A stretch of DNA of 64,000 nucleotides, from positions 21,020,563 to 21,084,562 of the forward strand of contig CP141145.1 of assembly GCA_035235625.1 (NCBI GenBank). The letters run 5' to 3'. The stretch's first letter is position 1, and the number at the start of each line of letters is the position of its first letter. The translations under genes were made by a program, and so were the position numbers. Shown here one piece after another: positions 1 to 64,000 of the stretch. The stretch comes from Saururus chinensis (Eukaryota > Streptophyta > Magnoliopsida > Piperales > Saururaceae). The notes under the pieces were generated by a model that saw only the letters and a list, made by a program, of their open reading frames with translations, was not told the origin of the DNA and ran no database searches.

Positions 1-1150
1 CTCTAACCCTAGTACTTCTACAAGTAAGAAATTATAATTCTATCCACTTTTATGCATGAATTTGTTAATTTATTAAAAAAACAACTAAAACATAAATACG
101 AAGCATATTCATGATTACTCAAATCATCATTTAAACAACAAATAATGCAAGCACACAAGTAACACAAGATTTTTACGTGGAAAACCCTAACTAGGATAAA
201 AGTCCACCACAGCCTCACAAGGCTAAATCAATGAACTAGCAAGCAAGGCCTTTACTTGACATAAACAAGTTGCCAACCACTTGTAAAAACTCTAACATAA
301 ACTCCTCATTTGTTTAGATCTTCCTCTTCTTTTGTTGCTGACCTTCAAATCTTCTCTTCCTCAAGTATTGAAGTTTTCTCCAATCTTGCTTTGTCTTCAT
401 CTTCTTCTAGCCTCTATAAAGAAACTCCTTTATGATTTTAGCCATTACCCTTCAATCTCCTATTGAATTTCGCTGACTAAAGACTCTCTTTTAGTTGTGT
501 CTCTCAAACAATCACTATTAACAATAAGCTTGGATGCACAATTATGATCTATTAGGAAAGTAATGACAAAAAGACTTTTCCTCTCTTAAATTTTAGGTTT
601 TGTTTTTCTTTAATTTCGCCTTTACCTAGCCCTTATATAGTCTATTAAGTAGGTTTATAGGTTAGACTTTAAGTAATAATGAACTATTTCTTGGAATGCT
701 TAAACTAGGTAAGTTACATAGACAATGATTGATCGATCATTGTTCCAATTAAGGTAAACCTCACACTTGTGGCGATGCATCGATATACTCTTAGCCAAAA
801 GTTACAAAGTGTGATTTAAGGGTCGATCAATCGATAAATATAGTCATTTTGAAGTTATCAGTTGATGCACAATAATTTTTCACAATTTACCCTAAATTTT
901 CCTTAAACTTCTATAATCACTTAAATTAACTATTCTTAAGTAAAACTAATTGATTTATGTACGTGAGTATGTGAAAATAAACCTTTTACCTTTCACACTC
1001 GGCTTAGTCTTCAACCTTAATCTTTAAGAACACATATCTCCAATTTTTCAAGTCAATTAATTCTAAATCCAACTCGACCACAACAAAATCTAGTCAAATT
1101 TTTAAGACTAAAACATATATGATGTTTAGACATTGTTTTGATCATCGAAA
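1..1150 (-). mobile_element. Copia-like LTR fragment, minus strand
   Basis: Non-coding block with the layout of a Copia LTR read on the minus strand. A start-side stretch with the phrase GATCAAAACAATGTC lies near 1120-1140, followed by GATCGATC-type motifs near 728-840, a TATA-like CTATATAAGG near 635-645, and a U5-like stretch around 170-230 containing GGTTTTCCACGTAAA. The same order of motifs recurs at 11040-11960 and 58860-59670 on the plus strand, which supports an LTR identity. No coding sequence is seen. The window edge cuts the downstream part, so internal parts cannot be assessed. Family (SIRE-like) is inferred from motif resemblance only. Confidence 0.5.
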
Positions 1151-1234
1151 TTTGTGGGTTTTCAATACATATGACTCATATGTTCTTTCAATCTTTCCCT
1201 TTGCTATTTTGTGAAAAAACACTATAAAAATAAC

Positions 1235-1655
1235 ATTAATAAAAATTACAACTCTTTGATATAGTGCATTGACTTTCACTTGTACATATGATTTGACTCA
1301 ACTTAGACTTAACGAAGAACTTTTGGAATTAATATTGGAAAGCCTTGTAAAACTTGTACTTATCCTGCACACTTAGAAAATCTTGTTTGCATAATATTGC
1401 TAAAAAATATATGAAAATAAGCACTTTGAGTTGTGACAAAAGACTATAAGGATAAAAATTAATAAAAATTACAACTCTTTGATATAGTGCATTGACTTTC
1501 ACTTGTATATATGATTTGACTCAACTTAGACTTAACGAAGAACTTTTGGAATTGATATTGGAAAGCCTTGTAAAACTTGTACTTATCCTGCACAGTTAGA
1601 AAAACTTGTTTGCATAATATAGCTCAAAAAAACATGAAAATAAGCATTTTGAGTT
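1235..1655. repeat. 198-bp direct duplication with 25-bp spacer
   Basis: Two copies, 1235-1432 and 1458-1655, match over about 198 bp with a period of 223 bp. Both begin ATTAATAAAAATTACAACTC and end at GAGTT, with scattered substitutions, so the duplication is not very recent. No ORF or terminal inverted repeat is seen. The rest of 1150-1932 is AT-rich DNA in which I see nothing else. Confidence 0.85.
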
Positions 1656-1932
1656 TTCATCAATCATTTCTCTCCCATTCTGACACAATAGACAAAAAGT
1701 GAAGCAATACTTAAACAAAAATACAATTAAAGTTCATCCAAGTCATGACCATCAACATAAGACATGAAAATTTTATGAACTATACGCTAAACATGTCCAT
1801 CATGTATCCAATAAGCATAAACAGTTTCAAAATACATCTTAATGTCAATAATAGCATGAACTGTCAAAAGTACCAAACTCATTAATACATAAAAATGTGA
1901 TAGAAAAATATAAAGAAATCAAGTAGTAGCAT

Positions 1933-2982
1933 TAGGGCTGTAAATGAGCCGAGCTAGCTCGTGAGCAAACTCGGCTCGGTTAGGCTCGGCTCGAGTTAAA
2001 CTCGATTCGAATCAGGCTCGACTCAAACTCGATTCGAGCTCGAATAAGTTCGAGCCGAGTTTGAGCCGACCCCTGCTCGACTCAGCTCAGCTCGAATAAA
2101 ACTCGAACTCGATGCTACTCGACTCGACCTTGAGCTTGAACTCGAATATAATTTTAAAATTATATATAAATAATGTATATATATGTATATTTTATATAAA
2201 CATTTAATTTAAATATATATTTATAACATACTCCCTACATTCTTAGATTAATAGCTCTATTTGATTAGTTCATTTTGAAAAATTTAATTGAGTTATTAAT
2301 CTAAGACGAATGGAATATATAAAATGACATATAATCACATATTTATATACTAATACTATGTATCGTATTGATATATGAGACCCGTTTATATGAGTCAAGG
2401 CTCACTCACGACTATGTGAGTATAGATGTCATACATCATCATATTACGATATAAGAACACACATAACTCGGGAGGTAGATTAGTTTATGTCTTCTTGCAC
2501 ATTTGGATCTCAATCTTACCTAAATAATTTTTTATTGTTACATCTTTTTTAGTGATTATATGTACATAAAGAGAGAAAAATAATAATATTACATTTTTTT
2601 AGCATATGTAACTAAAACTTATTTGTCATAGTTTTCTTCTTTCATAGTGACTATAATCAAATATTCACGGTGTAGTCGTAATACTTATTGAAGTATATTA
2701 ATTAATATTTAATACTAAAAGTATATTAGTATATGTGATACTTCACATACTTTATATTTATATATAGATTATTTTTATTTTTTTAGTTCAAGCCCAGTTC
2801 GAGCCAAGGCTTATGATTCACTTATTCAAGTTCGAGCTCGAGCCAAGCTTTGGATTTCTAAATCAAGCCGAGCTCGAGTTGAAAGGTTCGAGTTTATTCG
2901 AGCTTTGAGCCGAGCTTCAGCAGTTCGAGCTCGAGCTGGAAAAGCCTAATACTCAGCTCAGCTCGGCTCGTTAACACCCCTA
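1933..2982. mobile_element. Non-autonomous hAT element with 8-bp TSD
   Basis: A complete 1,050-bp element. The left end TAGGGCTGTAAATGAGCC and the inverted right end TAGGGGTGTTAACGAGCC match closely, and both run into subterminal GAGCTCG/CGAGCTC repeats (1940-2140 and 2795-2975). It is flanked by the perfect 8-bp duplication AGTAGCAT at 1925-1932 and 2983-2990. The 8-bp duplication and T-A-G-G-G ends are typical of hAT elements. There is no transposase ORF, so it would have depended on an autonomous relative. The AT-rich centre holds a Stowaway-like MITE. It sits at the edge of a minus-strand LTR-element remnant. Confidence 0.9.
2231..2315. mobile_element. Short Stowaway-like MITE nested in hAT element
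   Basis: 85 bp with inverted ends: left CTCCCTACATTCTTAGATTA and inverted right TTCCATTCGTCTTAGATTA, flanked by TA on both sides (2229-2230, 2316-2317). The TA duplication and CTCCCT-type start are those of Tc1/mariner-derived Stowaway MITEs. It lies in the AT-rich centre of the hAT element, so it inserted later or was carried with it. Confidence 0.75.
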
Positions 2983-2992
2983 AGTAGCATCT

Positions 2993-4168
2993 CTAGGGGT
3001 GCATCATCATCATTAGGTATCTCCCCCTCACTATCTGAAAGTGGCAATATCTCCTGAACAATTCTCTAGATGTTTGTACAACACTATTGAATATCCACAA
3101 GCAAATGCCAAAGGAAATCAATAACTCTCCATAAGTTAGGGGTCTTTCAAGATGTGCATATGGTCTCTCTACAGTAGCTGACACCCCTTGCTGATACTAA
3201 TTCTCCTCTTGTTTAGCTAGCCCCTCTCCCCTAGTATGGGACATATCATCCTCCTGACCATGCAACATTGATCATTCTTATGTGGACAAGTGTAGGTTGT
3301 GTTAGAGGAATCCTTACTCAAACGGATGTGAAATTTTAGCATAATATGTAAAGATATGGAAGCATCTCTTGGGTATGACCATGTAAAAACGTCATGATTT
3401 GAGCAAAGATTATCGAGTGTAGGTCGAGCTCAAGGTGGGGTCCTATTTAAAAGATATAAAATTTGTGTCATGGTATGATTAACTACCTCCTTCCTAGCAC
3501 TCAAAATATTGTACAAAACTATGAAATGAAGTAATCGATAGTTTGCACTAATAAAATGTGCTAGAATGGAGATGTTGAGGGATCTGCCACGAGGTAAACC
3601 AATGAGACATCTAGTAATCTCACTATCAAATGGATAGATGTATTCCCCAAAGTCCAGATAGATGTAAGTCTCATCGCTGGCATATGATTACATCTGCAAT
3701 GACCTCTATAGTCACAAGAATAGTTGTGCCGCCAACTCCTCCAACTAAAGTCTCATCTCCCTCAAAACAAAGAGACGAATACCACTACCTGACTAACCTA
3801 GGGTAAAATAGCTGATGAGAGGTAGGAATTGTGTGAAAATAGTTTAACCAATAACGTCTCAACTCTATCCACTTCATGGATGGCTGGTCATTTACATGAA
3901 ACACAATCCTCTCATACCTAAAAGGCCTCATATGCACATCAGTGACTAAGGAGCTCCCTAGCTCACTTGATCCAGCAGTAGTCTTTTGCTTCTTTGCTCT
4001 CCCCATCTAAAAGTACAAATAAAATGAATCCTAGGAATAAACATACCTAGGCATCAATCATAATATAGCAAGGTATTCCTAAATTTCCTAAAAAAAATTG
4101 AAATAAAAATTAATGCCCAATTTTTTGAAATTTAATGAAACCTTAAAACTTTTTGTTCTCTGATACCA
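2993..4168 (-). mobile_element. Internal remnant of an LTR element, minus strand
   Basis: On the minus strand a primer-binding-like site, TGGTATCAGAG (4168-4158, tRNA-iMet type), is followed by a short leader and a decayed coding region running down to about 2993. The first coding part (4006-3785) starts MGRAKKQKTT. Later parts loosely resemble the plant-specific 'putative plant transposon protein' family, an uncertain match. No protease, reverse transcriptase or integrase is seen. The element is broken and old, and the hAT element at 1933-2982 bounds it. Confidence 0.45.
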
Positions 4169-4830
4169 AATTTTAACACAAGATAGATATCAATGTCAAG
4201 AAAAAACTTTATAACCGAAGCTACAACCAATTTTAACAAAAAAGTCATGATTTTGAAAATCTCCAATTTGGGCTAGTTTTCATGGAAGCAAATTGAAATC
4301 GATGAAATCTTGCTTTTTAATGGTTAAAATTGCTTGAAACTTTGAAAAAATATGTAGATCTAGGCATTTTAAACTATGCTATTGGTTCGAAAACATTGAA
4401 ATCTGCATTAAAATCACTAAAAACAATTGAGGTGGGTTTCACCTTGGCCATGAATGAATGCTACAAATCAACATGAAAGTCTGGTCTTTCTTCACACAAA
4501 ATTTATAAAAAACCCCTTAGAGCTATGCTACGAACCTCTTAGAATTTTTTTGGTTTAAAATGAGCAATAATTGGGCTTTGGCCATTCTAAAACAGTATGT
4601 TCGGCTGTGAAATAGTAAACTAGTGATCGATCCTAGGGGCAATCAATCAATCGGTTTTGAAAAAAATATCAATTAATATTTCTTCAAAAAAATTCAATAA
4701 ATTACATAAGTCAAAATCAACTATTTTTCTTCAAAAGAAAAAAAAAATTACCATCAGAAATCAAAAGTAAAATAAAAATTTTCAAACAAGTAATGTTGAG
4801 TTCTTTTTGATGAATTTTCATTAATTCTTT
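4169..4830 (-). mobile_element. Possible LTR upstream of the minus-strand PBS
   Basis: Directly upstream (minus sense) of the primer-binding-like site lies AT-rich non-coding DNA with a GATCGATC motif followed by AATCAATCAATCGG near 4620-4655. Similar motifs occur in other LTR-like blocks of this window. No clear LTR border was found, so extent and identity are inferred from position only. Confidence 0.3.
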
Positions 4831-6250
4831 TTCATCTAAGTGTGTTCACTGATTATGTTCATTAATACCTTACCTTAGATTAGTCAACTCCATTGGCTTG
4901 TAATTCTCAATTTTTATTTATTCATTTCAATATTTTAGTTCTCTTTTATATATTTTAGAAGAATTACCAATGTTTTAAATTTTGTCTCTTTTATTCATGA
5001 ATCGCATAAGATTACTTATATTTATGAATCTAGCAAGATCACTTTTATTCAATTGAATTTTTTTTGTTAAGAGCCGAGTAAAGAAATTGTTCTAATTTTT
5101 TGATCCACTCTTCTAAAAAGATAGTGAAAAAAATTAAAAGCTTAATAATGAATATGTCCATGCCTTTTCTGGAGTTATGATATTTTTCTTCAAATCATTT
5201 TTATAGGGTAATCCTCTCAACTTGAATGATTTTTTCAGTCTTATTCTTTCTTTTTCATTCATTTTTCTTGATAAGTGGATGAGAGCTTCACACTAGCCTA
5301 GGCCCACCTAAGTGGTAGCCCTCATCCATCATCTTTACGAGGACAATTCATTTGAATAATGTTTTAAAGTAAATAAAACTTACAACCATTGAAGCATTAC
5401 CGAAAGAATTTTCTTTCATTGAATCCTTAATAGAATTCTAGCTTTATTTCTTCTAATTTGATTATCACTACTCCATTAGAATCCAAACTTCTATGTCAAC
5501 TCATGTCTAAGAATTTTCTCTTGTTCTTCACTTATAAAATTGACATGAGCATAAATATGATGTGTGCACATTTTAAAAAATAGATAATTACAACATCAAG
5601 GAAAAGAAAATTAAATTGAATCTTCACTCTCCTTGGTATATTATTCTCTTAGTTAAGGTATATTAATAACAAATCATGTTGCTTTTCAGCTTAAAAGAAA
5701 ATTAATTCATTTTTGTCTCAAGAGCTTAACATATCAAAAAGAAAATAAAGCAAATCAAAGTTCTTTTTGGTGTTTTTGACAATTTTAAATATTTTTTGTT
5801 ATTTTATTCATTCAAAACCTATGAAGTAAATCAACATGAAAACAAAGTAAAATGAAGTAAAAACTAAAACATGTGTCTCATAAGATAGAAAGCATTCAAT
5901 CATGGACAAACCTATTCAATCTCTTTTCTTAGAGATAGATTTGTTCCTTAGCCTTGACTAGCCAACCTATCCTAAGATAAACTAAGGTACTCTTACTCAG
6001 CTTTTCTAGTTAATACTTCAATTCTTGAAGATTAATCTTCATCACTCACACCCTCTTCAACTTATGGTTGTACACTTGGTAGGGTAGTCTAGGTATTGTA
6101 TGGGTTGGGGTCATCTTCTCCTTACGGCTAAACTAAGACTACGAAGAAGTCAAATTCAGACTTATTTTACATGTCAATTGTAGTAGACAAAGTTGATCCA
6201 CAAGGAAAGCCTTGTGTAACAAAGAAAACTATTACGAAGAGAATAGAATA
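4831..6250. other. AT-rich non-coding remnants
   Basis: No gene seen. A stretch near 5180-5350, containing CCTCTCAACTTG and ATCTTTACGAGGACAA, resembles the reverse complement of about 63050-63240, which indicates copies of the same dispersed repeat in opposite orientations. The remainder is simple AT-rich DNA. Confidence 0.5.
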
Positions 6251-8340
6251 GAGAATAAGAAATAATGAAAGAGAAAGTGTTAAGGCATCGAAAATTCACT
6301 TTTAATAAATATCTAATATATATTTGACTCAAATGATAACTCAATTAAGTTCAAATGAAAATTCGTCTCAATCGAAAAATTTATCTCCTAAAGAACTTTG
6401 AAATAGGACAATAGTAATTGATTGTTTACTATATACAATCATTAAGTACATAATCACAAGGAATTATAAGCATTCGGTGTGTCTTTCGTCAACACTAAAT
6501 CAAATAATTATATAAATTATAAACTCCTTAAATATGAAACATCAATTTAAAATGATAAAGAATTTACTTGAATCAAAGTATCTATTAAACATCAAGTACA
6601 AGCTTCATCCTTAGCCTTAGCTTGAGAGCTTAGAAAACCATTACAATAAAACTAAAAATAAAAATACAAAAGAAGAGATGAAAAATAGGAAAAGAGAGCT
6701 CCAAATAGGAGGGGATGATGTATCTATCATGTCCACCCTTCTATTTATAGGAGTAAAAAGGGTTGCTTCAAAGGGGAAAGTCCAATCATATCCCTTAATT
6801 ACATCTTCATTAATTGTCTGATTGGTTGCTTCTTTGGCAATGATTAGATTCAAAATCAATCAAATAAATCAATAAATTATTTAGCAAATAAGTATCTTTG
6901 AGTCTTCTTTTTGTTATCCAATCAGCATCATTGTCTTTCCTTATGTATATTAATCACAACTAATAAAAAGATCCTCTATGTGTTAGCCTTGGGTTAGTTA
7001 ACTATTTGTCCCTTTACATACCGGATTTGACCCATATATCTTCAGAATTATAAATTTCATCCTGAAATAGTTATTGTAACCACGACAGTCTTCTTTTTTA
7101 ATTTAGTTATCTTGATGCAAATCTCAAATCTAATGGGTCCAAAAGGTTGTATTCGATCATTCCATGTATGTTTAGACCATTAGGAGCCCATTCTTGACTT
7201 TTAAATAGTTTTAGGTAGTTGGGCTTTACTTCATCTTCTACTTAGATCCTGTTGAAGCCTATTTAGACATGTAAATACAACTAAAGTCCAACTAACCTAT
7301 TCAAAACATAAATAACACATATAAACAATGAATTAACACAAAATAGGATTTCAATTCAAGATTTCATAGTATCTAATTGAACATTATTTTAGTGCATCAA
7401 ATACCCCCAAAACTTACTTTTTGCTTGTCCTTGAGCAAAATAAAAATTAAAACAATAGAAAATAAAACTAACTACTCCACTTTTGCAGGAAATCAAGATT
7501 GCATTTAGCATATGCAACAAGCCTTTAAACCCTTAGCTTATACTAGTAGACGAATTATAGTCTTGTAAGGGTTTGCAGTGAATCCACCCACAAAATTTAA
7601 AACTGGAATGATAAAAGAAAATTTAAATTCAAACCACATAAAATCTACAAATCAACTCCTAAATATGTGACTTCATTTAGTAAAATCAATCATGCATAAT
7701 ACAACTTATCTTCTTCAACAATAATTCATTCTAACAACTTCCATATTAGTTTTGAAAAAATAGAAATTGCCAATTAATTATACAATCCCAATCTCATACA
7801 TACATAATAGTTTTAAAAAATAAATATTGTCAAGTAATTATACAATCCCAATCTCATGTATCGAATAACTAAATGTTTCTCGTGTCCACTTAGCAATTTT
7901 AATTTTAGCAATTTCAATGTTAATACTAAAAAATAGACATTGGCATACATTCATCTTCAAGAGATCATAATAGAGAATTATGCAAAACCTTCATTGAAAA
8001 GTAAAACACCCTAGATCACCTAACAACTCATTTAGGATATAATTACATAATGTCCTATTAGAATTTTATGATCATCTCACATGATATGTGTAAGGCTTAG
8101 CCTTTTTAAGCTTTCTATAAGATCCATGTAACAAGTGTTAGGCCAGTGACTCCCAATCCAGTTTGCTCAGGGCACTAGGTTTTAAAACACCCCTTAGGCT
8201 TAATAACTTGAACCAAATGGACTTAAAGGCTATGCATGTCATAAATTAGTCAACTCTACATTTGAGGATGATTTTAATGCACAAATCGGAGTCTCGGCAC
8301 ATGTAAAGGATAATCATTGGTGATGGGTGAAATTGAAAAA
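6250..8340 (-). mobile_element. Probable 3' non-coding part of a Gypsy-type element
   Basis: Around 7387-7440 the minus strand carries a stretch with GGACAAGCAAAAAG and GGGGGTATTTGATGCA. Phrases of this kind precede the 3' LTR of many plant Gypsy elements of Athila/Tat type, a resemblance from memory rather than a search. DNA on either side is AT-rich and non-coding. The short reading frame at 6641-6859 has no recognisable domain. Broken; borders not resolved. Confidence 0.3.
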
Positions 8341-9464
8341 AAATACAATAAAAGTGACCTAAAACTTTTTTTTTATTCTTTTGTAATCGAGAAGGAACAA
8401 GAGGGAGGAAGGCCGAGCTCCCTCTAGACCCTCCACCGAGCCTCTTTTGTCACCGGATTCTACCACTTCTTGCCGCATTTGGCTCTACCTGACAACTACG
8501 AATCCGATAGTATTGGCTAGGGCCACCACCAGCCCCTCCTTGCGCTGCTGGTATTCTCCCCATTTTTCCTCTATTTGTGCCATTTTGTCTCCTAGAGAAT
8601 GGCCATGACGCCATTGTGAGTGGTTTTCAGCTGGCCATCACCTCTCCAACCCATCTCTAGCCAAAAATTCTTCCTCACACTTTCCTTTCCCCTCTCCAAC
8701 CATTCATGATCAATAGTTCTCAGTCTTATACTAAAAACTGACCAGAACAGCACATCCTTGTGCTATCCGGCGGTCATGAGGCCTCACTAGCAACTAGGTT
8801 TGGCTATCATAGGCTTTGTTCCCCACTTCCTCACCTTCTTACTTTTACCCACGCCCCTTAGTTCTTTTATGTGGGTTTTGGCCTCTAGAAATGCAACCAT
8901 GGACATCTGGCTGGGATAGTTTTGGCTTTTGATGATCTACCACAACCTTCCGGCAATCAGTCATTGAGCTCAGACATTGTTAAGAGAGTTGAACTCCAAA
9001 AACCCTTGAGGGTGTATTTTCCACCATCGGCCACCCCTTTTCATGTTGATGGGAGGCTCAAGATTGACGAGTGTTGAATTGGGACCATACCGTACCTCAC
9101 CTAAACACCGGGGTGGTTCTTTTATCAAATGTGATTCTTTGGTTTTCCGGATTTATTCGCAATGCAGTTGCAATCGTGTTCCCCATCATCGAACTTCCTC
9201 AAAAAGCAAGGTAGGGGACTTTGAACTTGTAATTTCAACATAGCATGCTTTGAATGTTTACCAGCATGCTAGGATTATGTGATTTAATACCTTTGATATT
9301 AAATAATGATCCAATTGCTTGATGTAAGAGGGAAAGATTATGAATTATGGTATGAATGATTATACATTTGACATGCATGTAAGCTGTGAGTGTGTTTTTT
9401 GTATGTTAACCATGTGTATGCTAGTGATGAATAAGGAATGTGCTGATAAGCTATTTGATGAATT

Positions 9465-9555
9465 ATGTGTATGTGATATGTATGTGTGATAGACATACAT
9501 ATGTGTGATAGATATACCTATGTGTGATGGATATGTGTATGTGTGTGGGACATAT
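9465..9555. repeat. Short GT-rich minisatellite, about 19-bp unit
   Basis: Units built on TATGTGTGATAGA repeat about four times (9468-9550) with substitutions, inside the probable LTR at 8340-10587. Confidence 0.6.
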
Positions 9556-10314
9556 ATTTGTGCAACAAACAGTAAGTGGTGGCAGAGGATTTTGCATGGA
9601 TTTTGTTGTGGATTTGTATTAGCATGAAAAATATTGGAGGGTGTATAAATGATAAATTTAGTAAGTAAGCAGACATAATGTTTAAAGTCTTTATGGGGGA
9701 TTTCTAAATAGTAAGAGTGAACCTCATACTTGTACAAGCATAATGTACATATTATGAATTCGAACGTAAGAACAATAAGTTAGGTTTTAGCAAGAGTTTG
9801 GTGAATAGAGTTTAATCAATAGGGCTTCATTTGGGCTTAGTTTGATAAATTTCAGTAAGATGGTTTAACCATAAGGTGGATGGGGTGGAATGAGATGCTA
9901 TGTAAGGATGGGTAAAGCAAAGTATGTTGCCCTAGCAAATTTGAGTTTTAGAACGGGCTCAACATTGGGTTGGTTAATGGAAGACTATAAGATCAAAGGT
10001 TTTCATGGCATAATTATACCCATATAAATTATTCAATTCAAACTTGAATGGTAAGCAATTCTAATAAGATAACATTGTGAGTTTGTGACCTGATGTTTTC
10101 AACGGATTAAGTTTCATGTTTGAGCTAGCCGGTAATTAATCAGCTAAGTATTTTCATGTCTTGCCAAGGTGTTTATCGTGTGGGATGTTTGTCTTAGTGT
10201 TGTAATTAAGGCCAAATATTTGATTCTCTATTGAGAGTGGTGTATGTTTTTCAATAATATCTAAGTGTTATATTTAAACCCAGACATTTTTTGCCTGCAG
10301 ATGGCGCTCTGTGA

Positions 10315-10417
10315 TTTGACCCATATGTGGCATTGTTAGATTCCTACCCAAAAGTGACATTGTATGATTTTCACCTTTAGTAGGCATTGTTTGGCCCTTA
10401 GTTGGCATTGTATGTTC
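10315..10417. repeat. GGCATTGT-containing tandem array
   Basis: Four diverged units of about 23-27 bp, each with (G)GCATTGT or GACATTGT, lie just upstream of a primer-binding-like site. Probably part of the LTR. Confidence 0.55.
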
Positions 10418-11039
10418 TACTGAGTATGGGCGTTTGTACACTTAGGTAAGTAGTACCATGGATATGTTGTTACCTGTTTGATCGTGTGCCCAATGAGCAT
10501 AGGTGTGCTTTGCCTTAAAAAGAGTTCATGACATCTAGTTTCCCCCCAAAGGATAAGATGATGCCCCAGTAACATTTCTTTCCATTCGACGTCAGAGCTG
10601 ATTAATTGTAATGAGCTTTAGTTGTTGATAGTTTGTATACTTCTATATGAGTAAGTTTGTGAGTTTTTGAGTAAGTGTAAGATTATTAGTATGATTCTAA
10701 GTGTATGTTTCTGAGCAAGGTTCTAAGGATAAGAATTTGAGAACTATTATATGAGTAAGACAGTAATTATAAGAATGTTTCATAAGATAGTATGTTATGT
10801 TATGTATGTAAGAACATATGTGGCCATATGTATTTTATTGCATTATTTCGTTGAACAAAACAATATCAAATTAATGTGTAATTTGAGTCAAAGGATAAAT
10901 TGTTGCTACTCAAGATCATTGGGAAAAGTGAACCAAATCAAAAGAGTGATAAGTATTTTTGTAGGTAAACACATGTACAATCATTACATTGATACACTTA
11001 GGATAAATGGTTTATCATATTAGAGTGTGAGAAAAAGAA

Positions 11040-11960
11040 TGAGTGAAAAATTATATATGTAAAAATTTCATCCAAGACTCATTGGGATTAAAAAGGATTA
11101 GTTAGGAAGATTTTTTATTCTCTACACCGTAGTAGTATTGTAGCAAACCCCCATAGCAATTATTGTTCATCGATCGATTACTATAGTGATCAATCGGTTA
11201 CTATGCCAGTTTTGGCAAAATTTGGCCAAGACGATGGGCTATCAATTGGTTATAGTAGCGATCAATCACTGGAGCCCACAATTTCCCAAAATATGCCATT
11301 TGAAGTTGAATTTGAATCTTATTCAAGGTTTAATACCTAAACCGACTTAGTCATCTAGATAAGGGATGTTTTGGATGTGGAAAAAGAGGAGAGAATCCAT
11401 TTTCAGCATAGAGAGATTGGTGAGACTACTCTATTGGGTTTTGAGAGTATGGAGCTTTCCTTTGGCTACATGCTTTGAAAATCATTCAATTAGCCAAAAC
11501 CGAGAAGAAATTTACAACACAACACAAACAAGAGCTTAAGGAGTTGAAACAAAGTTCTTCATCAAGGAGTTATTGAAAAAACTCAAATGTAGATCAACAA
11601 TTGAAAGAGTCTGTGATTAAGTCTCTAAAAGATAGCTAAGCTGGAACATGAAGAGAGAACGCTTCAAGGATTCAACGGAGGGAGAAACTTGAAGCCGAAC
11701 AACAAAGAGGACTAAACAAAGAAAATGAGTTTTTTTTATGTCATGTAAAAGAGAATTGTTGGTTGTTATTGGGTCTTATAAGTTCTTACTTACTAGTACA
11801 TTGATTTGGCCATGTGAGGAAGCTGTGTTTTTTACTTAAGTGTAGGTTTTTCACGTTAACTCCTTGTATGTTCAGGTGTGTTTTGCATACTTAGTTAGAT
11901 TGTATAGTTAATAGATTTGTAGTTCATGTGTAGATACTTAGTTTATGTTGCCTAGTAGAC
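11040..11960 (+). mobile_element. Copia-like LTR fragment, plus strand
   Basis: Non-coding block with the same order of motifs as the minus-strand LTR at 1-1150: a cluster of CGATCGATTA and GATCAATCGG near 11168-11200, an AG-rich transcribed-leader-like section (11380-11720), and a U5-like stretch near 11790-11860 with CATTGATTTGGCCATGTGAG and AGGTTTTTCACGTTAA. Its counterpart at 170-240 reads CATTGATTTAGCCTTGTGAG on the minus strand. Two LTRs of related families in opposite orientation are therefore supported. DNA between 10600 and 11040 is AT-rich without a recognised gene. Confidence 0.5.
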
Positions 11961-13259
11961 ATTTTTGCTTATAGAGGTTATAACTCTTGATTCTTATTTC
12001 TATGAACTACAAGTTTGAAAAGTAATCTCATGATCCTCTGAGCCACTTGGACGGATATTAAACTCTCAATGTATGTTTCTTATTAAATTGTATTAATGCA
12101 TCTATGTATGGACTTGTATATTGGATTTAGACTTCGGAATGTTGTGGAACTTGTACTTAGATATGTCTAGGATGTATTTCTTACTATGCCCATAGCCATG
12201 ATAAATTATTTTATATGTTCTATTTCAATTAACATTTGAGAAAGTTTGGTTTGGATGTACTATGTTTTAAAAATTTTAGTTGGGAAAATTGATGCATGAT
12301 GATTTTGAATTTATAAAAACTGTTTTTACATGTTTTGGATTCATTCATTTTTCCCTATTTATATTTATTATTTTGCACAAAATTTTTGTAAATTTTTAAG
12401 AAAATGAGTATAAAAATCTCGAGCGTGACATACCTACCACCATAGCTACAACAATCTGCTCAGATGTTTTTAACACTAGTCTTGTCAGTAGTTTATGTCA
12501 CATTCTAAGCCCATTAATCATCCCCATTCCATTTCATTTCATACTTTCCTATACATAAAACCATGTTGTAAGTAACAAACATACAAATTTATATTCCACA
12601 TTTCCCTAGACTTCATTATTGTTATTGACATCCTCATGTAAAATATGCAGGCCAAAAATGCAATAATTCATATTAGTTCATATACAAAAAATGCATTCTC
12701 TTAGAGGTATATAAACTAATGGATATGGCTGACATTCATTATATATATTAATTATGATCATTTTATTACAATGTATGATATGATTTAATTGTGATGTTCA
12801 TCATGATAAGAACCATATGTCATCCCAATCCCTTCAGACTCCATATTTGTCATTCCTACAACAGTTGAAGTGATTGATTTGGTTCAACTAATGGTATGTC
12901 ATTCCTCCCGTGTTTAAGAATTATGCGAGAGTTAAGTATGAAATAGTTTGAGAGCCTTCAGCCTTGGTTAATTGGTGGAGTGGATTTAATGGTAAGATTA
13001 AAGTTACCCACACAGTAACTAGTAGTTTATGGCAAGAGCAATGTTATTTGAAAAAATCACTACTTAATTAATCACTCTTAATGTTTTTTTGCGGTTACTA
13101 ACAAAAGATGACTATTCAAAAATATTAAACTTCAATATCTATCATCTCCTTAATATAATTAATCATTAATCTAATTTCTTCTTAAAGTAAAGCATATTTA
13201 TGACTACTCGCCATGATGTACTGCCAATACCCATACATAGGCCTTGCACCTTTATCATC
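11961..13259. other. AT-rich DNA, nothing recognised
   Basis: No ORF with a recognisable domain, no clear terminal repeats and no RNA gene seen. Confidence 0.5.
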
Positions 13260-13406
13260 GGGAAAATGAAATTTTCATATCAAAAACTCACACATGAGTT
13301 TTGATTGGTCTAGATAAGTAAGCCTATGTAAACTTTGTGTATGGCCCACTTGTGAAGTCTAATCAAAACTCTTGTGGGTGTTTTTGTTGTGGGAATTTCA
13401 CTCTCC
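13260..13406. mobile_element. Foldback MITE, about 147 bp
   Basis: The left arm, from GGGAAAATGAAATTTTC through GAGTTTTGATTGG, pairs with the inverted right arm, from GGAGAGTGAAATTCCC through GAGTTTTGATTAG. The arms are about 48 bp. No clear TSD was found, so the superfamily is not assigned. A similar TTTTGATTGGA palindrome is present at 21774-21872. Confidence 0.6.
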
Positions 13407-14130
13407 TTAAATTTTGTATAGAGTGAACAAATCAATTAAAATTTTGACTAGTTGATCTCAATGCATATTATAAATGACATCAAACAATTTTAAAATTTCT
13501 TTTTTAATCCTAAAACTCGCTGAGTTGATTTGACTCCTATCCTTGTTTTGTGCTTTAGGATATATATATCTGCCCTTTTCTTTTCAAGTCAAACTCCACT
13601 GTGTCTCAAATTTTTTATTACCCCATGATTAACTCAATTGACTCTCAAAGCAATTCCAAGTCAACTCCAAAAGTTCGTCCATTAGTTAATAGGATTCTAT
13701 CTTGCCTATAATTTTTACTTTTCAAAATTTGTACAACATAATTATATACAAGTGTACGAGTACGATTTTAATCTTACTCCTTATTGAACATAACAATAAT
13801 ATATTATTTTTTTTCCTTGTTAATAAAATAGTGGGATATTAGCACAAATATGACATTTATACAACTAATAAATGAATTTGTCATTATTATTTTTTAGATA
13901 TAAAATTAATATATTTAAAATTTTAATATATGACTTCATTTTTACCAGATTGAGCCTCATATTCTACTTGACTCTAAAAAAAATTTAGAACAGACTTAGA
14001 GTCTTGAATTTTAAGACAATGCTTCAAACATAGTAATTGGAATGTCCTTTTCAAGTGCAAGATCTCTTAAATTTAATGTATACACCTTCCCAATGGTTCA
14101 ATAATAATAAAAAAGGTAATGCCTCTAGCT
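13407..14130. other. AT-rich DNA, nothing recognised
   Basis: No gene, RNA or element border seen. Confidence 0.5.
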
Positions 14131-17100
14131 GTCACACCTCCAACTCTTAAGCCCAAAAAAATGTATTAATAAATGACACCCTAAAATAGGGCATGACTCA
14201 AGTGCCTTAACCTAACCATCAAACCATCCAATATCTATCAAGGGTAAGCAAAATAGCCTTGAAGACTGTTCATTCATCATAATTCCATTAAGTGATACAT
14301 ACACATTTTAAAATGTAGAGAAAATATAAAGGAAAGATTTTTAATATAAAGAAAGAAAATGGGTGGGTAAAAAAGCCGAGTACGGAAATAACCATCATCA
14401 TTAACAATTATGAATACTTATAAACACATGGGAATATACATCATTTAATAATGTATGAGTTAATATCAATTTCATATCATAGTAACCATCATTGAACCTT
14501 GTTCAAATCAGTTATCATTTCAATGTGCTAATAATCCCAATTGAACCCAGTTCAATTGAATTTTTATTACCACTATATATACCATTAGAACCCATTATGT
14601 CCACTACGAAATCACAACACTTCACTGAGTCCACTACTAAATTACAATACTTCACTGAGTCCTATGAAATCTCAGCAAAAAGACCACGAGAGGGATTTGG
14701 GGTCTTGCACCCTAAGTTGCACCCCAATTCTTTTGAAAACATTTGGGGCACAAGAATACACAAATTCATTAATGTATTTTGTCATTTAACCAACATGTGT
14801 CAAGCACTATTTTTAATTAAGAAAGAGGAGTATCGAGTTGTCCATCATGTAAGCTATTATTACCCAATTTATTTCATAATCTTATTAGGTTTCTTAGTAA
14901 TTCCCAATTTATATCGCCAAACAAAAGTTTAGAATTTACCTTTACTATGCAATCAAAGTTGGTATCGTGACTAAATGAGCATGGTTAACCTAGACTTGTC
15001 ATGGTCAGTCCAACCAAATACGCACCATGTAAGCAAGACTTAGTGTTTGCCAGCTACTAAGGAATGAATGACAAGAGATCTATGCCCAAATGCCCATGTC
15101 CCATACCATGGACAATTAAGGCTTTACCTTGGCATTACACTTATGCAATGTAAGGCGGCTCTAGAGTCTACATAGACCAACTTTACCACATAATGGGGTT
15201 TAACTCATGACACCTTGAATTAGTGCATATATTAAATTTAAATTATATCTCATAGCAAAATATAGGTACAAGCATGTATATGTCAAGCATGCACAACATT
15301 TATACATATATTCAATTAATATTGAAGAACATATCCAAAATTTAATCATAAATATTCACATGCTCTATAAAAACATATCATATGGAGCGATATTTATAAT
15401 AAAACATAGGAAAAGATCTTATACAATTTATGTAATAGATAGAAAATTACATTAATTTTTACTAAAATAATTAAATCCTTTAATTTGCACATAAACTCAA
15501 AATATTATTATGAATACATCATAGAGTAATATTTATAACAATAAGTAGGAAATTACTATATAAATATTATTTATGCCATACATACAAAATAGCTCTAAAA
15601 AAAAGCTACTAACTATAACTTATGCAACTAAACATGCTTCTAAACTCATCATACAATCATATACACAAATAAAAACATGTATTTAATGAAACCTTTAGCT
15701 ATTCATGTACGCATGATACAAGAGGATGTTTAATTTTTTGAATTCATGCATATCAACAAAAAATCCTAACATGTATAGCATGAGACATTTATCTATTCAA
15801 GTACACATGTAGTCATACATATGAGACTCATAATTATAAATCACCTACCCTTATACGGATATGAGAGACCATATTTAATGATATCATATCATCATAAGTA
15901 CATTTGTAATGAATAAAGTAAAATATTTACTCTATTTTCCCTAATTGTACGAAATTCATATATTCAATATATAAAAATTTAGCTTTAAGGAATAAATCAC
16001 AAAGCTTTTTCAAATTCACAAAATGTTTATGGAACAGTACTAAAATAATAGGAAAAAATTTTGTACCTCGAAAATAAATCATTTCATCATTAGACAAATA
16101 ATAGAATTTGGAGGGTTAATTTAGTATTTTATCCTAGAGTTCTAAAAAACTCCAAGAAGCCACATAAAATTAATATAATTATGCATTATGGTTAAAATTT
16201 CATGATGTTTATACATCTATCAAGTAACTTATGGATTTTCCATTATCTAGCAAAAAAATATCATATGAATTAAAAATTCGCATAACTACAAAAAAATAAA
16301 AAAACTTACAACTCATAACAGCCAGCAATTGAACCCTATTCTAACAATAAATCATAATCCCTAATGATGCTAATGAGCATTCATAAAAGTCTAGATTCAT
16401 CGGTTGGTTTTTTTACCCACAATTTTTGAATTGGGCTCAATCTCTACGAACTCAGATACTATGAAAACCAAAGAAACCTTTATAAGAAATTATTTGGAAC
16501 TCTAATGAATTCAAAACAAGAGAGTAATATGATATGAGAAAGTCTATGAGAGAGTTTTGAATCAATAATAATTGAATTGAAAGAGAGAATGAAAAAATAA
16601 ATAGAACTTGAAGAGAGAGAGAAAAAGAGAGAGAGAGAGCCATGAAGGGAGATAAAAGGACTTGAGGAGAGAGAAAGAGGAGAGAGAGGAGTGACTGTGA
16701 TAGGGGAGAAGGGAAAGGGGGTTTCTTTGCCCCTTTTAAAGCTTTTTTTTTTAAATATCTTCTAGCCAAAAGTGGTTTTTGTGAACAAAGTCAAAAGAGT
16801 TCTGATTGGGCTTAGGGGGTAGTTTTTACAAATATCTAATAGTTTGGAGGTTGAGAGAGAGACTAGGTTAAAGAATTTAAAATAAATCATGTGCAACGAT
16901 TTTTTGGTACCAAGAGGCAGAAGATGGGATGGGGTGCCAATTTATGATTAGTCGGGTGGTCAGTCCCGAGAAAACTCATGTAGGCTTTAATGGTAATATA
17001 GTCTCAACTTCAAATGGTCACATCTCAACCATCCAAAGTTTATTTTAGGCGTACTTGGGTGTGTTCTCTTTGACATCGAGTCTAGTTTCTAATAAAATAT

Positions 17101-17340
17101 GTTTTAGGTCAAAACTCTATGTCTAAGTAAGAGATATACTATTTATAAGTAACTAGGGTTAGAAACCCTAAAGTTGACTAGTTGGGTCTACTAATGTCTA
17201 AAAGTTCAACTAAATATGTGGCTCAACAAAAAAGTACACACACTCTAAAATAAATCTAGAATGAAATCAAAACATTTTGCTAAGTTTAAAGAATGAATAA
17301 AGTTGTTTATTGAACCTAATCTGGTCATATAATGTAACAA
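14131..17340. mobile_element. LTR-like non-coding block
   Basis: This 3.2-kb stretch starts TGTCACACCTCC, has no recognisable coding domain, and holds an AG-rich tract at 16550-16700 of the kind found in transcribed leaders of plant LTRs. The reading frames at 14492-14932 and 16452-16769 have no domain and sit on low-complexity DNA. A 30-bp duplication is at 14598-14658. Orientation and family are not settled. Copia- or Gypsy-derived is the best guess. Confidence 0.3.
14598..14658. repeat. 30-bp tandem duplication
   Basis: TCCACTACGAAATCACAACA followed by CTTCACTGAG occurs twice back to back with four or so changes, and a shorter third piece (TCCTATGAAATCTCAGC) follows. Confidence 0.75.
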
Positions 17341-17528
17341 AACATTCCAAAGTCAACTTTTAGAAGTAAGAAAATATTTAAAAATACTTTTAAATTTTTT
17401 ATATTATTACACTAGCTGACCAAATTAGAAAGATTTGGTTGGCTTATTAATTAAATCTCATCTAATTATGATATTTTTATATTATTCTAATTGCCAAGAA
17501 ATTTTAGAAATATTCATACTATTATATA

Positions 17529-17592
17529 CTCCCTTTGTCTCATATTAATATATCCGATTGGTTTTTCAAAATAAACTACAAGAAATAGGGAG
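17529..17592. mobile_element. Deleted Stowaway-like MITE
   Basis: 64 bp starting CTCCCTTTGTCTCATATTA and ending AGAAATAGGGAG, flanked by TA on both sides. The ends are inverted copies over about 8 bp, the arms are shorter than usual, and the centre seems partly lost. The rest of 17345-19250 is AT-rich DNA with no recognised gene. The reading frames at 18090-18406 and 18961-19146 show no domain. Confidence 0.55.
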
Positions 17593-19259
17593 TAGTAAAC
17601 AAGCATGCATTCAAACTATAGACAAAATCAAATCATATAACTACCCTTTTTGTCTTTAAATGTCTTAATATATGTAATGGAAAACAATGCACAATTTCCA
17701 ATGTCCAAATTGATTGGGGAACTACTTTGAGTTACCCAATGAATATTTAGGTCATGGCTAATCGGGTTTGCTAGTTTTAGATTAAATATGGAAAATATTT
17801 CCATTACTCAATTATAGGAGGTTCCAGTTTTAGAGATTAGACAAACCCATGCATAGACTAGTTCATGTTATCTTTGTACCTTTGTAATTGTTGTATTTAG
17901 GAAAAGTTACAAAAAGTGAATAAGTTAAAGATTACATCAAGCATTAAATGCTTTGTCCTTAAAAGAAAATTACGGCTCCCTAATTGTGCTTATGATCACT
18001 TGGGCTTCCATCTTCCAAGATAAGACGATCCACTACATGTTGTAGATGTACGTATACTTAGCATATGCAGGAGAAAAATCTAGTAAAGGATGATATATAA
18101 AAAGATTTTTCAGCATTTTATACACAGAAGAAATCATGTTGAAGACAACTCATCCCATTCAAACAGATGTGTCTACCCATTAAAGGAGATGTTTGGGTTA
18201 AGTGAAAACTGGACCCATTTATGGTTAAAGAGAAAAATAAAAGAATCAATCTCCCAAATAATTATCTTGGTGACCCAACCGAACCTAGCCAACCACACAA
18301 ACCAAGCCCACAGTTGATGGCGCACATATGGGCTAGCCTACCTAGGTGCATGGGCCGAACATGTATCTCCCCCACAAAAGTGAGGTGGCTTAATGGCCTA
18401 ACTTGAAAGACAAAATTTATGCCTTAGATGCTAACTCCATCTCCTTCTTGTAGGCAATGTAAAACTATTCATTATCTTTAACTACTTACATGTGTGATTT
18501 TTATTCACTTGGAAGTAAGCTTATACTCTTAATACCCAATAATCCCATTTACATGGGCTTCTCATAAATTAGGCTTAGCCCATGTTTACCCACTTTCTAA
18601 CAATTATTCTATACAAGTCTCAATTACTTCTCTGAATTGAGCTTTGTCCACGGAAATAGGACTGACCTTGATATATTTGATTAAATTAACACCTTAATCT
18701 GCAAAGTAACAAAAATATTTTTGATTATATATTTCTCTTCACTTTTTGTATGATCAAGTTTTTCACGCTCCACTCTAATAATGAGCCCATCATTAGGAAA
18801 GCATAGGAACTTTTGATATTTGAGATCGAAGGCGTACATGGTAGTGCACATTAGCATCAATGGTACTAATGCTAATGTCTACTAGCATATGTGCCATAAA
18901 TTACAAAGATGAAGGGCTCCTATGCATTCTTTACACTAGGCTCATTGTCATAGTGGAACACTAAAAATGCTTTCGAACCACAAAACCACCCACTGAAACC
19001 ATCCACCTAGCACATACCATTATGGAAGGGAAATACCCTTTGGCTTGAATCCATTTCCATCCAAAGGTGCACCCTATTGCATGGACCCACCCCATTGACC
19101 CCACTATGACACCCCTATCAAACTCACTTTCAAAATCAATACTCACCAGTTTGCATATAACCCAACAAACTTCTATTCACTAGTTCTCGCCTTGAATCTA
19201 ATTGGTAGATTGATTGACCTACGAGAGAATTTTCCCAAATTAGTCTGATTTGATTCATA

Positions 19260-19850
19260 ATTGGTCAAAACTTCCTTTTGGACTCTTTCACCCTATAAAT
19301 ACTAATATTTAATAAATACCATAATGAAGAGATGTCTTCCTCATTGCTAAAAAACCCTAGTTTTAAGTTCACTTTTTCTTTTGATCTTCTCTATAGGGAG
19401 TCTCTCTTGGTCTCAAATATGTGTTCCTCGAGTCACTAATCATCCTAAGAATCCATTCATGTATTGTCAAAGATTGTTTAGAGAGAGTTTCTAAACCCTA
19501 TGGGTCAGAACTTAATCTTTTCTACTTTAAGTATGTGAGTCATTAGAGAAGTGATTTATTAATCTACTTGGTAGATATCCAAGAAGATTGTGTAGCGGTG
19601 AATGAATAGAAGGTGTGAAGAACGCGTTGTGGAGATTGGATTTGTGTGAAGTAGAGTCAAAGTCATTGAGTAAATATATAAATAAGTGATTGTACTTGAG
19701 AAAGAGAATTTTTTGTACTCGAACTCAATTCTATTGTGTATTAACTTTAAGAGCATGATTAGTCATGTGGTTTTTTATCCTATTTTGGGTTTTCCATACT
19801 AAAATTGTGTGATTAGTTTACTTATACTTATTTGTCTATTTAATGCAAAT
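19260..19850 (+). mobile_element. Copia-like LTR (U5 side), plus strand
   Basis: A TATA-like CCTATAAATAC near 19292-19302 is followed by an AG/CT-rich leader and a U5-like end at 19765-19800 with TTTTATCCTATTTTGGG and GTTTTCCAT. The last part resembles the U5 stretch of the minus-strand LTR at 1-1150. No primer-binding site or internal domain follows, and hAT sequence begins soon after. Fragment, family inferred. Confidence 0.4.
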
Positions 19851-20091
19851 TTAATGGGTTTAGATGGTTGTAATTGATCACTGATTTAAAAACATTAATT
19901 TATTAGTTAAGAACATTAATAAACTAGTTATTTGGGGGTTGACAAACTAATGGAGTTGATATATATGTGGGAGATGAATCATGGAAATTAAATATGAGAA
20001 TAATATATTTAATATTTTAGAAATTTCACACACCACTTCAATTATTGAAAGATCATGGATGCAAGTTTAAAAAAATATTTAATTAAATATA

Positions 20092-21345
20092 AAATTATGT
20101 CTATTACTTTAGATAATGCCTCTAATAATAATTTAGCAATAGAACTTTTATGATCTCATTGTGATCACATTGAATTTAATAGAATCAAATATATTTCATG
20201 TTAGATGTGTCTGTCACATAATTAATTTATTTATTTAAGATGGTTTAAATATAGTAAAACCTCATATTTAGTTAATTAAAAATACTTTGTTACATATCAC
20301 CTCTTCACCCTCTAAATTATAAGAATTTAAAGAATTTTGTAGATTTCATTGTTAGCAGCAATATATAAAATTTCAATTAGATATTCATTGTAGATGAATT
20401 AGCACGTATTTAATGTCAAAATCTTGTGTCTGATTTGAGAATTTAATTCTATGTTGGGATACATAAAAGTTACCTCATGTAGGACTTAATGAAGATAATT
20501 TTGCCACATCTATTTGTTTAATGTATTTTCTAAATAAAATTATTATATTACTAGAGATTTATCCAAAGTTTACTATCATACTTCTTGTTTAATTCTAAGC
20601 CACTTGTATGACATAATTGATGCATTTACGCAATATAGAGAGGTTGAAGCATATGCATATCTTGTAAAGGAAATTGAAACAAAATTCAATAAATATTAGT
20701 CTCCTATCCCTTAATTTATTGTTTAGGAGTTGTAATGGATCATAGGGTTAGATTAGAAGGTGTACAAAATTTAATTGATGGTATACGTGACAAAATGAGT
20801 ACCTATACCGATAAAAATGATACTCAATATAATAATACTATAGAAATAATTTTGTATTATTTATATAATACATATGAAATAACCCATGGGTCAAGACAAA
20901 ATTAATCAACTTTTTCTTCTTCTTTTATTCATGTCTCTTCCACATAATACTAGGTCATAGATGTTACTCTATAAAAATAAACAAAAATGTAGTGCTAATA
21001 GTAATGAACTAATAAATTATTTAAATATTAATTTGAACCTCATTATGTCATTTGAACAACATAGTAATATAGATGTTTTAACTTGGTGGAAGATATATAG
21101 AAATAATTATCATGTATTGTCTGTCTTAGCTCATAATTTACTAACCCCCCTATGTCCACAGTAGCATCGGAATTTTCTTTAAGTGCATGATGTATGGTGT
21201 TAAATGAAAGGTGATGTTGACTAATGCCCTATGTAGAGACATGCATTTGCTTGATAGATTGGTTGGACGTAGAAGAAAAGACACAACCTTCTAATTTTGA
21301 AGAGGAAATAAGAGAAGAGATGGAAAACTTGACAATTAATAATTA
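20092..21345 (+). pseudogene. Decayed hAT transposase (RNase H-like core to C-terminal dimerisation domain)
   Basis: The plus strand encodes pieces of a hAT transposase in order. Near 20095-20145 is ITLDNASNNNLAIELL, matching the catalytic TxDNAxxN block. At about 20195-20240 the wording is that of the CxxHxxNL region. At 20961-21164 is the C-terminal dimerisation domain (IDVLTWWK, VLSVLAHNLLTPL), and the STVASE motif follows in another frame (about 21150). The gene ends with an acidic tail at 21345. Several stops and frameshifts separate these pieces (for example a stop after IELL near 20149 and a frame change between 21140 and 21170), so it cannot be expressed. The N-terminal BED zinc finger is missing. 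The family is that of RICESLEEPER-like plant transposases, which act in the nucleus. Confidence in hAT is high. Confidence 0.85.
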
Positions 21346-21559
21346 GTAAATAATATAATTTATTTTATTTTATATTTAATATTTTAGATTATAATTGTAA
21401 ATGATAGATTGGTGAGTGGGTACTAACCTAGTAGGAATGTACTCATTTTATAATGTTGCAATTCTAACCTTTTTGTAAGTTATAATTCTATAGTGCAATT
21501 TTATGAATTATTTAATAAATCTTTTTTAATAATTTTTTATGTATTTTAAATTTTAATTT

Positions 21560-21680
21560 TTTTAAAAAACTAAAAGAGGGAGGAGGGAGTGGGTTGGGTA
21601 TGGCATGGCCCCCTCCTCTACTTTCGGGCCTAGCCTTCCCAAAATGGGATGTGGTCTTGCCCGGAACGTGCCCACCCCTA
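21560..21680 (+). mobile_element. Right end of the hAT element
   Basis: About 330 bp after the transposase remnant, a GC-rich stretch ends GTGCCCACCCCTA at 21680. Its reverse complement, TAGGGGTGGGCAC, is a typical plant hAT terminus. No matching left end or 8-bp duplication was found before 20092, so the element is truncated on the left. Confidence 0.5.
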
Positions 21681-21773
21681 GGGGGCAAGAGGCCCCTACA
21701 AATTGGCTTAAGAGTCATGATGGATAGATGACTATACCTTAAGGATGTTGATACCCTTGATAACTTCACTTTT

Positions 21774-21872
21774 TTTTTCAACAAAACTTTATACCAAGTT
21801 TTGATTGGATAGTGGGTCCTATTTTTTTATGTCCAATCAAAATCCAGTGTCAGCTTTTGTTAGACACAAGGT
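21774..21872. mobile_element. Small foldback MITE
   Basis: AGTTTTGATTGGA (left arm) and TCCAATCAAAATCC (right arm) form a palindrome, with weaker pairing out to CAACAAAA and TTTTGTTAG. About 100 bp. The same core occurs in the MITE at 13260-13406. Confidence 0.5.
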
Positions 21873-21879
21873 GGTGTAG

Positions 21880-22880
21880 GAAAATAATTATCCATACTTT
21901 AAACTCCTAAAATAATAAGGTGATTGAAAATTGCTAAATAAATAATTACTTTAACATTTGAATGGACAGTGACGATCCTAAATACTTTGCGGTCTAGTAA
22001 AGGACAAATCAGACAAGTAGATCACATTAATAGGTAACAAATCATAGTATGATCAATTCCGGAGAGGCCCGTCAGCACTGTGAGTAGGATTGAAGAGATT
22101 AAGAAAGTAGAGTGAGTTTAAATTCATCAAAAGATCTATGGTGCTCTCCCGTATAAATAGCAGAGATGGTACGGAGTGGGATGGACGTATAATTTTGAAA
22201 GAATGCCTTCCTGCAGAATGTGTTGAGGCTATGCAAAAGCATGAAGCCAAAGGCTACTTGCAGGAACAAACATGAACGAGCTATGCTGATATGCTTCCTA
22301 AATTATTAATGCTAATTTGAGATTGCATTCACATGTAAAAAGCTTCTCATGAATTTGAAGATTGGTTGTCCAACATTTGCTCATTTAAGATTACATCCAA
22401 TATAAATACCGTGTCAAAATTTTGCAGAACAATTGTGATAGCTGACTACGTAATGCTTAGTTCAAATTAACGAATGCTAAGAAACCTTGGAAATGCTGCG
22501 ATGGGAAGTGTCTACAGGCATGGCTCTCACAATAGAGTCAAGCATTGTTGAGGAATGAAGGCCGACATCTGTAACAGGGGGAGGTGAGGTTGGAGCAGAA
22601 GTTTCCAACGACAAAAATGCAATGTATTCCGGATAAGGCAGCTTGACCCGAAATTTTGGAAAAAGAAGTCTTTAGTTGATGATGTGGGAGAACTCATGAG
22701 AAGCAACACCCTTGATTTCATAGACTTGGATTTTCACCGACAGAACCAACAGAAGTGGCCGAAAAATTGTAGAGATGGCTAGAAAATTCGGCTTGTGAAG
22801 CCCCTCGAGGCGGAGTGTCGATTCGCCATGGCCGAACGAAGGTGAACTTGTCATTGTAAATTGCCTCAACTTACGTAGGG
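21880..22880. other. Apparently unique DNA with short ORFs
   Basis: More balanced base composition than the surroundings. Short frames exist on the minus strand (22053-22250, 22527-22721, 22672-22869), and a plus-strand frame begins MVLSRINSRDGTEWDG (from about 22138). None matches a family I know, and no splice structure is convincing. It could be a fragment of a host gene or of a transposon cargo. I do not assign a function. Confidence 0.35.
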
Positions 22881-22986
22881 GCTAGGGGTGACCAGATCAG
22901 ACACGTCTCGCCCCTATTGCTGGGGGTGGTTGTCTCTTTTTTCCCCTCACGTCTCTGGCTGGGCAATACAAGGTTGGCGGTGAAAC

Positions 22987-23744
22987 CAGTGTTTTAAAAC
23001 CTGGACCGGCCCGGCCGGTTCGACTTGCATCAATAGGACCCAATCAAAATTCCGGGCTGAGTCATCAGGGTTGCCGGGTGACATTGACCCAGGTAGGTCA
23101 ACTCGACCCTACCAGTTAAATTAGAAACCCGGACAATCGGGCCAGTCTATAGGTTTTAAAAAAAAAAACAAGAGAGAAAGGCGGAAAGGGGGAGGAATCG
23201 AGGGGATTGGGGTTGGTGATTGTGGTGTGCTGTGAGGGATATGGCTGGGGCCATCTGAAATCCGAAAAGCACCGCCTTTTAGCACTCACAATCACCAGAT
23301 CTCATAGTCGCCGGATCATCTTCCCGCCGACTATCATCGTGGTTGGGGCGCCGGCCGAAGGAAAAGCGGGGAGGAGAGTGAGGGAAGGTGGGGAGGAGGA
23401 GGGAAGGGAGATGCGGTGCCGGCCGAAGGAGAAGCTGGGAGGAGAGGGAGGGAAGGCGGATGGCGGAAGGCTGGCACACGAGGCCTGGGGAGGATATGGA
23501 GGGGAAGGTTGGTCATGGCTATGGCCGGCACACCGGGGAGGAGAGGGAGGGGAAGGAGGAATGTGGCTTGGAGTGGAGAGCCGCCGCACTGTGAAAGATG
23601 AAATTGATTTTAGTGTTAGGGTTAGAATGAATGGTATACTATTATATCAATATGGTTCAACCCGGGTTGACCCCTAGTTGAACCCGGTTGAACCAACCTG
23701 GACACCAATCCGGGTTAGTGTTTGGGCCGATTATTAAAACATTA
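22987..23744. mobile_element. Non-autonomous hAT-like element with perfect 8-bp TSD
   Basis: A 758-bp element. The left end CAGTGTTTTAAAACCTGG and the inverted right end TAATGTTTTAATAATCGG are imperfect inverted repeats, continued by GGCCGGTT/AACCCGG-rich subterminal DNA. It is flanked by GGTGAAAC at 22979-22986 and 23745-23752, a perfect 8-bp duplication, which points to hAT. The centre (about 23160-23600) is GC-rich and contains a tandem pair of about 68 bp starting GCCGGCCGAAGGA. Reading frames there (for example 23207-23677) are overlapping low-complexity products, not genes. Confidence 0.85.
23347..23480. repeat. Tandem pair in the centre of the hAT element
   Basis: Two copies of a unit of about 68 bp, starting near 23350 and 23417 with GCCGGCCGAAGGAGAAGC-like wording and running into GGGAGGAGAG. 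Confidence 0.65.
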
Positions 23745-24145
23745 GGTGAAACAACATAAGGCTAGGGGCGAGGCAGGGCTGGTGTTGGCCCTGCCTCCAA
23801 ATAAGGGGTGGGCATAGGGTAAAAAGATGTAAAAAATAATAATTCTTAGACGTATGTATTATATTTAGAGAAATTTTATTAAAAAATTAGTTGAGAATTG
23901 TCCGTGCACCCCCGTGCCCAGCTGCCATTGTGCCTTGACGTTTCTCAGCTGTTGGGTGCCAATCTATGGGCTGAGGGAGTAGATGTTTTTCTGCCCCCTA
24001 CTTCTTTGGTCATTGTCATGCGATCAAGATTCTATAGCCAATATGCCCCTCACATATATCAAAGAGACTTTTTTAATAAATTTAATTAAAATAAATAAGA
24101 AATAAGATAAAGAAGAGTGTATTGGGTTGCATATAGGAGCCCTCA

Positions 24146-24299
24146 TAGTTATAGATGCTATCGGATTCGGTTTTGTCAAACCTAAACACGATACTATTTA
24201 AAAAATGGTAAACTCAAATTTGGCCCAAATAGCTTTAGAAATCAAAATGCAACCCATTAAGGTTAGGTCGGGTTGAATTTTATCAAAATAAAAAAATAT
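24146..24299. repeat. Left half of a repeat split by the CACTA element
   Basis: A stretch with TCGGATTCGGTTTTGTCAAA and GATACTATTTAAAAAATGG resembles DNA on the other side of the CACTA element (29492-29669, which has GGTACTACTTAAGAAATAG). Terminal wording TAGTTATAG (left) and inverted TAGGGATAC (right) may be the ends of one small older element, but no duplication of target DNA was found. Confidence 0.4.
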
Positions 24300-24840
24300 C
24301 ACTACAACAAAATTGACTATTAGCTACGCTTTTAAGCGTCGCTAATAGTGCTATATGTGTCGCTAATAGTTATTAGCGACACATATAAAACGTTGCTATA
24401 TGCATCGATAAAAGTGTCGTCATTATTGCATATTAGCGACGTTTAAATCAAGCATCGCTAAAAGTATTATTAGCGACGTATAGTAAACGTCGCTATTAGT
24501 ATGGTATTAGCGACGATTATATTTAAGCGTCGCTAATAATATATTATTAACGACATTTATTAAGTGTCGCTAATAAAAAAAATATAATTTTTTAAAAAAT
24601 ATAATTTTTAAAAAAATATATTTTTTTAAAAAATAAATTAAATAAATAATTAGTAACAACGCTTATATAAGCGTCGCTGATGTATATAATATTTTAAAAA
24701 ATATAAAAAAATTTATTTATGAATTAAAAAATAATGTAAGACTATTAGCGACGCTTGATAAATGCGTCACTAATAGTATATAAATAAATAAAATAAATCT
24801 TTTAGCGACGCTCAATATGAACGTCGCTAAAAAAAATTAA
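24300..24840. repeat. Left subterminal palindrome array of the CACTA element
   Basis: Repeated units of AGCGACG(C/T) and its complement, each pair separated by a few to about 20 bases and set in AT-rich DNA. Pairs such as TTAGCGACGTATAGTAAACG with CGTCGCTATTAG can fold as short hairpins. Similar units recur at 25860-26160, 26700-26800, 27105-27220, 28050-28115 and 28900-29480. Confidence 0.85.
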
Positions 24841-25261
24841 ATAAAAAAAAAGCTACCAAACCCGATTAGTACTGACCCGGTTTGGAGCGAGAGATGGGAA
24901 AGACGTGCCAGATGGAGGGGAAAGACGCACGCTGGCCATCTCTGGTGGCAGCATTGCGTAAGAGGAGGGGAAAAAAGACGACGTGGCCGCACTAGCACCG
25001 GAAGACATGACGTGGCCGACGTAGCCGGGCCAGAGTTTGAGCAAGACTTGGCGGACTTTTTCTCACAAGACGGGACCAAGGCGGTGGGCAGAGGAGAAGG
25101 AGGCGAAGCCGTGTGTTTGCGCTGCTTGCATGAAGGCTCGAGGCGGGGGACAACAAGAGAGAGAGCAGCCGGTCTTGAGTCTCTTTTTCTCGCTGGGTAG
25201 GAAATGGCAGCGGGCGGAGGTAGGTAAAGCGGTAGCGGGCGTAGGTAGCCCACTCCCCGTC

Positions 25262-25610
25262 CCTCTTCCTCCCAAGGCACCTCTTGCCGGCCCCGATCCT
25301 CGCAGCCCCGGCATCTCTACTTTCGCCCGGACCACACCGCTCCTCACCCACACCGTCCGGGTAGCCAGCCGCTTCAACACCATGTGCTGCCGGGTTTAGA
25401 GGACCCCGGGCGACTCCGCTTACACGCCTTTGAACTCTGGATCCAACTTTAGCGACCGCCGACCTCCCACTGAGATGGCTCCGCTCTTCCCCGGCTGCGA
25501 CTAAGAGCACTGGCTCATAGTCATGGACAAGCCCGGCGGTGAAGGCGCCACAAAGCAGCAGATGATCGACTGCTACATCCAGATGCTCCGGTCCAGAGGA
25601 TAAAGCGAGG
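25262..25610 (+). pseudogene. Captured first-exon fragment of a MORF2-like gene
   Basis: The plus strand encodes TPLNSGSNFSD (from 25424), then PPTEMAPLFPGCD (25463-25501), then HWLIVMDKPGGEGATKQQ (25508-25561) and MIDCYIQ, all in one frame. This is the conserved N-terminal part of multiple organellar RNA editing factor 2 (MORF2/DAG-like), a plastid protein that binds PPR editing factors in C-to-U RNA editing. Upstream, RSPGISTFARTT and SRFNTMCCR look like the plastid transit peptide. The copy is dead: a stop precedes TPLNSG (TAG at 25397), a second replaces the Tyr after PGCD (TAA at 25502), and the match is lost after YIQ (about 25588), where the source gene would continue with an alanine- and glutamate-rich stretch. 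The remaining MORF domain is absent, consistent with capture of one exon. GC content is far above the surrounding element, as expected for transferred host coding DNA. Identification rests on memory of the family. Confidence 0.85.
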
Positions 25611-25730
25611 CGCAGCCGGTGGAAGCGGAGGAGGAGAGGAGAGAAGAACCTCATCGCAGGGACGAGCTCATGGTAGGGACGAAGCAAGGCGGAGCCGGTG
25701 GAAGTGGAGGAGGAGAGGAGGGAAGAAGCG
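25600..25730. repeat. 79-bp duplication beside the captured exon
   Basis: AGCCGGTGGAAG followed by GGAGGAGGAGAGGAG occurs from 25614 and again from 25693, with neighbouring similarity. The duplication adjoins the end of the MORF2-like match. Confidence 0.7.
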
Positions 25731-26159
25731 CGGCATATAAAGGCCCGGGCAAAAATTTGCCTGGGCACAAAACTGGGCGGAAAATCGCCCGGCCGAGAAA
25801 GGGAAAATCGCCCGGGCGCAAAGTTTCGTGCCTGGGCAAATTTCCGCCGCATGTTAAATGTTTAGCGATGCTCAGTAGAGTGTCGCAAAACATAATCATT
25901 TGCGACGCTCATTTACGCTCGTCACAAATAGAGTCACATTAGCGACAGAAGAATATTAGTGTCGCTAATATAAGCTATATTAGCGACGCTGCCTTCCAAC
26001 CGTCGCTAATGTCAAAAAAATTTAAAAAAAAAATTTATTCGCGACGCTCAGCTATGAGCGTCGCTAATATTATTCCTAAATAGCCATGCTTATAACTAAG
26101 TGTCGCCAATTATTAACTTATTTAGCGACGCTCAATTTAAAGCGTCGCTATTAATTTTT

Positions 26160-28800
26160 TTTACTTTTCTCTGCCTCTCTTTCCTCCTCTCTCTCCTCCC
26201 CTCTCTCTCTCTCCGTTCTCTCTCTACCCTCTCTTCTCTCTCTCCCTCTCTCTACCCTCTCTCCCTCCCCCTCTCTCTCACCTCTCTCTATCCCTCCCCT
26301 CTCTATCCCTCCTCTCTCTCTCTCTCTCCGTTCTCTCTCTCCCTCTCCTTTCTTTCCCTCTCTCCCCCTCTCCTTTCTTTCCCTCTCTCTCCACCCTCTC
26401 CTTTCTTTCCCTCTCTCTCCGCCCTCTCCTTTCTTTCCCTCTCTCTCCCCCTCTCCTCTCTTTCCCTCTCTCCTCTGTCTTTCCCCCTCTCTATCTCTCC
26501 TCTCTCCCCCCTCTCTCTCCCTCCCCTCTCTTTCCTCCCCCTCTCTCTCCCCCTCTCCTCTCTCTCCCTCTCCTCTTTTTCTCTCTCCCCTCCCCTCTCT
26601 TTCCCTCCCTCTCTCTTTCCCCTCTCTCCTCTAATTTCAATTTTTTATAATTTTTTTAAAAATTAATTTTGAAAATAAAAAAAATAACAAAAAGTAAATA
26701 CTAATAGCGACGTATACGTACATGTAATAGTGACGTATATCCCTATACGTCGCTACTACATGTACTAATCGCGACGTATATTCGTATACGTCGCTATTAG
26801 TATTTTATTTTAATTATTTTTTATTTTAAACAATAAAAAAAATTAATAATTTTTTTAAAAAATCAACAAAATAAAATCTCTCTCCTCTCTTTCTCTCTCC
26901 CCTCCCCTCTCTTTCCCCCTCCTCTCTCTCTCCCCCCTCTCCTCTCTCTCTCTCTCCTCCCTCCCTCTCTCCTTTCTCTCTCCCTCTCCTCTCTTTCCCT
27001 CCCTCTCTCTCTCTCCCCTCTCTCCTCTAATTTCAATTTTTTATAATTTTTTATTTTTAAAAATTAATTTTGAAAATAAAAAAATTTAAAAAAGTAAATA
27101 CTAATAGCGACATATATAATATACGTCGCTATTAGGACAGGTATTAGCGACATATATATTTATACGTCACTAATACACGTACTAATAGCGGCGTATATTT
27201 CTATACGTCGCTATTATTATTTTATTTTATTAATTTTTTTATTTTTTAAAAAATAAAAAAAATTAATAAAAAAATTTTAAAAAATCAAAATAAAATTCCT
27301 CTCACCCTCCCTTTGTTCCCTCTCCTATCCCCTCTCTCTTCCCTCCCCTATACTAATAGCGACGGGGCGGAAGGCGGCAGAGCGACAGGGCAGAGTGGTT
27401 GCGCGGTGACAGAGGCCGACGGGGCAGTACCTGCGGAGGGGGGAGGAGGGGCCGGAAGACGGAGGACGGTGGGCAAAGGCTGAGGGGGGCGAAGGCGACG
27501 CACCACAGTGCTGCGGAGGTGACGGCGCAGCAGTGCGGCGATGTGGCGGTGCGACAAGGGCTGCATGGCGGTGGGCAGCAGGAGACGGGCGAAGGGGGAA
27601 ATGCGAAGGACGAGGGTGGGGGGATTTTTATGGCGCGGGGAAATTTCGCCCGAGCGCAAAATTTCCCCGCGTAGGTATTTTTTTGGTTTTTTTTTTAAAA
27701 AATTAATTATTAGAGACAGTCACTAGGACCGTATGTCGCTAAATATATACTTTTAGCGACGTTTACTCAAATCCGTCGCTAAAACAAATTTCTCTCTCTT
27801 CCCCCCCTCTCTCTGCCCTCTCTCTCTCTAACCTCTCTCTCTAACCCCTCTCTCTCCTCTCTCTCTCTACCCCCTCTCTCTAACCTCTCTCTCTCCTCTC
27901 TCTCTCTAACCCCTCTTTCTCCACCCTTTCTCTCTCCTATCCCTCTCTCTTCCCTCCTCCCTCTCTCTCCTCTAATTTCAAAATTTTTTGAGATTTTTTT
28001 TATTTTTTAAAATTAATTTTAAAAATAAAAAAAATTTAATTTAAAATACTAATAGCGATACGTCGCTAATACGTGTACTAATAGCGACGTATACAAATAT
28101 GCGCCACTATTAGTATTTTAAATTAAATTAATTTTTTATATAAAAAATAAAAAAATTTAAACAATAAAATAAAATAAAATCCCTCTCTCTCTTCCCTCTC
28201 CCCTCTCCCTCTCTCTTCCCCCTCTATCTAACCTCTCTCTCTAACCCCTCTCTCTCTGCCCTCTCTCTCCTCTCTCTCTCTTCTCCCTCTCTCTAACCTC
28301 TCTCTCTCTCTGCCTTCTCTCTCCTCTCTCTCTCTAATCCCTCTCTCTAACCTCTCTCTCTACCCTCTCTCTCTCCTCTCTCTCTCCACCCTTTCTCTCT
28401 CCTCTCTCTCCTAACCCCTCTCTCTCCTCTCTCTCTCTAACCCCTCCTCTCTCCACCCTTTCTCTCTCCTATCCCTCTCTCTTCCCTCCCCCCTCTCCCT
28501 CTCTCTTCCCTGTCCTCTCCTCTCCTCTCTCTCTCTCTCCTATCCTCTCCTCTCTCTCTCTCTCCTATCCTCTCACTCCCTCTCTCTTTCCTATCTTCTC
28601 CTCTCCTCTTTCTCTCTCTCTTCCCTCCCCTCTCTCTCTTCCCTCCCCCTCTCCCTTCTCTCTCTCTCTCTCCCTCTCTCTTCCCTTTCTTCTCTCTCTT
28701 CCCTATCCTCTCTCTCTCCACCCTTTCTCTCTCCTCTCTCTCTCTCCACCCTCTCCCTCTCTCTCTCTCCACCCTCTCCCTCTCTCTTCCCTCTCCTATC
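26160..28800. repeat. Repeated polypyrimidine modules inside the CACTA element
   Basis: CT-rich tracts (26160-26635, 26880-27028, 27790-27975, 28175-28800) alternate with a module that begins near CTCTAATTTCAATTTTT, continues with AATTAATTTTGAAAATA and carries a pair AATAGCGACGTATA / TATACGTCGCTATTAG. The module start is seen near 26630, 27025, 27968 and 28815. The frames at 26100-26666 and 28437-28772 only translate the CT/GA repeat. Confidence 0.85.
27350..27690. other. Second GC-rich block in the CACTA element
   Basis: GC-rich DNA of unknown origin with overlapping frames on both strands and no recognised domain. It ends in a near-palindrome, GGGGAAATTTCGCCCGAGCG and AAAATTTCCCCGCG (27635-27672), which resembles wording in the first GC-rich block (25745-25850). 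Possibly a second captured fragment or an element-specific promoter region. Confidence 0.5.
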
Positions 28801-29491
28801 TACCTACACACTATCTTTCCTCTAATTTTAAATTTTTAATATTTTTTTATTTTTAAAAATTAATTTTAAAAATAGAAAATAATTAAAGAAAAATACTAAT
28901 AGTGGCGTATAACTATATATGTCGCTATTAGTATTTTATTTTATTTTTTTATTTTTAAAAATAAAAAATAATAAAATTTTAAAAAAATTAAATAAAAATA
29001 GGTAGTAGCGACGCATATGACTATGCGTCGCTACTACGATGTGGTAGTAGCAACATATAGGATATGCGTCGCTATTAGTTCTTATTTTTTATTTTTTTAA
29101 AAAAATTAAGAATTATTAGCGACGCTCATATTTAAATGTCGCTATTGTTGAAACTATTAGCGATGTTTGTATGTATACGTCGTTAATAATGTTGAAATTT
29201 ATTTAAAAAAATTTAAATATATATCTATTAGCGACGCTTATAAAAGCGTTGCTAATAATGTAAGTATTAGCAATGCATAAATTCAAGCGTCGTTAAAATA
29301 TTACGTATTAGTGACGCTTAATATTGCGTGTCGCTAATAGACTATTATTAGCGACGCTTAATATTATACGTCGCTAATAGTTGTATTTTTTGCGACGGTT
29401 TGTTATATGTCATTATTAGCATATAGTAGTGACGCATAGTATTGCGACGCTTACATAAGTGTCGCTAATACCCAGTTTTGTTGTAGTGTAT

Positions 29492-29669
29492 ATTTATAAC
29501 CTTATTCGGGTCAGGTTTATCAAACTTCAACTTGGTACTACTTAAGAAATAGTAAATCTGAATCCAACCTAAATAACTATTCTAACTTGAATTCAAAAAC
29601 CTAAACATGACCAATTAGGGTTACGTGGGGTCATATTTTACTATCTACCGGACCCGAATTGTATCCCTA
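29492..29669. repeat. Right half of the repeat split by the CACTA element
   Basis: Continues the repeat noted at 24146-24299. It holds a second diverged copy of the internal unit (about 29508-29572) and may end at TAGGGATAC read inverted (29669). Confidence 0.4.
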
Positions 29670-29689
29670 CTCACAGTAAAAAAGTCATA

Positions 29690-30440
29690 AAAATGGAAAT
29701 GGCATTCGCCTTCGTTTTGAATCTGCCCACCTCGTCCGAACTTTCCCATTGCCAGTATCCAAAAAGGCGTCAACGATTGGTCATGGCAATTATCTAAGCC
29801 TCAACAGTTGATTTATTCAATGAACAAATGAAAAAACGAATAAACCAATCAAGCAAAGCTGAAGCTGAAGGAGACATGACGCTCCACAAGCTTCCGTCCA
29901 CAAGGAGCCAGAGGGCCACTGCAAGCCTCTACTTTCTTTAAGATCCTCCATGCCCCGTCCGCCCATATTGGCATGTTAGGCAGGGATTGAGGTGGACTCC
30001 TCACTGGGTCCTACCCAAGTGGTTTTCCAATTCACATGCCTCGTGGGTCCTCTAACCACACATGACAGACATAAGCCTTAGCTTAGCTAGCTGAGGGCAG
30101 ATTTCCTGGAGGAAGAGTGTGGAAGAGCTGCAGGTGGGAGGGGGCCCTCCACTGTGAAGTACCAATTACTGCGAATGAGAGAAGCAAAGGGAAGAGGGCA
30201 GCCCCACCTTAAATAATGCACAGCTGCATGACAGCCAGCAGCCTGGAAGCTCTTTATATGCATCTGATCAGTTTCTCTGCCTCTGGTTTTGCATGAAGTG
30301 ATGAGAGAGGAAGGGGGATGAGGAAAGGAAAGAGATGTGTCTGGGATGGCTGGGGCGGCGTAACCACTAGGAAAGCGACCCTACGCACACATTCACAAAA
30401 ATGGCCTCCGTTCTCTTTGTCCTAATTCTGGCACACCTGC
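29690..30440. other. GC-richer unique DNA with promoter-like features
   Basis: Less AT-rich than its surroundings and without transposon marks. A TATA-like CTTTATATGC lies at 30252-30261, with CT-rich leader-like DNA and several ATGs after it. The longest short frame (MRKGKRCVWDGWGG, from about 30320) has no family I recognise. It could be the promoter and first exon of a host gene or a non-coding transcript. I checked by eye for common plant microRNA sequences and saw none. Confidence 0.35.
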
Positions 30441-31587
30441 AACATTGAAAATGAAAATTTAAACATTAATATTGACCTTGTAATGAACAGAATTTATAAT
30501 TTTAACAAATAAGAAATTTTCCATTAAGCTAAAGAAACTGTGGAAAAGTCATATGGTATTATTTGGACATGGCATTTGTGCATGGAGCACACGCATCACA
30601 GTCCGTGTGGGCGATCTGGGCGCCCATTCATGAGTGTGAGGAATTGTCCCATTTTACTCAATACAAAACTACAAATATATTAATACTTATATTTAAAAAA
30701 ATAATTTTCATTGAATGGTGAAACCAAATTTAAGAGAAAAAAAAAAGCTTATGATACTTTTTTTAAATACCCAATCACTCAAAATTAACAAAATGAAGTT
30801 ATGATTATTATTATTTTTTTAAATTGAGTTATTAATTTAGGACAAAGGGAGTATATAGTCTTCTCTAAAATAAAAGCATTATAACAACTTTTTAAATGTT
30901 AATTTTTTATTTTATAATTTTTTTAAAAAGTTATATATTATTATAAAACTTGTATGTCATGGGTTCACACGTGACTGTGTAAGCCCTAACTGTGTGAGCC
31001 CAGATATCATGAGCCATCGAATAGGGATTGGATGGTGCAAGCGGACAAAAATTAATCCGTCCTCAGAGTTATGTACATCTTTGAATCAAAATTTGATGAC
31101 ACAAAGCTCGAGCTCATGCAGTCCTTCGTGAATTTGGGCTCATATAAATGTGACATCTAATAATTTACATATGGGAAGTTTTCAACGATTATTTTCTTTC
31201 TTTCTCTATTTCGGTGGCCAGGCCATATCCAACAAACACTTCAACATATATCGCTCCCAGCCGTAGTCCACGTCTCGTGGCTGCAGGGTATGGCGTGCAA
31301 AACCACGAAACGTATTATCATCATTTAGTGGCTCCCTCCAAAGGCATCACGTCGTTGTCTGAGCAATAGCTAATCGGGTCATAGAGTTTCATGGTAGCCT
31401 AAGTTATGGACTTGTCCATGCCAACTAGACCGGGGAGGCGGTAGTGCAAGTCGCAAAGGATGCTTGTCCATCCGAGTGGACTCAAACCAGGCCATAATCA
31501 AGTCCACTAGCTCCAATCGTCCCATCGTCCACTTGAATGTGTTCATATGGAAATTTCTTCACGTGTTGTTCAATGACATTTACTTCA
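30441..31587. other. AT-rich then unique DNA, with a Stowaway-like half
   Basis: About 30812-30852 ends GAGTTATTAATTTAGGACAA AGGGAG before TA, like the right end of a Stowaway MITE; the left end is missing. 31190-31587 is of balanced composition with no recognised gene. Confidence 0.4.
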
Positions 31588-31790
31588 CAACGGGGGCGGA
31601 GCCACGACGAGCCAGGACTTCGGGTGATGAGGGGCAAACATGAATAAAAGACATATATAAGATGTGAAGGGGGGAGGGGTAATGTTTTATTTTTATTTTT
31701 TAGGCGGGGGGGCTATACCCATAATTAAAAAAAAAACAAAAAAGTTGAGGGGGGATTAGAAACTTTTATTTTCTTATCTTTTCTCTATTC
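31588..31790. mobile_element. hAT-like end fragment
   Basis: CGGGGGCGGAGCCACG (31591) followed by G-rich wording resembles the CAGGGGCGGAGCCA end of a widespread plant hAT family. No partner end or duplication was found, so it is a fragment. 31800-32500 is AT-rich with no recognised gene. Confidence 0.45.
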
Positions 31791-32499
31791 AATCTTATCT
31801 AGTATGAATTTCAATACCCAAATAAATAAATAAGAATACGCATTTCAATATGTCAACATGTGGTAATATTGGTACATAGCTGTGGGTTTTAACCATGTTG
31901 TTCACAATCATGTTATTCAAATCCTATAAAAAACGATATGTTACAAGCACTTGAAATTGATAACATATTCAAATATTTACTCATTTACTCGTGTAGCATA
32001 TTAAAAAAATTGTTTCATATGTATAATTTTTTACTGGATTATTTGGATTATCAGCTTAAGATACTAGCAACATGTACATTGGTTGGACTCTCCCCAACTT
32101 TACTCATCTTCATGATTAAGTTACAATTTAAATCTCTAAACTTGCAACTTTTTCATTAAACCATTTATGATGTCAATTAATGTACTTTGTTTGACAGTCT
32201 ACCCCTCTAATGCAAATGATTTATTTCTATGTACAGCTTTCATTTAATGCACGATAAGATAGTTCTATTGAAAGCGTGATTCAACTCTTCAGGATTATAT
32301 GTAGTAGATTGATAAAATTATAATATGTTCTAATGTTGCACTTTCTGCATTCCTATGATGATACGAATCACTCTCTCAAAACATATTTCCCTCTGCACAC
32401 TGTCTTGAGTTGGTAGCTGTTCATCGATCTTTTTTCTTCTTTTTTAGTTATCTTGTTGAAAATGATTTTTTTCTAAAATAGACATGTATTCTCATGGAA

Positions 32500-32940
32500 T
32501 ACCAAACCTGTGTGCAGGCCTGCTGTAGTTGCCAAAGTAGACCTACTCAGATGTGATGCTTGCATTCGTGAGGGAAAATGACCCCGCTACCCCTTCAAAA
32601 ATTAAATATTCCCTATCTCATCCCTTCGTAACCGTGGGAAGTTCCCTCTCCTTTTCCCGATCTACATTTTCGACATGCCTCATAAAGGTGCCGGCCCATA
32701 CCGCTTCTCCCGTAACTAGAAGTCGTAGCTCCCAGCATACAAAATCTACCGTTGTAACTCTTAAGAAACGGCCCCCAGCTTTCCCACTCTTCCACTGAAC
32801 TGAAAGGCTGGACCACAAATCTCTTTGTTCCTCTGCAAGACGAAGGTTATGTGGTAGCCCACATATGAAGCCAAGCTATCAAACCAGATGCTCCTCATCT
32901 TCAATAACCTGATTCAAGAATCTCTTGTGAAATCACAAGA
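32500..32940. other. Balanced-composition segment, short ORFs on both strands
   Basis: Frames at 32553-32798 (plus) and 32613-32818 (minus) overlap and match nothing I know. It may be a gene fragment. It borders the inverted TTTGGTATT arrays, so it may be part of that element. Confidence 0.3.
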
Positions 32941-32959
32941 AGGTATGCTTGATAATTTT

Positions 32960-33490
32960 CCATTCTATATTTTACATTACTAGAGTACTATATTTCATTA
33001 TGACTAGACTATCAAGTTAACTACTTTTTGTATTTTTGTAGTTAAATTTGGTAGTTCTGTAGCTAACTTCATCAATTTGCTACTTGAATTGGGTAATTTT
33101 GGTATTATGTTGTTTGATTTTCTTAGCTTGGTAATTTTGGACATAGCCACATTTAGTATTCTGGTAGCCACATGGCATTCTGGGGTATAAATTTGCCATT
33201 CTATTGTTAAATTATTTTAGTTGATGACTTAATATTGGTAGGTTTGGTATTCCGGCGTTTAATTTTGGTATTTTAGTATGTTAATTTGGTATTTTGGTAG
33301 TACTAAACTAGAAGAATACCAAACCTCCATAATGCCAAACTACTAGAATATCATACCTCTAGTAAACCAAATTGCCATAATACAAAAATAGCATAATACC
33401 AAACTTCTAGTTTACTAAACCTCCATAATATGAAACCTCTATAATACCAAACCTTCACAACTGACAAACAACCAAACATGAAAAAATTAT
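32960..33490. repeat. Inverted array of TTTGGTATT-type repeats
   Basis: From 33050 to about 33302 the plus strand repeats TTTGGTATT, TTTGGTAGT and relatives. From 33303 to about 33470 the complement (AATACCAAA, ATACCAAACCTCC) takes over, giving a large imperfect palindrome centred near 33303. Related direct repeats occur at 40530-40570, 41200-41340 and 42600-42810, and the set may mark the subterminal zones of one large element. Confidence 0.7.
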
Positions 33491-33991
33491 TAATTTAATA
33501 TTAAGATATAAGTGTGTTATTATTTGCAGAGTAAGTAATAGAGAATTCAAAGGCTTCATCTTATGGTTTTTAACACATCAAGAAAAAGGCAACCTATTAT
33601 TTTCATCAGGTAACACAGGAGCATTACTATCATCATCCAGAGAAGAAGAGTATGTTGCAGTGAAGCAGCTTTGTCAAGCTCTTTCAAGTAGTGATTAGGT
33701 GGACAATGTTCCCTGCTAAGTTCTAAAGCACATGATCCAACGCCACAAAGGAGACTACTATTTCAAGTCTCAGAGATATATTCTATGAGGATGTCACTAA
33801 GAGAATTGCGTTAGGTGATTGACTTCACGGTAGCTGATATGATACCCTCTATTCCTATTGTGCCCCCCACACTCGATAGGCACACTCTAATGTACACGGT
33901 GCTCGGGGAGGGAAACAAGAAAATCACCAAGGAGGATGAGGTTGCCATTAAGCTAGCCCTAGTCCTCATTTTTTAAAGTCTAATAATTGGT

Positions 33992-34235
33992 GGGGGGGGG
34001 GGCTAGGAACATGTAGTAGACACGAGGTTTAAATCTTAGTTGATGACTAGGATGCATTCAATAACTATCCCTGGGGTAGCATTGGCTATTAGGCTACATT
34101 GCACATAGGGGGGGGGGGGGGGGGGGGGGGCTAGGAACATGTAGTAAACACGAGGTTTAAATCTTAGTTGATGACTAGGATGCATTCAATAACTATCCCT
34201 GGGGTAGCATTGGCTATTAGGCTACATTGCACATA
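33992..34235. repeat. Poly-G-linked 105-bp tandem duplication
   Basis: A run of 11 G (33992-34002) precedes copy 1 (34003-34107), and a run of 23 G (34108-34130) precedes copy 2 (34131-34235). The copies differ at one base in 105, so the duplication is very recent or an assembly artefact linked to the homopolymer. Confidence 0.9.
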
Positions 34236-34239
34236 TTGG

Positions 34240-37200
34240 ATCAGGCAGCTTGCATCTCAACATGTCAAACTTCATACACGACTTGATGGTATATGCTAGT
34301 AAAAGTTGATAAGCTATTTCTTTATGCAATATTAAAGGATTTAACCATTTAATATCATGTTACCAGTTTGGGCAATGGAGTGGCTCCCCAAACTTAGAGA
34401 AGTTTTTTCCACCCATTCAAGAAGTTCTTTCCTGAGGATTCTCGATTTGTAGGGATTCCAGAAGCCCTCCTACGAGAAGACCAATGATACAATTTTCAAG
34501 ACATGACATGTTAGTATCTAAATCCCACACTCAGGTTTTTTTTGTGCATTTCATAACATGACCTATTCTTTATCGTGTTATGTGAAAGCATGAGTTGTAG
34601 ATGTTGTGTGATCATATTCATGTGTTTTCAAATGTCATGTTATCAATGACAGACCACTAACAGCTTGTTCTATCGATAACATGACCATTGATGGTTTGTG
34701 TTATTGATAACACGATGTGAGAGATATTGTGTCCTAGTTCATTTTAGATTTATACATTGTTGATTTTTGTCAAAACACACATAGATAGACATGAGAAGAA
34801 AGTTTGGAAATTGCATTACCGAAGTGTATAAATTGAAGTGTATTACGTGAGTTAGAATATTGTATTACAAAATTAACAAAATTAATAGCAAGTAATCAAT
34901 TTATATTACAATTTTCAAGACAAAAAACGTTAGTTATTGCATGTAAATATAACAGTGGGAGTAATTATGTTAGGGCTATTTTAAAAGTCTTCTTAAAACA
35001 AACGTGTTTGCCTAGGTTATGGTGAAGAAGTCATTGTAGGTGGCTGATGAAGAGAGAGATCCAGATAGTCAAGGAAGCAAGTGATCTAACGACTTTCTTG
35101 AAAGGAAGGAGAGTAAGATTTGATAGAGCTATAGAAAAGGATGATGATGAGAAAAACGCTCAGGCTAGGCCAAAGGCAGAAGAGGATGTCATAGGTCATG
35201 AAGCCCTCACAATGGATGAGGCTGAGAGAAAGCCTTCATACTCTCTAGGCCTTGATCCTGCTCCAAATAAGGCTACCCCATCCAACCCCACATTTGCTTA
35301 ATATGTGAACATACTAGAGGTGTTACTTAAAATTATAATAACCTTAAAAATGATACAAGACATGGCTGATAGCTTGGGAGAGAAGGTGGGGAGGTTGAGT
35401 AGGAAGGTAGATGGTGATAGCCACACACCTCCAGCTCACATGGATGAGGATGCCAGTGACGAAGAGGAGGAGCATTAGGATAAGGGTGAGGATGTAGGTT
35501 GTGACAATGCTACAACTCAAGTTTGTAATGGTATATTTAATTATTTTAAATGATGTGTTAATTAATCAATGTGCATTACGAATGATTTATTAAATGTTTG
35601 TTATAGTTTGACAAGGAAGACCATATAGTAGTGGAGGAGACAAGTGATGATTTGGTCATTTTTTTCTTCTGAAAGCATAGGCGAGCACTAAACTACCAAC
35701 TAATTTGCCAACTCTTTGTAGCAGTTTGATGAGAAAGAGTATAGGTAGTGGAGGAGACTCTTGACAATATGGTCACTAGCGAGAACCAGGATAGTACATT
35801 TAAATTGAAATGTATGATGTATGTGTCAAATAATGTGCACCAAACTACCAACTAAATTGTCAACTCTTTGTATGGGTTGGACAAGGCAAAGCATATAGTA
35901 GTGGAGGAGACTTGTGATGATGTGGTCACTAGTGACAACAAGATCAGCACATATATCTAAGAAAGGAAGCCAAGGACACGTCATGGAGATAATGCTCATC
36001 CTCATTGGGATGGCAGAGGCTAAAATAGATGTTGCTCAATACTACATGGTAAGGGAGAATTAAGAATGTACAGTCTAGGAGAGTGAGGACACAATCACCC
36101 AACAGTTAATTATGTTAGCGGGGCCTAGTTTTGAGGAGATGTCACAAATGGAGGAGAGTGAGGACACATTTCCCAGCTGTGGCTTACATTAGTGGGGCCT
36201 AACATTGACAAGCCATCGATCACAACCAAAGGTGAAGGTGGCAAGATCAAGGTGCAAACGAGGTGTAAGAAAATTTAAGATGCCACCCCACACAAACCCT
36301 ATGAAGAAGAAGGATTGGAAGCCTTTAACTATTGATGAGGAGGACCCAATCGGACCAAGCCTGAAAAGGCTTCTTGAGCTAGTAGGCATCCACTTGATTG
36401 CAGGGATACCCTCGCCAATTAAAACTAAAGTCAAACTATGTGGTTGGAAGGTGGAAAAAATGTTTTGGGTGTCATAAGTTCTCTGCTTATGCGAAATTAA
36501 TGCAAATTGGATGATCAATGATATGGAGAATGGGGACCTCACTCCATTTGAGGAAAGAAGTGAAGATGAGTGAGTTCATTTATTAGATTATATTCTAAGT
36601 TTATTTATCATTAATATTAATTTTATTTATAAAATAAGTGTTAATAAGTAACTTATACCTCATATGCAACAATGGAGAAATTAAGGGCTCCCTCATAACC
36701 CCTAACTGTTTTAAGGGTGTGACATCTGCAATGGCTTGGCTAAGCAATGAGGTGAGATATTTACAATGTCTTATTTTTTATATACAAATAAGTGATTATG
36801 TCTCATGAACTTGTTGTGTCGCATGCCACAAACGAGGAAGCTTGCTCATGCTTTCCTCTCCATCTACTTCTTCATTTGTTTCCATTGCATTTATTTGTTA
36901 ATTACATTTTATTTCAATTTAAATAATCCCAACAAGCAACAATACAAAATATGGAAACGAACTGAGGAATCTTTAGTAGTAACCTACCCAAATACCAAAT
37001 TTATATAGCATAACACCAAACATAAACACCATTGTACCTAACTTAATGAAGATGGATCTTCTCTTGCTTGTTTTGCATAATATTTTTTAGGCAGAGTGTG
37101 GTAGCCTCTGCCTCGTTGGAATAATCTCATAAGGGGATTAGAATAATCTCAGAAAGGGTCCATGCAAGCAATCCTTCTTGGAGGTAGCTAAATCATGGAA

Positions 37201-38770
37201 AAGTGTATTGAAACAACTGAAAAGGATGATTTTGGTGAATGATAAGAATTTCACCAAATAGTTGGTTCACAATTTTCCAGTGAATGTGAACAAAACCACT
37301 AAGTCCTAGTAATCCTTGACATTAGATAGCACCACATATTATTTATAAACCCTTGCTACATTGATGAAGATGTTGATGCATATCTCCAAAGCGTGATGTC
37401 CCTCAAATACTACCTCCCAATCATATTATACAAATTGGGATGGAGTTCGGTTGCAATTGTGTTGAGGTTTGAGATGGTTGAGGTGGTTGACTTTCCAAAG
37501 CATGTAAATTGCCACAATACTAGAATTTGTGTTTGCATATACACGTGGTTCATTGCAAAGAGTTACTACATGGAGTTTATTGGCAATGACATGATTATCT
37601 TTAGAAAAAGTATTGGCCACCAGTTATTGAAGAGGGCCATTGACTTTTCCTTGGTGGATTTATCTGATTAGGGTAACGACTGTGTTAGATATTATTGATC
37701 ATAATGTCATAAGTGTTTCCTAATTTATATTGATTATGATGTATAAAACTATAGAGAAATTTTTATACCATATATATTTGTATTGAAGACATGATATAAC
37801 AGCCTATCATGTTCCCAATAAGACGATAATTTAAATAATCTGTGTCTAATGAAAACACGATGTATTTATTGTTGAATAACTGCATTACACTACTCATGTT
37901 TTGGTTTCATGTATTACATTACATGACTTTCATGTTATCGTGTTATTTGGACACATGAGGTGTAAATGGTATTGTGTGCTAATATTCAAGAGTCTAAGAA
38001 GGAAGAGTTATAAAAAACACGACCATTGACAATTTCTACCTTCAAAAGCATGATGTACAAGATGTTGTCTAATACATCTTTCTTGATGTAAACATTGTAG
38101 GTTTTTTGTCGATACACACATTGGTACACATGATAAGAAAATTAGGGGATAGTATTACAGATTGCATGCTACAAAAAATATTCTTTTGCAAAATTTTACC
38201 ATTTGTCTTGTTCTACATCGAATTCTTTATCAATGACTCCACGCAAAAGGCATGCATCTATATGTGGCCCCACCAACATTGTGATTTCCATCAGCTGAAA
38301 TCAGATGTGATAACTCCCATTGCAAACTTTATTGCATGGTACATCAAGTATGGGTTGTAGTCTTTGGTGGTCTATTGGTACAAACACTTAGAAATATTCG
38401 AGAGAGACTATTTCTTCACTCCCTTGATCTTCAAGATTCTATCCATGGTGCTGGAGACATTGAGTCTTAGCCTATCAACCTCTAAAAGTGGTGAGGATGG
38501 TTGCTACTACCTGAATCTCTTCTCTTAGCACTGGGCGATGAGGAGGCAAAAGTGCTTGCTAATATAGACCGGGAAGAAGGCACTCTCTATGTTCTTGTTG
38601 TGGTACCTATAGAGGTTATTGGTGATCTTTGTCTAGTTGGTCTCATTGTCATGCCAATACCCGATTGTGTAATAGTGCTGGATGGCATGGCTTCCAAAGA
38701 AACAGTTGGGGTAGACAAGGGGACATGTCATATTCCTCTTTTCAAGTAGATTAAAGAACATATCGATCAC
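34240..38770 (+). pseudogene. Decayed coding relic, possibly transposon cargo
   Basis: Scattered plus-strand frames (35047-35301, 36205-36477, 37393-37671, 38106-38360, 38501-38749) share orientation and codon-like composition, with acidic and lysine-rich pieces (KEDDDEKNAQ-like at 35140; KKKDWKPLTIDEEDPIG at 36305). Near 34365, wording of the WAMEWLPKL type loosely resembles a domain found in Ulp1-associated proteins of plant transposons, but I cannot establish this. The frames are short and interrupted many times. GTGTTATCGATAACAC-like palindromes lie between them. Most likely a long-dead protein gene of a large DNA transposon; function not assigned. Confidence 0.3.
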
Positions 38771-41700
38771 CTATGTGTGGAAAATTTACAATATCAAGAT
38801 ATAAGAATAAAACCATGTGAATGTGGACTTGACTATTTAATATTCATATGTTCGATCACATGCCAACCCAAATATGTGATTTTCAGTAACATTAACACTA
38901 TACTAGTCGTGTGTATTCATATACAATGAATGGACATTCTTGTGAGAGAACACTCACAATGTATTATATCATGTGATCTCAAATGTGTTCTATATAATGT
39001 TGTGTATTCATACACACACTAAATTTAATAAAAAAAATTAACTGACATTATATATTATTGGCGTAGCAGGGACAATTAGTCAATGTCTGTTAATGTATCA
39101 ATTGGCCAAGAATGGTGAGGGTCTTCCATCCAAGATGTAAGTGACATGATCTTGCATTGTCAACATCTTCATGAGGAATGCAAGCTCGATGCCTAAGTAA
39201 TTAGCTGGTTCTACATGATCAGCCTTGTTCTTTCCCACCTTCTCATGCTTTTGAACATCAATTGGCCACTTGGTTCCTTGATCAATGGCATTCCTGTTAT
39301 GTCTACCTCCAATGGGTGGTGGGAAATTTTTTCTTCATTGTCAACCTTTTTCCAATTTCCATTGTCTCCTCTAGAGCTTGGCCATCACCACTCTCATGTA
39401 CATCTTCTTCCTGCACCGTCTCAATAGGAGGAGTAGCCTCTTCTACCTAACTAGGGGAAATCCCCTACTCCGGCTCTGCCATTGCCAATGGTTGTTTATC
39501 CATTATATTCACCACCTGATCCTTCTCCCAATCTGTGGAATCCCTGAGTAGAACCTTCAACATAAGGTGGTTGTCCTTGCTAGCCCAACTTTAAGGACCG
39601 AGACATTACTAGAAACAACCACCTCTTCTACTTTTTCCCTTGGGTGCAGCTTAAGGATCCTCTTGCATTTGGGAACTGGGAGTTGCATGCAAGCTTCTAA
39701 GCCAACCTTAGTAGTTGTTCTCTTTTGCAGCTTCTATTTTTAAGGTTGCACTTTTTCCTCACTGATTCTCTCTAAAAATAGGTAATAACAATGCATTTGA
39801 GAGTGGATGCCTTTTTTTAACCCTTTGGGCTTCACCTTTCAGACCTATTGGTTCTCCCTTGTCTGCATTTCAACAATTAATTATTATTTAAGTAGGGAAT
39901 AATCATGATATTGATTGTGTAAGTAGTCATGTTAGCATTCATACGATCATGTAATTAGTCGTGTTCCCGAACACACTACTATACATATAATTGTGTATTC
40001 AATTGCATGTCTATATTGATGTCCGCATTGTTAGACGACACCACGGAAGGGTGACTTTACTCAAAATAAAAGTTTCTTGAGTCTTCGGTGGTTTATCTTG
40101 CATCAGTGGTTTATCGTTCATCTTTGATGCAAGAGACTTCATCCTCATAAATAGAGGGAGGGGGTGCCTTCACCTCAAGGTGTATGGGGAGTGGGTACTT
40201 TTGTCCACACTAGGAATGTCAAAATGTCTCGGGTGGCAATCCTCAGTGTTTGGTTTATATCTTTTTGTAATGCTTTTGATACTATTTTAAGTATTTCAGC
40301 AATATTTTGAATGATGACAGCCTAGCGAAGTATCTAGCTATGTGATTTGCTTGCCATGTTTTTTGTTGTGGACTATGATTATATGTTTTTAAATAGCTTT
40401 AATATGTTTTAGGGAAAAAGGTGATCTTGTTATGCTATTAGAATCAGAAAGGTGAGATGGATAATTAGACTTTGTCAATGAATTATTTAATATGTGGTCG
40501 ACAATCTCACCTTATTTTTTAAAAATAATTTTCGTGTGTATCTTTTGTATTTTGGTATGTAACTTTGGTATTCTAGCTGACCAAACTGTCATGTCATCGA
40601 TAACATGATAATCATATAATCAGATTATCAATGACATGCTTATTAGAATATTATTGTGTTATCAATGAGATAAACCAAACACTTTATTTTTTATTGTGTT
40701 ATCGATGACACGACTATGTTCATTAGCATAGATATGATAACACACAACTTTATACCCAGTATTGTTATAATATCCATGTTAATGTGGTTAGTTGTATTGT
40801 CACACATACAAATTTTCGTAATATCAAACTGTGAGAATACCAAAGTAAAGACATATTTAAACATGAAAATCAGTGAGGAAATTTAGATTACAACAAGAAC
40901 TGATGGGAAGAAATCTCATAGTTGCCTTAAAAATGATGATGATGAGGGTACTCTTGAACATTACCATTACAACACGGTCAAAAGGGGCCAACACAAGATT
41001 ATCACAAAATCTTGATTAGGGTTTGGTTTCTTTCTTATTTATTTCTTTCTTGTTTATTTCTTTACAAATCTTCATGACTTTGTTCTAAAATTTAGCACCT
41101 GATTTGAACAATAGTGTACTTGGAGGTGGTATCTCTTATAGTATGCCACCTTTTTGGACATTTTTTGAAAATAGGTCAAAATAGTGAAACTATTTACGTT
41201 CTTTGGTAGTTTAGAACTTATTTTTAGTACTATGGTAGCAAATCTTAGTATTTTGTTGTGTATCTTTCGTATTACAATATTAAATTATGTATTCTAACAA
41301 CAGACTATCACAATATCCAACTATCAAAATACCAAACTACCATAATATCAAGCTATCATGTCATTGATTACACACGATAATCATATATTTGTGTTATCGA
41401 GGACAAGCTAAATCAAACACGATATTCCTATTGTGTTATCGATGGCACAACTCTATTAATTAGTGTAAATATGATAACACGACGTCAGTGTTATAATATC
41501 TAAGCTAATGTGGTTTGTCATGTCATCACGCATTCAAATTTTCATAATATCATATTGTGAGAATACCAAAGAAAAACATATTTAAACCAGCACCAATGGG
41601 AAGAAATTTGACAATTGCCTTAAAATTGATGATGATGAGGGTCCTCTTAAAAATTACCGATATACGACAATCAAAAGGGGACAAGGCAGGATTAACACAA

Positions 41701-42850
41701 AATCTTGATGAGCAAGTCTAGTGACTAAGTATGGTAGGATAATTTTTCCTTTAAGGAAATTTTCACACTATCATCGGCTTCTCTAAATGATAAAAGTAAT
41801 ATATTGGCATTTTAAGTTCATTAATGTCAATATCAATTAGCTCACACACTTGTTTGTCAAAATATGATCTTAGGACAAAGAACATAATCCATATTGGCAA
41901 TTTGTGGACAAGAGCCATAATACTATGACTTTTCTTTCATGCACCTTATCAATGTTTTTAGACTCAAGCTTGATAAATATTCTCTTCTACGATATCTCCG
42001 AAGAATATATGTAACACACCTAATTTTTCTTCATTTTTTTTACTTTTCTTCTATTTTTTATTTTTTTTACTCAAAAATTTGACACATTGGAGTATTGATT
42101 TTTTTGTTTGTACCTTAGTATTGGTACCCGTAGAGTTAGGTGTGTAACTTAGTCGCAAGCCCAAGTGCGTGATAGAAGTTTTTGGCACAAAAATGGGAGA
42201 AAAGAGAATAAAATTGAGAAGAAAAGAGAAAAAATCATGGACATTACAATATGTGACTATCTTGCACTGTGAACCATCTATGCAATCGTGCCTTTTCCCC
42301 CTACTTACTATGCTCAATCAAGACACACAAATACTAGAGGTTATTTCTTTTTAAGTTATGAAAATCCGTATGTGTGATCATATGACTATGTTAATTAGCA
42401 TATATGTGATAGCACAACCTGGTATGACATAGTGTTAGCAATAGGAATATTGTGTTTGGTTAGGCATGCCATTGGTGATATGACAATTTGTCAGCATGTT
42501 ATCGAGAAAATTGTAGTCTTAATAGTGTGTCATCATTAACATAATTATCTAATTTTCATGTAATAGATGACACAACATTTTGATTATCGTACTTTAAATA
42601 ATTGCAGAAGGTATTTAAGTTTGGTTTGGTGTTTAAATTTGGTCTTCCGCTGTTCCATTTTGGTATTCTACTGGTCTTCTGGTGTTCACTTTTGGTATTT
42701 ATGTTTTAATTTTGTATTTTGTTGTTTCAATTTGGTATTTTGCTTATCATTTTTGGAATTTTCATGGGTTTATGTTTGGTTATAGGGTATTTGGTATTTG
42801 GTCATCTTGTACTTCGTACTCATCTATTTTGCTCTACTTCTAAGCTACAA
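38771..42850. other. Non-coding DNA with GTGTTATCGATGACAC palindromes
   Basis: AT-rich and apparently non-coding. GTGTTATC(GAT/AAT)GACAC-like palindromes recur near 40600, 40650, 40697, 41393, 41433 and 42500. A diverged direct duplication of about 400 bp is present (next entry). Near 42013 TGTAACACACC could begin an LTR-like fragment. Frames at 39215-39450 show no domain. Confidence 0.5.
40587..41718. repeat. Diverged direct duplication, 690-770-bp period
   Basis: About 40587-41010 and 41353-41718 share wording in order: the ATTGTGTTATCGATG palindrome, GAGAATACCAAAG, GATGATGATGAGGGT (40935 and 41628), TCAAAAGGGG and CACAAAATCTTGAT. The offset drifts from 766 to 693 because of indels. Confidence 0.75.
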
Positions 42851-42988
42851 CAACACTTCCTCAAAGTCCCTCATTGCCCATTTGGAAATGCCTATGCAAT
42901 AACACTTCCAGGCTACAACAACACTTCCATATGAGAAGAGAGACATTTGGGTTTCTAACAAGGTTTCCATTTTGTATACTGGTTGTAT

Positions 42989-43370
42989 CACTACAACAAA
43001 ATGTACATTTAGCAACGCAAAAATAAACGTTGCTAAAAACTAATAATAACAACATATAAAAGAGTGTGGCAAAAAAATTCACTATTAGTGACGCTTAATA
43101 ATAAACGTTGCTAGTAGTCATATATTAGCGACGCATAATATTAAGTGTTACTAATAGTGAAACTATTAGCGATGCATTATAATATATGTCACTAATACAA
43201 AACCTATTAGCGATGCTTTATATTATGCGTCACTATAAGTTATGTTATTAATTTTTTAAAAAAAACTCAAAACTATTAGCGACACTTTTTCTTTAGCAAC
43301 GCTAATAGTTTTAACAATAGCGACATATGTTAACATGGGTCGCTAATAATTTTCAAGTTAAAATTTAGAG
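42989..43370 (+). mobile_element. Truncated left end of a second CACTA element
   Basis: CACTACAACAAAATG at 42989 is followed by AGCAACG/CGTTGCT and AGCGACG/CGTCGCT-type repeats to about 43355, matching the subterminal style of the element at 24300. No right end is found downstream. Its palindromes carry more mutations than those at 24300-29488, so it is older. Confidence 0.8.
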
Positions 43371-43429
43371 TTGAAGTTAAACAAAAGCTAACAAATCAAC
43401 AAAATTATACATCTCGCTCTATCATAGAG

Positions 43430-43640
43430 CGGAGTAGAACACAACAGAGCGGATTGGATCATATCAGATCCCATCCGATAATATTAGACCATATCATATC
43501 ATATTAGAGCATCGTATATCGTATCAAAGCATATTAAAAACACCTAAGATCATATCAAATCAAAATAGAGCATAACAAAGGAATTCAAATAAGAACATAT
43601 CATAATTCATCAGATCATAAGAATCATATATCTTAATTTA
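43430..43640. repeat. Degenerate CATATCA/GAGCATA repeat
   Basis: Low-complexity DNA built from short ATCATATC, AGAGCAT and related words, adjoining the minisatellite. Nothing coding. Confidence 0.5.
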
Positions 43641-43789
43641 GTATATTAAAATTACTAATTAAGATGCACATGCATATAAGCCATTTAACATCCCATGTTT
43701 ACTTAGGATGCCTACGTATTCTTATACTTATAATAAAACAAAAGGTTAGAAATGCTTATTCCTTTGAGATACTGAAAATGGTAGCGTTT

Positions 43790-44215
43790 AGAGTTGCTCG
43801 TTCCATCAGGGCATCCTCTCCTTTAGGTTTGGAGACGGTAGTAAGAGTCTCCTCTACCTGGAGACACTTCTCGTTTTCCTTTTCTGGAGGTGATGGACAG
43901 AATATCCTCTTATATGGAGAGACTTTCTTCTTTTTGCGCTTATAAACTGCAGACAAAACCTCCCCTTACCTCGGGATGTTTCTCTAACTGAGTGGTCCTT
44001 CTGTGGAGGACAAAGCCTCCCCTACTTTGGGTAACTTCTCTCGTTGTAGCCCAACGACAGAAGATGGAACCCCCTCTTGCTCTGCGCCACTTCTCTTTCT
44101 TCGGTGGCCAAGGACAACAAACAGAGCCTTTTATTGCTTTGGGACATTTTTCCCTTATACAGTTGGCAACTCAAAGAATGGACCCCTCTATTGTGTAGAG
44201 CATGCTTAACTTAGT
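43790..44215. repeat. Degenerate 55-57-bp minisatellite
   Basis: About seven units, each with a CCTCCCCT-like start, a GGGACACTTCTC-like middle and a GGAGGACAAAG-like end. Clear unit starts are near 43847, 43903, 43961, 44018, 44073 and 44129. The frames across it (43664-43945, 43992-44209) are products of the repeat. Confidence 0.75.
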
Positions 44216-44319
44216 TAAGAAAGCCTCTTCAACAGACTAAATCAGACTCATAATGATCAAAAATAGAGAAAACAAAGTTCTATCGGAAGAAAACCCTCAA
44301 AAGGCCTTAACTAGGCTTC

Positions 44320-44808
44320 CACATGCTTAAAACTGCGGCGCCCCGCCACCATTTCTAGTGGTGCTGCTATTTTTTGTGGTGGCACCCACCATTTAGGTGC
44401 CCCGCATGCGGGGCGTGATGCCCGTGCATCGCCTTCACATGTACCACATGCAGCTCAATTTTCTTTTTTAAATCTTATCTTCAAATGCACGTATCTTTCT
44501 ACCCCATACTAGGATTCACGTGTTCTTGGTACCATTGAATTTATATTGGCAAGCCCTTCAATACTAAATCACGTAGAGCAGTTTATCCTACTCTTCTCAA
44601 ATAAGTACTGCCAATATTGCATGCTTCTCGAGGTCATAATTTTTGCTTCCAACCTCTATTTCACATGTTCTTAGATTTGTTCGCTCGTTTCTTCAAGCTC
44701 TAATCATATACAAAGGTTTCAACTTTTGACCCTTTAAGAATTATCCAAAAATTATCTAATTACACCTAACCCCTGGATTAGACGTAATAAAAAAAAGTGG
44801 GGTGTTAT
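44320..44808 (-). mobile_element. Gypsy-like LTR fragment, minus strand
   Basis: On the minus strand, from TATAACACCCCAC (44808) downward, the block resembles the U3 side of Tekay-type LTRs, including GGTACCA (44548-44554 region) and GGGCTTGCC wording that parallels the LTR piece at 57732-58266. It abuts the Copia pol fragment at 44811, so it probably landed in that element. Its inner border is lost among the repeats below 44300. Confidence 0.45.
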
Positions 44809-44810
44809 AG

Positions 44811-45690
44811 TGGATGACAACCTCTTTAGATCTACAAATGATAAGTTTACCAAAGATTTTACAAAAGAGATGAGTGAGGAATTTAAAATGAGTATGGAAT
44901 GTTTACTAGCTTATTTTCTTGGTTTGCAACTAGAACAAACTGAATTGAGAATTTTCATCTCACAATCCAAGCTTGTTAAAGATTTTGGGAAGAAATTTGG
45001 ACTTCAAAATGCAAAATATGCTAAGACACCTATGTCTCCTTCTATCAAGTTAAGTAAAGATGCTTTAGGTAAATCCGTTGAACAAATTTTATATTGAAGC
45101 ATGATTGGTAGTCTTTTATACTTATATGCTAGTCGCTTAGATACTTTCTTAACTGTAGGAGTATATGCTAGGTATCAAGTTGATCCTAAAGAATCTCACA
45201 TGATTGTTGTTAAGATCATAATAAAATATACGAGTGGAGATATAAGATATGGTTTATGGTTTCCGTTTTACATTACTTTTGAACTAGTACGATATTTAGA
45301 TGCTTATTGGGTAAGGAATGTAAATGACTGAAAAAGTACCTTAAGAGGATGTTTTTATGTAGAAAATTACTTAGTTTCTTAGCATAGTAAAAAGAAAATT
45401 AGTGTTTCCTTATCAAAAGCTAAATCTTAATATATAGCTCCTAGTAATGGATGAAAATGATGTTATTTGATTATGGAATACGTCAAGGAAAAATGACTTT
45501 ATATTGTGATAATCTAAATTCGATTAAAAATTCTCAAAGTCCTTTTTAACATTCTCAAACAAAACATATTGATGTTAGACATTATTTTATTTTAGTTTCG
45601 GTTGATGATCAAATTGTCAACTTAGAACATAGTTCAACAGAGTTTTAATTGACTGATATTTTTACTAAACCTTTGGATTTCAACAGGTTC
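44811..45690 (+). mobile_element. Copia pol fragment (end of RT, RNase H)
   Basis: Plus-strand remnant of a Ty1/Copia polyprotein. It begins exactly at the VDD catalytic box of reverse transcriptase (44811), continues through the RT-RNase H connection (YFLGLQ, QSKLVKDF, TPMSPSIKL) and RNase H, with the family-typical QTKHIDVRHYF and DIFTKPLDF near the end (about 45560-45690). The N-terminal two-thirds of pol and gag are missing, and it is cut on both sides by other LTR sequence. Broken and old, with several interruptions. SIRE/Tork-like lineage is likely but not proven. Confidence 0.9.
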
Positions 45691-46192
45691 ATAGGCAACT
45701 ATAGCAAAGATCAATCAATCGTTTCATAGGGTAATCAATTGTTTTATGTACTATTTGAAAACCAGCTTGCAAGCAATTGATAGTTTGATAGTGTGATCGA
45801 TTGTTCACTATTCTAGAACCTTACGAGACTATATCTGATCGATCCATCCATAGAACGATTGATCATTCTATGTTCTAGAGAATCTCGTAATCAATATTCA
45901 AGGCTGATCAATTGGAGAGTCAAGTGTGATCGATCGTTCATGAACAAAATATCATTCTTTTTAGAATTTGCGTCCATCTTTCTCCCACACTCTCACACAC
46001 ATAAGTGATAATTCCCTTCATTCCCAAGTGTGTGTGTGTGCAATATATGTGCATGTTTTTACCCTGTAAACACCTCTTGAGTCTTTAGTTCTACTTCATC
46101 ATCACTAGTTAATCTTCAGTATTAAACAAACACTTCTTTGGCTTAAAGTTACACATCACTTGACATTGTTTTGATGACTAAAATAAGCCAAC
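45691..46192 (-). mobile_element. Copia-like LTR fragment, minus strand
   Basis: On the minus strand it starts TGTTGGCTTATTTTAGTC followed by ATCAAAACAATGTC, as SIRE-like Copia LTRs do, then shows a cluster of GATCGATC and ATTGATC motifs (45930-45700). It is opposite in orientation to the adjoining Copia pol fragment, so it is not that element's own 3' LTR in place. It adjoins Gypsy pol at 46193. Confidence 0.55.
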
Positions 46193-49100
46193 AGTACACA
46201 TATGACCAAATATGTACTTACACAATGGATCATCAATGGATGCATGTCACTTGTTATTTGGTTGACGATGGCAATTTTATAGACATGTAATGCATTATGA
46301 CCATAAAAATACCTGTAACTTTGTGTGTAATAGCATAAAGATTATCCTTGTATCTCACCAGGATGCTTTGTCTCCACCTGAAAGTGGCATAGAGGTATAT
46401 CTCTTTGTCTAGGAGCTGACTTATTGGAGAGCTTGAAGGATGAGAAATTTGTTTTAGTATTGATGTCAAAAGAGGTGAATGAGGATGGAAAGATCCCTAT
46501 GGAAGTTTAACCCTTAGTGAAGGATTTTAGGGATGTTTTCTTATACCACTAGCTCGACAGGTTATCATCCCTTAGTAAAGCCATCTATGTTGTGTTCCAC
46601 CATACACTAGCTCATGACAAGATTTGTAAGTCAATGAAGGTGCAATAGTCTTTTTATTTGTGTAACTTTGATACAAATGTAGGATTTAAACATGCTAAGA
46701 GGAATAAATGGCTCGTAGTTAAGGGCCCTAATCATGTAATGGCATGGGCCATGGGCCCAACAAAGGGGCAAGTTTGTATGTCGGCCAATGACCACTTTGA
46801 TTAATTATTGAATAATATTACCTTTCTCTCTTCTCTCCATCTTCCTTCAAGCTCTTCTTCTCCCTCCTATGAAGCTTAGGTACGTTGTGTTCCACTTTGA
46901 GATACAACATTACCACATAGATCTTGGCAGCTTGGTGGGACCACCCACTTGAGGATGCAACATGAGAGCCCAAGGATGATTTCTTATTTTTCTTTCCATC
47001 TTGGTCACCTTCAAGACAAGGGAGAAGTGGAGCATGGTGTTGTGTTCCGACACACATAAGATCATGATAGGATCCTATACCTATGAGGGTGTAGTAGTCT
47101 TTTTATTCGCTTAATTGTAATTCAGTTATAGGATAAATTTGTGCTAAGACAAATAAATGGCCCACATTTAAGGGCACTGATTATGTAATGGCGTGGGCCA
47201 TGGGGCCCAACCAAGGGTGGGCATTACTCAACCAAGAGGCAAGTATATATGTGTGGCCAATGACCACTTTGATAAATTATTGAAGAACAAAACCTTTCTC
47301 CCTTCTCTCCTTCCTCAAAACTCTTCTTCTCCATTCTATGAAGCTTAGGTACCTTGTGTCCCACCTTGGTACACAACAATCCAACACCAAATTGATCTGG
47401 TATAGGGTTCCACACTACCTAACCATTTGAACTATAGGATGATCCGTAAGCAACATGAAGAGCTTCAATGGTAAGTAAATAAATTACTAAGAAAGACTTA
47501 TGTTGGAGAGAACGTTAGTCCGTGTGTAGTGTTAGCTTTTTTGGACCCAAGAAAAAGAAATATGGTAGTTAGCATATGTATATGGATAGTTGGACTCTTA
47601 ATAAAATCACCACCAAATATTTGTTTCCTATTCCATCGCTGGATGACTTTATAGATCGGTTATGTAGTGCGACTATATTCCATAAGTTGGATTTGAAGTG
47701 GATATCACCAAATACAAAGTAGATAGGGTGATGAATGGAAACCTGCATTCAAAAGAAGAGACGAGTTATGTGAGTGGTTGGTTGTTCCATTTAGATTATC
47801 TCATGTTTCAAATATAATTATGAGGGTGATGAATCAATCTTTTTGACCTTTTTGTTGGAAGCTTTGTGGTGATTTATTTTGATGGCGTACTTATCAATAG
47901 TGCTAATTTTCTGACTTCGCTGCAACATCTTTGAGATGTCTAAGATCTTCACATGAAGGAACTCTTTGCAGTTGTGAAGAAGTATTCTTTTGTGCAAAAT
48001 TCAGTACTATTTTTTGCGTATGTAGTTTCTAAAGATGGATGTGTAGTATATTAGAGTAGGGTGGCCTAGACCTAAAAGTATACATGAGGTACACAGTTTC
48101 CACTAATTAGCTTCTTTCTTTGGAAAGCTTATACCTCATATTAACACTATTATGGCCCCCATTTCTGACTGCATGAAAGTTAAAAGTTTTGTTCGGGATG
48201 ATGAGGCTAAAAAAGTATTAAATATTATTAAAGAAAAACTAATTTTCACACCTATGTTTACATTACTAGATTTTACAAAGCCTTTTGAACTATATTGTGA
48301 TGCTTTAAATGATGGAAATGGGGTTGTCCTGAGAGTCATTTGATTGCATATTTTAGAGAGGAGTTGTTAGGTACAAAAGGAAGATGTAGTGAGCTTAGGA
48401 TGTAGAGTTTTACATTGTTGTACAAGTACTTAGGCATTGTTGGCATGACTTTTATTCTATACCCTGATGATACACTGTTTAAGCACATCAATAATCAAGA
48501 GAAAATGTTTCCTAGACACGCACAATGGGTAGCTTATTTGCAAGAATTACCATAGTGCTCAAGCACAAGTCCAGAGTTCAAAATTGGGTGATTGATGCCT
48601 TGAGCCAGTGAGCTAGTTTGCTTACTACTATGTGTGTACAAGTATTTGATATTTTTTGTTAGGGTTTGGGTAGCCAATTGTATATTCCAATTTGTTGTGC
48701 TTGAAGATAATTAAGGAGCTACATGATATCTTGTGTGGGTAGAGACAAGAATTTTATCTTGTGTCTTAGTCACATTTTTGGCTTTCTATGCACCAAGAGG
48801 TATAGCAATTTGTGGGTATATGTCATGCATATCATATTGCAAATTAAAGGGAAAAACTACTAATGCAGGTTTTACATGTCTCTTTCTATCCCCAAACAAC
48901 TTTGAGATTATCTTAGCATAGATTTTGTTTTGGGATTGCCACATATATAGCAATGTATTATCTTTATGGTTGTTGATAAAATTTCTAAGATAATACATTT
49001 TGTGGCTTCTAAGAAGACTATTGACACTTTATATGTAGTTTTACTATTTTGGTGGAAATTTATCAATTGTATGGATTCCTTTTGTTTATTGTTTCTAACC

Positions 49101-49490
49101 GGGATACTGAAATTGTTTAGTCATTTTGTGTTTGTTATGGAGGTTAGCACATACTCCATTGGATGTTAGTGGTGCTTATCACCCTAGATGAACGTGGTTA
49201 ACATGTCTCTGGGTAACTGCTTGACGAGTTTAGTAGGTACTAATATGAGTAGCAACTACTTTAACTAAAGGCTTCTTTCCTATTGGCAAGTATAACAAGT
49301 TATCTGCCAGGAAGATTAGCCCGTTAGGAATCATTGCAAAGAATAACCTTAATGCATTTTATCTCAAGCTACCTAGAACCATATGGAAATCCAAAGTGTT
49401 CAACATCGAGTATCTCATTAGATATCTTGGCCATAACTCATCAAATGACGGGCAAATTCTTTCAAACTTGGGGATGATGCTGTAACCCGT
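46193..49490 (+). mobile_element. Gypsy pol remnant (chromovirus, CRM/Reina-like), split by a TRIM
   Basis: Plus-strand Gypsy polyprotein in decayed form. Parts in order: C-terminal part of protease (46195-46380, with DRHVMHYDHKNT-like wording), linker and RT start (46480-46587), RT (47379-48060), RNase H (48120-48600), integrase (48690-49200) and integrase C-terminal region (49260-49480). The wording in RT (YRMIRKQHEELQ, SGYHQI) and RNase H (IMAPISDCMK, FELYCDA) fits the CRM/Reina branch. It is interrupted by the LTR-bounded insert at 46588-47378 and followed by an LTR start at 49491. Gag is absent. Many breaks; old. Confidence 0.85.
46588..47378 (+). mobile_element. TRIM-like element nested in Gypsy pol
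   Basis: Two direct terminal repeats, 46588-46909 (322 bp) and 47038-47378 (341 bp), both start TGTTGTGTTCC and end ACAACA and match at roughly 80 percent by eye. The inner part is only 128 bp and non-coding, ending in a purine-rich tract (GACAAGGGAGAAGTGGAGCA) before the second repeat. Flanks ATCTA and ATCCA look like a 5-bp duplication with one change. The size and layout are those of terminal-repeat retrotransposons in miniature. I see no 5S-like sequence, so not obviously Cassandra. A standard primer-binding site is not clear. Old, because the two repeats have diverged. Confidence 0.85.
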
Positions 49491-50025
49491 ATAGCCATTA
49501 GCAATATGCATGGCTTTGATGGGAGGAAGTCAAGGAAGAAAACGAGTGGGGCCTAGTCCATGACATGACAACTATGAGGATTGCCCTTCATGTCTCGAGT
49601 ATCAGTAGTTTATTATTATCATGTTAGACTTTTCCCATCTTATGATTTAGACCTATTGGCTACTTTGTGTCGGTTAGTAGATAGGACTTCAGTTAATTAC
49701 AAATTGTGCCACTAAGACTTAGTTTATTTAAAAGCCAACTATGGCTCTTAGGAGAATACCTTATTTTTTTGAATTTTTCATAGATCATTGCAGAAGAAGA
49801 AACTATTGTTACTTTCTCAATTCATTTAGATTTGTAGATCAATGGAAGTTTAGATTAGTAGCAGTAATGTCGTCCACTCAAACCCTAATTATCTTACATA
49901 CTCTCCATCTCAATTTCTTCCTTTCTTCCTTGGAACTTCCTCCTCAGTCCAATTTTCACATATTGCTACCTAAAAACCCTCGAAGTTTCGATTCAGAACC
50001 AAGTTCATATCATGACATCAGCAAC
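49491..50025 (+). mobile_element. 3' LTR of the CRM/Reina-like Gypsy element
   Basis: It begins TGTAACCCGT after the end of pol. A TATA-like TTATTTAAAAG lies at 49726-49736, followed by AGGAGAATACCTTATTT and TCATTGCAGAAGA, the layout of CRM/Reina LTRs. The 116-residue frame at 49741-50091 lies in it and is not a gene. The right border near 50025 is a guess. 50026-50400 holds nothing recognised. Confidence 0.55.
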
Positions 50026-50401
50026 CACTGTTATTGTGCAACTATCTTCCTTGCTAGTGGTATTTTTCCTGTACACTTGTCCCCAGCTTAACCTCAGGTC
50101 CGGTGGCATCTTCCCCAACACTCGCACTCCTACGCACCTTACACCGAAAGCTCCTCGCACATACACTACGATCATTTGAGGTACAATAGCAAATCGTGAG
50201 GGCATTGTGCCTAGCATGCATTGTCAAATGCCCTTTATCACTTGCCTCTTAATTGGAGGTTTTATCATCTCGTGAACTTTATCAGCGTAGCTGCTGATGA
50301 AATTTTACGGCATATATGTTAGGTCGTAGACCTACTGTATGAATTAGGTTTTTGCGTCTGACTGGTGCAATATAGGTGTGTGTTGTTAAGTTTAGGTGAA
50401 G

Positions 50402-50797
50402 AATAACGGGCAAAAATGGTTGCTGAGTAATATTTGAAGATTCTTTAGTGGATCTTCCTCCTAATCAAGCTCAAGAGGCGCTCAGCACATCCAGTTTTTC
50501 AGTCACTTTGTTCGAAACTTGGGTTACTACATTTGAAGAGAGAAAAATAGACGCATTTTAAAAAATAAATTCACTCATAAGAGAAATCTTTATTTGAAGT
50601 GTGAAAGCCAAGTTAAAGTCTATGTATCTGCTATTTCTTATTTTCTTAAAATTGTTACTGAGTTTTGTTACTGAGTTTCGTTTCATAGTTGCTAGATTGC
50701 GTATGTAATTTTATCAATTTGTATGCTTGACCTTATATTTCTTTCTTGAAAGGAGTACTCTCCCCTTTTTACCTGATAAAAAAAAATAACGGGCAAA
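50402..50797 (+). mobile_element. Poly(A)-tailed retroposon with 13-bp TSD
   Basis: AATAACGGGCAAA occurs at 50402-50414 and again at 50785-50797. The 370 bp between them end CTCTCCCCTTTTTACCTGAT plus a run of A. A perfect 13-bp duplication and an A tail are marks of LINE-driven insertion. It may be a 5'-truncated L1-type LINE or a retrocopy of a cellular mRNA. The 3' wording favours a LINE, but no reverse transcriptase is seen in so short a piece. 50798-51030 holds nothing recognised. Confidence 0.85.
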
Positions 50798-51029
50798 CTT
50801 TCACTAGCCACTACACTGGTGAATCTCATTACAACTCTTTAAAATGCTTCTTTTAGTAGCCGTGGGGCTCGATCAACCTTGCACCCTGCCATTATGCTTC
50901 ATTTGTTGAACAAACCAGCGGGGGAATCCACTAAGCACCAGCGCTATCAACAAATGCCATGCCTTATCTTAGAGCGTGCCTCCACAACACCGCCCTTAGG
51001 ATATGAGTTGTATGAGTTTACCCCTTGAT

Positions 51030-52389
51030 CTGAGTTATAACAATTTAAAGTTTTGGAAAAAGAAAAATATATATATTATATTTAAGTCGGCTAACTTATG
51101 CATTGCGTCAGCTGTCACTAACGCGCTACAGCGCAATGGGCTCGTGACCCACAGTGCGGGATCACACAGCCCAGGTACGCTGTGCAGTGCATAGGACCGT
51201 GTGGCTCGCGGCGCAGGTCACATGACGGTTCCGCGTCGCAGGCACACGGGACCTGCGTGTTGGGTCCCGCAGCACCACACAGAACTGCTTGATGACACCG
51301 CACGACACTTGGCGGACAAGTGTCGTGCGGTCCATCAATTCTATAAATTCACTTTGTTTTTTTTACTATTTTCATTTCGCCATGTGTTAAAAACTTCTGA
51401 CCCTCCGTTCTAAGTCGTTTTAAGTCCGGATCAACCCGTTCAAAAAGTATTTCTAACTAAATCGATGGTGTCGGACGCTGTGATGGGGCCAATTTTTTCA
51501 TACAAGCTCTATACAACCACGAGCTTTCTACCCCAACTCTAAGGTAGTGCGTCTTAAACTCTAAGTCTATGTTATGCACTTATGCTTGACATTTTATGCA
51601 TTAATTTTAATTAGTCATGCATAATTGCTTATGTAATCTGAAGTAATTCTATATGTATTCCATGTCTTATTTATTCAAAATTATTATATAATATGTGTAT
51701 TTCTATATAATTATAGGATTATACCTAGAATTATACTTTATCTAGTTACCTACCGAGGAAATTATCGATATCTGGCGCGCATATAAATATAAAGTGTCAT
51801 GAGAAAACTCCTACTTTCTGAGCTTCCTGTTGCCCTATGAGCATAGAAGGAATGTCGTTCAGTATCACGACTTTGGATTTATCGTCATCGGATAAACCGG
51901 TATTTTTTTTTAAATTATTTCTGAATCCGTTTATGTAGTAAGCTCTGTTTTAGAAAAATTACAATCTTTTACTTAGCATTAAATTAGATTTTAATTCCAC
52001 TTACTGAGTATACAAATACTTACCCACCTCCAGACTCTACAGGTAGTAAAATAAATCCAAAGGTGTCAGCTGAAGAGTTTTCTGCTTAGTTTGTGAATGC
52101 TTTGTAAAAACACTGTAATATTCATGTAAAGGATTATTAGGCCTATATTTTAATCTAACTGTTTTACACATGGTGTATTGTGGACTCGGTCCTGATTTGC
52201 TATTATGTTATATGTAATATTTTGGTTGTGTGTTAACTCCAATATCTTATAAGTACTTATGTTTTATGTGTATTTTTTAGATGCGTACGGTCAGCCATCA
52301 CGTTCGGTTTCACGTGTGATGTAACATGTGCCGAGCAGGATAATAAATATGTGTATTATGACATATAATATTTAATGACGGTCACCACA
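51030..52389 (+). mobile_element. 5' LTR of Tekay-type Gypsy element (incomplete)
   Basis: Homology to the 3' LTR (56869-57731) begins near 51036 (AACAATTTAAAGTTTT) and runs to about 51607. The remainder, to the LTR end ACCACA at 52389, has no partner because the 3' LTR is incomplete. A degenerate primer-binding-like stretch with AGTATCGAAGCTTTCAA follows at 52392-52408. The GC-rich section 51120-51330 includes a near-palindrome (CGCACGACACTTG / CAAGTGTCGTGCG, 51300-51330). Frames inside are not genes. Confidence 0.8.
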
Positions 52390-55300
52390 CTTAGTATCGA
52401 AGCTTTCAACTCCACTGTTAGTAGAGCAATTTTTTTAGATATATAATACCGTAATATGTATATTTGATGCTTTCTGATGTTATGATATGTTTGGTTTTGA
52501 CATAGTAATGGGAAAATCGAAAATAAACCTTATTTCGGGATCTTTATATCATACGTCAACCCGAAAACCACCACCACCAAGAAAAGACAAAAAGAGTCAT
52601 GGTATGGCAGAGTCTTCAAACAATTCAGATATTACCATTGCCCTTTCCCAAAATAGCGATGATGTCCAGGAAATAGTCAATATCCCTGACATGCCTCTCT
52701 CGATAGAAGTCGAGGAAATAATAAACATTTCTGACATAACTATAGAAATAGATGAAGAGGAAGACCCTTTGGAAGAGGAGGAACCATTGGAAGAGGACCT
52801 GGTGGAGGAGGAACCGTTGGAGGCAGATCCAATGGATGATGAGTAGTATTTCTCTCCTCATGTTCAAGAGAAGAAAGAGAAAGAATTTTTGGATCTTCAA
52901 CAAGGTAATATGACAGTTTTTCAATATGAAAATAAATTTGTCTAGTTACAACGCTTCACTCTGGAAATCTACTCCACTGAGTTAAAGAGAGCCCAAAAAT
53001 TCATTAGAGGGTTGAATAATTGGCTTCATAGTCGAATAGTAGGATTTCAATTTGCTACTTTTGCTAAAGTTGTGGAATTGGCTTCACTGCTAGAGCAAGA
53101 ATATCAAGAATTCTTAGCAAGGAAAAAGGATCATGGACAAGGTAGCAGGATGGAAGATCGAAAAAGAAAAATGACAGCCCCTAACCAGTTCAATAATCAA
53201 AAATTTTAAAGAACCTCGGGACCATTGCCCCAAAATCAAAGAGAGAGGAAGTTAGAGAAGTGCTCCAAATGCAATCGATTTCATCTATCAGGGATCTGTT
53301 ATCTCTTCAAGAGATAATGCTTTGCATGTGGAGACCCTGGACACAAAATCAAGGAATGCCCCAAAAAGAAGATCAAGGAAGAAATCAAGCTGGACTAGAA
53401 ACCAAAAGCTCAGGGCCGAGTGTATGCTATTACTGCAAAAGAAGCTCAAACTTCAACAGGAGTTATATAAGGTATACTTCTAATTTTGGATAAAGTTGCT
53501 AAAGTTTTAATAGATCTAGGATCAACGCATTCTTTTATATCCAGTGATTTTACTTTAAGTACAAATTATCTAGTTATGGAACTAGGATATATCATAGAAG
53601 TGTCAACTCATGTCGGAAAAACTTTTATAGCTCAAAACTTTCTGCAAGATGTGTCCATGTCCTTAGAAAACCAAAAATGGAAGGCTAACTTGATTCTCTT
53701 AAGTATGACCGACTACGATGTCATATTAGGAATGTATTGGTTAGCTAACAATGAAGCATTAGTAGACTATAAGAAGAAGAAAGTCATATTCAATAAATAA
53801 GGAGAGAAAAAATTTGCCTTTCATGGAAACAGAGACCCTTTAGGAGCATGTATCATTTCTGCTATGAAGGCACAGCAATTGATATCTAAAGGATGTCAAG
53901 CATATATTGCTAGTATAATTTTGGAGGAATCATCATATCCCAAGATAGAAGATATTGAAGTTATAAGGGATTTCCCAAATATATTTCCTGACGATCTTCC
54001 TGGGGTACCACCGAAGAGAGAGATAGATTTTAATATTAATTTAGTACCAGATACATAACCTATCTCTAAGGCACCCTATAGAATGGCTTCTATAGAACTA
54101 AAAGAATTAAAGAATCAATTACAGAAATTATTAAATAAAAGATTCATTAGACCGAGTGTCGCACCTTGGGGAGCTCCAGTCCTTTTTGTCAAGAAAAATG
54201 ATGGATCTTTAAGACTATGCATAGACTATAGGATGCTTAACTAGGTAACTATCAAAAATAAGTATCTGTTACCCCGGATTAATGGTTTGTTTGATCAATT
54301 ACAAGAAGCAAAAGTATTCTAAAAAATTGATCTAAAATCTAGATATCACCAATTGAGAATACGGGATGAAGACATTCCAAAAACAACATTTCGTACCGAT
54401 ATGGACACTATGAATTTTTAGTGATGCCATTCGGATTGACGAATGCTCCTGCAGCATTCATGGATCTTATGAACTGAGTTTTTTGACCTTATTTGGATAA
54501 ATTTGTGATTATTTTTGTTAATGACATATTAGTCTATTCTTCCATTCCTGAAGAATATCAAACACACTTACAAATAGTCCTTTAAACCCTAAGAGACCAT
54601 CAGCTATATGCTAAGTTAAGTAAGTGTAAGTTTTGGTTGGATAAGGTTATTTTCTTGGGTCATGTCATTTCGAAAAATGGAATATTAATAGACCCTACCA
54701 AGATCGAAGTAGTTTTGAAGTGGGAAAGACCCAAAACCATCATAGAAATTAGAAGTTTCTTAGGACTTGCTAGTTATTATCGAATGTTTATCCATGGGTT
54801 TTCAAGAATAGCTTTGCCTTTAACAAAGATAACTAGAAAAGGAGTGAAATATTTATGGAATGAAGAATGTGAGAAAGTATTTCAGGAGTTGAAACAAAAA
54901 CTAACCACCGCTCTAGTCTTATCCTTACCAACTAGTAGTGGAGGGTTTGCAATTTATAGTGATGCCTGAAGAATGGGTCTTGGATGTGTTTTGATGCAGA
55001 ATGAGAAAGTAATAGCCCATACTTCAAGACAATTAAAGAAGCATGAAGGTAATTACCCCATCCATGATCTTGAGCTGGCAGCGGTAGTTTTTGCCTTAAA
55101 ACTTTGGAGACATTATTTATATGGAGAGAAATTTGAAGTTTTTACAAATCATCATAGTTTGAAGTATATTTTCTCTCAAAGGGATTTAAATTTAAGGCAA
55201 AGATGGTAGATTGAATATCTAAATAATTATGACTTATCTATTCAATATCACTAAGGGAAAGCCAATGTAGTGGTCAATGCCTTGAGTAGGAAGGCCACAA

Positions 55301-56868
55301 GGATGATAGCTCAAATGTTAATAAAAGAATGGAGATTAATATAAGAGATAATAGACATACAACCTCAGTTACAATCAAGAAACAAAAAGGCAGTCGTAGC
55401 TATTCTTGAAATACAATATGAACTGATTGAGCACATTTTGAAGGCACAAAAAGAGGATGCAGAAATACAAACCTTCTTAGACAAGCCTGAATTTAATAGA
55501 AGTTCTAATGATGGAATAAGATTTAAAGAACAGTTGGTAGTCCCTGCAGTACCTGAACTAAAACAAGAATTGTTGCATGAAGCTCATAGGTCTCGATACA
55601 CTATACACCCAAGAGGAACAAAAATGTACCAAGACCTAAAAAGAAGTTTTTGGTGGAAAGGGATGAAAAGGGACATAGGAAAATTTATCTTTAATGTCTA
55701 ACCTATCAGAAGTTAAAGCAGAATGTCAGAAACCATCAGGTACTCTTCAACCTATTAAAATTCTAAAATGGAAATGGGAGTACATTTCTATGGATTTTGT
55801 CTCAGGCTTACCCAGGCATCAGCAAGTCATGAATCTATTTGGGTTATAGTAGATAGACTTACTAAAAGTGCTCATTTTCTTCCTTTAAAGAAGTCTCAGA
55901 CGTTGAATGTTTTGGCCAGAATGTATATAAAGGAAATTGTGAGTAGGCATGGAGTACCATTATCGGTCATTTCAGATCAAGACAGTCGGTTCACTTCGCA
56001 TTTTTGGCAAGACTCCAAGAAGAATTAGGTACTAATCTAAGATTTAGTACATCATTTCATCCACAAACTAATGCTCAGTCTGAACGAACTATTCAGACAT
56101 TAGAAGATATGTTGTGGGCATGTGCCATACATTAGAAAGGTAATTGGGATGAGTACTTGCCATTAGTTGAATTTTTTTATAATAATAGTTATCATTCCAG
56201 TATAGGTATGACACCTTATGAGGCTCCTTATGGACGACCTTGTCGATCTCCAACTTGATAGAATGAGGTTGGGGAAAGAAAATTAGTAAAGTCAGAACTC
56301 ATACAACAATACGTGGATAAGATAAAACTTATACCAAGTCGATTGGAGATACCTAGAGTCGTCAAAAGAGCTATGCCAATCAACGAAGGAAAGACCTCGA
56401 CTTCTGCATAGGTGATCATGTATTGCCAAAGGTATCACCAACTTGAGGAGTTATGAGATTTGGTATCAAAGGAAAACTAAGTCCTCAATTTGCAGGACCA
56501 TTTGAAATTCTAGATAAAATAGGACAGTGGCTTACAGATTAGCATTGCCCCCTCAGCTGGACAGGGTCCATAATGTGTTTCATGTGTCAATGCTTCACAA
56601 ATATGTACAAGATCCTTCTCATGTCTTAGATTAGACAATGGTCCCCTAGAACATGATTTGACATTGAAAGAAAAATCGGTCAGAATATTGGATCAAAAGG
56701 AACAAATTTTGAGGACAAAAGGGATTTCATTACTCAAAGTACTATGGCAACATCATTCTTTAGAGGAAGCCACGTGGGAATTAGAAAGTGATATGTTAAA
56801 GAAATATCTAGAACTATTTAACGAATAGCAAAATCAATTTCGATGACAAAATTTCTTTGAGGGAAGAT
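52390..56868 (+). mobile_element. Internal region of Tekay-type Gypsy element (broken)
   Basis: Plus-strand parts in order: gag with an acidic insert (52480-53200), zinc-knuckle region (about 53250-53390), aspartic protease (53486-53800, VLIDLGSTHSF), RT (54000-54700, with GHVISKNGI and [13 protein letters not shown]), RNase H (54900-55300), zinc-binding and integrase core (55430-56250, [25 protein letters not shown]) and a C-terminal chromodomain (56670-56828, RILDQKEQILR, VLWQHH, EEATWELE). Domain order and wording match the Tekay (Del) chromovirus clade. A purine-rich tract (TTTGAGGGAAGAT) precedes the 3' LTR. Broken in many places and old. As a family these elements replicate through an RNA intermediate and insert in heterochromatin. 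Confidence 0.92.
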
Positions 56869-57178
56869 TGTGACAACCAAAATTTTTTGTACATTTTTAA
56901 TATTGAAATTTTAATATATTAATAGAGTATTATTTTGAATATTGTACCTAAAGTGTTATTGTAGAACTCTAAAAAACAAACATAACGGTTTTTGAATATT
57001 TTAAATCGGATGTGGGAGCTGTATGTATAGATTGTGGGAGGCGTGCATCATAAGTGGACGTACGGTGAAACTCATCCTTGAGTGGCCTTGTTTCAAAGGG
57101 CTCATCAATACGAGTCCATCGGTACCAAGAACGTATTATTCCGATTTATAGTTAAAAAGTTATAACGATTTAAAGTTT

Positions 57179-57260
<82 letters not shown>

Positions 57261-57731
57261 TTAAGTTGGCTGATGTATGCATTGTGTCAGCCATTGCTGA
57301 CGCACAATGACACGATGTCCCACATTCCACGGTGTAGGATCACACTGTGCGGGTACCACGCCTGCACAACACGCAGGGGCCGCGAGTCGGGTCCCGCGAC
57401 ACCTTGCAGGTTTCGCGCGCTATGCATGATTCCGCATGGCAGACACGCATCGCGCGTCACGCGGTCCATTAGTTCTATAAATTCACTTCATTTTTTTTAT
57501 TGTCATCATTCCACCACGTGTTAAATTCACTTCTAACCCTTCGTTTTGAGTCATTTTAAGTCCAAATCAACGCATTCAAAAAACATTTCTAACTAAATCG
57601 ACGGTCCCGAATGCTGTGACAGGGCCATTTTTTCCTACAAGCTCTCTACAACTACGAGCTTTCTACCCCAACTCTACAGTAGATGGTCTTAAACTCTAAG
57701 TCTATGCCATGCACGTACGCTTGACATTTTA
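56869..57731 (+). mobile_element. Incomplete 3' LTR of Tekay-type element
   Basis: It starts TGTGACAACC right after the polypurine tract. It matches the 5' LTR through the GC-rich middle and the TCTATAAATTCACTT segment (about 57470) up to GCTTGACATTTTA, then similarity stops abruptly at 57731, where an inverted LTR piece begins. About 790 bp present at the end of the 5' LTR have no counterpart here. Confidence 0.85.
57183..57256. repeat. (TA)n microsatellite in the 3' LTR
   Basis: Over 70 bp of alternating TA. The corresponding site in the 5' LTR (about 51067-51080) has only a few TA units, so the array grew after insertion or differs by assembly. Confidence 0.95.
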
Positions 57732-58266
57732 GAGTTAAAACAGCTTAGAACAGGCAAAAATAGGGTTAGGGCGTGGTAGAAGTGAGAAAATTTCACTCGG
57801 GTAAGTGATGCGGGTTCAGAATTTATAGCCAGGGTGAAGTGGAATCAACACACGACGTGTGGAAACCACATAACCCGTGCATTACATTAGCCCCCATTAT
57901 TTTATTTTATTTTCTTTTTTTCAAATTCCAAAACATCAAATTACAATATCTTTTCAACCACAAGTCAGAATCATGTGATCTTGGTACCAATAGACTTGTA
58001 TCGATGAGCCCTTTGAAACAAGACCACTCATGTTTAGGTTTTATTGTAGTTTTACCATGGGTCCTGCCCGTGAGGCATGCTTCTCGAGGCAATTACTTAC
58101 GTCCCCGATGTCCGATTCAAATGATTCAAAAACCGTTATACTCATCTTTTAGAACCCTAGCACAACCTTTTAAAAACTTTATCCAAACCAATATTCTACT
58201 GATAAAAAATATATTAAAACCCCTATTATTAGTTTTAAAAACTTACCGAAAATCAGGGTTGTCACA
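57732..58266 (-). mobile_element. Inverted half-LTR of a related Tekay-type element
   Basis: Read on the minus strand it starts TGTGACAACCCTGATTTTC (58266), then has GGTTTTTGAAT, CTTGTTTCAAAGGGCTCATC and GGTACCAAGA in the same order as the 3' LTR at 56869-57150, and CTATAAATTC lower down. It ends at the junction with the incomplete 3' LTR at 57731/57732. No internal region of this second element is recognised. Confidence 0.8.
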
Positions 58267-58860
58267 TAGAGTCCGCCCAACATCTTGAGTCTCTTACACA
58301 TGGCTAGATAGACTTTCTTTTGGAGTCAACCCGACACTAGGCCCACACATCCTTAAGTTTCAAATGCAATGTTAAAAGGACAACTATCCAATACAAGGAT
58401 CAGACGTAGGGTTTACTTACCCCAATATCAAACATGTAATTTTATCATGTATTCAAACACTCATTAAGTAAGTAAATCATCCTATTATATATCTTATGAA
58501 TAACATATACAATGGTAGAAACCATGCTTGAAAACCATAAACTAATACCCCATTAGTATGTAAGAACATATGTTGTCATATATCATATATTGGTTTATTT
58601 TCGTTATTAAAACAATGCCGTATATGTGTGTAATTTTGAGACATGTTATGTCTTTAGATATGAGTTTGAAGATAAAACTTGAAGAAGACTCAAATCCATG
58701 TTTAACAGGTAAAAATTCATACACTCATCACACTCACACACTTTAGGATATAAGAGATATCATTTATGTACTTGAGTTATGAAGACTTTTTGAATGAAAT
58801 TTCACAAAGCAATTGATCACCAGGTCAAAGGATCTATCAGGCTTGAATGTTTTACATAAG
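58267..58860. other. AT-rich DNA, nothing firmly recognised
   Basis: No domain or border seen. The first 180 bp could be flanking DNA of the inverted LTR piece. Confidence 0.4.
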
Positions 58861-59670
58861 GTTCTCCAAAATCATAACTAAGCAATTTGTTGGATTGATT
58901 GATCGGTCAATGAATGACTGTTTAATATTTTCAACCAAGAGGTAGAATGATCAATTCCGCACTAAAGATCAATCATTTTGAGAGTCTAGATTGGATAGAA
59001 CTGACAAACAATCAATCACTATCAAATGGCCAATCATTTCAAGGGATAGTTACTTAAATTAGACAATTCTAGTTTCATTTAGATTCCTAGTTTGAATAAA
59101 CTTCCTCTTTGGACGAGAGGGCTCAATAAAAGGGGTTTAGAACGTGAGAAGAAATGAGAGCAGGCTTTTAGGAAAACTTAGAGAACAAGGGAGAGGATGC
59201 TCTAATGGATATTAGGGAGAGGATTCTCTAATGGATTTTGGGGAAAATTAGTCTTCTTTCTCATAGGATTTGTCTACCATTATCAAAACATTGATTAGTG
59301 GTGAGATAAGAACACAAAAACACTGGTGGCAAGGTGTTTGTTAAAGCTTATCGTTGTGAAGCTCAAGTGTAAGGAGATTCATGCCAAAGAGAGAAGACAT
59401 GAAGATCTTGATCGTTCGAAAGCACAAGGAGGCATGAAGACCCATTGGATGTTAATAAACAACCAATGAGTAGTTGATTATGAGTTAGAATGGTACGAAG
59501 AACCAACTGATTGAAGAAAAAGGAGTATTTTGTTGGAAAAATGTTAACTCTATAATATTAAGTTTACATAGTGCATAGTTAGCCTGGACAGAGTTTCTTG
59601 TGGTTTTTCCCATTGAAGGTTTGTATGTAAAAAATTGATGTGATTGCTTTGTTTACTTTTCGTTAGAACA
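58860..59670 (+). mobile_element. Copia-like LTR fragment, plus strand
   Basis: Starts with a cluster of GATTGATCGGTCAATG and GATCAATCATT motifs (58895-58990), then an AG-rich leader-like section, then a U5-like stretch with GGTTTTTCCCATTGAAGG (59601-59620). The same order is seen at 1-1150 (inverted) and 11040-11960. No primer-binding site or internal domain follows. 59671-61200 is AT-rich with no recognised gene. Confidence 0.45.
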
Positions 59671-61199
59671 CATTGGAATAGTGTGCACTAGCTCGAATAC
59701 AATCAAAGTTTGACTTTTCTTTATTTTCAGAAGAGAAAGATATACCATGTAACTCAAATACCAGTTAGGAGCACTTTCGTCTTCTAGGTTTATATGTCAC
59801 ACTTCATAATCACAAACAAATATAGGAGGCCCATTGAAGTGTCCATGGCCACCGATGCCCCCATTGAAGCTTCAAACCCCTACTAACTGTAAGTTGGAAG
59901 TGGTAACTATTTTTTTGGCATCGTCACCGATGCATTAGTCCCATTGGCGATGCCTAGTATAATACTGGTGGCAACATGTCAATGTCTATACTATTCATCT
60001 TCCTCCAACTACCGACACCCTCACCAACTTGTTGGCAACCATGTTGGTATCGGGATGGAAAACAAACAAAAACTGCACTCGAGTACCAAAAACTCCCTTC
60101 ATAAACAATGAATCCCACATCATTTAAACTATAAATCTTCTATAAAAAACCATGATTTTAGTTGCTTAATCTTCTTAGATCATAAGTGTTATTGTTATTC
60201 TAAGTATGACTTAATTCTAAAAAAACTACAATATGCATCACAACACATCACCAAGTACGCAATCATATTAAGAGTAACCATTTAAATCATCATAAGGTTG
60301 TTACAACGTTAGCAATATGACATGAAACTACAAATTCATAATAATTTGAATAGCCCATAATCCCTAAGAACATGTCTTCTTTATATTTAAAGATCATAGA
60401 GGACTCAAGGTTAGCAATTCGACATTTTTAAAGAAATGGTCATCCTTTATCACATCTATTGTTGGCCATTCTCATCATAATTTATTTCCTCCATGATTCT
60501 TCTTGATTTATAGCATCCTTGATCTTCTCCCCCTTGATTTTGAGAGGCCTTTGATGAGAATGGGAGTCAAAGGGACTTCAAAGGGTATTTATAAGGGATA
60601 AGAGATGAAATTTTGGTATATTACTATCAAATTGGGTGGTTTTTGAGCCAATCGGTAAAACTACCAAAACTCTTGGCATGCCCACCAATGTATGTCAATG
60701 AAAAATAATCCAACTTCCAACGATCATAACTTCCACATTTGAACTCTTTTTTACACGTTTTTGGTGGAATTTTGAAGATATTTCTATTTAATAACAAAAA
60801 ATTCAAATAGAATTTTATTTTTGCAAAAATTTATGTTATAAAGAAGGCCACAAGTTAGATCTAAAGGTGTGAGTTGCATGTTGGTGGGTCTTGATAGCAC
60901 CTAAGTTTCAACTTTGGCTGATCATAACTTCTTCATCCGAACATCGGTTCATGAATTCTTAGAATAATTCTAAAGGTTTTTTTGTCTAGTTTCTATCTCC
61001 AAAGTTTCAAACTAAAACTCTAATTATAGAGTAAGTTTTTGCACTGAGAAAACACAAAAATTAAATTCACTAATATCTACAAAAATTAAATTCACTAATA
61101 TTACCTCTTCCAAAACTTCTTCATCTGAACTCTAGTTTGTGCATCCAATAGAACTTTGAAGCTATTTCTAAACTACTTTTTAATAATAAATTTCCATGC

Positions 61200-62072
61200 C
61201 CAAACACTAACTACATAGAGTTATTTTACTAAGAAACCCCAAGGGTTACAAATTTCCATGTAGTCAAGTATAGGGAATTTAGAAAATTCCCTAGAATTAG
61301 ATTCATAACCATTAGATTCATAACCTTAGTTTTCTTAGGAGATTTCTTAAATATTTTCAAAGCTTTTATGTTTTTTCTTACTCTTCTTAAAGACTTCTTT
61401 TTTTTATTCATTTGAATCCTCTTGCATTTCGAAAGTCTTAAGGTTCCCTACGAGTTTTTCTATGTCTAACGTGTCTATTTTCTTAGATTTAATTGCAACT
61501 ACCTTAATCATAAATGTACTATTGAGGGACCTAAGAATCTTTCTCACCACTAAGTAATTCACTATAGGTTCACCTAATTGGTCACAAGTGTTCACAATAT
61601 CAAAGCATTTTGTATTGTATTCTGGAATAGTTTCTTCTTTACTCATCATTATGTTCTAAATTTATGGGCGAGCATTTGAAGTGTAAAAACTTTCACAGCC
61701 TCAATACCTTCATTGTATTCCAGCAACCAATCATATGTATTAGTTGCTTTCTATTGAAATATAACTAGATAAGAGCCTAGCTATATTGGCTATTTCAAAC
61801 AACATTGAACAAAACACTAAGTGTCTTACTATTGTATTAGTTGCTTTCTACTCATATTCACCCAAATCACATTCTTCTTTGAGAATTTCATTTTCATCCT
61901 TGGTCAAAGGACTATAGCCTTTCACCACTGCCTTCCATGAATTAGCATCTAAGTCATGGATGAATGCTCTCATCCTATATTTTTAATAAAAAAAGTTTTG
62001 ACCATCAAATAAGGGAGGTTGATTCATGGGATTCCCAAGGTCACCATCTTCATTCATATTGAAGTTTTCCAT
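61200..62072 (-). mobile_element. Copia gag fragment, minus strand
   Basis: Minus-strand start at about 62072 (MENFNMNEDGD), followed by PPLFDGQNF and, at 61649-61404, the UBN2-type gag core (PEYNTKCFDIVN, VRKILRSLN, LEKLVGNLKTFEM-like). Lysine-rich DNA follows to 61229. Pol is not present below it. A degenerate primer-binding-like stretch (TTGGTATCTTAGAG, 62384-62371) lies upstream in minus sense. Broken; old; Copia lineage certain, subfamily not. Confidence 0.85.
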
Positions 62073-62370
62073 TGAGATTAAAGAATCAAGTAAGAAAACA
62101 AATCAAGAGACAATTTATCAAGATAAAAACGTAAATTTTAGGAGCAAATATCAAGCAAAATGAACCTCACTACCTTTGTCAAGACCAATGAGATTCTCAA
62201 GAAGCATAAAGATGTCCCTACATATGACAAGCCTAAGTTAGGAAGACCAATCAAGTTGAAGCCTAGTGTCTTAGGTTTTCTAACTTGCGCCACAATGACT
62301 CACACATTAGAAGGAAATGTCCTAACAAGCCCCCTCAAAAGAAAGACCTAAGCAAGTTGAGAAAGCAATC

Positions 62371-64000
62371 TCTAAGATACCAATGACCTATATTCCATCA
62401 ACAAGTGTATGAGACCTAAACCAAGAAAGTGCCAATGAGGAAAGTGGACCTAGAATATTTAAAAAATCAAATCAGGAAGCTAACTAAGAGCCCTTAGATT
62501 GTCTTAGATTGGATGGCTAAATAAGGCTAAGATTGTCTCTCTTGGAAAATAGAGATTGATTTTCATGTCCATGATTTAATTTTTTGTATCATGTATGACA
62601 AATGTTGGCTTTTATTTTTTATTTTTTTATTTTGATTGTTAATTTTTCATAGAGCAACATGAAAAGAAATGAAAAGCACAAAAAGATTTGTGCTAGAGTA
62701 GATCCAGTGTTTTTATTTTTCATGTTTTACTCAACCTTTAAATACCTAAACATTCATAATAAAAGCTGAAAAACACCATGACGAGTACTCTTTATTTTTT
62801 AACTAAACGTGGAATGCACCAAAGAGAATGAAAACTAAGTTAATATACTTTATTTTGATGTTGCAAGTCTCTATTTTTTAATACATTGCATACATCAAGA
62901 AACTCGAGTGAATTTCAAATGTAAATCACTTGATCACTTAGGTGATTATATTTTAGTATAGTCTAGGAGATCGAAATTATAGGAGCTTTCTATATTTCAT
63001 CTAGACTTTTACCGAAAATTTCCTAGCACAAAAGGTTGTTAAAATATATAGAAATATTGTCCTCGTAAAGATAATAGGAAACGTAACCTATTTGAACAAA
63101 TCCATTTACAGTGAAAGCTACTATTCACTTGATATAAAAAATAAAATGACAAATAAAAAAATTGATGCAAGTTGAGAGGATTCAGGAAAAGCCAAGCCCA
63201 AGGATAAATGATTCAAAAAGAAAGAAAAGACCACAAAATTGGGGGGGAAAGCATGTACATAAAATTGAATATTTTGATGTTTAGTTCAATTGATGTAAAT
63301 TTAGTCTATAAAGTGTGTCAAAAATAAAACCAATTCTCTAGTAGGGTCTAAACAACTCTGTCTCACATGGATTAAATTGAACAAGAAGGCTTTATATTTG
63401 AAAAAAGATAAGAGTTAATTTGATAGAGTTTTTCAACATAAAACAAACATACTAAAAAATCAATGTGAGGACAATAAACTAAAAAATTTACAAACTAAAG
63501 AGCTAATTTATCAAACAAAAGAAACATAATATCTTTAGTCTTTGGTAGTATGAAATTTGAATTATGAGATTGACAAGATTGGACAATGAGCTTAATATTT
63601 TTTTTATTTAATTTTATTTTCAATTCTAGTGATCAAATTAAGGTGATTTCACTTACTTTCAGTTACCTTTTGAGCTTGGAATTCAGTAGATTTTCTTGGT
63701 ATTATATTAATTTTTTGGAAATTAAAATAAAATACAATGCTTAAAAACTATCGATTGCACCATATGGGCAATCGATCTCAAGCCCAACGATTGCATTTGC
63801 TTATTTTTAAATGCCCATATCCCTCATTTAACCCCACTTGAGTCCAAACTCTCATAATCATTCTTCTTATAAGAGGGTAAGGAAATTTTGGCTCAGATTT
63901 GAGGAGATTTCATAATTTTTTATGGTACATTTTCAAAAAATCTCAATGAATTTTCTTCTGATAAACTTGTTTATTAGGTTTATATCTACATTATTCTATG
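62371..64000. other. Possible LTR and AT-rich DNA
   Basis: From the primer-binding-like site upward (minus sense) the 5' LTR of the Copia gag fragment would be expected, but no border was found. 63050-63240 resembles the complement of 5180-5350. 63748-63775 has the ATCGATTG/CAATCGATC motif seen in other LTR-like blocks here. The frame at 62160-62351 has no domain. Confidence 0.35.

Follow-up and report, generated by a model that had tools for sequence, protein, structure and literature searches.

The stretch at 24300-29488 of the window, by which we mean the whole 64,000 nucleotides of Saururus chinensis DNA that were analysed, raises the question of whether a transposable element has taken up a piece of MORF2, a chloroplast RNA-editing gene, and whether this piece does anything in its new place. 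The initial annotation had described a CACTA element with matching ends and a TAT duplication, and the analysis of both ends confirmed this description. The limits of the element were defined as follows:

24300-29488: CACTA-type non-autonomous element of 5,189 bp, with perfect 13-bp inverted ends and a 3-bp duplication
24300-24312, + strand: left terminal inverted repeat CACTACAACAAAA, identified by the sequence match of the ends
29476-29488, - strand: right terminal inverted repeat, identified in the same way
24297-24299: left copy of the TAT target-site duplication, in the flank of the element
29489-29491: right copy of the TAT target-site duplication, in the opposite flank

When the two termini were compared, all of the first 13 bases and 22 of the first 25 were identical. 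The terminal inverted repeats start with CACTA, as corresponds to the CACTA (En/Spm) superfamily, and the 9-mer CACTACAAC was located at 24300 on the + strand and at 29480-29488 on the - strand. Elements of this superfamily give rise to a 3-bp target-site duplication, and one of this length (TAT/TAT) was found here. A duplication of 5 nt is mentioned for CACTA elements in rice and maize in the available text of one study (PMC8903248); the 5-bp flanks of the present element, AATAT and TATAT, have the same base at four of the five positions.

The 9-mer by itself was not enriched, with 14 matches in the window at one mismatch or less, a number that was equalled by 18 of 100 shuffles. A lone 9-mer is therefore uninformative, and the signal lies in the paired ends of the element. 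Pairs were defined as CACTA...TAGTG with a spacing of 0.5-20 kb and identical 13-bp ends. Two of them were present in the window, and only that at 24300-29488 had the 3-bp duplication; the second, at 28105-28904, is nested within the first and lacks it. Among 200 dinucleotide shuffles of the window, any such pair appeared in two and a pair accompanied by the duplication in none, which rules out a chance origin of the ends. The CACTA-end pattern gave no match in viral contigs.

Inside the terminal repeats, the element is organised in arrays and blocks, which were delimited as follows:

24313-24860: left subterminal array of AGCGACG/CGTCGCT palindromes
about 24862-25735: G+C-rich block holding the captured fragment, delimited by composition and devoid of the array motif
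25856-26165: internal array, made up of the subterminal motif as well and located on the right side of the captured block
26166-28850: interior in which pyrimidine-rich tracts alternate with A+T-rich palindromes, in repeated modules
27350-27680: second G+C-rich block, a candidate second cargo, delimited by composition
28851-29475: right subterminal array

Both ends of the element bear arrays of the palindromic motif TATTAGCGACG...CGTCGCTAATA, and the subterminal repeats are found in direct and inverted order, a feature given for the CACTA superfamily in the available text of PMC8978399. Of the 33 copies of the 7-mer AGCGACG/CGTCGCT that the window contains, 32 are inside the element, where they are distributed unevenly (10 in 24300-24860, none in 24861-25855, five in 25856-26165, none in 26166-26690, five in 26691-27300, one in 27301-27700, four in 27701-28180, none in 28181-28850 and seven in 28851-29488). 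The sole copy outside the element, at 43127, lies inside a related CACTA relic that starts with CACTACAACAAAA at 42989 and whose stretch 43044-43359 aligned with the right subterminal array over 324 alignment columns, at 71.6%.

With respect to the second G+C-rich block (27350-27680), the frames scanned there had no match in Pfam. The two G+C-rich blocks had a short motif in common close to the right edge of each (score of 34, against a shuffle maximum of 33, n=200) and showed a weak similarity to one another (score of 38, against a shuffle maximum of 36, n=200). In the opposite orientation the scores were 23 and 22, which 16 and 101 shuffles, respectively, equalled (n=200), with shuffles reaching up to 35. 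There is only a hint, from sequence comparison, that the blocks may have a common right-hand module that would be part of the element and not cargo.

The element overlaps 43 stop-to-stop frames that reach 50 aa in length. Its coding content was scanned with Pfam in 29 of them, 19 at E values up to 1 (in sets of 9 and 10) and 10 at E values up to 0.01, and no transposase domain was detected in these 29. The only Pfam row obtained had 12 bits, under its cut-off of 24, and an E value of 0.14. The other 14 frames of this set are located at 26100-26666, 26875-27030 and 28232-28856, in mostly pyrimidine-rich stretches. Within the scanned frames the element is devoid of transposase coding, as is required of Pack-TYPE / Pack-CACTA elements. 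The tRNA scan of the window gave no match.

The cargo was located in the first G+C-rich block, where two parts were distinguished:

25415-25588, + strand: MORF2-like coding fragment (SAYTPLNSG...CYIQML) in frame 25202+3n, with an in-frame stop at 25502
25262-25414, + strand: possible transit-peptide coding part of the MORF2-like fragment, proposed from position and translation only, with a stop at 25397

The peptide encoded by 25415-25588, queried with an X at its stop, matched the Pfam MORF_dom profile with an E value of 1.1e-07 and 32.1 bits (cut-off 27) over profile positions 2-30 of 93. Its match with MORF2 in PDB entry 5ydg, which we take to be the Arabidopsis protein, had an E value of 2.4e-18 and 68.3 bits, with identity at 32 of 34 residues; the stop itself and a Met for Thr account for the other two. 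MORF9 (PDB 5gi0) was far weaker (E value of 1.3e-05), and its 28.1 bits against the 68.3 of MORF2 excluded it as donor. The Pfam and PDB matches start at query residues 31 and 25, respectively, FPGCD is encoded at 25487-25501 and the MORF match stops at 25588. Upstream of FPGCD, the wording of 25415-25486, which is in the same frame as the matched part, is presumably MORF2-like; the wording SAYTPLNSGSNFSD is typical of MORF2. The MORF2 match provides the host coding DNA that characterises Pack-TYPE / Pack-CACTA elements, its source being presumably the host's own MORF2 gene.

The proposal of a MORF2-like N-terminal piece was therefore upheld by both Pfam and 5ydg, and had to be corrected in that the frame is not intact. 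In-frame stops were found at 25397, 25502 and 25601, so that the MORF2 piece is a broken fragment. A functional MORF2 has an open frame and a whole MORF domain; here, the match covers positions 2-30 of the 93 of the profile and the frame has three stops. Since it cannot encode the MORF2 N-terminus, the piece is probably a decayed passenger without present function. The third-position G+C content of the MORF frame is 0.75 (57 codons, stop counted), and the overall G+C content of the window varies per kb between 0.24 and 0.58, most values being under 0.43. This fits a plant having G+C-rich genes, a plant host being also what the MORF gene points to.

A fragment of this kind could have become a new chimeric exon, spliced into transcripts as were the fragments of soybean Tgm-Express1, the precedent found in the available text of PMC1947982. 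The first GT from 25580 onward, at 25591, would be compatible with a splice site and is also expected by chance. With respect to the exon boundary that the initial annotation expected near 25588, the available texts of PMC11138011 and PMC8027827 contained no MORF2 exon positions. Given that the MORF frame is interrupted by stops and that no host gene was recognised around the element in the scanned 11 of the 29 frames of at least 90 aa, this explanation is extremely improbable.

Beyond 25588 the similarity ends and a purine-rich stretch follows, with a near-duplicate (25603-25648 and 25682-25727, 42 of 46 bases identical). The search for a second MORF2 piece in the window by blastn gave one other row, of 13 bases with an E value of 0.74, and that for the remainder of MORF2 by tblastn gave three rows only, with E values from 1.7 to 8.8. 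Both searches excluded that the window holds an intact MORF2 gene; the initial annotation had considered that finding the rest of such a gene beside the fragment would speak against capture, and none was found in the window by tblastn. No similarity match to 24862-25860 was obtained in plasmid sequences, and the MORF2-peptide patterns gave 4 matches in viral contigs and 72 in genome contigs, none of which was confirmed by tblastn.

The same data bear on whether the fragment is a processed MORF2 pseudogene, that is, a reverse-transcribed mRNA inserted in a pre-existing CACTA element. The fragment has no visible intron, as this origin predicts, although the absence of an intron says little because the fragment may sit within one exon. 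The 3' end is what reverse transcription normally preserves, whereas here the 5' part alone is present, the similarity does not continue after 25588 and the window holds no MORF2 3' part. We consider this origin very unlikely.

The explanation that we favour, and that very probably is the correct one, is that the stretch is a Pack-CACTA, a non-autonomous element that acquired a portion of a host MORF2 gene and was then mobilised whole by a transposase made elsewhere, leaving the TAT duplication. Its basis is in the ends, the duplication, the subterminal arrays, the absence of any transposase domain from the scanned frames, the MORF2-specific peptide and the stops. From what is general in the family, a CACTA transposase acting from elsewhere would recognise the ends and the subterminal arrays and would move the whole unit. 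The capture itself may have occurred when two neighbouring CACTA copies became joined around host DNA, because motif arrays flank the captured block on both sides. The tandem-element capture model that the available text of PMC13317346 gives for Pack-CACTA is in agreement with the array on the right side of the cargo block (25856-26165). Alignment of this internal array scored +63 and -76 with the left end and +69 and -61 with the right end (the signs indicating orientation); the arrays being palindromic and the scores near-equal in both orientations, these values do not tell from which end the internal array comes. It should be taken into account that packFinder discards singleton elements as possible false positives, as indicated in the available text of PMC8903248.

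Under another explanation the Pack-CACTA would be regulatory, its transcription giving small RNAs of the MORF2 fragment by which the parent MORF2 would be silenced or tuned in trans. There are precedents for this in the available texts: in rice, OsDRM2 is a host gene repressed by miR820 genes that CACTA elements carry (PMC3459959), and in maize the fragments captured by Helitrons, Pack-MULEs and Sireviruses are described as reservoirs of siRNAs with effects on the donor genes (PMC13317346). In addition, the conserved part of the fragment is still close to MORF2. However, an antisense copy of the fragment is absent from the window (the blastn row of 13 bases being the single other one) and its fold is ordinary, with a z of -1.00 and 16 of 100 shuffles as good. 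The strong hairpin tested sits in the left array, outside the cargo (24431-24577, z of -8.88, 0 of 200 shuffles as good). Against Rfam, the region 24000-29800 yielded 33 matches at E values up to 1, 31 of them in array and palindrome stretches, two at 25735-25838 and none over 25415-25588; all 33 were under the gathering score, so that known microRNA families were excluded. Without a hairpin or an antisense copy of the fragment within the window, and with an ordinary fold, the data do not speak for hairpin small RNAs directed at MORF2. The siRNAs produced via RNA-dependent RNA polymerase require neither of the two. The suggestion that the fragment yields small RNAs against its parent gene is thus possible and unsupported by these data, and the regulatory explanation is very unlikely.

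Two reference titles in the available text of PMC8027827 describe WSP1, a rice MORF2, as essential for the development of chloroplasts and connect MORF2 with GUN1 and with retrograde signalling. That the element family supplies MORF2-fragment small RNAs to the control of plastid RNA editing and to retrograde signalling in this host, and so acts as a tuner of a plastid editing factor carried by a transposon, is highly improbable.

Returning to the Pack-CACTA explanation, the locus is a clean case of CACTA gene capture in which the donor gene is identifiable and important elsewhere, and the element could serve to date a capture and to examine the tandem-element capture model. Its importance would be greater only if the fragment yielded small RNAs touching MORF2. 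CACTA gene capture is a well-known event, well described in the available texts of PMC8903248, PMC8978399 and PMC1947982, and no observation made here demonstrates an activity of the MORF2 piece. No earlier report of MORF2 in a CACTA element was found among the papers listed from the literature searched, which left out most subscription journals; the peptide wording occurred in no paper, and among the papers listed on small RNAs none dealt with Pack-CACTA.

Comparison with known systems, as described in the available text of each source, revealed likenesses and differences. Soybean Tgm-Express1 (PMC1947982) is also a CACTA element with host gene fragments and has a similar length (5.7 kb). It differs in having five fragments, in lying within an F3H intron and in that its fragments are spliced as exons, whereas here one fragment was recognised and no gene was recognised around the element in the scanned frames. 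The rice miR820 CACTA elements (PMC3459959) also carry sequence matching a host gene; they have a defined microRNA and a shown target regulation, and here there is a sense fragment only. The Chenopodium CACTA elements that have captured AP2 fragments (PMC8978399) retain a TAD domain, whereas none was found here in the scanned frames. They are alike in that a small piece of a host exon is located in the 5' part, and satellite arrays are present inside some of them, as arrays are here. Finally, the Pack-CACTA elements of Arabidopsis, rice and maize (PMC8903248) carry a host coding fragment, and no transposase was found in the scanned frames of the present element either; the CACTACAA ends reported for Arabidopsis Pack-CACTA are common to it. 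With respect to those elements, the one described here is distinguished by its MORF2 cargo and its long pyrimidine-rich interior.

The sequences flanking the non-autonomous Pack-CACTA element (24300-29488), located at 24172-24282 and 29516-29640, resembled each other as a direct repeat with an alignment score of 39, against a mean of 20.7 in shuffled sequences, and this score was attained by 1 of the 500 shuffles. Because of this likeness between the flanks, the element may be enclosed by a pair of repeat copies that are older than its insertion. A short way to the left of the element there is an open frame of 174 amino acids (23153-23677), for which the Pfam scan gave no match.

Inside the element, a second G+C-rich block was observed at 27350-27680. 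No Pfam match was obtained among the frames scanned there, and the block is possibly another captured fragment.

A further, unpaired CACTA relic was located at 42989-43360, and its first 13 bases are those of the Pack-CACTA element. The right subterminal array of the element, which carries AGCGACG motifs, can be aligned with part of this relic. No TAGTG end was identified rightward of the relic in the window when up to 3 mismatches of 13 were allowed.

Tandem repeats were also observed elsewhere in the window:
1209-1655, two adjacent copies of about 225 bases each, 93% identical
33989-34235, two adjacent copies of 119 bases each, 98% identical

Finally, retrotransposon remnants occupy 51327-57731. 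Matches to an aspartyl protease, an RNase H (with a score slightly under its cut-off) and an integrase zinc-binding domain were found at 53471-55701. These matches are bracketed by a direct pair (51327-51596 and 57461-57731, 83% identical) that may represent the long terminal repeats of this retrotransposon, which we take to be of the Ty3/gypsy type. In addition, a reverse transcriptase fragment was identified at 44738-45097 (Pfam RVT_2, E 1e-09), presumably of the Ty1/copia type.
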